Shown: piece by piece, positions 1 through 61,146 of the stretch
Position numbering within the stretch: the first letter of the stretch is position 1
How the letters are laid out: every line of letters starts with the position of its first letter
Translations under genes and position numbers: made by a program
Source: Methanococcoides seepicolus
GTDB lineage: Archaea > Halobacteriota > Methanosarcinia > Methanosarcinales > Methanosarcinaceae
Direction: 5' to 3'
Length of the DNA: 61,146 nucleotides
NCBI RefSeq assembly: GCF_023684405.1
Contig: NZ_JAGSOI010000009.1
Coordinates: forward strand, 1-61,146
Notes under the pieces: generated by a model
What the model saw: the letters and a program-made list of their open reading frames with translations, nothing else
Told to the model about the DNA's origin: nothing
The model's database searches: none

Positions 1-2
1 AG

Positions 3-140
3 TTCATTATCGATATTGATCATATGCGGGATTTAATACATGAGAAATTTATGGAGTGCTCATCAAAAATTAGCTTTGCAAAGAGATGGATTGAAAAGTT
101 TCTTAGTGAAAAACAGAAGTCCAAAATGTTGGGTGTTTGA
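3..140 (+). CDS. 3' end of an unidentified protein gene (cut by window edge)
   Basis: An open frame enters from the left edge and ends at TGA 138-140, giving 45 residues rich in Lys and Glu with amphipathic helical character (it ends SKMLGV). The start lies outside the window, so the product cannot be identified. A hairpin followed by a T-run about 110 bases downstream fits the end of a plus-strand transcript and supports this as a real gene tail. Confidence is limited by the short length. Confidence 0.45.
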   Translation, partial: FIIDIDHMRDLIHEKFMECSSKISFAKRWIEKFLSEKQKSKMLGV

Positions 141-248
141 CTATAATTAATTACGGTAAAAACGTTTACTTGAAAATTAAGGTAAATAGTTCGAATTTCT
201 CCAAACAATAGAATTATTGAAAGTTTACGGTGAACTTTCTGCTTAAAC

Positions 249-290
249 CACCAATGACTTCCTAATATTGGTGTTTTTTTTCTTTTTTAG
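249..290 (+). terminator. Hairpin plus T-run terminator
   Basis: CACCAAT (249-255) pairs perfectly with ATTGGTG (267-273) across an 11-nt loop and is followed at once by a run of eight T. It lies downstream of the gene tail ending at 140. The rest of 141-350 is AT-rich with no gene seen. Confidence 0.6.
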
Positions 291-350
291 GTATTGGATT
301 ATATTTTTGGAGTTCGGTTTTTAAACGTTACCTATATCATTAAAAATGAG

Positions 351-435
351 TGCGGGGGGAGGGATTCGAACCCTCGAAATCCTTCGATACCAGATCTTAA
401 GTCTGGCGCCTTTGACCTAGCTGGGCGACCCCCGC
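351..435 (-). tRNA. tRNA-Leu, anticodon UAA
   Basis: Read on the minus strand, GCGGGGG opens the acceptor stem at 435 and CCCCCGC plus discriminator A closes it at 351. The anticodon stem CCAGA/TCTGG encloses the loop CTTAAGA, so the anticodon is TAA. The T arm GAGGGTTCGAATCCCTC is intact. The extra arm between anticodon and T stems (TATCGAAGGATTTC) makes it a class II tRNA, as expected for leucine. The length is 85 nt and CCA is not encoded. It reads UUA codons. Confidence 0.95.
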
Positions 436-516
436 ATGAGAATTAGAACGGCTGCCTTACGCTTTTGGTCACCCCATAATTAAAGTTAAGTTACTTAAGC
501 CTTATTCTAATGGAAC

Positions 517-1263
517 ATGAAGATAACATTTCTTGGAACAGGTGTGGCGATACCACAGAAGGGCAGGGTCCAGTCAGGTGTACTGATCGAGTTCGGGGAA
601 AAGAAGGTACTTTTTGACTGCGGGGGTGGCATTCTTAATCGGATATTCGAAAGCGGGACATCACATACTGAGATCGACACAATTGTGCTTTCCCATCTGC
701 ACCTTGATCATGTGGCGGATGTCATGTGTCTGCTCAAAGCTAACTGGCTCTGTGAGAAGCTTGATTCGGTCATTTATGGACCTGTTGGGACGCAGGAATG
801 GTTAGGGATGCTCATGGACATCTATCCGTATATGAAAGAGAAGGTCAATGTCGAGGTTCGGGAAGTTGCGGCAGGCGAAGGATTTGAGCTTGCAGACGGG
901 TGCAGTGTCCAGTGTGGTAATGGGATACACAGTGTGCCTTCGCTTGGATATAGGGTTGAATACGATGGTAAGGTCGTTGTCTATTCAGGGGATACTGAGC
1001 CATGTGATGGCATCATGGAGCTGGCACAAGGTGCCGATACGCTTATTCACGAATGCTCGTTCCCGCTGGATTTTCCGATGACCAATCACGCCACACCTGA
1101 CATGTTGCGACCATATCTCGAAGGGTCCGGTATCTCAAGGGTGTATCTGACTCATCTTTATCCTCACATGCAGGGGCACGAAGAGGAAGCTCTTGAATAC
1201 ATAAAAGAAAAGTTCGAGGGGGAAGTGCATATTGCTTCCGACCTCATGAAAGTTGAGCTCTGA
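517..1263 (+). CDS. Metallo-beta-lactamase fold hydrolase (RNase Z-like)
   Basis: A 248-aa metallo-beta-lactamase fold enzyme. The metal motif HLHLDH is at residues 60-65. Further expected ligands follow: a His in GIHSVPS, an Asp in YSGDTEPCDG and a His near the end in LTHLYPH. Length and layout match the RNase Z/phosphodiesterase-like branch of the superfamily, which cleaves phosphodiester bonds in nucleic acids or small metabolites. I do not see the exosite arm of true tRNase Z, so the substrate is open. The ATG at 517 opens directly on the conserved first strand (MKITFLGTG). It converges with the phosphoesterase gene across a shared hairpin. Confidence 0.85.
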   Translation: MKITFLGTGVAIPQKGRVQSGVLIEFGEKKVLFDCGGGILNRIFESGTSHTEIDTIVLSHLHLDHVADVMCLLKANWLCEKLDSVIYGPVGTQEWLGMLMDIYPYMKEKVNVEVREVAAGEGFELADGCSVQCGNGIHSVPSLGYRVEYDGKVVVYSGDTEPCDGIMELAQGADTLIHECSFPLDFPMTNHATPDMLRPYLEGSGISRVYLTHLYPHMQGHEEEALEYIKEKFEGEVHIASDLMKVEL

Positions 1264-1271
1264 AAACTAGT

Positions 1272-1310
1272 CAGGGCATTTTTCTAGTTCTAATTGGATG
1301 GGATGCCCTG
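1272..1310. terminator. Bidirectional hairpin between convergent genes
   Basis: CAGGGCAT (1272-1279) pairs perfectly over 8 bp with ATGCCCTG (1303-1310). It lies in the 50-bp gap between the convergent metallo-beta-lactamase and phosphoesterase genes, with TTTTT inside the plus-side loop. It probably limits read-through in both directions. Confidence 0.5.
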
Positions 1311-1313
1311 CTT

Positions 1314-1958
1314 TCAGACCTCAATAAAGGACACGCTCACATTGTCCTGCTCAAGCTCAATAAGGGCCGCATATCCATCTGCTGCCATGCCGGGATTAAC
1401 AAGGAATGTATCTCCTGATCTGGCAAATCCCCTTGCTTCGTGAATATGTGCACAGATGACCAGCTTTGAGCGGTCAATGAACTTGGCAACTGCTGCACTA
1501 CCCACATTGTCTCCTGAGATGGAGTCCAGAAGTCCTTTTGGGGGTGCATGTGAGACCATTACTATATTGCCCTTACAATCACCCTCACAGGCATTGAACA
1601 TGGGTTCAAGGGCATCCTCGATCTCCTGTTCCTCAAGTTCGAAAGGAGTGTTGAAAGGTGTTGGACTGGAACCTCCTATTCCTACGAACATGAAATCTCC
1701 TATTCTTTCGGTTGCCTTGTGCAAATTCACTATTTCCGAATCATCGAGTACTTCAAGGATATCTTTTTGATCGCAATTTCCGGGAACTGCAAAGACCGGT
1801 ACATCAAAAACACCATTTAGTTGTTCCACTTCGCTGGAAGGTCCAAAGTTCGTAATGTCGCCGCTGATTACCACTACATCGATCTCACCGGCCTTTTCTT
1901 TAATATCTTCCAGGTGGGAAAAATCACCATGAATGTCAGCAATTGCAAGTATTTTCAT
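1314..1958 (-). CDS. Metallophosphoesterase (Icc/YfcE-like)
   Basis: A 214-aa calcineurin-like phosphoesterase. The metal-binding series is complete and in order: ADIHGD near the N-terminus, SGDITN, GNCD, SHAPP and finally HIHEARG. Family members hydrolyse phosphomono- or diesters; the substrate cannot be told from the sequence. The start ATG at 1958 is preceded by GAGGTG at good spacing. The gene starts 22 bp after the stop of the upstream TIGR00266 gene on the same strand, so the two are probably cotranscribed. Confidence 0.88.
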   Translation of the reverse strand: MKILAIADIHGDFSHLEDIKEKAGEIDVVVISGDITNFGPSSEVEQLNGVFDVPVFAVPGNCDQKDILEVLDDSEIVNLHKATERIGDFMFVGIGGSSPTPFNTPFELEEQEIEDALEPMFNACEGDCKGNIVMVSHAPPKGLLDSISGDNVGSAAVAKFIDRSKLVICAHIHEARGFARSGDTFLVNPGMAADGYAALIELEQDNVSVSFIEV

Positions 1959-1980
1959 TTATTTCACCTCATATAGACCG

Positions 1981-2760
1981 TTAGAAATTCCTGTCGCCAC
2001 CGAGAATGCCGCCCAGTGCACTTTCACCTATGCCTGCAATACCGCCTTTTTCGCCCCTGTTTGAATCACTGGGGCCAATGGCTGCTGCTATCCTGTCAGC
2101 AAGGCGTGAGAATGGCAGGCTCTGAAGATATACCGTACCTGGTCCTGAGACCGTTGCCAGAACGATACCTTCGCCACCAAAGAGGGCATTCTTGAAACCG
2201 CCTACGAACTGTATGTCGTAGTTAACACTCTCTGAGAATGCCACCAGACAACCTGTATCAACCCTCAATGTTTCTCCCGGAGCAAGGTCTTTCTTGATTA
2301 TCGTACCGCCTGCATGTACAAATGCAAGCCCTTTGCCTTTGAGTCTCTGGAGGATGAAACCTTCTCCTCCGAAAAGCCCTGCACCTATCTTCTTCGAGAA
2401 TGCAATGGAAATATCGACTCCATCTGCAGCGCAGAGGAATGCGTCTTTCTGACAGAGGAAACTGCCACCTTCTGATGCAAGGTCTATGGGTATGATCTTG
2501 CCGGGATATGGTGCTCCAAAGGCCACTGTTCCCTTGCCTTTTCCGTTCTGGGTAAAAGAAGTTATAAAAAAGCTCTCGCCTGAGAATGCACGCTTCAGAC
2601 CTTTAAGCAATCCTCCGCCAGTGGACGTTTCCATCTTGATGCCATCTCCCATGAACATCATTGCACCTGCTTCGGCCCTTACGGTCTCACCTTGATCAAG
2701 TTCTATCTCAACAAGCTGCATTTCATTCCCGTGGATCTTATAATCAATATCATCTGCCAT
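1981..2760 (-). CDS. TIGR00266 (AIM24-like) family protein
   Basis: A 259-aa protein of the TIGR00266/AIM24 family, a beta-rich fold of unknown biochemical role. Family features seen are the N-terminal acidic beta segment (EIELDQGE), the AEAGAMMFM motif, and the Gly-rich repeats around GGGLLKGLKRAFSGES and LFGGEGF. The C-terminus is Gly-rich. The frame stays open to 2988, but the ATG at 2760 has a clear GGAG ribosome-binding site and begins the conserved sequence, so I use it. It is followed by a phosphoesterase gene in an apparent two-gene operon. Confidence 0.85.
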   Translation of the reverse strand: MADDIDYKIHGNEMQLVEIELDQGETVRAEAGAMMFMGDGIKMETSTGGGLLKGLKRAFSGESFFITSFTQNGKGKGTVAFGAPYPGKIIPIDLASEGGSFLCQKDAFLCAADGVDISIAFSKKIGAGLFGGEGFILQRLKGKGLAFVHAGGTIIKKDLAPGETLRVDTGCLVAFSESVNYDIQFVGGFKNALFGGEGIVLATVSGPGTVYLQSLPFSRLADRIAAAIGPSDSNRGEKGGIAGIGESALGGILGGDRNF

Positions 2761-2959
2761 TATTATTACTCCTCTATGGGACGGGATCCTCAATCGGGAA
2801 AGTCCCCTATGCAGAAATATTGCATTTGACAGCACATAAACGTATTGTAAGTAAACACAAAGGCCCTTTTTCGCATGAAGATCTCCTGGATCGTGTCCCT
2901 GTACATCCAAAGATATACTAAAATCAGCATCTTTGGACTTCAAATTGAACTGTATCTTA

Positions 2960-2998
2960 AACAATCTATAAATAGAAACATGGCACATTTATATTTGG
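2960..2998. promoter_or_regulatory. Divergent TATA-like elements
   Basis: CTATAAATAG near 2967-2976 (TATA-like on the minus strand) and TTTATATTT near 2987-2995 (plus strand) lie between the divergent TIGR00266 and lipoprotein genes. If the minus element is used, the TIGR00266 transcript would have a leader of roughly 180 nt. Predicted from spacing only. Confidence 0.35.
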
Positions 2999-3020
2999 GG
3001 TAACGGGAGGTTATCAAATT

Positions 3021-3521
3021 ATGAATGCACAAAAAATCTTATCCATTTTCATTATCTTTGCTCTACTTGCCTGCACCTTGATTGCAGTGGGTTGTATTGG
3101 AACTGATAATGAAAACGACATTGTTGAAAATGAACAGAACGAAGAAAATATCATATCCCTTGATGAGATAATTGACATCGAATGGCAATGGTCAGGATTG
3201 ACCGAGACACTTCCAGCCAGCCAATCCGTAGTTCCTGATCCGGAAAACTACACACTTTTCCTCAAGTCGGACGAGACATACTCCATTAAAGCAGACTGCA
3301 ACATTGGAAGTGGAGGCTACACACTGGAAGGAAATGAGCTTACCTTAGCACCAGGGCCAATAACGCTTGCATACTGTGGTCCCGACTCGCTGGATAGTCA
3401 GTATCTTTCCCTGTTGAGCAATGTAACAACCGTCTCAATGGAAAATGATCAGCTTGTTCTCGGTATCGGGGAGAACGGCGATAGGATGCTTTTTGTTAAA
3501 GGAGAAGTAGTCGAGCAGTGA
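3021..3521 (+). CDS. META-domain-like lipoprotein
   Basis: A 166-aa exported lipoprotein. A hydrophobic signal segment spans about residues 5-24, followed by a lipobox-like IAVGC with Cys25 as the likely lipidated residue. An acidic Asn/Glu-rich linker comes next. The globular part (about 50-166) has the IEWQWSG start, a Gly/Ser-rich middle and a regular beta pattern resembling META/HslJ domains. It would sit on the outer face of the membrane; the function is unknown. A good GGGAGG site precedes the ATG. It appears to be monocistronic. Confidence 0.65.
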   Translation: MNAQKILSIFIIFALLACTLIAVGCIGTDNENDIVENEQNEENIISLDEIIDIEWQWSGLTETLPASQSVVPDPENYTLFLKSDETYSIKADCNIGSGGYTLEGNELTLAPGPITLAYCGPDSLDSQYLSLLSNVTTVSMENDQLVLGIGENGDRMLFVKGEVVEQ

Positions 3522-3836
3522 AACACCTGTTCCGACTATATTTTTTTGAATTTAGGAATGAATGGCATATAGTTCTCTTCATCCCACCAAATTAAATTTA
3601 TACTTAAACGATTTCTGATTAAATAAGATGTGAGGGGTTCCTTGGTATAACTCTTTGAATTGTAGTACTACCAAGTATGATCAAAATTATAGTTTAAAAA
3701 CGATCCGCAAACATAATTATGCAACATAATCATTTGCTGGGGCATTAAAGATTTCCAATTGCATAGAAATAGTTTTATTTTGTGCCCCCGTATTATTGTT
3801 TAATAATTTTTCTTACTTTGAGTGAGTCAATAAATC
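3522..3836. other. Gene-free AT-rich gap
   Basis: A 315-bp spacer between two plus-strand genes. I see no ORF with a plausible start, no RNA fold and no strong hairpin. It probably holds the promoter of the DUF21 gene, but I cannot place a TATA box with confidence. Confidence 0.5.
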
Positions 3837-4862
3837 ATGAATGATATCATCATCTGGATACTTATCGCTCTTTGTCTGGTCCAATCAGGGATCTTTTCGG
3901 GGTTGACAATTGGTCTTTTTGGACTGAGCCGTCTCAGGCTTGAGATCGAAGCCGAAGCTAACAACATACATGCACAGAAGGTCTTAAAACTAAGACATGA
4001 TCCGCATTTGCTCCTTTCTACCTTATTGTGGGGTAATGTGTGTGTCAATGTACTGCTTACTCTTTTAACGGATTCAGTTATGTTGGGTAGCTCTGCGTTC
4101 ATATTCTCGACAGTCTTCATCACCTGCTTTGGAGAGATAATGCCTCAGGCATATTTCACCAGAAATGCCTTAAAGATGGGTGCTTCCTTAACGCCTCTTG
4201 TCAAATTGTACATACTGCTGTTGTATCCTTTTACAAAACCTTCTGCAATGGTCCTTGATAGATGGCTTGGTAAAGAGAAACTTGAGTATTTCAAAGAAAC
4301 ATCCCTGAGGATAATGCTTCAGAAGCATATGAGGTCAGAAGCAAGCGATATTGATAAAATGGAAGGACTTGGCGCTCTTAATTTCTTGTCACTGGATGAT
4401 CTTGGCATAAAACAGGAAGGTTCGCTTATAGACGAGAATACCATAATAGAACTTAATACAATTAACAACCTACCGGTTTTTCCGGAAGTCGGAACTCCGG
4501 ATTTTGAGGTATTGCTTCATAAGATCGCATTTCCAGCTAAAAAATGGATAATCGCGGTCGATAAGAACAGGCATCCGGTTGTAGCAATAGATTCTACCTC
4601 TTTCATAAGAGATGCTATTTACAAAAAAGATGATTTCCGGCCACTAAGATATTGCCATGCTCCGATAATCGTAAAGAACTCTAATGTAAAGATAGGGGAT
4701 GTACTCCATAAACTGAAGGTTTATCCTGTAGACTCCGAAGATGATGTCATAGATAATGACCTTATACTTTACTGGAATGATGACGATCCTGAAAAAATAG
4801 TCATAACAGGTTCTGACATACTCGGTCGCCTGTTCAGAGGCATAGTTAACAGGGTAAGATGA
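3837..4862 (+). CDS. DUF21/CNNM-type transmembrane protein
   Basis: A 341-aa membrane protein. The N-terminal half resembles the DUF21 (CNNM) transmembrane domain: a first helix with FSGLTIGLFGLSRLRLEIEA, then further helices at about residues 60-85 and 90-130, with the conserved FGEIMPQAYF region between them. DUF21 proteins are linked to Mg2+/Co2+ efflux. The C-terminal half (about 170-341) is soluble and sits where CBS domains usually occur, but it is divergent and I cannot confirm a CBS pair. The ATG at 3837 starts straight into the first helix. Confidence 0.75.
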   Translation: MNDIIIWILIALCLVQSGIFSGLTIGLFGLSRLRLEIEAEANNIHAQKVLKLRHDPHLLLSTLLWGNVCVNVLLTLLTDSVMLGSSAFIFSTVFITCFGEIMPQAYFTRNALKMGASLTPLVKLYILLLYPFTKPSAMVLDRWLGKEKLEYFKETSLRIMLQKHMRSEASDIDKMEGLGALNFLSLDDLGIKQEGSLIDENTIIELNTINNLPVFPEVGTPDFEVLLHKIAFPAKKWIIAVDKNRHPVVAIDSTSFIRDAIYKKDDFRPLRYCHAPIIVKNSNVKIGDVLHKLKVYPVDSEDDVIDNDLILYWNDDDPEKIVITGSDILGRLFRGIVNRVR

Positions 4863-5086
4863 ATTTCCTTCATTTTTTTTGTTGATTCTAATGAAGGCTT
4901 TTAATTCATGTTAATTGTCAGCATGCAATGTTGATCAGAGTAGATATGTTTTTATTCTATATTCTTTATTATGAACCATTCCACAGTACAAATTAACTAA
5001 CTCAAAAAAGGCTTTGTGTTATCCAAGGGTGCATTTAATCTAATAACACATGGTAATCACCAAAAAAAGACAGGATACTGAAGAAA

Positions 5087-5695
5087 ATGCGAGATTTTGT
5101 GATAATTGCTCATAAGGCTTTGACAACAGGTGACTTTTCCCTGAATGACCTCCCTGGTTCAGCAGGGCGCATGGATATCCTTTGCAGGTGCATCAATTCA
5201 TGCCTGTTCCTTTCACACGACCTTAGGCGGGATGTTCAGGTACATCTGGTACTTCTTGGAGAACCGGAGCCAGGAAAGATCATACGCTTTGATAGTGAGC
5301 ATGTCAGATATCTCAATCCTGATGAAAGGAGTGCCGGCTCACTTATCAAGAAAGCATTACAGAAGACTGCCGGAGAATATGAGGCACGCTCAACTCCAGG
5401 TGTGTTCATCAGAAGTGGGAACCTTGGGACATTGCTTCATGAGTTCAAAGAGGTAGGACGCAGGCTCATTTATCTGCATGAAGATGGTGAGGATGTCCGC
5501 GAGCTTTCCGACCTTACGAACAATGCTGTTTTCATTCTTGGTGACCATATGGGAGTTACCGAAGAGGAAGAGCAGTTAATAGAAGAGCATGGAGCTAAGA
5601 CCATCTCTCTTGGTCCGATACCGCTACATGCCGACCATTGTATCATACTTATCAACAACGAGATAGACCGGAATTTGTCAGGTACATCCCAGTAA
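5087..5695 (+). CDS. trmY: tRNA (pseudouridine-54 N1)-methyltransferase TrmY
   Basis: A 202-aa SPOUT-family methyltransferase (formerly DUF358). Family hallmarks are the N-terminal FVIIAHKA, the GRMDILCRC segment, LLGEPEPGK and the C-terminal knot region ISLGPIPLHADHCI. In archaea TrmY methylates pseudouridine 54 in the tRNA T loop to m1-pseudouridine using S-adenosylmethionine. The next gene is pus10, whose enzyme makes the pseudouridine 54 substrate, so consecutive reactions are encoded together. GAAGAAA just upstream of the ATG is a weak ribosome-binding site. Confidence 0.93.
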   Translation: MRDFVIIAHKALTTGDFSLNDLPGSAGRMDILCRCINSCLFLSHDLRRDVQVHLVLLGEPEPGKIIRFDSEHVRYLNPDERSAGSLIKKALQKTAGEYEARSTPGVFIRSGNLGTLLHEFKEVGRRLIYLHEDGEDVRELSDLTNNAVFILGDHMGVTEEEEQLIEEHGAKTISLGPIPLHADHCIILINNEIDRNLSGTSQ

Positions 5696-5718
5696 AACAG
5701 GAAGAAGGAAGTGATCAG

Positions 5719-7011
5719 TTGAACGTGCTCGATATTGCAAAAAAGATCGTCCGTGAAGGACCGATATGTGACCATTGTATGGGAAGACAGTTCGCAAAAC
5801 TCTCTACCGGACTTACCAATGACAAACGAGGGAGTGCTATCAAGCTTGCCCTTGCTATGGAAGGAGACCGCATTAACAAGGACGAAGGTGACAAGGAGAT
5901 ACTGGAAGACCTGAGCACTTCAAGTGTCAATGCACGCAAATCCCTTAGACTTAAAGGCGAGGATGAAAAATGCTGGGTTTGCCTTGGTCTTTTCGAAAAG
6001 CTTGACACATGGGCAGAAAGGGCAGAGACTGCATTGAAGGACTATGAGCATTCCACTTTCCTTGTCGGAACGAAGATGAGTGGGCTTTTGAGCGAGAATG
6101 AGGAGATTATCTGGACTGAATCCGGGACCACCTATGCGGAACAGTTCAAATCCGAGATGAACCGTGAGGTCGGAAAGCTCATTGCAGAAAGGACCGGCAA
6201 AGAGGTCAAACTCGAAAATCCGGACATTCTTGTAACGCTCGATCTTGCTGAAGAGAAAGTTCATCTGCAGGTACGTTCGGTCTATATTCTCGGCAGGTAC
6301 CGGAAAATGGTGCGTACTATTCCACAGACGCGCTGGCCATGCCGGACATGCAGGGGAAGGGGCTGTGAGACCTGTAACTTCACAGGAAAGCAATACCCTG
6401 AATCCGTTGACGAACTTATCAAGGATCCTGTCGTGGAAGCCCTTAAGGCAAAGGATACGAAGTTCCACGGGGCAGGGCGCGAGGATATCGATGCTCTGAT
6501 GCTTGGGACCGGTAGGCCGTTCGTGGTCGAAGCGGTCGAACCCATGCTGCGTACATGCGATCTTGCAAAGGTTGAAAAAGAGATCAATGAACGTGCAGGT
6601 GGAAAGATTGAGGTAGAAGGGCTAACATTCACTCCGAAGAGCACTGTCGAGAACCTTAAGACCGTAAAGGCGGATAAGGTTTATAAACTTAAAGTTACAT
6701 TCAAAGAGCAAATTCCAGAGGATAAACTCAGGTCTACCATCAATGAACTTATTGGTGCGCAGATCCAACAGAGAACACCACAGCGTGTTTCACACAGAAG
6801 GGCCGATCTGGTTCGTAAGCGAACTGTTCATGACATGAAGCTTAACGAATTAACAGATGATTACGCAATGATCGAAGTTCATTGTGAAGGCGGCCTGTAT
6901 GTAAAGGAACTGATATCCAGTGACGAAGGAAGGACCATACCAAGCCTTACCGGGCTTCTTGGTTCACAGGCTTTCGTTACAGAACTGGATGTTGTCGGGG
7001 TCGACATATAA
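5719..7011 (+). CDS. pus10: tRNA pseudouridine synthase Pus10
   Basis: A protein of about 430 aa that forms pseudouridine at tRNA positions 54 and 55 in archaea. The N-terminal part has zinc-type cysteine pairs (CDHCMGRQF, later CWVC) and a THUMP-like region. A second Cys cluster, CRTCRGRGCETC, follows. The catalytic segment is GREDIDALMLGTGRPF, with its Asp. The frame is open to an ATG at 5638 inside trmY. The TTG at 5719, after a GGAAG site and at the start of family-like sequence (LNVLDIAKK), is a better start and leaves a 23-bp gap to trmY. Cotranscription with trmY is very likely. Confidence 0.9.
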   Translation: MNVLDIAKKIVREGPICDHCMGRQFAKLSTGLTNDKRGSAIKLALAMEGDRINKDEGDKEILEDLSTSSVNARKSLRLKGEDEKCWVCLGLFEKLDTWAERAETALKDYEHSTFLVGTKMSGLLSENEEIIWTESGTTYAEQFKSEMNREVGKLIAERTGKEVKLENPDILVTLDLAEEKVHLQVRSVYILGRYRKMVRTIPQTRWPCRTCRGRGCETCNFTGKQYPESVDELIKDPVVEALKAKDTKFHGAGREDIDALMLGTGRPFVVEAVEPMLRTCDLAKVEKEINERAGGKIEVEGLTFTPKSTVENLKTVKADKVYKLKVTFKEQIPEDKLRSTINELIGAQIQQRTPQRVSHRRADLVRKRTVHDMKLNELTDDYAMIEVHCEGGLYVKELISSDEGRTIPSLTGLLGSQAFVTELDVVGVDI

Positions 7012-7075
7012 GTCACCCAATATCAAATTTATCAAATACAGGTCTATCCACGACCTGAAATAATGGAGGAAAACA

Positions 7076-7369
7076 ATGCCAACATCAAACGGTGAACGTA
7101 GCTGTACTAGGTACAAATTGAAGAAGACAGTAAGGGAACGAGGTCTCTCCCCTATAAGCAAGGCAATTCAGGATTTCGAAGACGGCCAGATGGTCCACAT
7201 CGATATCGATCCAAGCGTACAGAAGGGAATGCCAAACGCAAAGTTCCAGGGGAAGACCGGTAAGGTACTTGGGAAGCGCGGAAGGGCTTATCTTTTACAG
7301 GTAACAGATGGAAACTCTAAGAAAGAGGTCATCTCCCTGTCACAGCACTTGAAACCACAGAAATACTAA
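7076..7369 (+). CDS. rpl21e: Large-subunit ribosomal protein L21e
   Basis: A 97-aa ribosomal protein eL21, the usual archaeal length. It shows the basic N-terminus, [13 protein letters not shown], the [13 protein letters not shown] core and the C-terminal GRAYLLQV strand typical of L21e. It belongs to the large ribosomal subunit. A perfect GGAGG lies 6 nt before the ATG. It heads the usual euryarchaeal order L21e, RpoF, DUF655, KsgA. A hairpin follows its stop codon. Confidence 0.97.
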
Positions 7370-7378
7370 ATTCAACAT

Positions 7379-7398
7379 CCAGGCTAGTAATGGCCTGG
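7379..7398 (+). terminator. Short GC-rich hairpin after rpl21e
   Basis: CCAGGC (7379-7384) pairs with GCCTGG (7393-7398) over an 8-nt loop and is followed by a weak T stretch (CCTTTTATTG). It may attenuate transcription between rpl21e and rpoF. Confidence 0.35.
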
Positions 7399-7519
7399 GC
7401 GTGACCTTTTATTGTCGATAGTTATATCTGTGTGGAAGTCCATCTGACAGATAGCATCTGCTATTACTTTAGCAGGTACAAAAACGTTAAACATATCTAA
7501 TTCCAAAGAGTGTATTTTA

Positions 7520-7873
7520 ATGATAGTCAAACACATTCAGAGCGAAGAATTATTGACCGTTCCTGAGGTCAAGGAAATACTTAACAGAATAATGGAAGAG
7601 CGCGTGGCACGGGAAGAAGAGCTTGGATATGAACTTCGCAAAGCTATCAACCATGCGGACATGTTTGCAAAGATGGATGCAAGCCGATCCAGAGAACTTG
7701 TTAACAAGCTTCTTGAGATGGAGAAGATGAAGCCTGAGATCGCAATACATATTGCTGATATTGCACCTCTGACAAGGGATGAGCTCAGGACAGTCTATGC
7801 AAAAGAAAGATTCACATTGACCGAAGAAGAGCTGGACGCAATATTGGCCCTTGTGATCGAGGCAATGGAATAA
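7520..7873 (+). CDS. rpoF: DNA-directed RNA polymerase subunit F (Rpb4-like)
   Basis: A 117-aa homologue of eukaryotic Rpb4. It has the helical layout of archaeal subunit F: LTVPEVKEILNRI near the N-terminus, a central Glu/Arg-rich helix and the C-terminal TRDELRTVYAKERFTLTEEE segment of the HRDC-like domain. With subunit E it forms the stalk of RNA polymerase. The position between L21e and DUF655 is the standard euryarchaeal arrangement and supports the call. Confidence 0.93.
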   Translation: MIVKHIQSEELLTVPEVKEILNRIMEERVAREEELGYELRKAINHADMFAKMDASRSRELVNKLLEMEKMKPEIAIHIADIAPLTRDELRTVYAKERFTLTEEELDAILALVIEAME

Positions 7874-7952
7874 ATTTATATCTCATACTTTACTTTTTTT
7901 AGTGGGAACAGTAAGTTTTCAACATTAATCCATAACATACTGGAGGATATCT

Positions 7953-8549
7953 ATGAGTAAGAAGGGAACGCCGCCTGAGAAAGAGGATTACGCATGGGTC
8001 CTTGACTACCTGCCATACGGAAGCACTACTGACAAACGTCCAGCATATCAAAAGAAACCTCTCGTACAGGCAATTGGTGACAAACACTTCGCTCTTATGG
8101 AGCTGGTTCCTAAGGAAGGAGCAAATCCTGAGATACAGTCCAAAGTCTATGTCGGCGATGGGGATCGGGATGTCATTGATCACGTTAAACACAGGATCCA
8201 CTTTGATGACCTAAGCCACGGAGCACAGCTCGAGCTACCTTTTGTTCTTGAGATCTGCGTCAAAGACCAGGAAGATAAATTCGTTAAATTCTTCAACGAT
8301 GCACATTCAATAACAACAAGACTGCACATGCTTGAGCTTCTGCCAGGTATCGGAAAGAAGCTGATGTGGGCTATAATCGATGAGCGCAAGAAAGGTGAGT
8401 TCAATGATCTGCAGGATCTCCATGATCGTGTGGGTGGAGTGCACATTCCGCAAAAGATCATCGTAAACCGTATCCTTGAAGAGCTCAAGGATGATAACAT
8501 CAAATACAGGCTCTTTACAACAGCAATGCAGCAACAGAAGCGTGACTGA
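7953..8549 (+). CDS. DUF655 family protein, OB-like plus helix-hairpin-helix
   Basis: A 198-aa archaeal DUF655 protein. The N-terminal half looks like a small beta-barrel (DYLPYGST, FALMELVPKEG, VYVGDG). The C-terminal half has a helix-hairpin-helix motif, LLPGIGKKLMWAI, then DLHDRVGGVHIPQKIIVNRI. Such a fold suggests nucleic-acid binding, and the constant linkage with rpoF and ksgA suggests a role in RNA or ribosome metabolism, but no reaction is known to me. GGAGG precedes the ATG at good spacing. Confidence 0.9.
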   Translation: MSKKGTPPEKEDYAWVLDYLPYGSTTDKRPAYQKKPLVQAIGDKHFALMELVPKEGANPEIQSKVYVGDGDRDVIDHVKHRIHFDDLSHGAQLELPFVLEICVKDQEDKFVKFFNDAHSITTRLHMLELLPGIGKKLMWAIIDERKKGEFNDLQDLHDRVGGVHIPQKIIVNRILEELKDDNIKYRLFTTAMQQQKRD

Positions 8550-8567
8550 TAATAAGGTGTCATTGAC

Positions 8568-9380
8568 TTGGTCCGAAAAATATTACAAAAATATGGCATC
8601 CGTGGTGGATGTCATGACCAACATTTTTTGATCGATGAGCGATCACTTGATTCTATTGTCGATCAAGCGGAGCTTTCTGAAAAGGATGTCGTACTGGAGA
8701 TCGGAGGGGGTATAGGGAATCTTACCGAACGTCTTCTTGAAAAAGCGGGCAAGGTCTACGTCATCGAACTTGATCCTGCACTTGTACATGTCCTCAAAGA
8801 CCGCTTTTCTGATAATGAGAAAATAGAGATAATCCCTGGCGATGTCCTTAAGTTAGATCTTCCGAAATTCAATAAGGTTGTCGCAAATCTTCCCTATTCA
8901 ATATCATCTCCTATAACTTTTAAGCTCTTTAAGCACGAGTTTGAACTGGGGATACTGATGTATCAGTATGAATTTGCACAGCGCATGGTGGCTAAAGCAA
9001 ATACTGAAGACTACAGCAGGCTTTCAGTGAACACGCATTATTTTGCCGATGCAGATATTATCATGAAGATACCACCATCTGCATTCTCACCGCCTCCGGA
9101 AGTCTGGTCCGCTGTTGTGAAAGTAGTTCCAAGGCCATCTTCTTTCCACGTTGAAGACCCTCAATTCTTCCTTGATCTGGTAACCGCAGTATTCCTCCAG
9201 CGTAGGAAAAAGCTAAGGAATGCCATTATAAAGGGTAATCATCTGTTAAATGTTCCAAACATCAAGCAGATAGTGGCCGAACTGCCTGAAGAGTTCATGT
9301 CCAAGAGAGCCGAAAACCTTGAACCGCACGAACTAGCGGAGATCGCTAACCATATCTTTAAAATGAAAGCTACCTCCTAA
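8568..9380 (+). CDS. ksgA: 16S rRNA adenine dimethyltransferase (KsgA/Dim1)
   Basis: A 270-aa Rossmann-fold methyltransferase that dimethylates two adjacent adenines near the 3' end of 16S rRNA. The SAM motif I EIGGGIGNLTE, the acidic ribose-binding loop VIELDP and the catalytic NLPYSIS motif are all present. The C-terminal helical region FLQRRKKLRNA is typical of KsgA. The start is a TTG (8568) preceded by AAGGTGTC. Only 18 bp separate it from DUF655, so they are probably cotranscribed. Confidence 0.95.
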   Translation: MVRKILQKYGIRGGCHDQHFLIDERSLDSIVDQAELSEKDVVLEIGGGIGNLTERLLEKAGKVYVIELDPALVHVLKDRFSDNEKIEIIPGDVLKLDLPKFNKVVANLPYSISSPITFKLFKHEFELGILMYQYEFAQRMVAKANTEDYSRLSVNTHYFADADIIMKIPPSAFSPPPEVWSAVVKVVPRPSSFHVEDPQFFLDLVTAVFLQRRKKLRNAIIKGNHLLNVPNIKQIVAELPEEFMSKRAENLEPHELAEIANHIFKMKATS

Positions 9381-9384
9381 AAGC

Positions 9385-9993
9385 ATGGTGACCATAACAT
9401 ATAGGGATGCAGACATCGAACTTGATGAGAATGTCTACGATCCTGCCGAAGATTCATACCTGCTTGCAGATGTTGCAATAGATGTGGCACAGGATGGAAT
9501 GAGTGTACTCGAGGTTGGTGCAGGGACTGGTTTTGTCTCAGCGGTCCTTCAAGCCAATGTGGGTGTGGACCTCGTTGCCACGGAAATAAGCCCCTTTGCA
9601 GCCGAATGTGCCAAACGCAATGGTGTCGTGGTTATCAGGGCAGATATGTTCGGATGCTTTAAATCTGGGACAAAGTTCGATCTTATTCTTTTTAATCCTC
9701 CGTATCTTCCTACAGCAGAAGATGAAAAGATCCCCGGCTGGCTGAACTATGCTTTTGATGGCGGTGTTGACGGACGCGAAGCAGTCAATAGATTCCTTGA
9801 AGAGGTGACTCCCTACCTAAGTAATGGGGGAATTATCCTTATGTTGATATCGTCCCTTACTGGTATGGATGAAGTAAAAATGCGTATGCGGAAGCAGGGA
9901 CTGGAAGTCGAGATCTGCAACATTGACCGGGATTGTTTTTTTGAAGAACTGATGGTACTGAAAGGCACTTTAAAAGCTTCAGAGCAACTTTAA
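9385..9993 (+). CDS. HemK2/Mtq2-like protein-glutamine N5-methyltransferase
   Basis: A 202-aa SAM methyltransferase with motif I EVGAGTGFVS and the catalytic NPPYLP motif. The length and the absence of an N-terminal helical domain match the archaeal/eukaryotic HemK2 (Mtq2) group, which methylates the glutamine of the GGQ motif in the peptide-chain release factor. It starts 4 bp after the ksgA stop, consistent with one translation-related operon. No clear ribosome-binding site is visible, so translation may depend on coupling. Confidence 0.85.
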   Translation: MVTITYRDADIELDENVYDPAEDSYLLADVAIDVAQDGMSVLEVGAGTGFVSAVLQANVGVDLVATEISPFAAECAKRNGVVVIRADMFGCFKSGTKFDLILFNPPYLPTAEDEKIPGWLNYAFDGGVDGREAVNRFLEEVTPYLSNGGIILMLISSLTGMDEVKMRMRKQGLEVEICNIDRDCFFEELMVLKGTLKASEQL

Positions 9994-10142
9994 TATAAAC
10001 GAATAGGTTTTGCATAAACATCACACAACTCTTATATACAAGCCCTGCTCATTTATCTTAGGAAGAAGGTACTACATAATTTACCTTTTTATCTGATCTG
10101 TGAATTACGATTTTTAAGAGTTGCAACAAAGGAGTGATAAAA

Positions 10143-12068
10143 ATGCAATACAGCATGGGCATTGATGCCGGTGGGACATACACTGACTCGGTTATAATTA
10201 GGGACTCTGACGGTGAAATAGTAGATTCAAATAAAGCACTGACGACCTATCCGAACCTTCTTGAAGGTATAAAGAACTCCCTTGAAGGTCTTGATCAGTC
10301 ATATCTGGAAGATGTCAAACTCGTCTCCGTATCAACTACTCTGTCAACCAACACTATCCTCGAAAGCACTGGATATCCTGTTGCACTAATCATGGCAGGC
10401 GATTATCTCATCCCTGACACTCATTCAATAACTAATTATTTCATTGCTGAAGGTGGCCACGGCCCGAACGGCGAAGAAACAAGGCCACTTGACCTCGATG
10501 GTGTCAAAGATTATGTGCTTCAGAACAAAGGCAAGGTGTCAGCCTTTGCAGTCTCGTCCTATTTTAGTATCCGCAATCCTGATCATGAGCTCCAGATAAA
10601 GGAAATGATAAAGGACCTCACAGGTCTTCCCGTAGTTTGCGGACATGAACTCTCTCAGGACCTGGGTGCTTATAATCGTGGGATAACAGCATACCTCAAT
10701 GCACAGCTCATCCCCATAACAGACCACTTTATCGAGACCATTATCAATGAGATGGAAAGAAGGGATATAAAAGCAAGGGTCCTTATGCTCAAATGTGATG
10801 GTTCCGTTGCGGGCATCGATGAAGCAAAAGAAAAACCTATTGAATCTATCTTTTCCGGACCTGCTGCAAGTCTTGTAGGTGCAGCTTATCTGAGTGGTTC
10901 GAAAACCTGTGCCGTGATCGATGTCGGAGGAACGAGCACAGATGTTTCAATGATAAGCAACGAGCTTCCTGAACTCTGTGATGAGGGTGCCATCGTTGGT
11001 GGCTGGCAGACAAAGGTCAAGGCGATCCGCATGGAGACATCAGCCATGGGTGGTGACAGCCATATATGGATAAAGAACCAGCGTCCGAACATCGGTCCAA
11101 GAAGGGTCATTCCTTTGTGTGTTGCCGCTTCAAAGTACCCTGAGCTGATCGATAAGCTGAAACTGGCAAGGATACCCTCAAGGATGCTCTTAGGTGAAAA
11201 TATCCAGCCTACCAAATATTTCATCCGTACGGGAAGAGAACCTCAGAACGAACTCAGTCCTTCCGAAAAAGAGATATTTGACAAAATTGGGGACGCACCG
11301 GTATCAATCAGTGAGATCTTCATAGACCGACTGCCATCACCGGTCTTTCTTGATCTGTTGATACAAAAGCGGCTCATACAGGGAATAGGATTCACCCCAA
11401 CCGATGCACTGCACGTTCTTGGCGAATACACCGAATGGAATTCCGAAGCTTCCAATATTGCTGCCAAGACACTTGGAAGAATGACCCATCAGAGCAAAAT
11501 AGAATTTTGCCAGACGGTAAAGAAGGAAGTTGTAAAGAACATGGTCATCTACCTGATGTCCTATCTGCTTGAAAATGTACATCCGGATGAGATAAGGAAG
11601 GTCATTGAAGGAAATTATCACACAAAGTTCAAGCTCGATGTCCCGGTAGTACTTCTGGGAGGACCTGTCAGGGCATATGTGGATGATGTCAGAGAGATCA
11701 TCGATGCTGAGATAGTCTTGCCGAAACATTCCGAGGTCGGAAATGCTGTGGGTGCTCTTGTGGGCAAGGGTATCAAGCGGATAGAGATCCTCATCAAGAA
11801 CGTAAGGCAAAGGACCAAAGCAAACATCACGATGTTCGCACCAGGTGAGAGAAAGGTCTTCATGACCCATCCTGAAGCTCTCGAATATGCTGATAACCTC
11901 GGAAGGGAACTTGTACTCAGTTACATGGCCGAAGCAGGGCTTAATGCAGGTGATGTACGTATTGAAGTTACGAGGAATGACATTTCCATGCATGGTGACA
12001 GCTTGCCAATTGAGACTAAGCTCGTCTTTGTAGGTATCGGCACTCCGAAAAGAGAGGTCAATATCTAA
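10143..12068 (+). CDS. Hydantoinase/oxoprolinase-family ATPase, copy 1
   Basis: A protein of about 641 aa from the HyuA (COG0145) family, an actin/Hsp70-like ATPase fold. Both phosphate-binding loops are intact: MGIDAGGTYTDSV near the N-terminus and VIDVGGTSTDVSM at about residue 258. The METSAMGGDSH segment is also present. Known relatives open cyclic amides (5-oxoproline, N-methylhydantoin) with ATP and usually need a HyuB partner, which is not in the window. The ATG at 10143, 8 nt after GGAG, is preferred to the GTG at 10134. A TATA-like CTTATATACA lies near 10032. The next gene is a close paralogue. Confidence 0.85.
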   Translation: MQYSMGIDAGGTYTDSVIIRDSDGEIVDSNKALTTYPNLLEGIKNSLEGLDQSYLEDVKLVSVSTTLSTNTILESTGYPVALIMAGDYLIPDTHSITNYFIAEGGHGPNGEETRPLDLDGVKDYVLQNKGKVSAFAVSSYFSIRNPDHELQIKEMIKDLTGLPVVCGHELSQDLGAYNRGITAYLNAQLIPITDHFIETIINEMERRDIKARVLMLKCDGSVAGIDEAKEKPIESIFSGPAASLVGAAYLSGSKTCAVIDVGGTSTDVSMISNELPELCDEGAIVGGWQTKVKAIRMETSAMGGDSHIWIKNQRPNIGPRRVIPLCVAASKYPELIDKLKLARIPSRMLLGENIQPTKYFIRTGREPQNELSPSEKEIFDKIGDAPVSISEIFIDRLPSPVFLDLLIQKRLIQGIGFTPTDALHVLGEYTEWNSEASNIAAKTLGRMTHQSKIEFCQTVKKEVVKNMVIYLMSYLLENVHPDEIRKVIEGNYHTKFKLDVPVVLLGGPVRAYVDDVREIIDAEIVLPKHSEVGNAVGALVGKGIKRIEILIKNVRQRTKANITMFAPGERKVFMTHPEALEYADNLGRELVLSYMAEAGLNAGDVRIEVTRNDISMHGDSLPIETKLVFVGIGTPKREVNI

Positions 12069-12072
12069 TTTT

Positions 12073-12186
12073 AAGATTGGATATTGGCGTTCGTTCCCAT
12101 TGGATGCAGGAGGTTTAGACGTGAATTATGCATTGGTCATAAATGGTCAATGTACTTCCTGCATTGCAGAACAAAATCCCAATCTT
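12073..12186. repeat. Nested inverted repeats between the two hydantoinase genes
   Basis: Three inverted repeats share one centre: AAGATTGG (12073-12080) with CCAATCTT (12179-12186), ATGCAGGAGGT (12104) with ACTTCCTGCAT (12154-12164, one mismatch), and CATTG with CAATG inside. The nesting suggests a large imperfect stem-loop of about 114 nt, either an RNA structure or a decayed small mobile element. No ORF lies in it. Confidence 0.45.
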
Positions 12187-12330
12187 CATATACATCTACC
12201 TTAATCCTAAAGGCATACGAAGCAATTCATGATGGCCATTTCATAAAAAAGCCATCATAACATTATCATTAAACAGAACTGGATAGCAATTATCCAAAAT
12301 ATCAAAATTTACTCATAAAGGAATCAGATC

Positions 12331-14262
12331 ATGAAATATAGCCTTGGTATTGATGCAGGAGGAACTTATACAGATGCCGTTCTTATCAACGATGAGGATG
12401 GAAACGTAGTCGGAGCCAAAAAAGCACGTACGACCTATCCGGACCTGCTTGTGGGGATACAGAATGCCCTTGACGGTGTCGATCAGGAAATATTGCAACA
12501 GGTAAAGCTCGTTTCAGTTTCCACTACTCTTGCAACAAATACTATTCTTGAAAAAACGGGGTATCCCGTAGGCCTGATACTTGTAGGCAATGCTGACATA
12601 CCCAAAAATTCCGCCATAAAATATTCTATTTCAGTAGATGGCGGCCACAGTTCCGGCGGAAATGAGACTGCACCACTCGATATTGATTCAGTAAAGGAGT
12701 TCGTTGAAAGTGTAAAGGCGAAGGTCTCAGCTTTTGCAGTATCCTCATATTTCAGTGTGAGGAATCCGGAACATGAGCAAAAGGTAAAAGAGATCGTCAC
12801 AGAGCTTACCGGAATGCCTGTCATTTGCGGACATGAGCTTTCCCAATCACTCGGCGCTTATGATCGGGGAATCACTGCATTCCTGAACGCACAGTTACTT
12901 CCTATCACTAACCAGTTCATGAACACCGTTGTCTCGGAAATCGAGCGGCGTGGCATCGATGCCAAGCTTATGATGCTAAAATGTGACGGTTCCATTGAGG
13001 GGATATCGGAAGCTCTCAAACATCCTATTGAGTCTATTTTTACTGGACCTGCAGCAAGTCTTCTTGGTGCTGCTTACCTGTCGAAGGAGCCGAGCTGTGT
13101 TGTTATTGATGTAGGTGGTACCAGTACAGATGTTTCATTGATAGCTGATGGATTACCACAGATATCCGACACAGGTGCTGTTGTCGGAGGATGGCAGACA
13201 AAGGTCGAAGCTATTAAAATGGAAACTTCGGCAATGGGCGGAGACAGCCATGTCTGGGTACGTAACCATGTGATCAGCATAGGGCCAAGAAGGGTAGTTC
13301 CGCTTTGTGTGGCTGCTTCGAAGTATCCGAGGATCATAGAGAAGCTAAAACAGGGACAATCTATCTCACGAACCCAGCTTGGAGAAAATCTCCAGCCGAC
13401 CAAGTTCTTCATCAGGACAGAACAGGAACCTATTGAAATCACTCAAAGGGAAGAAGAACTTCTCAACAGGATCGGGGACGAGCCTGTTAATGTAGCTGAA
13501 ATATATTGGGAAAGCCGGAAGATGCCATCACCTATGCTTCTTGACAGCCTCATTCAGAAGAGGCTTGTTCAGGCTATAGGATTTACTCCAACCGATGCAC
13601 TGCATGCTCTTGGGGACTATGATGAATGGAATACCGAAGCAGCTATCCTGGGTGCTGAGCAGATGTGTATCTTCGCTGATATGGAAGTGAAGGACCTGTG
13701 TCTTGATATCAAGAAGAAGGTTGCAAAGAACATGGCTTTGAATCTGCTTTCCTACTTGATGGAAAGCGTAGCTCCTGCTGAAATTGAAAAAGGTCTTGAT
13801 GGTGATTATCTCGCAGGTTTCAAGACAGATGTGCCAGTGGTGCTGCTTGGTGGCCCTGTCCGTGCATATACTGAAGAGATTAAGAAGTTCGTTGATGCGA
13901 ATATCCTTCTGCCTGAGTATGCAGAGGTCGGTAATGCTGTAGGCGCGCTTGCAGGAAAAGGTGTGAAGAGGATCGAGATACTTATTAGGGTCACTTTCGG
14001 CGAATCAAAATATAATCTGAAACCTACCAGTATAAGCGTATTTTCACCACAGGGCAAGCATGAGATGAAAAATTATGATGAAGCTGTCCAATTTGTGGAG
14101 AAGCTTGGTAATGATATTGTCATGCAGTACATGAAAGATGCCCAGCTTGATGATGGGGAAATAAAGATAGAGGTCAGCAAGAGGGAGATAAATCCGATGA
14201 ACACTGGTATCCCTCTGGAAACAAAATATGCATTTTTGGGTATTGCTGAACTTAAAAGATAA
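12331..14262 (+). CDS. Hydantoinase/oxoprolinase-family ATPase, copy 2
   Basis: A 643-aa paralogue of the gene ending at 12068, alignable along its whole length. It has the same loops (LGIDAGGTYTDAV, VIDVGGTSTDVSL) and the same METSAMGGDSH and FTPTDALHALG segments. Divergence is greatest in the N-terminal 100-130 and C-terminal residues. It too lacks a HyuB neighbour. The 262-bp spacer holds a nested inverted repeat, so separate transcription is possible. The two may form a heteromer, or one may have specialised; that is inference from their tandem position. Confidence 0.85.
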   Translation: MKYSLGIDAGGTYTDAVLINDEDGNVVGAKKARTTYPDLLVGIQNALDGVDQEILQQVKLVSVSTTLATNTILEKTGYPVGLILVGNADIPKNSAIKYSISVDGGHSSGGNETAPLDIDSVKEFVESVKAKVSAFAVSSYFSVRNPEHEQKVKEIVTELTGMPVICGHELSQSLGAYDRGITAFLNAQLLPITNQFMNTVVSEIERRGIDAKLMMLKCDGSIEGISEALKHPIESIFTGPAASLLGAAYLSKEPSCVVIDVGGTSTDVSLIADGLPQISDTGAVVGGWQTKVEAIKMETSAMGGDSHVWVRNHVISIGPRRVVPLCVAASKYPRIIEKLKQGQSISRTQLGENLQPTKFFIRTEQEPIEITQREEELLNRIGDEPVNVAEIYWESRKMPSPMLLDSLIQKRLVQAIGFTPTDALHALGDYDEWNTEAAILGAEQMCIFADMEVKDLCLDIKKKVAKNMALNLLSYLMESVAPAEIEKGLDGDYLAGFKTDVPVVLLGGPVRAYTEEIKKFVDANILLPEYAEVGNAVGALAGKGVKRIEILIRVTFGESKYNLKPTSISVFSPQGKHEMKNYDEAVQFVEKLGNDIVMQYMKDAQLDDGEIKIEVSKREINPMNTGIPLETKYAFLGIAELKR

Positions 14263-14295
14263 GCAATGCTGTGAAGGCTAAAGTTGCATTACTTT

Positions 14296-14338
14296 CACCT
14301 CACATGGTAAAATTATATTATTAAACCATGTGAAGGTG
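14296..14338. terminator. Inverted repeat after the hydantoinase pair
   Basis: CACCTCACATGGT (14296-14308) pairs with ACCATGTGAAGGTG (14325-14338) with one bulged base, around an AT-only 16-nt loop. It lies 34 bp after the stop of copy 2, and no strong T-run follows. It could be a terminator or an operator. The remaining 14339-14553 is AT-rich without a convincing gene. Confidence 0.4.
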
Positions 14339-14553
14339 TTAGTATGATTTACGATTTTAAACGTCAAGTTGAATGTGCATAAATTTATAAAGTATATACT
14401 CTTCATTTTACTATGGTAAATTGGCAAAAAAACCGCTTTTGTATATGACTGGATTGGTAAAATCGATTTTATCACCGATTCTCCATGGAGGATTATAAAG
14501 AAAGTTGAATTAATTTTAAGATAATTACTATATAATTAAAGTGGGGTTTAAAT

Positions 14554-15195
14554 TTGAAACAAGAGGAAATATACCTTAAGATTGAAACACGTCTTCCTGA
14601 TTATGATATATTTGAAAATGCTATAATGAAGAGCATACATGAGAACTATTTTATTTTAGTTTATCAATCGATATATAACCAAATAGGTTATGATAATTTC
14701 TCAAATCAAAAGTTCAATACTGAGGATTTTAAGTCATTTCTCACAAAAAATAACTTTGTAGATCTCGTAAATGAAATGTACAGGACAAGAATATCTTCCA
14801 AAGGAATGGAAAACATTAGGCACCTAGTGCAACAAGTTGACAGCTTCGATGATTATGAAAAAGCATTGATGATTTTTGAAAAAAGTGATCGGCGTAATTT
14901 AAACGGAACAGTAATAAAACCTAGCCCTTGGAGTTTTGGAACAAAACTATTGCATTTTTATAATCCACAAGAAAATCCGATTCTGGATACAATTGTCAGA
15001 GATAACTTAAAAATTGGATATATGGATGCAAAAGTGTGTATGGAATTCAGAAAAGCAGCTAATTGTTTCATAAATAAGCATGATGACTATTTTGATAAGA
15101 TTGCCAAATCTGAAAACATAAAAAAAGAATTAGGGGAGCGCTATATACCAATTCCATTTTCAAAAATGGGCTTACTTGACATGGCATTATATTGA
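14554..15195 (+). CDS. Hypothetical protein, AT-rich orphan
   Basis: A 213-aa protein I do not recognise. It is soluble, with many Lys, Asn, Ile and Phe residues, and by eye it is more AT-rich than its neighbours. The most distinctive stretch is PWSFGTKLLHFYNPQENPIL at about residues 128-147, a pattern (KLLHF, NP, P-x-LD) also seen in helical DNA-glycosylase-like proteins, but I cannot assign it. The start is a TTG at 14554 after a GGGG stretch. It stands alone between two AT-rich gaps, which suggests recent acquisition. Confidence 0.7.
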   Translation: MKQEEIYLKIETRLPDYDIFENAIMKSIHENYFILVYQSIYNQIGYDNFSNQKFNTEDFKSFLTKNNFVDLVNEMYRTRISSKGMENIRHLVQQVDSFDDYEKALMIFEKSDRRNLNGTVIKPSPWSFGTKLLHFYNPQENPILDTIVRDNLKIGYMDAKVCMEFRKAANCFINKHDDYFDKIAKSENIKKELGERYIPIPFSKMGLLDMALY

Positions 15196-15320
15196 AACTG
15201 ATATAGGTCATTCTTTTATTTTAACCCAGATAGGCAACAACTTTATCTTGTCAAATAAAAAGTATAACATGTTTAATTTTTACTGTGTGTAATATTTACA
15301 ACTTTTTCTTTCACTATGTA

Positions 15321-15350
15321 GGTCAAAATATAAGTCAAAATATAAGTCAA
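15321..15350. repeat. Short direct repeat upstream of aroK
   Basis: TCAAAATATAAG occurs twice back to back (15323-15334 and 15335-15346), followed by a third partial TCAA. It lies just before the aroK palindrome and may be part of the control region. Confidence 0.4.
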
Positions 15351-15357
15351 TTCTTAA

Positions 15358-15395
15358 ATATCAAATTCCCATATATACTATCGGGAATTTGATAT
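15358..15395. promoter_or_regulatory. Perfect palindrome overlapping the aroK start codon
   Basis: ATATCAAATTCCC (15358-15370) and GGGAATTTGATAT (15383-15395) are perfect 13-bp inverted arms around a 12-nt TA-rich loop containing ATATATAC. The second arm includes the first two bases of the aroK ATG (15394). As DNA it could be an operator over the core promoter. As RNA it would bury the start codon. Confidence 0.55.
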
Positions 15396-16257
15396 GACAT
15401 TTACAGGACAAGCTTATGCACTAGGTGCCGGAACGATCATAAACGCCATCGCTACCTGGAAAGGGGCGGCTTTTGGAGTTGATCTGAAAACATTTGTTGA
15501 TGTTGAACTGACAAAAGAGAGTTCTTCTTTTATCGGCACTATTGAAGGTGTGCCGCAGGGGGACACTACGCTTATTGAAAGGTCCATGGAGCTTGTCCTC
15601 GAGCACTTTGGCATTGAAATGGGTGGAACCATTGTTACAAGGAGCGAGATACCCCTTGCAAGCGGTTTGAAAAGCAGCAGTGCTGCTGCCAATGCTACTA
15701 TTCTGGCTACGCTGGATGCTCTTGGTGAAACCCTTGAACCGCTGGATGCAGTTAAAATGGGCGTAAGAGCAGCGAAGGATGCCGGTGTAACTATCACCGG
15801 GGCTTTTGATGATGCATGTGCCTCATTCTTTGGTGGGATCGTTGTGACGGACAACCGGACGAACGAGCTGGTCAAACGCACTGAAAAGGAGATGGATGTG
15901 GTTATCTTTGCACCGGACAGGCAGTCCTTCAGTTCACAGACGAATGTGCATAATTCAGAACTGCTGGCTCCCTGGGTGGATATGGCATACGATCTCGCAC
16001 TTGATGGGGAATATGAAAAGGCTATGACGCTTAACGGTTTCCTTTATTGTGGCGCTCTTGGTTTTAGCACTGATATTATGATGGAAGCATTGAAATGCGG
16101 AGTGAAGGGAGTAAGTTTATCCGGGACGGGTCCTGCATATTGTGCTCTTGTCGACCGGAATATGGCAGACACTCTGAAGAAAGTGTGGGACGATCTTGGG
16201 ACAAGCGGAAAAGTGATAAAGACCAAGATTAATAATGAAGGATTAACTAAACCTTAA
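15394..16257 (+). CDS. aroK: Archaeal shikimate kinase (GHMP family)
   Basis: A 287-aa GHMP-type shikimate kinase, unrelated to the bacterial P-loop enzyme. It phosphorylates shikimate with ATP in aromatic amino acid synthesis. Features are the N-terminal AYALGAGTIINAI, the ATP-binding motif IPLASGLKSSSAAANA at about residue 87, GAFDDACASFFGG and the C-terminal SLSGTGPAYCAL motif. It begins with ATG 15394, the second arm of a palindrome. The chorismate mutase gene follows within 10 bp, so two steps of the same pathway are linked. Confidence 0.95.
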   Translation: MTFTGQAYALGAGTIINAIATWKGAAFGVDLKTFVDVELTKESSSFIGTIEGVPQGDTTLIERSMELVLEHFGIEMGGTIVTRSEIPLASGLKSSSAAANATILATLDALGETLEPLDAVKMGVRAAKDAGVTITGAFDDACASFFGGIVVTDNRTNELVKRTEKEMDVVIFAPDRQSFSSQTNVHNSELLAPWVDMAYDLALDGEYEKAMTLNGFLYCGALGFSTDIMMEALKCGVKGVSLSGTGPAYCALVDRNMADTLKKVWDDLGTSGKVIKTKINNEGLTKP

Positions 16258-16263
16258 TTTGCA

Positions 16264-16560
16264 GTGGAGACCATGACCGCAATAGAAGAAGTCCGCAATA
16301 AGATCGAACAGATCGACTACGAGATCATAAAACTTATTGGAGAGCGTATCGATTGTGCGACTGATGTTCTTGATGTAAAAAAGAAAGAGCATATGTCTAT
16401 CAATGATGGTACGCAGAACCATGTGGTACTCGACAGAGCCACAAATGCAGCAACCGAAAGGAACCTTGATTCAGGCGCAGTGAAAGAAATATTCGAGATC
16501 CTTATCAGAATGAGCATTGAGCGCCAACATGAACTTAGTGGGGAAGGCAATCTTCCCTGA
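16264..16560 (+). CDS. Chorismate mutase (AroQ class)
   Basis: A stand-alone AroQ-type chorismate mutase of 95-98 aa that converts chorismate to prephenate for Phe and Tyr synthesis. The all-helical signature is visible: [20 protein letters not shown], then KKEH, an Arg-rich middle and the C-terminal [16 protein letters not shown] helix. The start is either GTG 16264 or ATG 16273; GGAG sits only 3 nt before the ATG, so the choice is uncertain. It lies between aroK and purE and is very probably cotranscribed with aroK. Confidence 0.9.
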
Positions 16561-16571
16561 AGGAGAAAAAA

Positions 16572-16961
16572 ATGGTAGATATTTCAATATTAATGGGGTC
16601 TGAATCAGACCACGCAATAGCAACCCGAGTTACAGCTGTCCTTGAGGATACCGACTACTCTTTTGAAGTAGAAGTTATTTCAGCACACCGTGACCCTGAA
16701 AAACTTGAAGAATATATTGCTAAGAGCGATGCAAATGTTTTCATTGCGATCGCAGGTCTTTCTGCAGCACTCCCGGGTGTCATTGCCTCTAAGACCATGA
16801 AACCTGTTATTGGTGTACCTGTTAGTGCAAAACTCGGAGGGCTTGATGCACTCTTATCCATAGTTCAGATGCCACCAGGAGTTCCTGTCGCAAGCGTCGG
16901 TATCGATAATGGTGCCAATGCCGCAAAACTTGCTATAAGAATACTTGATCTTTTTGACTGA
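16572..16961 (+). CDS. purE: Phosphoribosylaminoimidazole carboxylase PurE-like protein
   Basis: A 129-aa PurE-fold enzyme of purine synthesis acting at the carboxyaminoimidazole ribonucleotide step. Active-site motifs are [12 protein letters not shown] near the N-terminus, [11 protein letters not shown], and [15 protein letters not shown] with [16 protein letters not shown] replaces the AGGAAHLPG of most bacterial PurE, as in other archaeal homologues. A GGAG site precedes the ATG and the gap to chorismate mutase is 11 bp, so it shares the aroK operon. Confidence 0.9.
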
Positions 16962-17326
16962 AAAGAACCTGGCGGAAAAAGGCACTACCCTTTTCCATCA
17001 TTTTGCTTCACAAAACATTGAGCATATAAATATTTTTATTTATATTTTAAATATACTGGCTAAAAATAATTCCAAGATAGTACTCAATCTCTATCTTCTT
17101 TTATCTTTCCTTCACCATCATATTTCCTAGGCAATTCTAATATATATTGATTTATTAATATATATGTTTAAAGTAATGAATAACATGTATCAGGTTAGTC
17201 AAAAATAGTTAAATATATTTAGTTGAATGCCTCTAGTATAGTATTAACTAAAATTCTCTAAGATATCACTCTATATCATAATTCATGTAAAGGCTTCATA
17301 TCATACTGTTTAAATGTGAGTAAACC
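16962..17326. other. AT-rich gap before lonB with one hairpin
   Basis: This 365-bp spacer contains GGAAAAAGG (16974-16982) facing CCCTTTTCC (16988-16996), a likely terminator of the aroK-purE operon. The rest is very AT-rich, with several TATA-like stretches between 17120 and 17275 and no gene seen. The lonB promoter probably lies in 17200-17300. Confidence 0.5.
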
Positions 17327-19240
17327 ATGGAAGACGAAATGACTGCTACGGAAGAAACCGAACTTTTCGGTGATGATTTTAACACTACAAGTTCAATAGA
17401 TGTGCCTGAACTTATGATAGATCAGGTCATCGGGCAGGAGCATGCTGTCGAAGTTGTGAAAAAGGCAGCCAGCCAGAGACGTCATGTCATGATGATAGGC
17501 ACTCCAGGTACCGGAAAATCAATGCTTGCAAAAGCAATGGCTGAACTTTTACCAAAGGAAGAGCTTGAAGATATAATGACATACCCCAATCTGGAGGATA
17601 ATAATAACCCAAAGATAAGGGAAGTGCCTGCCGGAAAGGGAAGGGAGATTGTCCTGGCCCACAAGATGGAGGCTCGCAAAAAGGCTCAGTCACGTAACAT
17701 GATGATGATGTTCCTTGTGTTAGGCATCGTCATGTACTCGTTCTACGTAGGGCAGTTGCTTTGGGGTATCATCGCTGCGATCATGATACTTATGCTGACA
17801 CGCCAGTTCATGCCAAAAGAAGAGCTCATGATACCAAAGCTCGTTGTTTCCAATTATCAGAAAGAGAAGGCTCCATACATCGATGCGACCGGAACACACG
17901 CAGGTGCACTCCTCGGCGATGTAAGACACGACCCATTCCAGTCAGGTGGTCTTGAAACACCTGCACATGACAGGGTCGAGAGCGGTGATATTCACAAATC
18001 ACACAAGGGAGTACTCTTCATTGATGAGATCAATACCCTTAGACTTGAATCCCAGCAGAGCCTTCTAACAGCATTACAGGAGAAGGAGTATGCTATCACC
18101 GGGCAGTCAGAACGCAGTTCAGGTGCTCTGGTAAAGACCGAACCTGTGCCATGTGATTTTATCATGGTGGCAGCAGGTAACCTTGATGCAGTGGAGAAAA
18201 TGCATCCTGCACTTCGCTCACGTATAAAGGGGTATGGATATGAGGTATTCATGCGTGATTCCATGGAAGATACACTTGAGAACCGTAAGACACTCGTTCG
18301 TTTCGTGGCACAGGAGGTCGTACGTGATGGCCACATCCCGCCATTCGATAAGGGCGCAGTGAAAGAGGTTATCAGGGAATCGAGAAGAAGGGCAGGCAGG
18401 AAAGGTCATCTTACTCTGAAGTTCCGTGACCTTGGTGGTCTTGTAAGGGTTGCTGGAGACATTGCCCATTCCGAGAATGCGGAGATCACTACTGCAACAC
18501 ATGTTCTTGCAGCAAAGAAGATAGCACGTTCCATCGAACAGCAGCTTGCAGACAGTTATCTCGAAAGGCGTAAGGATTACCAGCTTTTCGACAAGCTGGG
18601 CTCTAGTGTGGGACGGGTCAATGGTCTTGCGGTAATGGGTGGTGATTCCGGTATCGTCCTTCCTATCATGGCCGAAGTGACGCCTACGCAATCTTCCGCT
18701 GGAGGTCATGTGATCGCAACAGGTATGCTGAAGGATATTGCAAAGGAAGCTGTCCAGAACGTTTCAGCTGTTATCAAGAAAGTGACCGGAGAGGATATTT
18801 CCAATCATGATATCCACATACAGTTCATAGGCACATACGAAGGTGTGGAGGGTGACAGTGCATCGATATCTATCGCAACCGCTGTTATCTCTGCACTGGA
18901 GAATATTCCTATTGACCAAACCGTTGCTATGACAGGTTCACTATCTGTAAGGGGCGATGTACTCCCTATCGGTGGGGCTACCTACAAGATAGAGGCAGCA
19001 GCTCAAGCAGGTATCAAGAAAGTGATCATACCTAAGTCCAATGAAGCGGATGTCCTTATCGAGGATTACTATAAGGATAAGGTCGAGATAATCCCAGTTG
19101 CAACAATAGCGGAAGTCATCGAACACAGTCTTGTGGGAGAGGATAAGGCCGGTATTGTTGAAAAGCTCAAGAACATGAGCAACAAAAAGATCGATCTTGC
19201 AGCAAGGAGCAAAAAGGTCGCAGGTAGTGACGATGTCTGA
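17327..19240 (+). CDS. lonB: Archaeal membrane-bound Lon protease (LonB)
   Basis: A 637-aa ATP-dependent protease of the archaeal LonB type. Order: Walker A GTPGTGKS at residues 58-65, two transmembrane helices at about 122-165 inserted in the AAA module, Walker B VLFIDEIN, then the C-terminal Ser-Lys protease domain with GDSASIS (catalytic Ser near 510) and the Lys in GGATYKIEAA near 555. It is anchored to the inner membrane face and degrades misfolded and membrane proteins. It overlaps the tldD start codon by 8 bp, indicating translational coupling. Confidence 0.97.
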   Translation: MEDEMTATEETELFGDDFNTTSSIDVPELMIDQVIGQEHAVEVVKKAASQRRHVMMIGTPGTGKSMLAKAMAELLPKEELEDIMTYPNLEDNNNPKIREVPAGKGREIVLAHKMEARKKAQSRNMMMMFLVLGIVMYSFYVGQLLWGIIAAIMILMLTRQFMPKEELMIPKLVVSNYQKEKAPYIDATGTHAGALLGDVRHDPFQSGGLETPAHDRVESGDIHKSHKGVLFIDEINTLRLESQQSLLTALQEKEYAITGQSERSSGALVKTEPVPCDFIMVAAGNLDAVEKMHPALRSRIKGYGYEVFMRDSMEDTLENRKTLVRFVAQEVVRDGHIPPFDKGAVKEVIRESRRRAGRKGHLTLKFRDLGGLVRVAGDIAHSENAEITTATHVLAAKKIARSIEQQLADSYLERRKDYQLFDKLGSSVGRVNGLAVMGGDSGIVLPIMAEVTPTQSSAGGHVIATGMLKDIAKEAVQNVSAVIKKVTGEDISNHDIHIQFIGTYEGVEGDSASISIATAVISALENIPIDQTVAMTGSLSVRGDVLPIGGATYKIEAAAQAGIKKVIIPKSNEADVLIEDYYKDKVEIIPVATIAEVIEHSLVGEDKAGIVEKLKNMSNKKIDLAARSKKVAGSDDV

Positions 19241-20564
19241 AGTTGGGTTTTACGATGTCAGAATGATCGATGCAACATCCACATCGATCGTCCTTGACAA
19301 TGGCAATATCGAGGAAATATCGGTCAATTACAGCAAAGGTTGTGGTGCTCGTGCTTTATGTGGTGGGTCATGGGGCTTTACCACTGCAGAAGGTGAGTTC
19401 GACCTTAAAGCGGCCATCGATTCCGCTTCAGAGCTTGCAGCACAGATGAATAATATCTCTCCAAAGGATGAAGTAAAGCTTAAGCCCGTGGAAAAGCCTG
19501 TTATAAAGAACATCCCTACTGCAAAGATCGATCCTGCAGATGTTCCTATTGAGGAAAAGGTACAGTTATTGAAGGACATTGAAGACCATGCAAAGATGGA
19601 TGGTGTCAGCAGTACTTCAGCAGTCTATTCCGAAGCTTCCGTAAATGTTCATTATATTAGTTCCGAAGGGATCGATTGCGAATACAGTCTTATCCGAACC
19701 GGATTTGCCATAAGTGCTGTTGCTACTGAGAATGGTTCATATCAGGTGGGGAGGGAAAGCCGTTTTGGAGTATGTGGTTTTGAGCTTTTTGAAGAGAACG
19801 ATGCTCTTGCACTTGCAAGATCTGCCGGAGAGACAGCAGTTGAGCTGCTTGGAGCAGAACAGGCAAAGGGAGGCACATTACCGGTCATACTTGACCCCGA
19901 ACTTGCAGGCGTATTTGCACATGAGGCAGTAGGGCATGCATCAGAAGCAGATCTTGTGCTCGAAGGAAGTTCCATTCTGGCAGACCGTTTGGGAGAACAG
20001 ATAGCATCCCCTTTGGTCAATATCATTGATGATCCTACATTACATGAATATGGATACTATCCCTTTGATTCCGAAGGTGTCATGTCTTCAAAGACCACGA
20101 TAATAAAGGATGGAGTACTCAATTCATATTTGCATTCAAGGGAGACCGCACAGGCCCTTGGTGGAACTCCGGGAAACAGTAGAGCACAGGGTTATTCTGA
20201 ACCGGTTGTTAGAATGAGCAATACTTACATTGATAATGGCGATTCGAATTTTGATGAAATGCTTGAAGAGATTGGCAACGGAATGTACCTGACAGGCTCA
20301 AGAGGCGGTCAGGTGAACACTGGAGAGGGTATCTTCCAGTTCAACGCCGAGAAAGGTTATCTTATTGAGAATGGGGAAGTTACAAGATTGCTCCGCGATG
20401 TATCCCTTTCAGGCAAGACCCTCGAGATATTGAACAATGTCACATTGGTTGGTAATGATCTCAAGATGCACTCTGGAAGATGTGGAAAAGGTGGCCAGCT
20501 TGCACCGGTATCGGATGGTTCTCCTCATATATCCATCTCAAAGGCATTGGTAGGGGGAGTCTGA
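19233..20564 (+). CDS. tldD: TldD-like metallopeptidase subunit
   Basis: A 443-aa TldD/PmbA family member carrying the zinc motif HEAVGH (about residues 229-234, in FAHEAVGHASEAD). TldD and TldE form a heterodimer that cuts unfolded peptides; in Escherichia coli it matures microcin B17. The ATG at 19233 lies inside the end of lonB (ATGtcTGA overlap) and opens on family-like sequence, so I reject the longer frame from 19197. Its stop is one base before the tldE start, so lonB, tldD and tldE look like one coupled operon. Confidence 0.93.
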   Translation: MSEVGFYDVRMIDATSTSIVLDNGNIEEISVNYSKGCGARALCGGSWGFTTAEGEFDLKAAIDSASELAAQMNNISPKDEVKLKPVEKPVIKNIPTAKIDPADVPIEEKVQLLKDIEDHAKMDGVSSTSAVYSEASVNVHYISSEGIDCEYSLIRTGFAISAVATENGSYQVGRESRFGVCGFELFEENDALALARSAGETAVELLGAEQAKGGTLPVILDPELAGVFAHEAVGHASEADLVLEGSSILADRLGEQIASPLVNIIDDPTLHEYGYYPFDSEGVMSSKTTIIKDGVLNSYLHSRETAQALGGTPGNSRAQGYSEPVVRMSNTYIDNGDSNFDEMLEEIGNGMYLTGSRGGQVNTGEGIFQFNAEKGYLIENGEVTRLLRDVSLSGKTLEILNNVTLVGNDLKMHSGRCGKGGQLAPVSDGSPHISISKALVGGV

Positions 20565-20565
20565 T

Positions 20566-21876
20566 ATGTTCGAACATGCACAGAAAGCTATTGAGCTTGC
20601 TGAAAAACTGGGTGCTGATGAAGCAGAGGTATATATTTCCTATAATCACTCTATTTCCGCAGATATCAGGAAGAATACCATCGAGTCGGCAAAAGAGAAT
20701 GTCAGCCAGGGAATTGGTATACGTTCGATAATCAACGGCGCGGTTGGTTTTGCAAGTACGAACAATGTGGGTCGTATCGAGGATGTGGTGAACATCTCAG
20801 TGTCTTCTGCAAAAGTGAGGGACAGTGATCCGGAATGGACTTCACTACCATCAAATGCGAAATATCCTGAGGTCTCAGGTACATATGACAAAAGGATTAG
20901 CAAGATCGGTCTGGACGAATGTATAGGTCTCACAGGAAAGATGATCGAAGGTGCATTATCAGTACCTGGTGTTAATACAACCTCCGGAAGCTTTTCAACA
21001 TCATTCAATAAACACCTCATCATGAATACGAATGGTGTGGAGATCGTCGATGAAGGTACCGGTGTTTCCGGTTTTGTGGATGTCATCACTACTAAAGGAG
21101 ATATCTCAACAGCTTATGATTTTGAAGTTTCGAGATCACTTGATATCGATGTTTTTGGCATAGGCGCAAGTGCTTCAAGTCTTGCCATCAGATCACAGGA
21201 CGGTATTTCCATAGAACCGAAGAAGACGGACGTCATTCTGCATCCGTTTGCGTTCTCCGATATTTTTGAGAACACATTCGAACCATCCATAGATGCGGAT
21301 AATATGCAAAAAGAACGCTCTTCACTAATAGGCAAGAAAGGAGAGACCATTGCTACATCGGATCTGAACATTATTGATGATGGATTGCTTGAGGGTGGAA
21401 TTGAGACCTCCATATCCGATGAAGAAGGAACTCCATCCCAGAGGACTCCGATAATTGAAAAGGGTATCTTCAAGTCTTTCCTCTATGATAATTATACGGC
21501 AGGAAAAGATAATACTTCCAGCACAGGAAACGGAATGAGGCATTCTTATGTATCTTCTCCTTCGGTAGGCCCCAGAAACCTTATCGTGGAATATCCTTCA
21601 AGTGATGTGATCGCAGATACCGATGAGGGTGTGTTCATTAATACGGTCATCGGTGCACATACGGCAAATGCGATATCTGGAGATTTCTCGGTAGAGGCCA
21701 GAAATGCATTTACTATCAAGGATGGGCAGATCGATAAACCGATAAAGTCCCTGATGTTATCGGGCAATATATTCGAGATGCTGAACAAGATCACAGGTGC
21801 AGGCAGCGATGTCCGTAAAGTGGGAGGTACTGTAGTGCCATCTTTGCGAATCTCGGAGATGAGTATTGTAGGCTGA
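20566..21876 (+). CDS. tldE: TldE/PmbA-like peptidase partner subunit
   Basis: A 436-aa PmbA/TldE homologue. It has the family fold (EKLGADEAEVYISYNHS, NTTSGSFSTS, the C-terminal SLMLSGNIFEMLNKI) but no HExxxH motif, as expected for the non-catalytic partner. It probably forms the substrate chamber with TldD. GGGGGAG at good spacing precedes the ATG. It ends the lonB-tldD-tldE cluster. Confidence 0.92.
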   Translation: MFEHAQKAIELAEKLGADEAEVYISYNHSISADIRKNTIESAKENVSQGIGIRSIINGAVGFASTNNVGRIEDVVNISVSSAKVRDSDPEWTSLPSNAKYPEVSGTYDKRISKIGLDECIGLTGKMIEGALSVPGVNTTSGSFSTSFNKHLIMNTNGVEIVDEGTGVSGFVDVITTKGDISTAYDFEVSRSLDIDVFGIGASASSLAIRSQDGISIEPKKTDVILHPFAFSDIFENTFEPSIDADNMQKERSSLIGKKGETIATSDLNIIDDGLLEGGIETSISDEEGTPSQRTPIIEKGIFKSFLYDNYTAGKDNTSSTGNGMRHSYVSSPSVGPRNLIVEYPSSDVIADTDEGVFINTVIGAHTANAISGDFSVEARNAFTIKDGQIDKPIKSLMLSGNIFEMLNKITGAGSDVRKVGGTVVPSLRISEMSIVG

Positions 21877-22051
21877 AATCGAGTGATCACAGAACAATAT
21901 AAACTACTATCGGAATTATTATATATTACTCATTACAATAATGATGTGATATATTTAATTTCATCTGCCCAGTAATCTATATACTTTGGTAGGGACAATA
22001 TGACCAACATTGAAGTAAAAAGATCAGATGTTCTGCTCTTTAGGTGGTAAT

Positions 22052-22873
22052 ATGGCTGAGAATGACAGAATAAGAATACTCGTAGTCGACGATGAACCTG
22101 ATAATGTCGAATTACTTACTGCATATCTATCGTACGACTATGATATAGTTCCAGCATACAGTGGAAACGAAGCTCTTCAAATACTGGCTGACTCAGAGCA
22201 GGTCTATCCTGATCTTGTTTTGATGGATATCATGTTAAAGGACGGTATGGATGGAGTGGAAGCTGCTAATCAGATCCATATCAAATATGAGATACCTGTA
22301 GTCTATATCACAGCTTATGCCGATGATAGTATCATGCAAAGGGCAAAGTTAACGGAGCCTTTTGGATATATACTCAAACCATTCGAGGAAAGCGAGCTTC
22401 GCACGAACATAGGGATCGCACTTTATAAGCATAAGATGGAAAGCAAGCTTAAAGAAAGCCAAAAATGGCTTACTGCGATCTTAAACAATACTGGAGATGC
22501 TATGATCGCAACTGATAAAGATGGGTTGATAAAATTCATCAATCCCTTTGCAGAAGCCCTTCTCGGCAGGAAACAGATGGATATCCTTGGCAAACCGCTG
22601 AATGATGTTTTCTGTGTCGAAAGTGAAGAACCCGGTGTTACTGTCGATGATCCTGTTAAGAAGGTGATCCGCGAAGGCATGTTCTATGGACTTGCAAATC
22701 AGACACTTCTTGTTACAAAGGACGATACAAGAGTTCCTGTTGACATTATAGGATCTCCGATAAAAGGGGAGAACGAGGATGTTATGGGGATATTGATAAC
22801 TTTCTGTGATATTTCTGATAGAAAGCGCATCGAAAACCTGATTTATTCGAAAGCTTCAGAATCGGGATTCTAA
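22052..22873 (+). CDS. Response regulator with PAS domain
   Basis: A 273-aa two-component protein. Residues 1-125 are a CheY-like receiver with the acidic pair D13-D14, phospho-acceptor D59 in LVLMDIML, a Thr in YITAYA and K109 in ILKPFEE. A helical linker follows, then a PAS domain at about 140-270 (AILNNTGDAMIATDKDGLI, INPFAEALLGR, DISDRKRIE). There is no kinase or DNA-binding domain, so it probably senses or relays signals through partners, as is common in methanogens. The ATG 22052 after GGTGG is preferred over the upstream 22028 start. Confidence 0.9.
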   Translation: MAENDRIRILVVDDEPDNVELLTAYLSYDYDIVPAYSGNEALQILADSEQVYPDLVLMDIMLKDGMDGVEAANQIHIKYEIPVVYITAYADDSIMQRAKLTEPFGYILKPFEESELRTNIGIALYKHKMESKLKESQKWLTAILNNTGDAMIATDKDGLIKFINPFAEALLGRKQMDILGKPLNDVFCVESEEPGVTVDDPVKKVIREGMFYGLANQTLLVTKDDTRVPVDIIGSPIKGENEDVMGILITFCDISDRKRIENLIYSKASESGF

Positions 22874-22888
22874 GTTCAGTTCTAGTTG

Positions 22889-22930
22889 ATGTCGAAGAAG
22901 GGTTTCAGCCTCGATTTCGACATTTTTTTG
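22889..22930 (+). terminator. Terminator after the response regulator
   Basis: ATGTCGAA (22889-22896) pairs perfectly with TTCGACAT (22916-22923) and is followed by a run of seven T. It lies 16 bp after the response-regulator stop, in the convergent gap with the subtilase gene. Confidence 0.7.
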
Positions 22931-22939
22931 CTTAGTTAA

Positions 22940-25900
22940 TTACTTCAGATATTTCTTGTTCACATTCGAAAGAATGCCGGATTCTTCCAATTCCTTTATT
23001 TTTGCTGAAACATCAGATTTTGTTATCCCTACTTTGGGAATGGCCGTTTCAGACACTGGTTTTTCTGAAGAGCTACTCGACATAGTGGGATTATCGTTAA
23101 CAGTACCTGTATCATTGATCTTTTCGGGTTTCATTTCTTCGAGGATGGTTGACATTTTTGCCTTTGCTTCTATGTGATGGCCTCTTTTAACTGCAATATA
23201 GGAGACTGAAATTATAGTAAGTAATGGTATTGCAAATAGAAGAAATTTCACAGGGGAACCTTTTGATTCGGTCTTAACAACTGGGATAGTACTTTCTACA
23301 TCCTCTAAAACCTCAAGTGATGGAGAAGGCCTGTTTGTATCAGGAACAACAATATTTTCTGTTAAAGGAGAGTTGTTTGTATCTGCAGCTGTCGTTTCCT
23401 TTTGAACAGTTTCGACTATTGCAAATGATGAGTATATTTCAGAAGATGTAGCTTCGTAATAGATATATTTATCGTCTTCACCTATTTTATAGGTGGGCAG
23501 AATGTTCCAGCTACTACCCTTATATATGCTCATCCTTACAGAAAATTCAGGTACATTGTTCTCTTTAAGCCATGTTTTCTCTACTCTGAAACCAATAGAA
23601 GAATCAATGATCCTTTTTTCAAATCCGTGATCACCTAACCAGATATTGATATTCTTATATACTCTTCCTTCCGGTGACTTGGACACAAGATTTGAGGTCG
23701 TATTTAGTGATTCGACTATTGCTTTGACATCACCAACGGTCAAGTCGGCTGTGACATTGATGTAAGTAATATCAATCACTTCGGTGAACGTGAAGGTTTT
23801 TTCTATATCATTAACAATATACCTGGTCGCAACAGCTTTCACTAAGATGTTCTCATATCTCTCACTGGTGACGCTGCTTCCTCCGCCACCGCCACTACTT
23901 CCAGAACTGCTAGAACTGGTTGTGTCAGTAGTAGGTGTTGATACTGTGATGTAGTCTGAAATATAGGTAAAGTTGTCATATTTTGCATTGCTGACATTCA
24001 GAGATACATTGTAAGTTCCTGCAGTGACATATGTATGAGAAGGATCAGGTTCTGTTGAAGTGTTACCATCACCAAAGTTCCAGAACCAACTGGTCTCATT
24101 TATTGACTGTTCCGTGAAATACACTGTCAATGGGTAGCTTCCAGTTATCGGGGCAGCTGTAAAACTGGCGATAGGTTTTGAAAGAGCAATAACGGTTATG
24201 AAATTTTCTTTGAGAATGTAGTCTGAACCATCATCATTGGATACTTTCAATGATACATTGTAGCTGCCTGGAGTTGTATAGGTGTGAACTGGTTCAATTT
24301 CGTTTGAAGTATTCACATCTCCAAAATCCCATTCCCATGTAAGTGCATTGGAAGAATTGTCTTCAAATCTCACAGAAAGTGGTTCTGTGCCAGCAGTTAC
24401 ATTCGATGCAAAATCTGCAAAAGGGGGTACAAGTGCTACAACAACGATATAATTGTTCTTAGTAACAGTATCTATACCATCACTGTTGTTCGCTGTCAAA
24501 CTTACATGATATTTACCCGGTTCAGCATAAGTATGCACAGGATGCTGGGCATTTGCATCATTACCATCACCAAAAACCCACACCCAACTTTCAGCTGCTG
24601 TAGAACTATCAATAAACTGCACACTCAATGGCTGTTTACCTAAAGTAACATTGGATGTGAAATTTGCAGTTGGGGGATTTTTAGTAGTTGCACTGGCATT
24701 AGTCCATGATGCATTTATGTTCCCGGAAATGTCAACTGTTTTAGTACTGAAGTCATACTTTGTGTTAGCAGCAAGTCCAGTTGCATTATAGAAACTCGTA
24801 TCGTTCGACACATTCGTCTGGAACACATTGTTAAGGTAAAGCATTGTGTGATTGAAATCCTGATCAATTGGATTGTTCCAAGTCCAGTTTATCCATGTTA
24901 TTTCTCTGCCTGATGTGGTGAGATCAGTTACACTGGCTGGAGGCAGAGTGTTCAGCGTGCTGGCACTATCATTGATCCAGGTCGAATTGATAATACCGAC
25001 AGTGTCCACAGTATGAGTACTGATATTATACTCAGTATTGTCAATCAATCCGGTAGCATTGTACGATGCACCGGTCATGTTCGTCTTGAACACACCATCC
25101 AAATAGATCATGGTGTAGTTGAAGTCACCATCTGAAGGATTAGTCCAAGTCCAGTTGATCCATGTGGAACCTTTGCCAGATACAGATAGACCGGTCACAC
25201 TGGCAGGTGCAATGGTATCAATACTGAAATTGACCATTGAAGAACCATTGTTTCCTGCGATATCCTGTGCGATCACGGTTATATTATGAATTCCCTCAGA
25301 CAGTGTTAGTGACCGGTTTCCACTAAACGTGGTATCACCAGTATTGTTGATATTGTACCACCATTTTGCAATATCCTCGTTGGCAGTAGCATTAAGCCAG
25401 AGCGTACTGGAAGTATAATTATGGTTTTCTTCTGGTACATCAATGGTGACTATTGGTGCAATGGTATCAATACTGAAATTGACCATTGAAGAACCATTGT
25501 TTCCTGCGATATCCTGTGCGATCACGGTTATATTATGAATTCCCTCAGACAGTGTTAGTGACCGGTTTCCACTAAACGTGGTATCACCAGTATTGTTGAT
25601 ATTGTACCACCATTTTGCAATATCCTCGTTGGCAGTAGCATTAAGCCAGAGCGTATTGGAAGTATAATTATGGTTTTCTTCTGGTACATCAATGGTGACT
25701 ATTGGTGCAATGGTATCAAGAGTAACAAGAGTAGTTGCTGTATCATTTGTCCATGATAAATTGATATTACCTGAAATGTCAACTGTTTTAGTACTGAACT
25801 CATATGTCGTGTTATCCAAAAGTCCTGTCAGATTATAGAAACTCGTATCATTCGAAACATTCGTTTTGAACACATTATCAAGGTAAAGCATTGTGTGATT

Positions 25901-27997
25901 GAAATCTGTATCATTTGGATTGTTCCATGTCCATTTTATCCATGTTATTCCTATGTCGGATGCAGTAAGCTCAGTTACACTGGCTGGTGCAATTTCATCA
26001 CTACTGAAAGACCCGGATAACACAATTGCAAATGGTTGTGGACCCTGGGGAACATTTGTACCGTTTACTGTTACTGTGTACCATCCCGTTGAAGGGGATA
26101 ATAGTTCCACATGTTCAACGTTGTTTGTATCATCTCCACCGTTTCCTAAATAGTTGCCATCAGGGCCTGTAATATTTAGATCGAGATTATTTACCAGAGT
26201 CTTGCCAACAAAAGCTGTAGCTGGTTGATCGGTCCATACCAGAGTTGCTTTAAAGGGAACTGAACTGTTGTTCAGATGATAGCTGACACTCCAGGAATCA
26301 GTTAAACCAAGACTTATATTATCATGGTACTGCATTGCTCGTGGTGATGATGGGAAAAGAGAACTTTCAAGATCTACGCGACCCCAACCCTGTGCAATAC
26401 TGGATTTACCCATATCGGCTGCACCATTGATCAACGTTGCTTTCAATAAGGCAGCCGTTGGGGAAATTGATTCATTATCAACATAGTACTGTCTCACAAG
26501 AGCAGCAGTTCCTGCTGTTAAGGGGGTTGCCATGCTCGTCCCACTCATATAAGTGTAATCAGTGCTATAAACGAGGGAGGAAGCAGTGGAACTAATAACT
26601 GTGCCCGGAGCTACCACATCGGGTTTAATTCGATTGTCATCGGTTGGGCCTCTACTGCTAAAAGAAGCAATATCATCGATGTTATCTGATGAAGTGCCTT
26701 TATCCGGTCTGTAATTCTCTGATGCACCAACTGTTAAGGCATTTTTTGCTGTTCCAGGGGGGGTTAATTTATTAGTTATACCTCCTTCGTTACCGGCTGC
26801 AAAAACGATTAGTAAGTCTGGATTATCCCACATAAAACTATCAACATATTGTGAACTATCTGTATAGTTTCCATATTGATTTGAATTATTGCTACCCCAA
26901 CTATTGCTGTGTACCTTTGCACCAGCATCATAAGCCTGTTGAAAAAGTGAATACAGATTTGTTGGTATATGTAAGCGACCTGATGTCAGTTTCGGATTTG
27001 TACCATCATACTGTAATGCCTGAAAAACAAGCCTTGCTTCAGGTGCCATTCCTGAATATAAGCCAGCAGAAAGATTACCATTTCCGAGGACTGAACCTGC
27101 AACATGTGTACCATGCCCGTGATTATCTTCCGCACCGGTATCGTTATACTCTTCCCACCATGCATCTAATGTATCAATCCTTCCCTCAAGGTCATCATGC
27201 ATGGATGCATCATTAAAACCGGTGTCCAATCCGGTATCAGCAACAGCAATTATCTGGCCACTACCGGTCAAACCATGTGTGTTCTGTACGGTGGAAACAT
27301 TTAGTATACCTGCTGCAACATCATTCAGGACAACGGGTTGCACATATCTATCCACCCAGCTTACACCATTGATAGCCGCAATATCAGTAATCGAAGATTG
27401 GTTGATCCTGACCTTGAGTATGCTTTCACCATTGTCAAGTATTTTACCACCAATAAATATGACATCGTTTGAAACATACTCGTTGCATCCAGCATCGAAA
27501 AGCATTACCAGAACATCTTCCTTGCCGTTTTGCTTAGAACCCGACGAAAGGGTAGAGCTGACTCGGTATGAAGGGTCGTAGAAACCGATCCATTGAACAG
27601 AATCCAGATTCTCTAGTTCCGCTTTCACTGAAGTGTTCATTCGTACAATAAAAGCATTGTTCGGAACATAACTGAAAATAACAGCTCCCGTGCCCCTTAC
27701 ATCCTTTTTCCATTCTTCAAGGATCAAACCTTTGAACTGAACAATGTAATAGTCCTCTGGTTTAGTGGGTAATGGTTCAATGGAGCTGAGACTTGAAGAC
27801 GAAAGTGAAGAAGGAGGCACTGCGTCCGTACTGAACTGAGCATTTTTAAGTATGATATAATTCTCGCTGGGGGACCCACTTTGCGATGATACCTCCAAAG
27901 CTAATGCAGAAACTGAAAAAATTGCTGCGATCATAGCAACGATTGCGATCTTTAAGATCATACCAGAAAGATCAATGCTATTTTTTTGCAATTTCAT
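22940..27997 (-). CDS. Giant cell-surface subtilisin-like (S8) protease with PKD domains
   Basis: A 1685-aa exported serine protease. A signal peptide covers about residues 13-34. The S8 catalytic triad is complete: D254 (VADTGLDTG), H295 (HGTHVAGS), S488 (SGTSMATP), with oxyanion N403. Downstream are a P-domain-like region, Fn3-like modules, two near-identical 83-aa repeats, three PKD domains with WxFGDGN-type motifs (about 1145-1390), a Ser/Gly-rich linker, a PGF-pre-PGF-type domain (about 1405-1560), a transmembrane helix near 1600 and a charged cytoplasmic tail ending in KELEESGILS. Many N-x-S/T sites suggest glycosylation. GGTGGT precedes the ATG. It probably digests external protein at the cell surface. 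Confidence 0.9.
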   Translation of the reverse strand: MKLQKNSIDLSGMILKIAIVAMIAAIFSVSALALEVSSQSGSPSENYIILKNAQFSTDAVPPSSLSSSSLSSIEPLPTKPEDYYIVQFKGLILEEWKKDVRGTGAVIFSYVPNNAFIVRMNTSVKAELENLDSVQWIGFYDPSYRVSSTLSSGSKQNGKEDVLVMLFDAGCNEYVSNDVIFIGGKILDNGESILKVRINQSSITDIAAINGVSWVDRYVQPVVLNDVAAGILNVSTVQNTHGLTGSGQIIAVADTGLDTGFNDASMHDDLEGRIDTLDAWWEEYNDTGAEDNHGHGTHVAGSVLGNGNLSAGLYSGMAPEARLVFQALQYDGTNPKLTSGRLHIPTNLYSLFQQAYDAGAKVHSNSWGSNNSNQYGNYTDSSQYVDSFMWDNPDLLIVFAAGNEGGITNKLTPPGTAKNALTVGASENYRPDKGTSSDNIDDIASFSSRGPTDDNRIKPDVVAPGTVISSTASSLVYSTDYTYMSGTSMATPLTAGTAALVRQYYVDNESISPTAALLKATLINGAADMGKSSIAQGWGRVDLESSLFPSSPRAMQYHDNISLGLTDSWSVSYHLNNSSVPFKATLVWTDQPATAFVGKTLVNNLDLNITGPDGNYLGNGGDDTNNVEHVELLSPSTGWYTVTVNGTNVPQGPQPFAIVLSGSFSSDEIAPASVTELTASDIGITWIKWTWNNPNDTDFNHTMLYLDNVFKTNVSNDTSFYNLTGLLDNTTYEFSTKTVDISGNINLSWTNDTATTLVTLDTIAPIVTIDVPEENHNYTSNTLWLNATANEDIAKWWYNINNTGDTTFSGNRSLTLSEGIHNITVIAQDIAGNNGSSMVNFSIDTIAPIVTIDVPEENHNYTSSTLWLNATANEDIAKWWYNINNTGDTTFSGNRSLTLSEGIHNITVIAQDIAGNNGSSMVNFSIDTIAPASVTGLSVSGKGSTWINWTWTNPSDGDFNYTMIYLDGVFKTNMTGASYNATGLIDNTEYNISTHTVDTVGIINSTWINDSASTLNTLPPASVTDLTTSGREITWINWTWNNPIDQDFNHTMLYLNNVFQTNVSNDTSFYNATGLAANTKYDFSTKTVDISGNINASWTNASATTKNPPTANFTSNVTLGKQPLSVQFIDSSTAAESWVWVFGDGNDANAQHPVHTYAEPGKYHVSLTANNSDGIDTVTKNNYIVVVALVPPFADFASNVTAGTEPLSVRFEDNSSNALTWEWDFGDVNTSNEIEPVHTYTTPGSYNVSLKVSNDDGSDYILKENFITVIALSKPIASFTAAPITGSYPLTVYFTEQSINETSWFWNFGDGNTSTEPDPSHTYVTAGTYNVSLNVSNAKYDNFTYISDYITVSTPTTDTTSSSSSGSSGGGGGSSVTSERYENILVKAVATRYIVNDIEKTFTFTEVIDITYINVTADLTVGDVKAIVESLNTTSNLVSKSPEGRVYKNINIWLGDHGFEKRIIDSSIGFRVEKTWLKENNVPEFSVRMSIYKGSSWNILPTYKIGEDDKYIYYEATSSEIYSSFAIVETVQKETTAADTNNSPLTENIVVPDTNRPSPSLEVLEDVESTIPVVKTESKGSPVKFLLFAIPLLTIISVSYIAVKRGHHIEAKAKMSTILEEMKPEKINDTGTVNDNPTMSSSSSEKPVSETAIPKVGITKSDVSAKIKELEESGILSNVNKKYLK
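25206..25703 (-). repeat. Tandem 249-bp near-identical duplication inside the subtilase gene
   Basis: Two in-frame copies of 249 bp (83 codons) at about 25206-25454 and 25455-25703. I see essentially a single base difference between them over long stretches (gcgtactgg against gcgtattgg). Each encodes one Asn-rich beta module (about residues 765-930 together). Near identity at DNA level means a recent duplication or gene conversion. Confidence 0.85.
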
Positions 27998-28075
27998 ATT
28001 CTACCACCAGATGCTTTGAAGATCCCCTATGTTCCTCAAAAGCTACCGCTTCTTAACTACTCATTTATTATGCTG

Positions 28076-28122
28076 GGATGCGTATATATAACTTCCTTTA
28101 AAAGTTCAGACGGATGCGTATA
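28076..28122. promoter_or_regulatory. Direct repeats in the subtilase/P-ATPase divergent region
   Basis: GGATGCGTATA occurs at 28076-28086 and again at 28112-28122, 36 bp apart. The first copy runs into a TATA-like CGTATATATAAC that, on the minus strand, could drive the subtilase gene with a leader of about 60 nt. The repeats may be paired activator or repressor sites. Confidence 0.4.
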
Positions 28123-28281
28123 ATCATAATGAGGGTATGCCTTTCAAATTATATACTTTTAATGAAATATAATATAAATTTTATTATAATACATAAATTA
28201 TGTGATAATGAAGCTAACTTCAACATATCTTCTAAAACAAAACCAAAAAGAATATCACGTCACAAACATACATGAATAGTT

Positions 28282-30945
28282 ATGAGTGGGGAAGTGAAAT
28301 GGCAGCATGTTCCTGTGGATGAGGTTCTTGCATTACTTGAGACCGATAGAGAGGGACTTACTGCTGAAGAGGCGCAACTCCGCCTTTCAAAATATGGTTT
28401 TAATGAGGTCGAACTAAAGAAAAAGGAAAGTTCAATCCATCGTTTTGCAAGGCAGTTCGCAAGCCCTCTTATCTATGTCCTGCTCCTGGCAGCACTTGTC
28501 ACTTTTTTGCTTCGGGAATATGCTGACACTTCCGTAATAATCGGAGTGGTTCTCGCAAATGCTGTCATCGGATTCATTCAGGAAAGAAAAGCAGAAAATG
28601 CCCTTGAATCTCTTGCAAAGATGCTGGTTCCTGAGACAAGTATACTAAGAGAAGGGCAAAGAATGATAGTGCCCAGCAGGGAACTTGTAGTAGGTGATAT
28701 TGTTTTGATGGAAACGGGAGCCCGAATTCCTGCTGACCTTCGACTTATTCACAAAAAAAATCTTCGCATCGATGAATCAATGCTCACCGGAGAATCCACA
28801 GCCGTTGAGAAATATACAGATGCCATTGAAACTAAGAACCTTCCACTTGCCGAAAGAAAAAATATCGCTTTTGCAGGCACACTTGTAACCCAGGGAAATG
28901 GTATAGGTGTTGTAGTAGCAACCGCTTCTGACAGTGAGATCGGAAAGATATCGGAACTTATAAAAAAGACAAAACAGCTCTCCACGCCCCTTGTAAGAAC
29001 GATAGACAATATGGGCAAAAACCTTGCTGTCGTAATTATTTTGGTTGCAATACTGACATTTGCAATTGGTAAATTTCGGGGACTTGGTACTCTGGATCTC
29101 TTTTTTGCTTCCGTAAGTCTGGCTGTCGCAGCAATTCCAGAAGGATTGCCCGCACTCATCACGATCACACTTGCTATCGGAATAAAGAAGATGGCAGCTC
29201 GAAATGCCATTATTCGTACAATGCCGGCGGTCGAAAGTCTTGGATCGGCAACGGTGATCTGTTCGGATAAGACCGGCACACTTACAAAGAATGAGATGAC
29301 CGTCCGGAAGATATACACGGATGAAGGTGTTTTCAGTGTTACAGGTCTCGGATATGAGTCAGAGGGCGATATCGAGCTTAATGGAAAGAAAATAGATCCC
29401 TTTGATCATCGGGCATTGCTTGAAACATTAAAAGCAGGTGCACTTTGTAATGATGCTTATCTGCGTGAAGAGGGGGGTATTGACGGTGACCCTACCGAAG
29501 GAGCACTTCTTGTTTCAGCATCCAAGGCCGGCAAGTTCTACATTCCCAGGGTAGATGAGATTCCGTTTGAATCGGAAAAAAGATTCATGGCAACACTTCA
29601 TCAAGATAATGCTGGCAATTCATGGGTATATGTAAAAGGCTCTCCTGAAATCATTTCTAAACTTTCCAGCATGCAATTCAATGGAAAGGATTTCACAAGA
29701 GTAGAACCTGAAAAGATACTTCTTGTTGCCGAAGACATGGCATCCGAAGGGCTTAGGGTCATTGCAACTGCATACCGGAAGCTCGAAAGAGGGAAGGCTG
29801 AACTTGAAGACGTTGATATTGATGAACTCATCTTCCTCGGATTGCAGGGTATGATCGACCCGCCAAGGGAGGAAGTGAAACAGTCGATCTTCAAATGTAA
29901 TAATGCAGGCATCAGAGTTATCATGATCACGGGCGACCATATCAAAACCGCTCACACCATTGCAAGACAGCTTGGAATCCGTACAGAAGGAGCATTGTCG
30001 GGCAGTGATATTGAAACAATGACCGATGAAGAGCTGATAGAAGCATTAAGGTCAGTCTCTGTTTTTGCAAGGACATCCCCTGAAGATAAATCCAGGATAG
30101 TCGGGTTATTAAAACAGGAAGGCGAAGTTGTCGCAGTTACAGGGGACGGTATCAATGATGCGCCTGCACTTGAAAATGCTGACATCGGGGTTGCAATGGG
30201 CCGATCAGGGACCGAAGTTGCAAAAGAAGCAGCGGACATGGTTCTTACTGATGATAATTTTTCATCCATTGTGAATGCGGTAGAAGAAGGCAGGGATGTC
30301 TATGGCAAGATACAGAAAGTGATCCTCTGGACATTACCCACGAACGCTGCAGAAGGATTGGCGATTTTAGCTGCTGTTCTACTGGGATTCGCGGCTCCGC
30401 CACTATTGCCATTACACATCCTGTGGATAAATACCGTAACAGCATTGGGGCTTGGAGTTTCTATGACGGTCGAACCGATGGAGAAAAGACTTCTTAATAG
30501 ACCACCAAGGCCACAAAAAGAGCCACTGCTTCTTCCAGTTATCAAACGAAGGATAATAACTGTTGCATTACTAATGGTCACTGCTACTTTCCTGCTATAC
30601 ATCTTCAATATCAATAATGGCATGGATATCAGTACTTCACAAACAATAGCGTTGAATACTATCGTATTTTTCGAGATATTCTACCTTTTCAATTGCAAAT
30701 CGATCCATGAGAACGTTTTCGGACAAATGTTCTCAAATAGATATATGCTTCTTGGGATCTCGATAGTGATCGGTTTGCAGATGTTCATTACTTACAACCC
30801 TACGATGAACATGATCCTGAGAACAAGTCCTATCAGGCTTATTGATTGGGTTGTGATAATAATAATTACAAGTTCCATCTTCTTTTTGATAGAACTGGAA
30901 AAATACCTACAGAAAATGAGACACAACAAACAGATCAAAAAATAA
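28282..30945 (+). CDS. P-type cation-transporting ATPase, Ca2+ (P2A)-like
   Basis: An 887-aa P-type ATPase. Order: cytoplasmic N-terminal cation ATPase domain, TM pair at about 55-100, actuator domain with the LTGES motif, TM4 with the ion-site PEGLP, phosphorylation motif SDKTGTLTKNE with Asp near residue 330, nucleotide-binding domain with KGSPE, hinge TGDGINDAP, then six C-terminal helices. PEGLP and the overall layout place it with P2-type Ca2+ or Na+ pumps; the transported ion cannot be fixed from sequence alone. It is transcribed divergently from the subtilase; subtilases often need Ca2+. Confidence 0.92.
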   Translation: MSGEVKWQHVPVDEVLALLETDREGLTAEEAQLRLSKYGFNEVELKKKESSIHRFARQFASPLIYVLLLAALVTFLLREYADTSVIIGVVLANAVIGFIQERKAENALESLAKMLVPETSILREGQRMIVPSRELVVGDIVLMETGARIPADLRLIHKKNLRIDESMLTGESTAVEKYTDAIETKNLPLAERKNIAFAGTLVTQGNGIGVVVATASDSEIGKISELIKKTKQLSTPLVRTIDNMGKNLAVVIILVAILTFAIGKFRGLGTLDLFFASVSLAVAAIPEGLPALITITLAIGIKKMAARNAIIRTMPAVESLGSATVICSDKTGTLTKNEMTVRKIYTDEGVFSVTGLGYESEGDIELNGKKIDPFDHRALLETLKAGALCNDAYLREEGGIDGDPTEGALLVSASKAGKFYIPRVDEIPFESEKRFMATLHQDNAGNSWVYVKGSPEIISKLSSMQFNGKDFTRVEPEKILLVAEDMASEGLRVIATAYRKLERGKAELEDVDIDELIFLGLQGMIDPPREEVKQSIFKCNNAGIRVIMITGDHIKTAHTIARQLGIRTEGALSGSDIETMTDEELIEALRSVSVFARTSPEDKSRIVGLLKQEGEVVAVTGDGINDAPALENADIGVAMGRSGTEVAKEAADMVLTDDNFSSIVNAVEEGRDVYGKIQKVILWTLPTNAAEGLAILAAVLLGFAAPPLLPLHILWINTVTALGLGVSMTVEPMEKRLLNRPPRPQKEPLLLPVIKRRIITVALLMVTATFLLYIFNINNGMDISTSQTIALNTIVFFEIFYLFNCKSIHENVFGQMFSNRYMLLGISIVIGLQMFITYNPTMNMILRTSPIRLIDWVVIIIITSSIFFLIELEKYLQKMRHNKQIKK

Positions 30946-30953
30946 TGAAATGC

Positions 30954-30971
30954 GAGGGTTATATGACCCTC
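30954..30971 (+). terminator. Short hairpin after the P-type ATPase
   Basis: GAGGGT (30954-30959) pairs with ACCCTC (30966-30971) across TATATG, 9 bp after the stop codon. No long T-run follows, so it is a weak candidate. Confidence 0.35.
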
Positions 30972-31242
30972 AATCTTCATCACCACAGCAGCTACAGGAA
31001 ATATTTCCTTTCAGAATCTCTTTCCAGTCTCCCAGGACATCATGTGTCTAACAGTCATCCGCACCTGCTGCTTCTCTCATCACAAGAGCAAATATGTAGG
31101 ATAATTCTTTGACTGTAACTCAAGCTTCTCATTTCGATTCACATCCATATATTTTTTGTATTACTGTTCTGATATTTACCAGAACGGCGAATAAAGATGA
31201 AACTTAAGATAACTTAAAAGCAACGTTTCAATTTATATTGGA
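30972..31242. other. Gene-free stretch downstream of the P-type ATPase
   Basis: About 270 bp with no ORF that has a plausible start signal on either strand. Near the right end TTAAGATAACTTAAAAG (about 31204-31220) is TATA-like and could be the promoter of the structured element that follows. Confidence 0.4.
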
Positions 31243-31358
31243 ACACCATTCAAACGAATAAAATAGTAAGGGCAAACCCCGCTGTCCGTGAAGTCAAGAT
31301 AACTCTCTTTTCCCACGCTGGAAAATGAGGGATAAGAGAAAAAACGTGCAAATGGTGC
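31243..31358 (+). ncRNA. Candidate structured RNA
   Basis: About 115 nt closed by CACCATT (31244-31250) and AATGGTG (31351-31357). Inside are GGG-CAAA-CCC and TTTTCC-CACGCT-GGAAAA hairpins, the latter extended by CTCT/AGAG pairs. A TATA-like CTTAAAAG lies about 26 nt upstream. No ORF crosses it. I cannot match it to a known riboswitch or small RNA family, and the strand is not certain. Confidence 0.3.
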
Positions 31359-31431
31359 TTAATATAGTAGGAAGATGTAAAATCAAACGATAAGATATTG
31401 TTTAGAACAGAGATGAATATCAGAAAAAGAG

Positions 31432-31462
31432 GATGGCAGTAAGATCGTTCTAATATGCCATC
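31432..31462 (-). terminator. Terminator of the small lysine-rich gene
   Basis: GATGGCA (31432-31438) and TGCCATC (31456-31462) form a 7-bp stem. On the minus strand it follows the stop of the 43-aa gene by about 28 nt and is succeeded by CCTCTTTTTCTG, a T-rich tract. Confidence 0.45.
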
Positions 31463-31489
31463 TACTCAATAATTCTGAAAAAAAGAGAA

Positions 31490-31621
31490 TCACTTCTTCT
31501 TTAGTTTTGCAAGTTTCTTCTTTGCAGAAGCATCGCCTGAGGATGCCTTTGCTTCAAGTCCTTCCATTTTCTCTTTTTTCTTGCCACTTTTCCTTGCTAT
31601 ATCCTTTTTAGACATTGCCAT
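31490..31621 (-). CDS. Small lysine-rich protein (43 aa)
   Basis: A 43-aa, very basic protein (it begins MAMSKKDIARKSGKKKEK and ends LAKLKKK). The composition suggests nucleic-acid or ribosome binding; I do not know a function. ATG 31621 and ATG 31615 are both possible starts. A TATA-like TTTTATATAGTA centred about 29 nt upstream fits a leaderless or nearly leaderless transcript, and a T-run follows the stop codon. Signals at both ends and clean coding make a real gene likely despite its size. Confidence 0.65.
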   Translation of the reverse strand: MAMSKKDIARKSGKKKEKMEGLEAKASSGDASAKKKLAKLKKK

Positions 31622-31727
31622 AGAAGCTCTTTTTTGAAGCCTATACTATATAAAATGATGCCAGTAGAGAATTAAAAAGGATGTAACATTCAGAAGCCTT
31701 ATAATTCAAAAACTGGCAATATATAAT

Positions 31728-32561
31728 GTGAATAAATATGAGATCACTACACTTGGTAGAAAACTGGATCTAAAAAATCCAAATAATCGCCTGATAATCC
31801 AGTTAGCAACTCTTGTAACAATTTCAGCTCTTGTATTCTATCTCATTATAACCAAAGAAATTTCTAGCTCATTTGTCTATGGCATAAAAGCAGGGATCAC
31901 AATATTCCTGCTCTGGGCGATTGCAAGGGAAATGGATCCTGACCATGAGTCGGCAGCTTTCATACCGGTCATATTGACCCTGCCGCATGTGATAATCTTC
32001 GGGTTACACCCCATCTTTCCTTTAATTTGGTTCTTATTGTTACTAAGACTGGTAAACAGATCGACAGGTGCAAAGGCTGGTATTATCGACTCGTTAGCCA
32101 TTCTTTCCATTGGAGCTTTCCTTACATATCAGTTAAGCTGGGTATTTGGGACGATCTCAGCACTTGGTTTTTTCCTTGACGGAAGACTATCCTCGCCATA
32201 CAGAGGTCACCTCATACCCGCAGTACTATTGCTCCTCTATTCTGGTCTTGCTCTCATACACGAAATTACTGATGTGGTCATGGACATGGCCCTATTGAAA
32301 ATAGTTGCCTTCACTGTTATGATCCTACTTGCTCTTCCGCTGTTCACTAACAGAGATACTATCATTAGTATCGGTGACAGGACAGGAGAAAGACTGGATG
32401 AACAGAGGATAAAAGCAACGCAGTTGCTGGCTGTATTCAGCGTATCTGCATTTATGCTATTCTCAACTGCCAGTGATGGGTTTTGGCCGCTCGTATGGAC
32501 CATACCAGCAAGTGCTGGTCTGTACAAGGTATTATTGGAGATAAAGCAGATGCGAACATAA
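31728..32561 (+). CDS. Multi-pass membrane protein of unknown function
   Basis: A 277-aa integral membrane protein with about eight hydrophobic helices, at roughly residues 23-42, 48-65, 76-103, 118-140, 160-178, 185-205, 228-245 and 248-265. No transporter or enzyme motif is recognisable. A charged loop at about 208-225 (NRDTIISIGDRTGERLDEQR) is the main soluble segment. The start is a GTG at 31728 with no obvious ribosome-binding site. It precedes a LysE-type exporter gene but is separated by 106 bp. Confidence 0.7.
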   Translation: MNKYEITTLGRKLDLKNPNNRLIIQLATLVTISALVFYLIITKEISSSFVYGIKAGITIFLLWAIAREMDPDHESAAFIPVILTLPHVIIFGLHPIFPLIWFLLLLRLVNRSTGAKAGIIDSLAILSIGAFLTYQLSWVFGTISALGFFLDGRLSSPYRGHLIPAVLLLLYSGLALIHEITDVVMDMALLKIVAFTVMILLALPLFTNRDTIISIGDRTGERLDEQRIKATQLLAVFSVSAFMLFSTASDGFWPLVWTIPASAGLYKVLLEIKQMRT

Positions 32562-32667
32562 AGCATCATAAAATGATGACAACAGCTTAATATGGCATGC
32601 ATTATACATAGTGCATATATTATATTTATCGTCATATTATATAATTTATTTTATTTAGGGTGATGTT

Positions 32668-33315
32668 ATGATAGAACTTCTCAAAGCTCTGGCACTGGGA
32701 TTTACGATAGGGATCTCAGCTGCACTAATTCCTGGTCCAATGATGTTCGCCACTGTTGGCATATCACTCGAAAAAGGATGGCGTACAGGTCCATTTGTAT
32801 TTCTTGGGCATTCAATGGTAGAACTGACAGTTATCCTATTGGTCATTGCAGGAGCTTCTTCTTTCATAACTGACTCCACCATTGCCTACGTGTCAATATT
32901 GGGTGGTATTGTAATGATCCTTTTTGGGCTTGTTATTCTAAAAAGTGCTAAAAGCGTTTCAAATGTCAATATCGCTGAATCTGCCAAAAAGTTCAAAGGC
33001 TCAGTAGGTCCGGTGTCTGCGGGCATCCTTACCACAGCTCTAAATCCTGCATTTATTTTATGGTGGCTCACTGCCGGAAGTGCCATTATATTGCAAGAAT
33101 ATCTTTTAGGTATGCTGGCCATCGTTGCGTTCATTATCGGTCATTGGTTTGCAGACCTAGGCTATCTTCTGACTGTTGCATCATCGACAGCTAAAGGAAA
33201 AGACCTCTTCTCAGAAAGGACACACAGAAGGATACTATATTTTTGCAGTGTTTTCCTCATGATATTCGGGGTCTGGTTCATATCGAACTACAACAACCTA
33301 TCTTCATTTGTATAA
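32668..33315 (+). CDS. LysE-family amino-acid/metabolite exporter
   Basis: A 215-aa LysE/RhtB-type translocator. About six helices are seen. The N-terminal signature GFTIGISAALIPGPMMFATV matches the family's conserved G-x-x-PGP motif, and NPAFILWWLTAGSA in the middle matches the second conserved region. Family members export amino acids or related metabolites. GGGTGATG precedes the ATG. The substrate is unknown. Confidence 0.85.
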   Translation: MIELLKALALGFTIGISAALIPGPMMFATVGISLEKGWRTGPFVFLGHSMVELTVILLVIAGASSFITDSTIAYVSILGGIVMILFGLVILKSAKSVSNVNIAESAKKFKGSVGPVSAGILTTALNPAFILWWLTAGSAIILQEYLLGMLAIVAFIIGHWFADLGYLLTVASSTAKGKDLFSERTHRRILYFCSVFLMIFGVWFISNYNNLSSFV

Positions 33316-33343
33316 ATCCGGATAGAACAAAAAAATAAAGAAG

Positions 33344-34198
33344 TCAGATGAAACTATCCAGTAGCTCATCGACTTTTTCAGGATCGGCCTTGTTCTTTAC
33401 AAGAGGTCCTGAGGAAAGAACGTCCAGATGATCCTCGAAAGTTGGTTTCTCATTTACATAGAAAACACCCAAGGGTATCTTTTCGCCCCATTCGAGGGAT
33501 TTTTCAAACGCTTTAACACGATCTTTGGGTGAATGGTCCTTCTCTTCCATTCTATAGACCCTTTCCGAATACCATTTGAAAGTGTTCAGTTTATTAAAGG
33601 AAACACATGGCTGTAGAACGTCCACTAAAGAAAACCCTTTGTGCTGTATCGCTTTTTTGATAAGCTCTGTAAGATGGTCCACATCCCCTGCAAATCCCCT
33701 GCTAACAAAAGAGCAATCTAGAGAGATTGCAAGTGACAGAGGATTTAAAGGTGTATTGAATACACCATGGTTCTGGATCTTTGTCTTCATGCCCAGCTCA
33801 CTGGTAGGAGATGCCTGACCCTTGGTAAGGCCATAGATCTGATTATCATGTACTATGAGAGTAATATCCGGATTTCTCCTTATATTATGAACGAAGTGGT
33901 TCCCACCTTCTCCATAACAATCCCCATCACCGGTTACAGCAAGAACGGTCAATTCATGGTTCGCGACCTTTGCACCAATGGCAGGGGGAAGGGACCTTCC
34001 ATGGAGACCATTGAAAACGTTGCATTTGAGATAATGCGGGAGTTTGCTCGATTGACCTATGCCTGATGTCAGCAAAACCTCATGCGGTTCTTTTCCAAGC
34101 TCTGCAAGAGCACGCTTGATAGCTTTTAATATCATGAAATTACCGCAACCGGGACACCATTCGGTCTCGTACTCACCAAAATCTTCCACGCTTACCAT
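33344..34198 (-). CDS. korB: 2-oxoacid:ferredoxin oxidoreductase, beta subunit
   Basis: A 284-aa thiamine-diphosphate-binding subunit. The N-terminal ETEWCPGCGNF and the diphosphate motif GDGDCYGEGGNHF at about residues 90-102 are typical, with DNQIYGLTKGQASPT following. It lacks an added ferredoxin domain. With the alpha/gamma subunit it oxidatively decarboxylates a 2-oxoacid to the acyl-CoA and reduces ferredoxin, or runs in reverse. It begins one base after the korA stop, so they are an operon. Substrate (2-oxoglutarate or a branched-chain or other 2-oxoacid) is not decided by the sequence. Confidence 0.9.
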   Translation of the reverse strand: MVSVEDFGEYETEWCPGCGNFMILKAIKRALAELGKEPHEVLLTSGIGQSSKLPHYLKCNVFNGLHGRSLPPAIGAKVANHELTVLAVTGDGDCYGEGGNHFVHNIRRNPDITLIVHDNQIYGLTKGQASPTSELGMKTKIQNHGVFNTPLNPLSLAISLDCSFVSRGFAGDVDHLTELIKKAIQHKGFSLVDVLQPCVSFNKLNTFKWYSERVYRMEEKDHSPKDRVKAFEKSLEWGEKIPLGVFYVNEKPTFEDHLDVLSSGPLVKNKADPEKVDELLDSFI

Positions 34199-34199
34199 C

Positions 34200-35924
34200 T
34201 CAGATCACCTTCTTCTGTTCAAGAGCTCGTATTATGTGTTCGGGAGTGTAGGGTTTCCCGTCAGACCTCAATATATTCTCATCAATTCGTAATCCAGTCT
34301 CACACTCGAAGAGCCTCGCAAACTGTCCGGTTGCATTGTTCTCCACGCAAACTAGCTTTCCCGCATCAGCCAGCATATCTTTTATTGCATCCACCGGCAA
34401 AGGATATACATGGGTAAAATGCAAGTGGTCGACAGCATGACCTTCGCTTGTGAGGATGTCCACAACTTCCAGAAGTGGGCCGTATGTAGAACCCCAGCCG
34501 ATCAAAGTGATGTCAGCTTTCTTATAACCATAAAGCTTTGGAGCTTCCATTTCCTTCTCCAGAAGCTTTAGTTTCTTCATTCTCTTCTCGTTCATCAGGA
34601 TACGGTTATCGATCGTCTGGTCAAGATGACCGGTCTCATTATGTTCATCACTGTCAACGACAACTGTAAATCCTGCCTGACCTGGAATGGCCCTTGGAGA
34701 TATGCCGGTGGGTGTTAATTCATATCTGTTGTACTCTTTTTTGTCCTTAAGTTCATCATCAGAAAGCAGATGCCTGTCTATCTCTATCTTCGAAGTGTCG
34801 AACTTCTCACAGGTGAAAAGGGAATCTGCAAGGTACTGGTCACTCATTACAAATACCGGGATCTGGAACTTCTCTGCGATATTGAACGCCTTTGCTGTCA
34901 GATAAAAACAATCATCAGGCGTCCCAGGTGTCAGTATGCATCTTGGGAATTCTCCCTGTGCAGCTGTCAGAACGAACTGCAGATCACCCTGTTCGGTCAT
35001 TGTGGGCAGACCTGTGGCAGGTCCCGGTCTCTGTGAGAGGAATATCACTGCAGGTGTTTCGGTTATCCCTGCAAGGCCCAGTGCTTCGGCCATAAGGCAG
35101 AAACCTCCGCCTGATGTGGTGGTCATGGTTCTCACACCTGCATAGGATGCACCAAGGACCATGTTCAAAGCAGCGATCTCATCTTCCGCCTGTTCGACAA
35201 CAACATTGAAATCATCGGCTTTTGCGGATATATAGGTCATAACACCTGTTGAAGGTGTCATGGGATACGCTGCCAGGAATTGAACTCCTGCTGCAAGAGC
35301 GCCAAGGGCAACGGCATCATTGCCTGCAATGAGCATCCTTCCATCCTTGCCCAGAGGCTCTTTTACGGCAAACTTACATGCTGAAGGGAAGTTATTTTTG
35401 GCGTGATCATAGCCTGCACGTGCTGCTTTTATGTTATTCGCAATTATTTCATCGCCTTTTTTCTGGAAGGTCGCAGTCAATACACGTTCGAGATACTCAA
35501 AATTGAAGCACATAAGGCCCAGCGCAGCACCGATTGCGACAGAGTTGGAATAGATCTTGTTCCCGCAAACATCCTTTGCGATCTTCAGCATTGGAACATG
35601 GAAGAAAGAATCATTCATCTGTTCTATCTTGATAACATCAGTGTCAACTATTACAACACCATCAGATATCTCGTTCAGATGCTCGTTGATGGACGCCTCA
35701 TCAAGAGCTATCAGGATATCGACTTTCTCGGTCATTGCCCTTATCGGTTCATTGCTTATACGTACCTGATAAGTATTGTGTCCACCCCTTACCCTTGAAA
35801 GATAGAACTGAGTAGTAAAAACGTTGAAACCACTTTTCTTGAATGTCTTTGCGAGCACTACGCCGATGGTCTGTAAACCCTGGCCTGCGGCACCGCCTAC
35901 TTTTATCACAAGGTCTGTGTTCAT
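34200..35924 (-). CDS. korA: 2-oxoacid:ferredoxin oxidoreductase, fused gamma-alpha subunit
   Basis: A 574-aa fusion. The gamma domain occupies about residues 1-185 (KVGGAAGQGLQTIGVVLAK at the start), and the alpha (pyrimidine-binding plus C-terminal) domains run from about 195 to 574 (AGNDAVALGALAAGVQFLAAYPMTPST, TTTSGGGFCLMAEALGLAG). This gene order within the fusion is standard for two-subunit KorAB enzymes. GGGGAC precedes the ATG. Its nearness to acnB would fit a partial citric-acid branch, but that is only contextual. Confidence 0.9.
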   Translation of the reverse strand: MNTDLVIKVGGAAGQGLQTIGVVLAKTFKKSGFNVFTTQFYLSRVRGGHNTYQVRISNEPIRAMTEKVDILIALDEASINEHLNEISDGVVIVDTDVIKIEQMNDSFFHVPMLKIAKDVCGNKIYSNSVAIGAALGLMCFNFEYLERVLTATFQKKGDEIIANNIKAARAGYDHAKNNFPSACKFAVKEPLGKDGRMLIAGNDAVALGALAAGVQFLAAYPMTPSTGVMTYISAKADDFNVVVEQAEDEIAALNMVLGASYAGVRTMTTTSGGGFCLMAEALGLAGITETPAVIFLSQRPGPATGLPTMTEQGDLQFVLTAAQGEFPRCILTPGTPDDCFYLTAKAFNIAEKFQIPVFVMSDQYLADSLFTCEKFDTSKIEIDRHLLSDDELKDKKEYNRYELTPTGISPRAIPGQAGFTVVVDSDEHNETGHLDQTIDNRILMNEKRMKKLKLLEKEMEAPKLYGYKKADITLIGWGSTYGPLLEVVDILTSEGHAVDHLHFTHVYPLPVDAIKDMLADAGKLVCVENNATGQFARLFECETGLRIDENILRSDGKPYTPEHIIRALEQKKVI

Positions 35925-35970
35925 ATTTTGTCCCCTTTGATAATAAGATAGTTTTGATCAGAAACTTCTC

Positions 35971-36342
35971 TTATGCTGCGTTCTCATCAACTTCCCACAA
36001 TCCGAAGGTGTTCTCTTCGGTATCCATACAAACTGCAAGATGGCCCCAACCTGGAACAGGCATCTTTGGCTGTAACACTGTCCCTCCGAGCTTTTCAACA
36101 CGAGTGCAATAGTCTTCAACCGATGCAACTTCGATGAAATTGGTTATTCTCTGTTCAGGACTTCCACGAAGCCCCATGCCTCCGCCGACCCCTTTCTCCC
36201 CTTCGAGGGATTCCGTCTCTATGAAGTAGTAGTCCAGAGGTCCCGGAACTTTTTCAAATTTCCAGTCGAACAGTTCGGTATAGAACTCCTTTGCCCTGTC
36301 AATATCGTTGGCAGGCAAGTCAAAATGTGCAATCGTCGGCAT
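35971..36342 (-). CDS. VOC (glyoxalase/bleomycin-resistance) superfamily protein
   Basis: A 123-aa single-chain VOC protein with two beta-alpha-beta-beta-beta modules: HFDLPANDIDRAKEFYTELFDW at the N-terminus and the second starting near VASVEDYCTRVEKLGG. Members bind a metal and act on small molecules as lyases, dioxygenases or resistance proteins. PVPGWGHLAVCMDTEENTFG is the usual closing region with a metal-ligand Glu. GGAGTGAT precedes the ATG. The exact reaction is unknown. Confidence 0.85.
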   Translation of the reverse strand: MPTIAHFDLPANDIDRAKEFYTELFDWKFEKVPGPLDYYFIETESLEGEKGVGGGMGLRGSPEQRITNFIEVASVEDYCTRVEKLGGTVLQPKMPVPGWGHLAVCMDTEENTFGLWEVDENAA

Positions 36343-36472
36343 AGATGTATCACTCCCAAATTTAATATGACAGTTAATCGATTTAAGGTTTGGGTAAGTG
36401 ATGGAGTAGTAATAAAAAACAAAAAAGAACCAGAAATATCGATCCAGTAAGGATGGTCCTTTATTGTCAGAG

Positions 36473-37165
36473 TTACATTAATTGAATATCGCTGTTAATA
36501 TCTTCAAGGGTATTGCAGGAGGTCATTATCATTGCTTTTTCAATATCTGACCTCATATAATCTATCAAACTTCTAACCCCTTCCGCACCATGGGGGACAG
36601 CCTCACGTACTATTGGACGACCGGTCAATACATGATCAGCACCCAGGGCAAGCATCTTCACAACATCAAAACCGGTCCTTACCCCACCATCGGCAGTTAT
36701 CACTACCTTTTTGCCCTTTTTACTGTTCCTGATGGTTTTCACTATATTAGGGAGAACATCAGCAACTCCGGGGGTAGAATCAAGAACACGTCCGCCATGG
36801 TTTGAGATGCCTATTATATCTGCACCTGTTTCTAGTGCTGCCAGTGCATCGTCTTCACACATGATCCCTTTGACCATGAAAGGAAGGGAGGTAGAGCGTT
36901 TTAGTTCCTTAATATCATCGATGGTTTTTCTGACCACAGGTTTTCCGGCAAGGGTAAAATTAACCGATCCGGCACCGTCAATATCCACGCCAACAGCTAT
37001 AGCTTTGGACCTTTCGGATTCTTGTATAAGTTCAATAAGAGTATCCTGTGAGCGTGGTTTGAAAATGTTGACACCATGTCTTCCTACACTTTCCAGTGCA
37101 GTTATACCCGGGTGGACTTGAAAATCCTTTGCTGTATCCCCTGTGAATCCAATGAGTCCATCAAA
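36473..37165 (-). pseudogene. 5'-truncated FMN-dependent alpha-hydroxy-acid dehydrogenase-like gene
   Basis: The C-terminal half of an FMN-binding TIM-barrel oxidoreductase (lactate oxidase/type 2 IPP isomerase-like). Motifs present are VDIDGAGSV, PFMVKGIM, GISNHGGRVLD and TADGGVRTGFDVVKMLALGADHVLTGRP. Family-like sequence continues in frame upstream of the GTG at 36988 through VNIFKPRSQ and GFTGDTAKDF to 37165, where it stops at a TAA lying in a perfect inverted repeat. The N-terminal 100 or more residues, normally carrying early FMN-binding residues, are missing, so I call it a pseudogene. A shorter product from 36988 could still be made. Confidence 0.7.
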
Positions 37166-37200
37166 TTAGCATATAAATTCTCTCATTCTAATTTGATGGA
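37157..37200. repeat. Perfect 13-bp inverted repeat at the breakpoint of the truncated gene
   Basis: TCCATCAAATTAG (37157-37169) and CTAATTTGATGGA (37188-37200) flank an 18-nt AT-rich loop. The reading frame of the truncated FMN enzyme enters the first arm and ends. A related repeat with the same ATCAAATTAG core occurs near 46109-46155, so the unit is dispersed. Confidence 0.65.
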
Positions 37201-37239
37201 TTCTTATAGAAATAAGGCACTAAGGATAAAAATGTGGAG

Positions 37240-37260
37240 AATGGGCGTTGTGTGCCCATT
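37240..37260 (-). terminator. Terminator downstream of acnB
   Basis: AATGGGC (37240-37246) and GCCCATT (37254-37260) form a 7-bp stem. On the minus strand it lies about 65 nt after the acnB stop and is followed by CTCCACATTTTTA. Confidence 0.5.
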
Positions 37261-37324
37261 ATTGCTAAATGCACTTTAAAGTTACACATTTAATAGTGCT
37301 CCACAGGTGGTTTTGTAGTTTGTA

Positions 37325-39856
37325 TTACAGGTAGCCTTCCATTTCATCGAATTGAAGATACCTGTAGATCTCATCCTGTTTTGGCTCGATCTTCTCCCTG
37401 TAAACTTCCATGTACTCATCTACCGTGGGTATCCTGCCAAGGTTGGAGATAACCGCTCCAAGCTCCGCTGAGCCAAGGTAGACCTGTGCTCCGTCACCCA
37501 CGCGGTTGTCGAAGTTACGGGTGCTGGTGGAAAACACTGTGGAGGCATCCGGTACACGAGCCTGGTTCCCCATACACAGTGAGCATCCCGCTATCTCGAT
37601 GCGGGCACCGACCTGGCTGTACACGGAGAAAACTGACTCTTCCCTGAGCTTTGCCTGGTCCATCCGGGTAGGAGGGCATATCCAGGTACGGACATCCGGG
37701 TTGAATTTCTGGTCATGCCAGATCTCGGCTGCTGCGCGGAAGTGACCGATGTTTGTCATGCATGACCCTATAAAGACATCCTGAATAGTGGTGCCTGCAA
37801 CCTCGGAAAGCAGCTTGACATCATCAGGATCATTTGGGCATGCAAGGATCGGCTCTTTAATGTCCGCAAGATCGATCTCTATGACGGCGGCGTACTTTGC
37901 ATTCGGATCCGCTTTTAGTAGTTTCGGGTCTTCCAGCCACTCCTCAACAGCATCTATGCGCTTTTGGAGAGTCTGTGCATCGTTGTACCCGTCCTCGATC
38001 ATCTTTTTCATCAATGCCAGGTTGGAGCGCAGATAGGTGGCTACGGGCTTCTCATCAAGCTGGATGCAACCGGCTGCAGCTGAGCGCTCTGCAGCAGAGT
38101 CCGTCAGCTCGAATGCCTGCTCGGCTGTGAGGTCGGGTAACCCTTCAATTTCCAGGATCCGTCCGTTGAATATATTGATCTTGTTCTTCTTTGGCACGGT
38201 CATAAGACCCTGCTTGATAGCATAGTATGGTATGGCGTTGACCACATCACGCAGGGTGATTCCAGAATTAAGCTCTCCACTGAAACGTACCAGCACGGAT
38301 TCGGGCATATCCAGAGGCATGAAACCCAGAGCTCCGGCAAAGGCTACCAGCCCGGAACCTGCCGGGAATGATATGCCTATCGGGAACCTGGTATGAGAGT
38401 CGCCACCTGTACCCACGGTGTCTGGAACCAGCAGGCGGTTAAGCCAGCTGTGGATTACCCCATCCCCCGGATGCAGGGAGACCCCGGCACGCTCAGAAAC
38501 AAAATTTGGCAGTGTCCTTTGCATCTTCACGTCCGCAGGCTTGGGGTAGGCTGCGGTGTGACAGAATGACTGCATGAACATGGGAGCCTGGAACTTGAGG
38601 CAGGCAAGTTCTGTGAGTTCGTCAGCGGTCATGGGACCAGTGGTGTCCTGGGAACCGACAGTGGTCATCATCGGCTCACAGGCGGTGCCAGGCAGAACTC
38701 CATCTACGCCGCATGCGCGACCAACTATCTTCTGTGCCAGGGAGTAAGCCTGTCCCGGTTCAGGCTTCGGATTATCGGGTTTAACGAATATGTCTGTCTC
38801 AGGGAGACCCAGTGCCTCGCGAGCCCGGGTGGTCAACGACCGACCAATTATGAGGGGAATACGACCGCCTGCGCGGTATTCGTCCGGAAGGGTGTTGGGT
38901 TTGAGGTCTAAAGTGGAGAGTACATTGCCTTCTTCATCTGTTACTTCGCCCTTTACGGTATTGATGGTGATGATATCGCCGTGCCTGAGCTTGCTGATAT
39001 CCATTTGCAGAGGAAGAGCGCCTGAGTCCTCGGCTGTGTTAAAGAAGATAGGAGCTATAGCAGTGCCGATGATCACACAGCCACGGCGTTTATTTGGGAC
39101 ATATGGTATGTCCTTGCCGATGTGCCAGAGCACACTGTTGCAGGCGGATTTGCGGGAAGATCCGGTTCCTACCACATCAGCGACAAAGGCAACTTCGTTT
39201 CCTTCCTCACGCCATTTTGCCATTTCCTCAATGCCTCCCGGGAAGCGGGTATTGCCCATTTCCAGTGCATGAAGAGGTATGTCGGGGCGACTCCATGCAG
39301 CACTGGCGGGGGAGAGGTCGTCGGTGTTGATCTCGCCGTCAACCTTGAATACCCTGACAGTTATGGTCTCAGGGATCCCTGGTCTGCTTGTGAACCACTC
39401 AGCGTTCGCCCAGCTCTCAAGAACTTTTCTAGCAGCGTCATTTGTCTTTGACAGTTCCAGTACGTCTTCAAAAGCATCGTAGACCAGGGTTATGCCTGAA
39501 AGTGCACAGGTAGTCTCATCTGCTACCTCGGCATCCCCGAGTGCTTCGATAAGATACTTGACATTATAGCCGCCGATCATGGTTCCCAGGATCCGGGTCG
39601 CTTCCTTTTTGTCGATAAGCGGTGAATAGACAGCTCCTGCCAATATATTACCAAGGAAATCTGCCTTGACCTTTGCAGCAGGGTCTACACCAGGAGAGAT
39701 TCGTTCCCTGAACAGGTGGAGCAGGAACTCTTCCTGGTCTGCAGGAGGATTTTGTAATAACTCACAAAGTTCAGAAGTCTGTTCCGGATTCAGAGGAAGT
39801 GCAGGAATTCCCTGGGCTTTCCTCTCTTCTTCGTGTTTTAGATAAGATTCGATCAT
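37325..39856 (-). CDS. acnB: Aconitate hydratase B
   Basis: An 843-aa bacterial-type aconitase B that interconverts citrate and isocitrate. The N-terminal HEAT-like domain (LKHEEERKAQG, PADQEEFLLHLFRERISPGVD) precedes the swivel domain (DGEINTDDLSPA), as is diagnostic for AcnB and opposite to AcnA. The 4Fe-4S cysteines are present: one in IGSCMTNIGH and two in GCSLCMGNQ. The length is close to bacterial AcnB. GGAGG precedes the ATG. By eye it is more GC-rich than neighbouring genes, which suggests acquisition from bacteria. A remnant of an AcnA-type gene lies 190 bp upstream on the other strand. Confidence 0.96.
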   Translation of the reverse strand: MIESYLKHEEERKAQGIPALPLNPEQTSELCELLQNPPADQEEFLLHLFRERISPGVDPAAKVKADFLGNILAGAVYSPLIDKKEATRILGTMIGGYNVKYLIEALGDAEVADETTCALSGITLVYDAFEDVLELSKTNDAARKVLESWANAEWFTSRPGIPETITVRVFKVDGEINTDDLSPASAAWSRPDIPLHALEMGNTRFPGGIEEMAKWREEGNEVAFVADVVGTGSSRKSACNSVLWHIGKDIPYVPNKRRGCVIIGTAIAPIFFNTAEDSGALPLQMDISKLRHGDIITINTVKGEVTDEEGNVLSTLDLKPNTLPDEYRAGGRIPLIIGRSLTTRAREALGLPETDIFVKPDNPKPEPGQAYSLAQKIVGRACGVDGVLPGTACEPMMTTVGSQDTTGPMTADELTELACLKFQAPMFMQSFCHTAAYPKPADVKMQRTLPNFVSERAGVSLHPGDGVIHSWLNRLLVPDTVGTGGDSHTRFPIGISFPAGSGLVAFAGALGFMPLDMPESVLVRFSGELNSGITLRDVVNAIPYYAIKQGLMTVPKKNKINIFNGRILEIEGLPDLTAEQAFELTDSAAERSAAAGCIQLDEKPVATYLRSNLALMKKMIEDGYNDAQTLQKRIDAVEEWLEDPKLLKADPNAKYAAVIEIDLADIKEPILACPNDPDDVKLLSEVAGTTIQDVFIGSCMTNIGHFRAAAEIWHDQKFNPDVRTWICPPTRMDQAKLREESVFSVYSQVGARIEIAGCSLCMGNQARVPDASTVFSTSTRNFDNRVGDGAQVYLGSAELGAVISNLGRIPTVDEYMEVYREKIEPKQDEIYRYLQFDEMEGYL

Positions 39857-40231
39857 CTTTTTCCTCCATAAGAAATTGCATTTTCGGCTGCATTGGCAAC
39901 TGTGTAGCTTTTTCTTCTCTGGTTACTTTAAAACAGTATTTGATTGTATGGGATATGATGCTGATAATCGTGTTTGCTGTATATGACATTAACGGGGCAA
40001 CAAATGAATATCTTTTTTGAATGAGCCTAGTCGAAGGCGAGATTGCAACTTCCATGACTTTTCGCTGGAAATCGGTGAGATGTCAGATATCAAAGCTGCA
40101 CGCGCACTTGTGTTCGTTGCAGACAGCATCACTACCGACCACATCTCCCTGGCAGGTGCAATTCCACTACTGATTCTACTAAATCTTCCAAATCCTGAAA
40201 TATCCCTGAAGGCTTGATTCTAAAATAATAT
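39857..40231. other. Gap between acnB and pncB holding the acnA remnant
   Basis: The 375-bp gap contains the acnB leader (minus strand, with its GGAGG just upstream of 39856) and the decayed acnA fragment at 40047-40166. I see no other gene. The pncB gene on the minus strand ends at 40232. Confidence 0.6.
40047..40166 (+). pseudogene. Remnant of an AcnA-type aconitase
   Basis: About 40 codons on the plus strand read NFHDFSLEIGEMSD, then IKAARALVFVADSITTDHIS and LAGAI. This matches the start of the swivel domain of AcnA/IRP-type aconitases (consensus: I-x-GAR-x-LA, then GDS-x-TTDHISPAG-x-I). The surrounding sequence does not continue the family in either direction and no ribosome-binding site or start is evident, so it is a fossil. 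AcnB carries a different form (TDDLSPA), so this is not a copy of the neighbouring gene. Confidence 0.7.
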
Positions 40232-41443
40232 TTAATCGTCCAGCCCTTTCCTGCCGAAAATGTAATTAGCCACCCTCAAAGCATCCTTATCTCCGGTAGC
40301 CTTTTCTACTGAATCGCTAAGTTTCACCACCGGTATACCATCGATCTTGTGTAGCTTGATGACCATGTTCAGAGGAGGGTTGTAACTGAAAAAGTCCGAA
40401 TTGTTCGTCAGGGTTGTGCCAATACCGAAACTGCAATTTATTCTGCCACTACAATATTCTTTCAGTTTTACAGCATCACTTACATGAAGCGAATCACTGA
40501 ATACGAGCACTTTTTTCATGGGGTCGATACCAAGCTTCTTGTAATGTTCGATAACCTCATCTGCGAACTTGATCGGGTCACCACTGTCATGCCTGACACC
40601 GTCATAAAGTTTCGCAAGCCCAAGGTTGAAGTTCCTAAAGAAAGGCTTTGAACCGAAAGTATCACTGAGGGCAATACTAAGATCACCTTTGTACACCTTT
40701 ACCCAGTTATCAAAAGCAAATTTGTTTGCATTCCTTAGACCCACAAGGGCGGAATTTCCCATTATCCATTCATGGCCAATGGTACCTATCGGTCTCACAC
40801 CATACTTCTTTGCAAAATATACATTGCTGGTGCCGGAAAATGAATCCAGTTTATGAAGGACCTCGATAACCTTATCATGTAATTTGAACCCTCTTCGGCG
40901 TCGGGTCCCAAATTCAGAGAATACACAGCCATTGGAATCCAGTTCCCTTCCCATCTCGCCTATGAAAGTACCATAATCATCCATTAGAGCAGTTTCAGTT
41001 TCGACGCAATTGGTTGCAGATATTCCTTCCCCTTCGTTATGTACTATAGTAAAATAAAGTTCCGAAATTGTTGACATGAGTACGATCTCCCACAATATGG
41101 AACTGTGCCATGGACCATCGATACAGAGTTCAAGCTCATTCTCTTCTGTCAGAATTATCTTCACTTCTTCCGGATCGAAACGGAAGTTCTTCAGGTATTC
41201 AATATATGAGGGTTTAAAAAAAGGACAATTGTCTTTGAGCCAGATAGATTCATCCTCGGAAAGTGCCATTTTGGAAATATCCTCATCGATGGTACGCCTA
41301 AGCTCATTCACGAACTCATCTGTAAAACTCTGACCGCCCCTATTGATGAAACGGTATTCAGCGCGTGCATCCGGGAACAGTTCTAACACTGCCATCTGCA
41401 TTGTAAACTTATAAAGGTCATTGTCCAGTATCGATCGGGTCAC
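40232..41443 (-). CDS. pncB: Nicotinate phosphoribosyltransferase
   Basis: A 403-aa NAPRTase that makes nicotinate mononucleotide from nicotinate and PRPP in NAD salvage. Family signature: [11 protein letters not shown] at the N-terminus, YRFINRG, the FGTRRRRGF motif at about residue 178, GTIGHEW with the conserved His, the substrate segment [12 protein letters not shown], and GIGTTLTN near the end. The length equals bacterial PncB. The start is a GTG at 41443 after GGAAGAG. The downstream Sir2 gene at 56 kb consumes NAD, but they are not linked. Confidence 0.94.
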
Positions 41444-41492
41444 TTGAGCTCTTCCCTGATTTGAATTACCTATAGGATTCTACATATCAAAA

Positions 41493-41504
41493 CCAATATA
41501 TAAA
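41493..41504 (+). promoter_or_regulatory. TATA box of the EamA transporter gene
   Basis: AATATATAAAAG at about 41492-41503 is a strong archaeal TATA element. Transcription would start near 41523, leaving a leader of about 38 nt that includes the GGGGG ribosome-binding site before ATG 41561. Confidence 0.45.
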
Positions 41505-41560
41505 AGGACAGGCTCACAAGAGGAACTCACTAAAAAAACGGAAATCACGGGGGCAAAATA

Positions 41561-42430
41561 ATGGAAGATCGGACAAAAGGCATCATCTACATGCTTACGA
41601 CCGTTATCCTTTGGGGTTTCTCTTTCATAGGTACAAAGGTCCTGTTGAATTATCTGGACCCCGCGACCATAGGTTTCTTACGTTTTTTCATTGCAACAAT
41701 TCTTCTGTCTGCTATTTGCAGAAAAAAAGCCGATTATACCAGAAAAGAACTACAATACGTCATGATCGCCGGTTTTCTGGGAATTACAAGTTTTTACATG
41801 TTCGAAAATGTAGCACTCACTTATACAACGGCTACGAACGCATCACTAATAGGTGCTACTGTGCCGATTTTCTTCTTGGTTACAGTTGACATTCTAAAGC
41901 GCACATTTTCAAACCCACTCAAATACTTTGGGATGCTCATTGCCTTTGTAGGAGTCGGATTACTGATACTTAACGGAAAATTCAACCTTGCACTTAATCC
42001 CCTTGGTGATCTTCTAATGTTCGGCTCGGTCTTCTCATGGGTATTCTATACTATCATAATAGATAAATTAAGGTCGAAGGATATGCTCATCCTTTCCCGT
42101 GACATCACTCTGTCAGGTACGATATTTCTGCTCCCATTTGCACTTTTTGAGGCAAGGAACATGAGGATCGACATTGTTTCACAGTCAGACCTTCTAATAG
42201 TTATTGTTGCCCTCATGTATCTGGCTATACTCGCTTCTGCTCTCGGATTCCTCTTATGGAACAAGGCAATAGGCCTAACAGGTTCAAGCACAACTACTAA
42301 TGGGCTTTACCTTATCCCTCCAATAACCATTCTTGGAGACAGCATAATTCTTGGAAACATACCGAATCTATACGTTCTTGTGGGGGCGGTGTTGGTTCTT
42401 GCGGGTGTGTATCTTTCAGAAAGGGCTTAA
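41561..42430 (+). CDS. EamA/DMT-family transporter
   Basis: A 289-aa drug/metabolite transporter with two EamA repeats of five helices each. Repeat 1 (about 5-140) has VILWGFSFIGTKVLL and GVGLLILNG, and repeat 2 (about 150-285) has DLLMFGSVFSWVFYTII and the closing VGAVLVLAGVYLSERA. It exports an unknown small molecule. GGGGGC lies just before the ATG. It is monocistronic. Confidence 0.9.
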   Translation: MEDRTKGIIYMLTTVILWGFSFIGTKVLLNYLDPATIGFLRFFIATILLSAICRKKADYTRKELQYVMIAGFLGITSFYMFENVALTYTTATNASLIGATVPIFFLVTVDILKRTFSNPLKYFGMLIAFVGVGLLILNGKFNLALNPLGDLLMFGSVFSWVFYTIIIDKLRSKDMLILSRDITLSGTIFLLPFALFEARNMRIDIVSQSDLLIVIVALMYLAILASALGFLLWNKAIGLTGSSTTTNGLYLIPPITILGDSIILGNIPNLYVLVGAVLVLAGVYLSERA

Positions 42431-42636
42431 AAGCAATTATGTGAGTCCATGGAATGTATTGATCACTGGGTCAATAAGATATGGATACTTGGAGGTTCAG
42501 TGTACATGGGTATGAATAGAAACTTCGTTCTCTCTATAAAATGAAAAAAGTGGGCATGTACTTGCTAAGTACTTTATTGGAGAATGTTTGGGAATCAGTT
42601 GTTTAAGGTCCAAAGGTTTGAAAGGAAAGTGAAGTA

Positions 42637-45600
42637 TCACCTTCGCTTCCTCAATACCAGATAAGCACATGAGAATATTATCATCAATATGCCGTTTGAC
42701 AGTAATGGAAGCCCCATGCTTTCGGACTGTTTTTTTTCTTCATCTGATCCCGATGGACTATTGCTCGTGCTTATATTATTCGCTTCTGAACTCAGATCTG
42801 TAACTTCTGCCTGCTGTGAAGAACCAATGATGGCAAAAGGTGAGAATCCGGGCGTTGTGGCCTCAAAGTAGATGTATTCCATATCCTCCCTGAGCATTGT
42901 GGTAGAAAGTTGTGTCCACTTGTCACCATGGTTCCTGCATAGCGTTATTGTCGTTTCATCAATATCATTTTCAGCGATCCATGACTTGCTAACTTTAAAC
43001 CCAATGACTGGATCTGCAATGTTGTTCTCTGTTGCAAAACCTGCTTGGCCAACCCAAATGTTCATGTGCTGATAGACTGTACCCGGTGGAGTGTCTGTAA
43101 CAAGTGTCGATTTCCCGTTAAGAACTTCGATAGTTGCTGATATCCTTCCTGAGTTCTTCAATGAATAGAATCCAATGTACTCGATCTTGTCTTCTTCCTC
43201 TTCGAAGTAATAGGTGACTTCTGAATCTTTATTGATAAATATAGTCTTAACTTCTTTCAGTGCAATGTTCTCGAAGGCTTCACCGGTGTTGCCGGAACCT
43301 CCTCCGCCGGATGAAGACGAACTGGTTTTACGTGGGGTACTAGGCAGAGGTATATCAATAGTGAAATTAATCATTGATGATCCCACATTGCCTACTGTAT
43401 CCTTGGCGAACACGGTAACATTATGTTTACCTTCTGGCAAGGTTAGTGTAATGTTTGGAGTAAACGTATGATTGCCTGTAGCGTTGACGTTGTACATCCA
43501 GTTTATCACATCCTCATCAGCAGATACGTTTAGGTTAACAGTATTTGTGGCATACGTGGTGTTCTGAGGAAGTTCGATAGTCACTGTAGGCGCTGTCGTA
43601 TCAATAGTGAAATTAACCATTGATATCCCCACATTGCCTACTGTATCGTTGGCGAACACCGTCACGTTGTGATCCCCATCAGGCAGGCTAATGGTAATGT
43701 TCGGCGTAAATGTATGGTTCCCTGTCCCGTTGACGTTGTACATCCATATCGCCACACCCTCATCAGCAGATACGTTTAGGTTAACAGTATTTGTGGCATA
43801 TGTGGTGTTCTGAGGAAGTTCGATAGTCACAGTAGGCACTATCGTGTCAATACTGAAATTAACCATCACTGATGCCATATTGCCTATTGTATCGTTGGCA
43901 AATACTGTCAAGTGATGTTCACCATCTGGAAGGGATAGTGTGGCGTTGGGACTAAACGTATGGTTGCCTGTGGCATTGATGTTATACATCCAGGTATCCA
44001 CATCTAAATTTGCAGACACATTCAGAAAGATCGAACCTGTACTATAATTGTAACCTTCCCGCGGTTCATCCATCGTTAAGCTGAAAACAGGTATATCTAG
44101 CACATTAACAGTCGTTGAATTTGCTACACTACCATTGGTTACCGATATTGTGGTGTTGCCTGTAGTGTGTGCTGTAAATAGTCCTGAAATTGCATTAATG
44201 GTACCAACAGTCTGATTCTGAGAACTCCAGACAACATTAGCATCAATTGAATAATTATACTGGTCGAGTATCTCATCGTTGAATTGCAGAGTTTCTCCTT
44301 CATAGATGGTTGCATTTACTGGATCAAGTATTATCGATGTAACCTGCGGATCATCGGTAAATGCCTTGATGCAGATGCTTGTATTTTCATAATCTAAGGT
44401 TATATCGGTCCATGAAGTTCCATTTGAACTGATGTAACCTTCACCGGGATTGGCGGTTGCTTTGCTGCTGTAGTTTTCAATTGGCTTCTCTATTGCAACA
44501 AGTTCGGCATAATCCGGATCAATGAATTTAATTACAATAGAAAAATTCTGATCTTGTTCAAGTTTTACAGGATGGTTTAGGTCGATCGTATGGTATCCTG
44601 CGTACTCAAAGGTGTCGGATGTGGAATATACATATCCTGAGGAGTTAATAGGTCCTTGGTCCGGATTTTTATGGATGTATAGTTCATAGTCCGTCATCTC
44701 ATCCGGTGTGTAGAAGCTGACAGCATTCAGATATTCATCTGAACCTGCTGTGAAAATGTTTGCAGCCCATGAAACATTGATAGTAGCATTTTCATACCCT
44801 ATATTACGTATATGTCCCAATGGATCATACTGGTAGATATTATCGTAATTATCCACATCCTCTGTACCGATAAAGACCGCTACCTGACCAGTATTATCGT
44901 TAAATGATGCTTCATAATACGATATATAGAAATACCCGTCATCGCCAACAGTGGTATTCCAACTGTTCTTGCAAATAAAAGCACCGTCATCAGGAGGGGT
45001 GATGTTAAAATTTTCCTTTGGATAGGAATCGTTCCAGCCCACCAGGGCAACAGCATGGCCCCCTATATAATCAGTCCCATCAAAATAGTAGGTCAGACGT
45101 TTGTCATCGAATCCAGCCCAATTGACATAAAAATAAGAGAATACTGCACCATAATCCATGACTGCACTTTTCAAAAAATCGTCATCATGTGAATTGTTAT
45201 ATTCCCTAAATGGAAGGTAAAGAACTTCCTGAACATGTTTTCTTTCAGGGATGCTGGTGTTCGAATAAATTGATGTGTCATTATATGGTTCATCAGATTC
45301 ATTGACCGGACCGGTCCAGCGGGCTAGGTAAGCCAGTGCCATTCCACTAGTTCCGCCACCATTGGAATTGCGGTCAAACCCTTCGGGATAATTATTTGAT
45401 AATAGATTCTTCATATGATTTTCGGAAAAATCATAAAATCCGTCGTCAAGGATCATGCATGATTCAAGAGATGCGTATACCGCATGTGCCCAGCAACTGC
45501 CTGAGTGTCCTTGGTCTCGCACAGGAGTTACCCTGCTCTCATTGCGGAGATCGTAATATGCAGGCAGGGTTTCCTCAGATGCTGAGAACAGATAAATGTC

Positions 45601-45915
45601 ATTTACACTGGATGTGTAACTTTTATCTATATGTGAATTGTCGACCGGGGATGGAATTATACCATTTATAGAATATCTTTCCCTTATCGATTCGTCTGTA
45701 TTTAGTGAGGATGATTGAATATGGGTGTCCTTATCCACATTTTCTTCCAGTTTTTCCATATAATCAATGAATTCCGGATTAAGCGGGGCCATATTTACTG
45801 CCGGAAATGTAGTTTCATTTATTGCAGGTGAATCATTACCCGCAGGTGCAGCAAGTGCAACATTAGCTATACAAAATAATAATATTGTGATGGTAATTAT
45901 TCTGATCGATTGCAT
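42637..45915 (-). CDS. Giant cell-surface papain-like (C1A) cysteine protease
   Basis: A 1092-aa exported cysteine protease. A signal peptide covers residues 1-22 and a propeptide runs to about 115. The C1A domain has Q135, C141 (GHSGSCWAHAVY), H287 (YIGGHAVALVGW) and N317 (KNSWN). A lectin-like segment (about 345-515) and a bacterial Ig-like (Big_2) domain (about 525-610) follow. Next are three 82-aa beta modules, a Ser/Gly linker, a PGF-pre-PGF-type domain (about 895-1035), and a C-terminal helix with tail RKRR. Many N-x-S/T sites suggest glycosylation. I prefer ATG 45915, with AGGA at good spacing, over GTG 45921. It shares its C-terminal plan with the subtilase. Confidence 0.9.
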   Translation of the reverse strand: MQSIRIITITILLFCIANVALAAPAGNDSPAINETTFPAVNMAPLNPEFIDYMEKLEENVDKDTHIQSSSLNTDESIRERYSINGIIPSPVDNSHIDKSYTSSVNDIYLFSASEETLPAYYDLRNESRVTPVRDQGHSGSCWAHAVYASLESCMILDDGFYDFSENHMKNLLSNNYPEGFDRNSNGGGTSGMALAYLARWTGPVNESDEPYNDTSIYSNTSIPERKHVQEVLYLPFREYNNSHDDDFLKSAVMDYGAVFSYFYVNWAGFDDKRLTYYFDGTDYIGGHAVALVGWNDSYPKENFNITPPDDGAFICKNSWNTTVGDDGYFYISYYEASFNDNTGQVAVFIGTEDVDNYDNIYQYDPLGHIRNIGYENATINVSWAANIFTAGSDEYLNAVSFYTPDEMTDYELYIHKNPDQGPINSSGYVYSTSDTFEYAGYHTIDLNHPVKLEQDQNFSIVIKFIDPDYAELVAIEKPIENYSSKATANPGEGYISSNGTSWTDITLDYENTSICIKAFTDDPQVTSIILDPVNATIYEGETLQFNDEILDQYNYSIDANVVWSSQNQTVGTINAISGLFTAHTTGNTTISVTNGSVANSTTVNVLDIPVFSLTMDEPREGYNYSTGSIFLNVSANLDVDTWMYNINATGNHTFSPNATLSLPDGEHHLTVFANDTIGNMASVMVNFSIDTIVPTVTIELPQNTTYATNTVNLNVSADEGVAIWMYNVNGTGNHTFTPNITISLPDGDHNVTVFANDTVGNVGISMVNFTIDTTAPTVTIELPQNTTYATNTVNLNVSADEDVINWMYNVNATGNHTFTPNITLTLPEGKHNVTVFAKDTVGNVGSSMINFTIDIPLPSTPRKTSSSSSGGGGSGNTGEAFENIALKEVKTIFINKDSEVTYYFEEEEDKIEYIGFYSLKNSGRISATIEVLNGKSTLVTDTPPGTVYQHMNIWVGQAGFATENNIADPVIGFKVSKSWIAENDIDETTITLCRNHGDKWTQLSTTMLREDMEYIYFEATTPGFSPFAIIGSSQQAEVTDLSSEANNISTSNSPSGSDEEKKQSESMGLPLLSNGILMIIFSCAYLVLRKRR
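43355..44092 (-). repeat. Three 246-bp tandem modules in the C1A protease gene
   Basis: Three in-frame units with a period of 246 bp (82 codons): about 43355-43600, 43601-43846 and 43847-44092. The first two are very similar at DNA level and the third is more diverged. They resemble in type, but are not copies of, the 83-aa modules of the subtilase. Confidence 0.8.
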
Positions 45916-46239
45916 AAACACAATTCCTGATTATCCATGATTGTTGAAAATTCGAAGGGAACATATACTGTTACATAAGTATGACTTGTTTTTACACATC
46001 TGGAATATTGTTTACTAAGTCCTTGAGTTTGATAAAAAGGTACGATATTATGTCATATAAACATTTTTATATTAATTCAGTAGTTCACATATTTTAGTTT
46101 TAATTCATTGGATCATCAAATTAGAATAGATAAATTATGAGCTAATTTGATCATCTCTCTATCTCGCTTAATCATATAGTTAATTTTATATGACATTGGA
46201 ACTAATAAAATATTACTCATGGGGGTGAGGGATTTGATT
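45916..46239. other. AT-rich gap containing a dispersed inverted repeat
   Basis: A 324-bp spacer. CATCAAATTAG (46113-46123) faces CTAATTTGAT (46141-46150), the same core as the repeat at 37157-37200, with a 17-nt loop. It lies between the protease promoter and a small membrane-protein gene. I see no other gene. Confidence 0.5.
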
Positions 46240-46272
46240 ATGGTTACTTTCAGTTACAATGGAGGTAATACC

Positions 46273-46371
46273 ATGGAATCAGTAGTAAAACAAACATCAA
46301 ATGGACCATTTGTTCTATTCGTATCGATACTTCTGGCAGCTTTTGCAGGATTTGCAATACAGATGTATTGA
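46273..46371 (+). CDS. Small single-helix membrane protein (32-43 aa)
   Basis: A short gene on the plus strand. GGAGG lies 7 nt before ATG 46273, giving 32 aa: a polar N-terminus, then FVLFVSILLAAFAGFAIQM, one clean transmembrane helix, ending MY. An in-frame ATG at 46240, preceded by GGGGGTGAGGG, would add 11 residues. Both starts have good ribosome-binding sites. No family is recognised. The strong translation signals and single-helix design argue for a real small membrane peptide. Confidence 0.55.
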   Translation: MESVVKQTSNGPFVLFVSILLAAFAGFAIQMY

Positions 46372-46514
46372 TCTTCCTTTTTTTGCAAGATCGGTCCTTT
46401 CGCTTGAAATGAAACTTTGAAATGAACCAATTATTGGAATAAGTGTAACTCTTTAGATATTCAGAATAAATGGAATTCCATGTCTGGACTGGGATACAAA
46501 ATAAAAGACTTATC

Positions 46515-46561
46515 ATAAAAAAAGATATGAGAACTGAATTTCATCGTTTTTCAGTTCTCAT
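46515..46561 (-). terminator. Terminator of the ABC transporter operon
   Basis: ATGAGAACTGAA (46527-46538) and TTCAGTTCTCAT (46550-46561) form a perfect 12-bp stem with an 11-nt loop. On the minus strand it lies 17 nt after the permease stop and is followed by ATCTTTTTTTATG. A textbook intrinsic-type terminator. Confidence 0.8.
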
Positions 46562-46577
46562 CATTAATTCATCTCTC

Positions 46578-47885
46578 TCACTCATATCTCAAAGCATCCA
46601 CCGGATTCAGCTTAGCTGCACTCTTTGCCGGCATGAAACCTGCGACAAGACCAACTCCTATGGAAACCAGAGTAGCCACAATTGTAGCCTTAACGCTCAA
46701 TGTGAATACGAAAGGTATTTTCAATTGCATTGATATCAGGTACACTATCACTTGTACAAATGCGGTTCCAAATATGATCCCTATTAAACCGCCTACAAGC
46801 CCTATCAATGCAGCATTGCAGAGGAATATCAGAAGAACATCCTCATTTCTGGCACCTATGGCCTTCATAATGCCTATCTCTTTAGTCTTTTCAAGTACGG
46901 AAGTGAACATGGTATTGGCAATACCCACAGAACCCACTAATAATGAGATTCCTGCAATGAACGCAAGGAATGCGGTCAGACCTGATATCAGTTTATTTGT
47001 GCTTTCCATCATTTCCTGCTGGGAATATATATAGAAATCCTTTGTATCCTCATTGACACGTCTTGATAACTTGAGCTTTTTGTCCATTTCATCAAGTGCA
47101 GGTTGTAGCTCTGCATTCTTGTAGAGTTTAACTTCTATGGAGCCATAGATGTCTTTTTGCAGATTCGAATATTCATCATCCTGAGCCATTACGTACATGT
47201 CCTCATATGGCATGAAAACACTGCTGCCGAAAAGACCTCCCATTCCACCAAGAAGGCCATCACCTTTTGCAAGAATACCGACAACACGATATGATCTTCC
47301 GTTCAACAGAATAAGCTGGTTAAGTCTTATCTTCTTATCCTTGAATGCTTCATTGGCAAGATTATCAGAGATAACTACCACGTTTTTGTCGCCTGCTTTA
47401 AGCAACCTTCCCTCACCTATATCTTCGGTGGTCATCTTTGACCAGACCTTCGGGTCAACACCGCTTATATATACCGATGTCTCCTCATTGCCCATACTCA
47501 GCATGGCGCCAGAATCAACTTTTACATTGATGTATTCGATAGCAGATATTCTTTCAAGGGTCTGCACATCTTTTTTTGTCAATTGTGCTTGAGATTCTGA
47601 ACCGGGATCATCAATGTACTTATTCGTTTCCTTATCCTCGACCACAGGTTCGCCAACACCTTCATCCTCATACATTTCAAAAGGAATGGAAGCAACAATG
47701 GTTATGGTGTCTCCTCCAAAATCTTCAAGTGTCTTCGTTACTTGATCCTGAAAATATTCGCCGGTAGTTACAACTGTCATAACAGAAGCAATACCGATAA
47801 CAACACCTATGATAGTCAGCCAACTGCGTAATTTGTTGGCCTTGACCATATTCAGTGAGATTTTGAATATCTTTTTCGGTTTCAT
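46578..47885 (-). CDS. MacB/FtsX-type ABC transporter permease
   Basis: A 435-aa permease. An N-terminal helix (SWLTIIGVVIGIASVMTVVTT) precedes a large extracellular MacB-type periplasmic-core domain (about 50-285). Three C-terminal helices form the FtsX domain, with EIGIMKAIGARNEDVLLIFL between the first two. These systems act as mechanotransmitters or exporters of lipids, peptides or proteins rather than importers. ATG 47885 follows GAGGTG; the longer frame to 47963 runs into the upstream gene. It is the last gene of an operon with the ATPase and a CARDB-like protein. Confidence 0.92.
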   Translation of the reverse strand: MKPKKIFKISLNMVKANKLRSWLTIIGVVIGIASVMTVVTTGEYFQDQVTKTLEDFGGDTITIVASIPFEMYEDEGVGEPVVEDKETNKYIDDPGSESQAQLTKKDVQTLERISAIEYINVKVDSGAMLSMGNEETSVYISGVDPKVWSKMTTEDIGEGRLLKAGDKNVVVISDNLANEAFKDKKIRLNQLILLNGRSYRVVGILAKGDGLLGGMGGLFGSSVFMPYEDMYVMAQDDEYSNLQKDIYGSIEVKLYKNAELQPALDEMDKKLKLSRRVNEDTKDFYIYSQQEMMESTNKLISGLTAFLAFIAGISLLVGSVGIANTMFTSVLEKTKEIGIMKAIGARNEDVLLIFLCNAALIGLVGGLIGIIFGTAFVQVIVYLISMQLKIPFVFTLSVKATIVATLVSIGVGLVAGFMPAKSAAKLNPVDALRYE

Positions 47886-47910
47886 TTTTTCACACCTCAG
47901 GACTAGCCTA

Positions 47911-49170
47911 TCAGAGCTTTTTCTTCTTATAGAGGACAAAACCTGCACCACCAAGAAGCGCAAGTGTCAGAATAAGTAAATTGTTGACACTCCCTGATGA
48001 TTTGCTCTTAACAGCACTTTGTGATGCATCAGGTCTTGATGCATAAACTGACAATTCTTTGTCCTGTATCTCTCTTTCACCGTCACTTGAAGTATAGGCT
48101 ATCTGGAACTTCAAAGGTAAGGATTCGCCATAATTGTCAGGGATCAAACCAAAATCTGCAAGGGTATAATCACTTTTTTGAAGGCTTCCCAGAACTACAG
48201 AATTAGAACCACTGCTCATACTCCATCCGTCCTGCTCAGGAATGGAAACGGTAACTGAACTTGCCTGATTATTACCTATATTGGATACTGAGAATGAATA
48301 GGCTCCACTCATTGTCTGTTCGACGAATACGATATCGAAATCCGTTCCACCGCCAATGTAGATACCTGCTTTACTTTCAATGGTCTTACGTTTCTGGTTC
48401 TCAAGTGTTCCAGCCTGTGTTATTGTTTGTAGTTCTTCGACATCATCATAAGTGAGTGTCATATCAAGTTTATACAGTCCAGGCTTAGTGTTAACATTGG
48501 TCAGCACCTGGAAATCAACTGTTGTATTCCCATCGATATCAATGAAATTGATGTATTTCACATTACTTGAACCGACAGGCAAAACAAGGTCGCTTGTGCT
48601 TTCCCAGGAGAACATTGCGTTCTTTAGCGGGGAATTGCCAACATTCTTTATTACAAATGACAGATTCGTTTTCTTGCCCGGAACCAGTTTTTCAAGGCTG
48701 ATAGATTCTATCTCTGCATTTGATTCACTATCAACATCGATATAGAACTCACGGGAAATACAGACATTGTCTTTGTTGCCCTGTTCATAGACCAGCACTT
48801 CCAGAGGATACTGGCCTGCATTGACATTGTTATCAACAAGCATTTCGAATTTTACGACCTTGCTTCTATCATCCTCATAACGCCTTCCCAATTTTCCTAC
48901 ATTTTCAATGAGGTTCGAGCCTGATACTTTCTTGAATGGATATTTTGGAACCACTTCAACAACAAGGTTTCCTGTTTCACTTGAACCGGTGTTCTGGATG
49001 GAATACCTTACTTCAAGGACATCACCCGGTTTTACAGGATCAGGTTTCTGGTTGAGCATATCTACCATTATTCCTTTGTCAAGAGCATTTATGGCCATGG
49101 CACTTTGCACGAAGGGCACTGTAATTACTACGCATAATATCATTATTTTAAGGATGAATTTTAATTTCAT
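47911..49170 (-). CDS. Exported CARDB/NEW3-like protein of the ABC operon (COG1361-like)
   Basis: A protein of about 419 aa exported and anchored at its C-terminus. A signal peptide covers about residues 1-26. Two or three beta-sandwich modules follow, of the kind found in S-layer-related COG1361 proteins: PVKPGDVLEVRYSIQNTGSS, LVPGKKTNLSFVIKNVGNSP, YSFSVSNIGNN. A C-terminal helix (LLILTLALLGGAGFVLY) ends KKKKL. ATG 49170 follows GGAG at workable spacing. Placed between ATPase and permease genes, it is probably the extracellular partner of the transporter. Confidence 0.85.
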   Translation of the reverse strand: MKLKFILKIMILCVVITVPFVQSAMAINALDKGIMVDMLNQKPDPVKPGDVLEVRYSIQNTGSSETGNLVVEVVPKYPFKKVSGSNLIENVGKLGRRYEDDRSKVVKFEMLVDNNVNAGQYPLEVLVYEQGNKDNVCISREFYIDVDSESNAEIESISLEKLVPGKKTNLSFVIKNVGNSPLKNAMFSWESTSDLVLPVGSSNVKYINFIDIDGNTTVDFQVLTNVNTKPGLYKLDMTLTYDDVEELQTITQAGTLENQKRKTIESKAGIYIGGGTDFDIVFVEQTMSGAYSFSVSNIGNNQASSVTVSIPEQDGWSMSSGSNSVVLGSLQKSDYTLADFGLIPDNYGESLPLKFQIAYTSSDGEREIQDKELSVYASRPDASQSAVKSKSSGSVNNLLILTLALLGGAGFVLYKKKKL

Positions 49171-49187
49171 AACAAGGTCTCCTTTTT

Positions 49188-49916
49188 TCAAATATTATTA
49201 TTTTGATCATCGTTCTTTGAAGAATTATCATTTATCTCATCGTGAACCACCATACCGTCCTTCAGAACGATATGTCTTGCAGCGTATTGTGCAAGGTCCA
49301 TGTCGTGGGTTACCATCACTACGGTCTTACCTTTCTCTTTCCATAGTCGATAGAGAATAGCCATAACATCACGGCCTGTCTTACTATCCAGCGCTCCGGT
49401 GGGCTCATCCGCAAGAATAAGTTCAGGATCACAGGCAAGGGAACGTGCAATTGAAACACGTTGTTGCTGTCCACCTGAAAGCTGACTTGGTCTGTTGTTC
49501 AGTTTGTCAGACAATCCTACAAGTTCAAGGGCTTCTGTTGCTTTTTCCAGAGCAATGTCATCTTCAACTTCCTGTATCTCCAATGGCAGGAGGACATTCT
49601 CAAGAGCTGTCATTCCGGGAATAAGGTTGTACTGCTGGAAAACAAAACCGATGGTCTTGCCCCTGAGAGTTGAAAGATCGGACTCGGTCATGTCTGCTAT
49701 ATTTCTGGACTTTAAGAAAATATCACCTTCGGAAGGAACATCAAGACATCCTACAAGGTTCATCATTGTGGATTTACCACTGCCGGAAGGGCCGATGATA
49801 GCAGCGAACTCGCCGTATTCTATCTCGATACTAACTTTTTTCAGAGCATCTACCTGCACTTCACCCATTTGGTATATCTTCCAGACATCACGAAATTCTA
49901 TAAGCGGTTCTGTCAT
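49188..49916 (-). CDS. MacB/LolD-type ABC transporter ATPase
   Basis: A 242-aa ABC ATPase. Walker A is GPSGSGKS, the Q-loop is [10 protein letters not shown], the signature is LSGGQQQR, Walker B is [12 protein letters not shown] and the H-loop is VMVTHDMD. The TGALDSKTG segment and high overall similarity to MacB/LolD ATPases match the FtsX permease two genes down. ATG 49916 (or 49925) has no ribosome-binding site but lies about 27 nt from a TATA box, so the mRNA is probably leaderless. It is the first gene of a three-gene operon facing a membrane-protein/regulator pair. Confidence 0.93.
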
Positions 49917-49936
49917 ATCTTGCATAATATCAATAC

Positions 49937-49948
49937 TGTATATAAAAG
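49937..49948 (-). promoter_or_regulatory. TATA box of the ABC operon
   Basis: On the minus strand CTTTTATATACA is centred near 49943, about 27 nt from ATG 49916, predicting transcription from, or just before, the start codon. Confidence 0.55.
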
Positions 49949-49955
49949 CAAGGGG

Positions 49956-49979
49956 TAGTTGAAAAATATAGTTCAACTA
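49956..49979. promoter_or_regulatory. Palindromic operator candidate between divergent promoters
   Basis: TAGTTGAA (49956-49963) and TTCAACTA (49972-49979) are perfect 8-bp arms around AAATATAG. The palindrome is immediately upstream of the ABC-operon TATA box and 9 bp from the TATA box of the opposite gene, so one bound dimer could control both. A regulator encoded next door (50770-51072) is the obvious candidate. Confidence 0.5.
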
Positions 49980-49987
49980 CATTTTCT

Positions 49988-49996
49988 TTATATATT
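49988..49996 (+). promoter_or_regulatory. TATA box of the divergent membrane-protein gene
   Basis: TTATATATT centred near 49992 lies 26 nt before ATG 50018, again the spacing of a leaderless archaeal mRNA. Confidence 0.55.
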
Positions 49997-50017
49997 GCCC
50001 CGTTTATAGTAACACCC

Positions 50018-50794
50018 ATGGATCGAAGTGTTCTTAATTCAACAATACCACAAGAGCTATTGGATCTTTCTACCGATATAAATTCGAGCTATAGTACAAC
50101 AGATATTGTACTTGATCTGATCTCATATCCATTGATGGCAATTCTTGCATTGATGATATACTTGGAGATCTCGAAGATATATTCTATCAGTCAGTATCAG
50201 GGACTTAAACATTTCAAGAACGCTTTTTTATTCTTTGGAATAGGGAATCTTTCATTCCTTACAGTTGTGATCTCATTTATAATGCTGAAATTCTCCATTT
50301 TAATGGGAACATATTTTTTTCTTATTGTGGGAGTACCTGCATTGGTCCTTGCTTTATTTGGATTCTGGATAGCCAGGTCTGAATTGCTTTACACAATTAC
50401 ATGGAGGCATTTTGATTCCATCTCGACAAAGAGGGTAATCAAAGCATTATTTTTCATAGGTCTGATGTTCTTTGTATTCATAGATCTGATAATCTATAGT
50501 TTATTGAGCGAAGCATATGGATTTGCAATGGGAATGGTCTATAAAGGTTTAATTTTTGCTTTGATACTATTATTAATTAAGAGCAATCTTAGGTCTTCCG
50601 GAAGGATGGGGTCAATAAAGCATCCATATTATCTAGGGCTTATCATGCTTTTTACATTGAATTTTTTGGGGATTTTTGCAGACCTCATAGCAGAGTCCAG
50701 CATTGCAACAATTTTTATAAATGGGCTTACAATTACCGCTTACATAATTATCCTTAAAGGTATTAGAAAATGGAGTCGCATTCTAACAATATGA
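50018..50794 (+). CDS. Seven-helix membrane protein of unknown function
   Basis: A 258-aa integral membrane protein with about seven hydrophobic helices (roughly residues 30-50, 67-90, 94-118, 142-165, 170-190, 205-225 and 232-250) and a short polar N-terminus. No catalytic or transport motif is recognised; the layout resembles 7TM sensor modules. It is expressed divergently from a MacB-like ABC operon, probably leaderless, and overlaps the following winged-helix gene by 25 bp. Inference: a membrane sensor or partner working with that regulator. Confidence 0.75.
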   Translation: MDRSVLNSTIPQELLDLSTDINSSYSTTDIVLDLISYPLMAILALMIYLEISKIYSISQYQGLKHFKNAFLFFGIGNLSFLTVVISFIMLKFSILMGTYFFLIVGVPALVLALFGFWIARSELLYTITWRHFDSISTKRVIKALFFIGLMFFVFIDLIIYSLLSEAYGFAMGMVYKGLIFALILLLIKSNLRSSGRMGSIKHPYYLGLIMLFTLNFLGIFADLIAESSIATIFINGLTITAYIIILKGIRKWSRILTI

Positions 50795-51072
50795 AACCTT
50801 TCCAGAAAAGAAGCCGTCTGGAGATTATAAGGGATATTCTCAAAGTTATACGCGAATCCAATAACTCTATCAGTCCAACAAAACTCCAAAGGTTCTCAAA
50901 TCTTTCTTTCCAGATGTTCGAAGAATATGTTAATGATCTTGAAAAGAAGGGGCTTATTGAAGCCAAACCCTATAGGGAAAAAAGGAAGATATATTCGCTT
51001 ACAGATAAGGGGAGAGCTTTTCTGGATAAATATCAGGATTTTGTGAATTTCCTTGCAGATTTTGGTCTCTGA
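50770..51072 (+). CDS. Winged helix-turn-helix regulator
   Basis: A small (93-100 aa) archaeal winged-helix protein. It has the SRLEIIRDILKVI helix, a turn, the recognition region (SPTKLQRFSNLSFQMFEEYV), the wing (GLIEAKPYREKRKIYSLTDKG) and a C-terminal dimer helix, as in many methanogen single-domain regulators. Two starts are possible: ATG 50770 (AAAGGT upstream) inside the preceding gene, or ATG 50791, whose ATGA overlaps the preceding stop. It probably binds the nearby palindrome at 49956-49979; that is inference. Confidence 0.85.
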   Translation: MESHSNNMKPFQKRSRLEIIRDILKVIRESNNSISPTKLQRFSNLSFQMFEEYVNDLEKKGLIEAKPYREKRKIYSLTDKGRAFLDKYQDFVNFLADFGL

Positions 51073-51299
51073 ATAACGCATACCTTTTTTAAAATCGCTC
51101 TGATATGTATTTATGCATCCTCCTTCAAAAAAATTAAAGTTCTGAGAACATGTACTAGTATGTAGATACAATATTTCTATCAGTATTGATTTCCAAAACA
51201 TGATGGTGGAAAAAGCTATGTATAAGTTATATGCAAAGTCATATGTTCACTATCGAAAAAAACAATAATTGAAATAATCGTAATTATGGAGGTCTATAT

Positions 51300-51596
51300 A
51301 TGACATTCTTAGATGATAAAATGCCAGAAGCTTCTAAAGCCTTTGGAGATCTGCGATCTGCTATATTCAGGGCAAACGCGCTTGACATAAAAACAAAAGA
51401 ACTGATTGCAGTTGCATCAGCAGTCCTTATGCGTTGCGAAAAATGTGTGAAGATCCATTCAGAAAGGGCAAAAGAGAAGGGTGCAACTGAAGAAGAAATA
51501 GCTGAATCGATCTCCATTGCAATGTTCATAGCGGCCGGATCGCAATTACACTGGACAGATGCATATGACGAAATACTTGATGGTACAGAAGAGTGA
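51300..51596 (+). CDS. AhpD/carboxymuconolactone decarboxylase-family protein
   Basis: A 98-aa all-helical AhpD-like protein. The redox motif CEKC (about residues 45-48) followed by H-x-x-x-A (KIHSERAKEKGAT) matches the AhpD catalytic pattern C-x-x-C plus His. Members act as peroxidase-linked thiol reductants or gamma-carboxymuconolactone decarboxylases; the Cys pair favours an antioxidant role. GGAGG lies 7 nt before the ATG. It stands alone. Confidence 0.88.
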   Translation: MTFLDDKMPEASKAFGDLRSAIFRANALDIKTKELIAVASAVLMRCEKCVKIHSERAKEKGATEEEIAESISIAMFIAAGSQLHWTDAYDEILDGTEE

Positions 51597-51632
51597 TAAA
51601 TAAAAGTAGGACGATTATATTTTTAATGAAAT

Positions 51633-51657
51633 GATCAGGCTTTAGTGGTTTCTGATC
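51633..51657. terminator. Hairpin after the AhpD-like gene
   Basis: GATCAG (51633-51638) pairs with CTGATC (51652-51657) about 35 nt after the stop codon. No T-run follows, so it is a weak terminator candidate. Confidence 0.3.
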
Positions 51658-51784
51658 GTGTTGTGTAGTTCTGTATGCACTCATAAAATAAATATTACAT
51701 ATATATTTTATAATTTTTTTAAAAAGAGACAAATGAGATCTATATAATATTTTAGAGGATTGAAACGTTTGATCAATAATAATA

Positions 51785-51794
51785 TTTATATATG
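51785..51794 (+). promoter_or_regulatory. TATA box of the TPR gene
   Basis: TTTATATATG at about 51785-51794 predicts transcription near 51815 and a leader of about 30 nt containing GAGGTGG before ATG 51845. Confidence 0.45.
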
Positions 51795-51844
51795 AAAAAG
51801 TAAGAGATATCTGTGATTTATTTTTATCTTGAGGTGGTACATTA

Positions 51845-54800
51845 ATGAATAAATCGGCATTTAGTCTGGTTATAATTACTTCTATAATATTAGCAACAAG
51901 TATTCCTGCTCAATGTATGGGGTATGATGCCAGATCCTTCAATGATGAAGGGGTAGCTCTGACATTGAATGGAACCTATGATAGGGCCATTGCGAAATAC
52001 GATCTTGCACTTGTATCCGATCCCGATTCCCGAGTTGCACTTGAAAATAAGGCAGCAGCCCAATTTCTTTTAGGTGACTATGAAGGGTCTATCATCACTT
52101 ACGATCATATTCTAAAGTTACAACCTGAATCTCCACTGATTCTTACTAAAAAAGGCATAGCACTGGAAAAAAAAGGAGATTATGGAGCTGCTATTGAAAC
52201 ATATGATAGAGCTCTTATGTATCTTACTAGATATATCTCAAGCATCACTCTGAATGAAACAAGCGAATTGAACGGATCAACTTCTACAACTTCTACAACT
52301 TCCACAACTTCTATTGTAGAAGAGATTGGAGTTGACGAATCAATGATACTGTATCATAAAGCCAAGTCTCTTGAAGGACTTGGAAGGAATGAGGAAGCAA
52401 TTCAACTTTATGAACAATTCATTGAGATACAGCTTGAGCATTCAACAACTCTTTATGAAAAAGGTCTTGACTTCGCAGAAGATGGTAAGTCGGAACAAGC
52501 TGTTGAACTTTATGATGAAGCACTACAGGTCGATCCTGATAATACGACCATCTGGTACTCAAGAGGGCAGGCATATGATAGTCTTGGTCTCTATGAAGAA
52601 GCTATTGTATCCTATGACAAAGCGATAGAGTTCGGTCCCAACGATGTGAATGCATGGTGGAACAAGGCGCTTGACTATGACAAGCTCGATAAAAAGGAAG
52701 ATGCTATTGTCTCTTATGAGGAAGTACTTGTTCTTGATCTTTACAACGCAGAAGCATGGTTCAACCTTGGGGTTGCACTTGAAGCTACTGGCAATTATTT
52801 CGAAGCAATAAACAGTTTTGAACAGGTTCTATTACTCGATCCTGACAATCTTGATGCATGGCACAAAAAGGGACTTGTTCTCAATAAAATGGGAAGGTTC
52901 GATGAAGCACTGGTCAGTTATGATAGTGCATTGAAGATCAATCCGGACAACATTGCTAAAATATATGCATCCAATCCAGCAATAGCAAGCTTGAACACCA
53001 GTCAGCTTGCTGGATCATTTGTGGCCCCCCCTTCATTTAATAGTGATTCTGCAAAGATATGGTACGACAAAGGTACTCTTTATCTTGAACTAGAAGACTA
53101 TGATGAAGCGGTCCTTAGTTTTGAAAAAGTTCTTGAAAATGATCCAAATCATGCGATCGTATGGTATAAAAAAGCTATTGCACTCGACAAATTAGGAAAT
53201 TATAATGGTGCTATCATATGTTATACTGAAGCATTGAAAAGAGACTCATCCTGTGCAAATGTGTGGTATCAGAAAGGATATGACCTTGATACTACTGGAA
53301 GGTATTCAGAAGCTGTTTCCTGTTACAAAGAAGCTGTAGAACTCGACCCACAGTTCACTCTTGCATGGTATGCACTTGGTCTTGATCTTGCCCATATGGA
53401 TGAACATAGTGAAGCAATTGCTGCATATGATCAGGTTATTGGACAGAACCCTACTTTTGCTGATGCCTACTATAGAAAGGGAAGGGCCCTTGATAAGCTC
53501 GGTTCGTATCAAGATGCGATCGGAAGCTACAGTACTGCTATTTCATTAGATGGTTCCAACTCTGCTGCAAGTTTCCAGATGGAGGCAGATATCAGTCGAG
53601 TTGAAAGATTAGATCATTCATCTACTATTCCAAAACAGGATATAAGTCCTATTATAGACATTTTTGAGATCATAAAGAGTATCTCAGGTATTAGTGATTA
53701 TGATAAAGCCATAATGGAACAGAAAGATATTGATCTTATCGGTATTGTTCCCGATGGACACGATGCATGGGTTGCCAAAGGTGGTTCTTTATTTGCAACA
53801 GGAAGTTATAGTGATGCTCTGTCAGCATATAATAAAGCGATATTGATCAAGCCAAACTCCAGTACCACTTGGTATATGAGAGGGCAAACATATGAAATGC
53901 TTGGGGATGGATCCAGAGCAATAAACAATTACGAAAAAGCCGTTGATATCGACAGTGGGTATAAAGCTGCATGGTTCGCTCTCGCACAGAACGTCTACAA
54001 GTCAAGTAATTATTATTATGCGATCCAGGCTTATGACAGCCTTTTGAAGATCGATCCGGAAAACAAGACCGCATTGCTCCATAAAGGCCAAGCTTATGAT
54101 AAGATCGGTCTTTATGGAAGTTCACTGGCCTCTTACAACAAACTTCTAAAGATCGATAAAGGTAACACTGAAGCATGGTATCTGAGAGGAGTTGCTTCCT
54201 ATAATCTTGGAAATTTCGAGGAGGCTGTGTATTCCTATGATAAGTTCCTTGTATCAGATCCACAGAACATTGAAGTGCTACTTGAACAGTCTCTTGCACT
54301 TGAGGGTCTTGGAAGCTTTGAAAATGCGATCGCCAACTATAATGAAGTATTGATGTTGCAAGTAAACGATTCATCGGTGCTTATGAAGAAAGGCAATGTT
54401 TACGAAAAGCTTGGGCTTTACAAGGATGCGAATGATTGCTACGATATCGTTCTGGCAAATGACCCGGCGAACAGTCTCGCATTGAGCAGGAAAGGTTTCA
54501 ACCTATATATGCTTGGAGATTATATTGGTGCAATGGACCACTACGATAAGGTAATTGCAGTAAATCCATACGATGCTGCTGCATGGTACAATAAAGGAAA
54601 TTTGGCTTATCTGACAAGTAGTTACGCAGGTTCGACACAGTTCTACCTTAAAGCTGTCGAATTGCAGCCAAATAGTATCACTGCGTGGTATAACCTCGGA
54701 TATATCGGCAATATAGATGGGGATGTGGAAGCAGCTATCACATACTATAAAAAGGCACTAGCCATCGATCCAAATGCAGCTTCTGCAATGTATAACAAAA

Positions 54801-55012
54801 GGTTTGCACATTACAGGGTAGGACAATCGGTTTCCGCGGAAACTGAACGCAAGAAATTGGAAGCACTTGATCCTGACTTCATAGCAGCGCTTGACGACAG
54901 GGGAACAAAGTTCTTTACGCCGGACGAATATGATCCAGCGATCGTGTATGAACTGCCAAGCAGATGGTATGATGGTGAAGACCTGCTGGAAACAAATTCA
55001 GTAAAGGAATGA
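51845..55012 (+). CDS. Large exported TPR-repeat protein
   Basis: A 1055-aa protein made almost wholly of tetratricopeptide repeats. A signal peptide covers about residues 1-25. More than twenty 34-residue TPR units follow, with the usual pattern (AWYNKG, then EAI-x-x-YDKA and DP). Two breaks occur: a Ser/Thr linker at about 145-157 encoded by a 9-nt tandem repeat, and a non-TPR segment near 585-640. There is no C-terminal anchor. TPR arrays are protein-binding scaffolds; outside the membrane it may organise envelope proteins. GAGGTGG precedes the ATG and a terminator overlaps the stop. Confidence 0.9.
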   Translation: MNKSAFSLVIITSIILATSIPAQCMGYDARSFNDEGVALTLNGTYDRAIAKYDLALVSDPDSRVALENKAAAQFLLGDYEGSIITYDHILKLQPESPLILTKKGIALEKKGDYGAAIETYDRALMYLTRYISSITLNETSELNGSTSTTSTTSTTSIVEEIGVDESMILYHKAKSLEGLGRNEEAIQLYEQFIEIQLEHSTTLYEKGLDFAEDGKSEQAVELYDEALQVDPDNTTIWYSRGQAYDSLGLYEEAIVSYDKAIEFGPNDVNAWWNKALDYDKLDKKEDAIVSYEEVLVLDLYNAEAWFNLGVALEATGNYFEAINSFEQVLLLDPDNLDAWHKKGLVLNKMGRFDEALVSYDSALKINPDNIAKIYASNPAIASLNTSQLAGSFVAPPSFNSDSAKIWYDKGTLYLELEDYDEAVLSFEKVLENDPNHAIVWYKKAIALDKLGNYNGAIICYTEALKRDSSCANVWYQKGYDLDTTGRYSEAVSCYKEAVELDPQFTLAWYALGLDLAHMDEHSEAIAAYDQVIGQNPTFADAYYRKGRALDKLGSYQDAIGSYSTAISLDGSNSAASFQMEADISRVERLDHSSTIPKQDISPIIDIFEIIKSISGISDYDKAIMEQKDIDLIGIVPDGHDAWVAKGGSLFATGSYSDALSAYNKAILIKPNSSTTWYMRGQTYEMLGDGSRAINNYEKAVDIDSGYKAAWFALAQNVYKSSNYYYAIQAYDSLLKIDPENKTALLHKGQAYDKIGLYGSSLASYNKLLKIDKGNTEAWYLRGVASYNLGNFEEAVYSYDKFLVSDPQNIEVLLEQSLALEGLGSFENAIANYNEVLMLQVNDSSVLMKKGNVYEKLGLYKDANDCYDIVLANDPANSLALSRKGFNLYMLGDYIGAMDHYDKVIAVNPYDAAAWYNKGNLAYLTSSYAGSTQFYLKAVELQPNSITAWYNLGYIGNIDGDVEAAITYYKKALAIDPNAASAMYNKRFAHYRVGQSVSAETERKKLEALDPDFIAALDDRGTKFFTPDEYDPAIVYELPSRWYDGEDLLETNSVKE
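52278..52313 (+). repeat. 9-nt tandem repeat in the TPR gene
   Basis: Four consecutive copies of CAACTTCTA, one with a single change, encode a Ser-Thr-Thr linker. A 9-nt unit keeps the frame when copies are gained or lost, so length can vary between strains. Confidence 0.8.
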
Positions 55013-55038
55013 GATCTCAAAGGTCCATTCCTTTTTTT
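55003..55038 (+). terminator. Terminator overlapping the TPR gene stop
   Basis: AAAGGAATG (55003-55011) pairs with CATTCCTTT (55026-55034) and is followed by more T. The first arm includes the last codons and part of the stop of the TPR gene. Confidence 0.7.
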
Positions 55039-55079
55039 TAAAGCAAAGACCACCTTTTCTGATAACTAAAATAAAAGAG

Positions 55080-55126
55080 AACAAAAAAGAAAAGGCATAT
55101 CCTGAAATTGAGTTTTCAGGATATGC
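55080..55126 (-). terminator. Terminator of lysA
   Basis: GCATATCCTGAAA (55095-55107) and TTTCAGGATATGC (55114-55126) form a perfect 13-bp stem. On the minus strand it comes 16 nt after the lysA stop and is followed by CTTTTCTTTTTTG. Confidence 0.75.
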
Positions 55127-55142
55127 ATCGCTTCATCTAAGT

Positions 55143-56405
55143 TCAGCTGAAATCCTCAAGACCATCAAGGTCAAGGGTTGCAAAGTAATCTTCAATTGTT
55201 TCTGCTCTTCTGATCTGGACAATGCTGCTGTCCTCTCTTAACAATAATTCAGCAGAGCGGAGCTTACCGTTGTAGTTGAATCCCATTGCATGTCCGTGAG
55301 CCCCGGAATCATGGATCACAAGAAGGTCTCCACGCTCTATTTCAGGGAGCATTCTGTCAATTGCGAACTTATCGTTGTTCTCACAAAGGGAACCTGTAAC
55401 ATCATAGAGATGGTCTTCCGGTTCGTTCTCCTTTCCAAGAACGGTTATGTGGTGGTAAGCACCGTAAAGCCCCGGTCTCATGAGATTTGCCATGCATGCA
55501 TCGGTACCGACATAATCCTTGTAGATATGCTTAAGGTGCCTTACTTCAGTGACAAGATAGCCATAAGGACCTGTGATCGTCCTGCCGCACTCAAGGTATA
55601 TCTTCAACGGGTCAAGACCGTTCGCCTTGATGCTCTTCTCATATTCATCACGGACACCTTCTGCAATGACGTCATAAGGAACAGCTTCCTGGTCTGGCCT
55701 GTAAGGAATACCTATTCCGCCACCAAGATTGACGAAATCGAAACGAATATCAAGCTCTTTTGAGATCTCAACTATAACTTCAAAGAGCAATTTTGCCGTT
55801 TCAACAAAATATGATGGTTCGAGTTCGTTCGATGCCACCATTGTGTGAAGGCCAAAACGCTTGACACCTTTTTCTTTCAGAATTCTGTATCCCTCAAAGA
55901 GCTGCTCTTTTGTAAATCCATACTTTGCTTCTTCTGGATTTCCAATGAATGCATTACCTCCCTTCAATGGGCCGGGATTGAACCTGAAACAAACAAGCTC
56001 AGGAAGCCCCGCTTCTTTTTCAAGGAACTCGATATGACTGATATCATCAAGATTAATGATCGCTCCAAGTTCTTTGGCCTTGACAAATTCCTCTGCAGGA
56101 GTATCGTTGGAACTGAACATAATATCCTCGCCAACAATACCTGTCTTCTCTGCGAGCAGAAGCTCAGGAAGTGAACTGCAATCAGCACCAAAGCCTTCTT
56201 TTTTCAGTACCTTGAGGATATAGGGGTTTGGGAGTGCCTTAACAGCAAAGAACTCCTGGAAGCCTTCTACTATACTAAAAGCATCTTTGAGTTTTCTTGC
56301 ATTGGCTATGATCGCTTTTTCATCATAGATATGGAATGGGGTTGGAAACTGTTCCTTTATTTCCAGTATCTGTTCTTTTGTGAATGGAAGTGTCTTTGAT
56401 ACCAT
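55143..56405 (-). CDS. lysA: Diaminopimelate decarboxylase-like PLP enzyme
   Basis: A 420-aa fold-type III PLP decarboxylase. Key features are the PLP lysine in FFAVKALPNP (about residue 53), GGGIG (phosphate binding), ECGRTITGP and the C-terminal SLCENNDKFA with the catalytic Cys, then DSGAHGHAMGFNYNG. It matches LysA, which decarboxylates meso-diaminopimelate to lysine. It starts close to family sequence with GGAGAC upstream of the ATG. Related carboxynorspermidine or ornithine decarboxylases are possible but less likely. Confidence 0.88.
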   Translation of the reverse strand: MVSKTLPFTKEQILEIKEQFPTPFHIYDEKAIIANARKLKDAFSIVEGFQEFFAVKALPNPYILKVLKKEGFGADCSSLPELLLAEKTGIVGEDIMFSSNDTPAEEFVKAKELGAIINLDDISHIEFLEKEAGLPELVCFRFNPGPLKGGNAFIGNPEEAKYGFTKEQLFEGYRILKEKGVKRFGLHTMVASNELEPSYFVETAKLLFEVIVEISKELDIRFDFVNLGGGIGIPYRPDQEAVPYDVIAEGVRDEYEKSIKANGLDPLKIYLECGRTITGPYGYLVTEVRHLKHIYKDYVGTDACMANLMRPGLYGAYHHITVLGKENEPEDHLYDVTGSLCENNDKFAIDRMLPEIERGDLLVIHDSGAHGHAMGFNYNGKLRSAELLLREDSSIVQIRRAETIEDYFATLDLDGLEDFS

Positions 56406-56535
56406 GTCCTTTAAGTCTCCTTTATTGTTTCTGAAGCACTCTACTAACTTTAAAGTTAATACTATTTTCGATAAGAAAATTGTTTCCGGTCAAGAGAGAA
56501 AGTAATAGGACAACATATGCAGGTGCTATAATGAT

Positions 56536-56544
56536 TTTTATATG
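56536..56544 (+). promoter_or_regulatory. TATA box of the Sir2 gene
   Basis: TTTTATATG centred near 56540 lies about 25 nt before ATG 56565, which has no ribosome-binding site; a leaderless mRNA is predicted. Confidence 0.45.
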
Positions 56545-56564
56545 ATGAAAGTTGGAATCTATCT

Positions 56565-57302
56565 ATGAAAGAGTTATTCAGCCTTCTGGAAAACTCCAGC
56601 TATTGTGTTGTCCTTACAGGTGCAGGAGTATCAACATTTTCAGGTATATCGGACTTTCGGGGAAGTTCCGGAATATATAATGAATTTGATGCTGACCTCA
56701 TTTTCTCGATCGATCACTTCAAGAAAGAACCATCATATTTTTACGGACATTCAAAGGATCTCATCTACGATCTTAAACACAGACAACCAAGTATCGTACA
56801 TAGGGTGCTCTCTGAACTTGAAAGGCGAGGGATAATAAAAACTATAATAACCCAAAATATTGACATGTTGCACCAGAAGGCTGGTTCAAAGAACGTCATT
56901 GAAGTCCATGGTTCTCCACAAGAACATTCCTGTCTTGCCTGCGGAAAGAAATATACTTACGAATATATTGCAGTCCTGCTTAGAACAGAAGATGTCCCGA
57001 CCTGTAACGAATGTGGAGGACTGATAAAGCCTGAGATTATTTTCTATGGGGAAATGCTAAAGCAGGATGTAATTGAAAAAGCAATCGAAGAAAGTTCAAA
57101 GGCTGATCTTCTATTGGTTCTCGGATCGACCCTTGTGGTTCAACCTGCTGCCAGTTTGCCACTTTACACAATCAAAAATGGGGGACATCTTGTTATTGTG
57201 AACAATATGGAAACACCCCTTGATGGATATGCAATAGGGCTATACAAAGACCTTGGAGGTGTGTTCGTTTCCATTGCAGAACATTTCTATATTGACCTTT
57301 GA
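56565..57302 (+). CDS. Sir2-type NAD-dependent protein deacylase
   Basis: A 245-aa sirtuin. NAD-binding motifs are GAGVSTFSGISDFRG at residues 20-34, TQNIDMLHQKAG, the catalytic His in EVHGS, and GSTLVVQPA. A four-Cys zinc module (CLACGKKY, then CNECGG) is present. It removes acyl groups from lysines of proteins such as chromatin proteins or acetyl-CoA synthetase, consuming NAD. Its length is that of class III/U prokaryotic sirtuins. It lacks a visible ribosome-binding site and appears leaderless. Confidence 0.93.
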   Translation: MKELFSLLENSSYCVVLTGAGVSTFSGISDFRGSSGIYNEFDADLIFSIDHFKKEPSYFYGHSKDLIYDLKHRQPSIVHRVLSELERRGIIKTIITQNIDMLHQKAGSKNVIEVHGSPQEHSCLACGKKYTYEYIAVLLRTEDVPTCNECGGLIKPEIIFYGEMLKQDVIEKAIEESSKADLLLVLGSTLVVQPAASLPLYTIKNGGHLVIVNNMETPLDGYAIGLYKDLGGVFVSIAEHFYIDL

Positions 57303-57355
57303 TAAAATTTTAATCAATAAACTATAATAATATACCTGCAATATAGGACACCAAG

Positions 57356-58768
57356 ATGAATTTGATACCGGATTTTATCAAACGGAACGATCCATGTGCA
57401 CACGGTCAGTTGGTACTGTCGATGATCTTCATGTTCACGTTCCTTGCATTCCCTTTTCTTAAGGTTAATGTTCTGATAATCATATTTCTGGTTATGCTTA
57501 TAGCTTTCAGGTATCTTGAAATCAAGCCACATCTATTGAAAGGGCTTGACACGATGCTAAGGACGAGATCAACACAGGCATTTGTCGCTTCGATCCTAAT
57601 ACTGTTCCTGGTAAGTTTCGTACTTGATTCCTTTGCCTGCAACTATCCGATATTCGTAATAGGACAGGTCGTTGCCATCTCAACGATAGGGTTAGGTTCT
57701 GCAACGGTGGTTCGCTGTCATAAGGAATCAACATACATGTCTTTTATGAAGGGGAAATCTCCGGAAAGGGACCTAAAAAATGATGAGGTGAGGATCAATT
57801 TCATACCCTCAAGCATTACGATGCTTATAGTTGGAATAATCTTTGCATCACTGGCTGGTTTTTGGATAGTCTACTGGCAGGGTGCGAACATATCCTACAA
57901 TATGGTATTCTTCGTGGCAGTTATAGGTTCAATAACTGCCGGATTGTTCGAATCGATCCCTTCAAAGATAGATAAGAACATATCTATCCCACTTGGCTCA
58001 GGTATGGCAATGTGGCTTTTCTTCTCGTTTGGATATTCGATCCCAACGAACCAGATACTGTTCGCACTTCTCTTTTCGATGTTCCTCGGTTATCTCGCAT
58101 ATTATGCAAAGATAGCTGACATCTCTGCTTCCCTTAGTGCAACCCTTATAGGTGTACTGATAATCGCATTTAGTAACATCTACTGGTTCATACTCCTTCT
58201 GACATTTTTCATTCTTGGCGGTATTTTTACTAAATATAAGTACAAGCTCAAGGAATCAATGGGTATCGCAGAAGGAAAGGGTGGGGTTCGAACATACGAA
58301 AATGTGTTCAGTAACAGTACAGCCGCCCTTATACTTGCTATTGCATATGGTATCTATCCCCAGTACAGCGAACTGATCATATTTGCATATCTTGGCACAG
58401 TAGCAACAGCTGCTGGCGATACTCTTGCAAGTGAGATCGGTACGACGGCACAACAGCAACCAAGGATGATAACAACTCTGAAACCCGTGCAAACCGGTAT
58501 TGACGGCGGGGTGACATTACTTGGTGAGCTCTCATCGATCGGCGGGTCGGCAATAATCGCAATTTTCGCGATCATGTTCGCAATGGTCGACAGTTTTTAT
58601 GCAGCCCTGGTCATAACGGTCGCTGGAGGATTTTTGGGCACGAACATCGACAGTCTGCTTGGGGCAACACTGCAGAGCAGGGGCTTGTTAACCAATAGTG
58701 GTGTAAATTTCGTTGCTACTTTTGCAGGTGCAATTATTTCTGCAGGAATGTATTTGCTATTGTTCTAA
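57356..58768 (+). CDS. DUF92 family membrane protein with N-terminal extension
   Basis: A 470-aa polytopic membrane protein. The C-terminal half (about 235-470) is a DUF92 domain (AYYAKIADISASLSATLIGVLII, AAAGDTLASEIGT, GIDGGVTLLGELSSIGGS, FLGTNIDSLLGATLQ). The N-terminal half adds about five further helices and is roughly as long again as a basic DUF92 protein. Plant VTE6, of this family, acts as a phytyl-phosphate kinase, so a role in isoprenoid-phosphate metabolism is plausible but unproven here. A TATA-like element about 25 nt upstream again suggests a leaderless start. Confidence 0.85.
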   Translation: MNLIPDFIKRNDPCAHGQLVLSMIFMFTFLAFPFLKVNVLIIIFLVMLIAFRYLEIKPHLLKGLDTMLRTRSTQAFVASILILFLVSFVLDSFACNYPIFVIGQVVAISTIGLGSATVVRCHKESTYMSFMKGKSPERDLKNDEVRINFIPSSITMLIVGIIFASLAGFWIVYWQGANISYNMVFFVAVIGSITAGLFESIPSKIDKNISIPLGSGMAMWLFFSFGYSIPTNQILFALLFSMFLGYLAYYAKIADISASLSATLIGVLIIAFSNIYWFILLLTFFILGGIFTKYKYKLKESMGIAEGKGGVRTYENVFSNSTAALILAIAYGIYPQYSELIIFAYLGTVATAAGDTLASEIGTTAQQQPRMITTLKPVQTGIDGGVTLLGELSSIGGSAIIAIFAIMFAMVDSFYAALVITVAGGFLGTNIDSLLGATLQSRGLLTNSGVNFVATFAGAIISAGMYLLLF

Positions 58769-58865
58769 TAAGGATCAATGTTACAATGAAATTGTATTCT
58801 AAGCAGATCATATTTTTTACAATGATTCAGCAAAGTTCAAATATCTTCTGAAACAATTTCTAACT

Positions 58866-59261
58866 ATGAAAATAAAAGGTATTGCCAGGGACACTCTGGA
58901 TTTCATTCTAAAAGTGAGCGAATCATCCTCACCGAATGAATTTGCCGGTTTGTTACAGGAAAAGGACGGTGTGATCACAGAGATCCTCATACTACCCGGA
59001 ACCGAGTCCAGCGAGATAAATGCTGTCATAAAGCTCTTTATGATGCCTAATGTTTCCTCTGTCGGTTCGGTTCACAGCCATCCAGGGCCGAACATAAGGC
59101 CATCTGATGCAGACCTGAGGCTATTTGGTAAAACAGGTAACTGTCATATCATTGTTGGTTATCCATACGATGAAAATAGCTGGCAGTGTTACAATGCAGA
59201 TGGTGAACCTGTAGAACTTCCAGTACTGGATGTTAAACTGGATGATGAAGATATTCTTTGA
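58866..59261 (+). CDS. JAMM/MPN-domain metalloprotease
   Basis: A 131-aa stand-alone JAMM (Mov34/MPN/PAD-1) protein. The zinc motif is complete: an upstream Glu in NEFAGLL, then HSHPGPNIRPSDADL, which fits H-x-H-P-x6-S-x-x-D. Archaeal JAMM enzymes cleave isopeptide-linked SAMP (ubiquitin-like) proteins or act as related deubiquitinase-like proteases. No SAMP or E1 gene is in the window. It begins 97 bp after DUF92 on the same strand. Confidence 0.88.
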   Translation: MKIKGIARDTLDFILKVSESSSPNEFAGLLQEKDGVITEILILPGTESSEINAVIKLFMMPNVSSVGSVHSHPGPNIRPSDADLRLFGKTGNCHIIVGYPYDENSWQCYNADGEPVELPVLDVKLDDEDIL

Positions 59262-59439
59262 AGTGTCACCCATATGTTTTAAGAAGAAATGAAACCGAAG
59301 TATGGGATCTCGAATTGTAAGATCTAATTCAAATCGAGAAATAGATATTTTTTACAATTAAAAATTCATGCAGGGGAAATTTCATCACCTATAAATGTAG
59401 CGTATGATGTCGTTTATACGAGTTTAAACTGAATCTAGC
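59262..59439. other. Gene-free sequence downstream of the JAMM gene
   Basis: I see no gene or strong hairpin here. It may contain further decayed transposon DNA continuing from the remnant at 59440-59615, but no frame is readable. Confidence 0.4.
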
Positions 59440-59615
59440 GAAATCCCGAATTTGGTCTGGCGCCTAACGTTTTGCTGTTGTACATTTCTGCTATGATCGA
59501 ACTAAATGTTCTTCAATCTATGGGAGATTCGATCTCAGATAGCTTGTTACCGAGATTTTCAAGACGCTTGTACTCTTTTTTAAAATCAAAATTACTTAAG
59601 GGTCTACTAATAGCT
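59440..59615 (-). pseudogene. Remnant of an IS5-type transposase (N-terminal part)
   Basis: On the minus strand one frame reads NFDFKKEYKRLENLGNKLSE, then IESPID, an in-frame TGA where the family has Trp, then RTFSSIIAEMYNSKT and RPNSGF. This matches the N-terminus of archaeal IS5-family transposases (EYKRLE-x-LG, I-x-x-ID-W, MY-x-NKT, GRP). The catalytic DDE part is missing. It is dead: one stop, loss of the remaining protein, no start signals. Confidence 0.65.
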
Positions 59616-59669
59616 TATTCCAATATTGTATAAACTGTGCATTTTTTGTGGGGGGTTTATCGAAAATTT

Positions 59670-60283
59670 CTTTAACAAACAAAGATGCTACTCCGCATCC
59701 ATCCAATTGTAATTGGAACCATATGCAAAAAAAGTTTAGACCCTTACCAATGGTACTTACCTACCGTCCTAATTTTGTGTTCTTAGAAGTTCATATCCCA
59801 CGTAGTACAACTTAGTAATGTAGTGGTACGGGTATGGTACAGTTTTGGCTATCGTAATTTGGTACGTTGCGAGAGTGTTTACTGTATTTGATATATTTGC
59901 CTCCTTAGTGGAGGATCAAAAAGACATTTCACCGAGACATACAAAATGTCCAGGTAAGATGCATCCATTTTGGCCGCTTTCTTTAACAAACAAAGATGCT
60001 ACTCCGCATCCATCCAATTGTAATTGGAACCATATGCAAAAAAAGTTTAGACCCATAGCAATGTTACTTACCTACCGTCCTAATTTTATGTTCTTATAAA
60101 TTCATTTCCCACGTAGTACAACTTAGTAATTAGGGGTGGGGTATGGTGCAGTTTGGCATCGTAATTTGGTACGTTGCGAGAGTGTTTACTGTATTTGATA
60201 TATTTGCTTCCTTAGTGGAGGATCAAAAAGACTTTTCACCGGGACATACAAAATGTCTAGGTAAACTGCATCCATTTTAGCCG
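59670..60283. repeat. Tandem 311-bp direct repeat upstream of a surface-protein gene
   Basis: Two direct copies: 59670-59980 and 59981-60283. Both contain CTTTAACAAACAAAGATGC, the palindrome CCAATTGTAATTGG, CCTACCGTCCTAATTTT, GGTACGTTGCGAGAGTGTTT, a TTCCTTAGTGGAGGAT-type element and ACATACAAAATGTC. Scattered substitutions and small indels separate the copies. Neither codes for protein. The second copy ends about 40 bp before the ATG of the gene at 60323, so a promoter/leader region has probably been duplicated. Confidence 0.85.
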
Positions 60284-60322
60284 CTCTGAATGAAACGAAA
60301 TCTGAAGTAGGAGGAAAAGGGA

Positions 60323-61146
60323 ATGCAAATTAGAACAATTCTTATTGTTGCAATGTTATGCCTTGCTATGTCTGGTATAGCAGTTGCACAACCTGCAGAT
60401 GAATGTTGCTGGGCAGAGGCAAGTGCGGCAAGTGCAAGTGAACTATATAACTTGACATATCCAAAGGACACACTTTCATGCGGGGATGTGGATGTTGGTG
60501 TGATCGTTGACGGTAATAACGTAACTGTAGAAGTTATATTTTTATCCCCGACATACCTTTCAAATACTACTAGTATCAAAACATTTGGCTTGAACACCGT
60601 AGGGCTTACTGAAGCCAATGTAACTGGTATCACTGGTGCAAATCGAACACTGACTGGGGTTGACAGCTTTTCTGCTGAATTTGGTAATCTCAATACAACT
60701 GTTGGTTTTGTTACCAGTGAAAAGACCCTTGGTCCTATTACAATAACATTCGATGGTCCTGTAGTGCTTGTACCAAATTCTCTGAACTTTAATGCAGCTG
60801 TGCATCTTATCGGACTTAATGAAGGTCTGAGTGTCAAGGTTGCAGATGGTGAATGTCCAATTCCTGTTGCTGCAGAAGATATAAAATGTTGCTGGGAAAA
60901 GCCATGTGGCACCCCAGTTGAACAATGTGACCAAGAAACTACTTTTGTACTTTATGAATCAAATGCTACGATTGTAAAGACAATCCACGGCTATGTATAT
61001 GTTGACATGGAACCCGATGTAAATGGTGTTGGTCAAGATATTATTACCGCCGGTGATATTCGTCTTTCTGAATGGCACACAAATTACGAGCCTAACACCA
61101 AGGTTATGCCAGAGGATCTGGACAACTTAGATGTTGTTGAGACTGT
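60323..61146 (+). CDS. Secreted Cys-containing protein, cut by the right edge
   Basis: An open frame with no stop before the window ends (274 codons). GGAGG lies at good spacing before ATG 60323. Residues 1-22 are a signal peptide (MQIRTILIVAMLCLAMSG, AVAQ). The mature part begins DECCWAEASAASAS and has beta-rich, Asn/Thr-rich sequence with several N-x-S/T sites and a second CCWEKPCG cluster near residue 193. I do not recognise a family; a surface or S-layer-associated protein is the best guess. A 211-aa frame on the opposite strand is a shadow. Confidence 0.75.
   Translation, partial: MQIRTILIVAMLCLAMSGIAVAQPADECCWAEASAASASELYNLTYPKDTLSCGDVDVGVIVDGNNVTVEVIFLSPTYLSNTTSIKTFGLNTVGLTEANVTGITGANRTLTGVDSFSAEFGNLNTTVGFVTSEKTLGPITITFDGPVVLVPNSLNFNAAVHLIGLNEGLSVKVADGECPIPVAAEDIKCCWEKPCGTPVEQCDQETTFVLYESNATIVKTIHGYVYVDMEPDVNGVGQDIITAGDIRLSEWHTNYEPNTKVMPEDLDNLDVVET

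Follow-up and report, generated by a model that had tools for sequence, protein, structure and literature searches.

A gene for a rubredoxin-FMN_dh fusion protein is cut off at the terminal base of a 50-bp hairpin made of little more than the two ends of an insertion sequence (IS), so that its truncation is accounted for down to the base. We examined this junction in a 61,146-nt stretch of DNA from the methanogenic archaeon Methanococcoides seepicolus (the window) and compared it with the same locus in related genomes. The loss is probably an IS-type adjacent deletion anchored on the 50-bp miniature element, with the transposase supplied in trans. ISs, miniature elements and adjacent deletions are each of known kinds, and the case is a well resolved one; what deserves attention is how it recurs across the genus and how small the element is. 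In Methanococcoides this hairpin borders losses that repeatedly took the aconitase A, citrate synthase and flavoenzyme genes, and acnB is kept by all. Should a transposase prove responsible, genes would be lost through the activity of very small elements that annotation pipelines do not pick up.

The truncated gene and its junction

The intact arrangement is found in two relatives, G005 and G009 (L009, Methanococcoides sp. SMBSF09), in the order NAPRT - acnB - acnA - citrate synthase - rubredoxin-FMN_dh - glyoxalase - KOR, with acnA and the citrate synthase gene on the minus strand. In both, the rubredoxin-FMN_dh protein has 404 aa; at L009:4476-5690 its gene is divergent from the citrate synthase and aconitase A genes. 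A relative of the protein, 63% identical, also occurs in G024, a genome from the same taxonomic order. In the window the order is acnB - element - FMN_dh from residue 178 - glyoxalase - KOR (Table 1).

Table 1. Features at the deletion junction, in window coordinates
Feature	Position	Strand	Basis or remark
Glyoxalase-like gene, downstream; its conservation anchors the synteny	35971..36342	-	Named from sequence, not by family search
C-terminal remnant of the rubredoxin-FMN_dh fusion (residue 178 to the end of the 404-aa protein)	36473..37153	-	Comparison with intact relatives
Deletion junction, element terminal base to FMN_dh codon 178	37153..37154	.	Ambiguous by ~1 nt
50-bp miniature IS-derived element (hairpin)	37154..37203	-	Palindrome, arm-pair copies, fold, IS-end match
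Intact acnB (aconitate hydratase B, 843 aa), on the opposite side of the element	37325..39856	-	

An earlier note on this DNA, made from the letters alone, had described a flavoenzyme gene that stops inside the first arm of a 13-bp perfect inverted repeat, its N-terminal portion being absent from the other side. The repeat is as described (37157-37169 and 37188-37200), and the frame does remain open to 37165, where the first in-frame stop falls inside the hairpin arm. Homology to the intact protein, however, ends a few bases earlier, at 37153, immediately outside the 50-bp palindrome. This first base of the remnant adjoins the last base of the element, and the breakpoint is thus the terminal base of the element itself. 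Alignment with the homologues in G005 and G009 maps the missing part to residues 1-177, which take in the rubredoxin domain and the beginning of the FMN_dh domain; the N-terminal part is found neither across the repeat nor anywhere else in the same genome. Together with acnA and the citrate synthase gene it makes up a missing segment of about 4.6 kb (4.63 kb measured on G009, 4.65 kb on G005).

The product of what is left of the gene would presumably be unable to form a whole barrel. The dN/dS of the remnant relative to G009 (0.12) is like that of the intact neighbours (0.10-0.11). As this gives no hint of prolonged neutral decay, the deletion is probably young, and the short product may be functional. 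Comparison with M. alaskense (G002) also reveals a second deletion of ~75 bp, between 9-bp direct repeats GCGATATTC, which altered the last codons of the remnant (36473-36500).

A 50-bp hairpin built from two insertion sequence ends

With one mismatch allowed, the palindrome extends over all 50 bp and reads GAATCC-ATCAAATTAG-(18 nt)-CTAATTTGAT-GGACTC, its 16-nt ends being complementary at 15 of 16 positions. The single strand has a folding energy of -11 kcal/mol, where shuffles average -3.5 (z -4.9) and none of 200 reaches its value. An Rfam search of the hairpin region returned chance matches only. A genome-wide search for the repeat core with its partner, as the earlier note had proposed, found the exact arm pair ATCAAATTAG-N-CTAATTTGAT in 10 copies, with none for the reversed control pattern; six more genomes of the genus also have the pattern, and a more distant genome has it once. 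A more diverged second copy of the hairpin lies within the window at 46109-46157, with the gene for a large surface protein on one side and an ABC-permease-like gene on the other.

Some of the 10 exact-arm hairpins are right ends of full ISs and others are solitary. The full IS copies in this genome measure 1277-1279 bp and have 17-bp ends GAGATTATCAAATTAGC; many of the ATCAAATTAG-N-CTAATTTGAT copies are their right ends. The 375-aa ORF of the IS matches PF01609 (DDE_Tnp_1) at 3e-7 and contains a Y-2-R-3-E-6-K motif, as judged by eye, while the sole NCBIfam match was to IS5, below threshold. We class it provisionally as a DDE insertion sequence with a YREK signature, of the IS4-like superfamily, with ISH3 as a candidate family. 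Long transposase ORFs of this IS family occur in the genome, and 5-bp target duplications (GAAAT, ATTTC, AGTGT, ATTAT) flank four of the seven copies of which both ends were seen. Since the ORF adjoining the hairpin encodes a DDE_Tnp_1 transposase and such duplications occur, a right-end hairpin of the IS200/IS605 (TnpB) kind was ruled out.

Both outer ends of this IS are present in the 50-bp units: the ATCAAATTAG core and the outer GAG...CTC are common to the units and the 17-bp IS ends, and the three intervening bases vary. At 50 bp in total, the element holds no transposase gene. The IS right end contains an inner ATCAAATTAG copy in direct orientation to the left end, and the 50-bp unit may have arisen when the DNA between two such direct copies was lost. 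Units of the form GAG-NNN-ATCAAATTAG-N18-CTAATTTGAT-NNN-CTC stand apart from full ISs at the window locus, on contig C80 (twice), at C12 of G004 and in G006.

The C80 site (L020:1495-2729) lies in the same genome as the window. Here two 50-bp units enclose a 1135-bp cargo with a YcxB-like gene, and CTTTT stands on both outer flanks, a 5-bp duplication as with the full IS. G004 has the empty site, in which the flanking genes are joined without the unit. The duplication and the empty site together indicate that a hairpin of this kind is able to function as the end of a transposon. No target duplication was found around the single copies at the window locus and at G004 C12, and it is because only the two-element C80 unit shows one that we term the single copies IS-derived miniature elements.

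Prokaryotic miniature inverted-repeat elements (MITEs) are similarly short, non-coding and dispersed, with the terminal repeats of a resident DDE IS. In contrast to these, the window element has only 50 bp, barely more than two ends, and its loop comes from an IS right end that itself has the extra inner ATCAAATTAG. The C80 unit, in which two miniature copies bracket a cargo moved as a unit, recalls mobile insertion cassettes and the TIMEs, Tn3-derived miniature elements that mobilise the DNA between two copies (PMC4133298), although its ends come from a DDE_Tnp_1 IS instead of Tn3 and its cargo is the gene for a YcxB-like protein. No description of the 50-bp element family was found in the literature searched, most subscription journals lying outside that search. 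We would tentatively propose that a 50-bp element consisting of little more than two ends may still be acted on by transposase in an archaeon, serving both at the end of a two-element unit and as a recurrent anchor of adjacent deletions that dismantled one metabolic cluster in several lineages.

The locus across Methanococcoides

The cluster has been lost in eight of the ten Methanococcoides genomes compared at this locus. The two that retain it, G005 and G009, are without the hairpin; among the relatives compared, none has the repeat beside an intact gene or the same short form as the window, the others having different short forms. The hairpin lies behind acnB in M. alaskense (G002), G004 and G006, and in a decayed form in G008 and G010. 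All five of these relatives have lost the cluster, four of them (G004, G006, G008 and G010) from the same edge of the element.

In G002 the native acnB-acnA spacer is present to the right of the element, other parts of the cluster having gone by separate deletions, which indicates that the element was at the site before the losses. In G006 (L134) the element edge is followed by ~24 nt matching a stretch just after the G002 FMN_dh stop and then by an inserted element whose transposase was labelled IS66-like from its sequence. The upstream region of the glyoxalase gene adjoins the element edge in G004, G008 and G010, where junctions are placed only within several bases and a GACT match is shared by them in one reading. 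In G001 and G007, which keep FMN_dh scraps, the breakpoints lie inside the left arm and not at the outer end. G009 keeps the left-flank sequence, as though the palindrome had been lost from the site.

In trees of acnB and KOR, hairpin-bearing and hairpin-free genomes occur in both main clades, and the acnB of G004 is displaced. The G004 region at C9:245299-247999 is ~94% like the window over acnB and the element, and ~81% over NAPRT and KOR; judging by these values, its acnB tract looks imported from the other clade. A single shared ancestral deletion was rejected, as the surviving remnants differ in extent from lineage to lineage. The trees and the junctions of the relatives instead point to an element older than the losses, with varied far ends joined to one near end. 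Perhaps two to four independent deletions were joined to the element edge, a count made uncertain by the imprecise junctions of G004, G008 and G010 and by the imported-looking acnB tract of G004.

Origin of the deletion and remaining traces of acnA

The earlier note had suspected the repeat of being mobile or recombinogenic and of having caused the deletion. The match of the repeat's ends to those of the IS and the breakpoint at its outer edge lend support to this, whether a transposase acted or the palindrome broke. In the adjacent deletion that we favour, the 50-bp non-autonomous element, composed of the two terminal repeats of the 1.28-kb DDE IS, would have been present in the acnB-acnA intergenic stretch beforehand. 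Full IS copies would have provided a transposase in trans that cut at the terminal base of the element, and the cut end would have been joined to a target elsewhere on that molecule, within the FMN_dh gene. The intervening DNA would thereby have been lost, and with it acnA, the gene for citrate synthase and rubredoxin-FMN_dh codons 1-177. Support for this reading comes from the hairpins that act as transposon ends at C80, from the long transposase ORFs of the family, which make a supply in trans available, from the presence of the element before the losses and its absence from both intact genomes, and from the pattern of one fixed end at the element terminus with varying far ends, which is that of IS adjacent deletion. 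Adjacent deletions by IS903, and by IS150 in the E. coli long-term experiment, likewise start at the end of a resident element and have far ends that vary by lineage, and stepwise growth of such deletions next to a resident IS has been documented in real time (PMC11708052). Our case differs in its 50-bp miniature anchor and its archaeal host, and in having been reconstructed by comparison and not watched.

That transposase made this particular cut is what we infer, and several points weigh against it. With 50 bp, the unit leaves little length for its two ends to be paired in one complex, and IS903 adjacent deletion has been reported to require both ends. The left-arm breakpoints of G001 and G007 do not fit a cut at the outer end, and no clear target duplication surrounds the element behind acnB. 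ACCTT is a candidate for such a duplication from the comparison of G002 with G005, but would require an odd left end of ten extra bases. The imprecise junctions of G004, G008 and G010 and the uncertain number of independent events also count against the reading.

Alternatively, the palindrome itself may have broken. It may have extruded or stalled replication and been cut at its base, the break then being rejoined to distant DNA through short matches, all without transposase. The hairpin folds well, junctions lie at the base of the stem with possible microhomology of 1-4 nt, G001 and G007 break within the left arm, and G009 resembles a site that lost the palindrome itself. Moreover, the base of the hairpin is also the end of the element, so that position alone does not separate the two modes of breakage. 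On the other hand, a span of 4.6 kb is long for slippage between short repeats, and the window junction falls on the terminal base of a transposon end of a kind that transposes elsewhere in the same genome. We thus regard structure-driven breakage as a possible but rather unlikely origin.

The adjacent deletion is also to be weighed against ordinary deletions of an unneeded cluster, whose left ends would stop at the hairpin because reaching further would harm acnB or its terminator. This could accommodate the loss of the cluster in eight of the ten genomes compared, the breakpoints elsewhere in G001, G002 and G007, and a terminator-like acnB hairpin just left of the element. However, ~30 free bases lie between that terminator and the element, and yet the window and G006 both break at the right edge of the element, as do G004, G008 and G010 less exactly; we consider this account improbable. 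An assembly error in the metagenome-derived contig is more doubtful by far: the genome is indeed a draft in 158 contigs, its contamination estimated at 4.4%, but synteny is conserved on both sides (acnB; glyoxalase-KOR), and related genomes, single-contig ones included, show the same kind of loss.

Pieces of acnA persist on the far side of acnB. A fragment of 40-60 codons (residues ~666-713) lies upstream of acnB on the opposite strand, at 40047-40169 of the window, which raised the thought that acnB had been inserted into acnA; this was dismissed, since G005 and G009 have acnB beside a whole acnA. In G004 the same gap upstream of acnB holds a different acnA scrap (residues 883-923).
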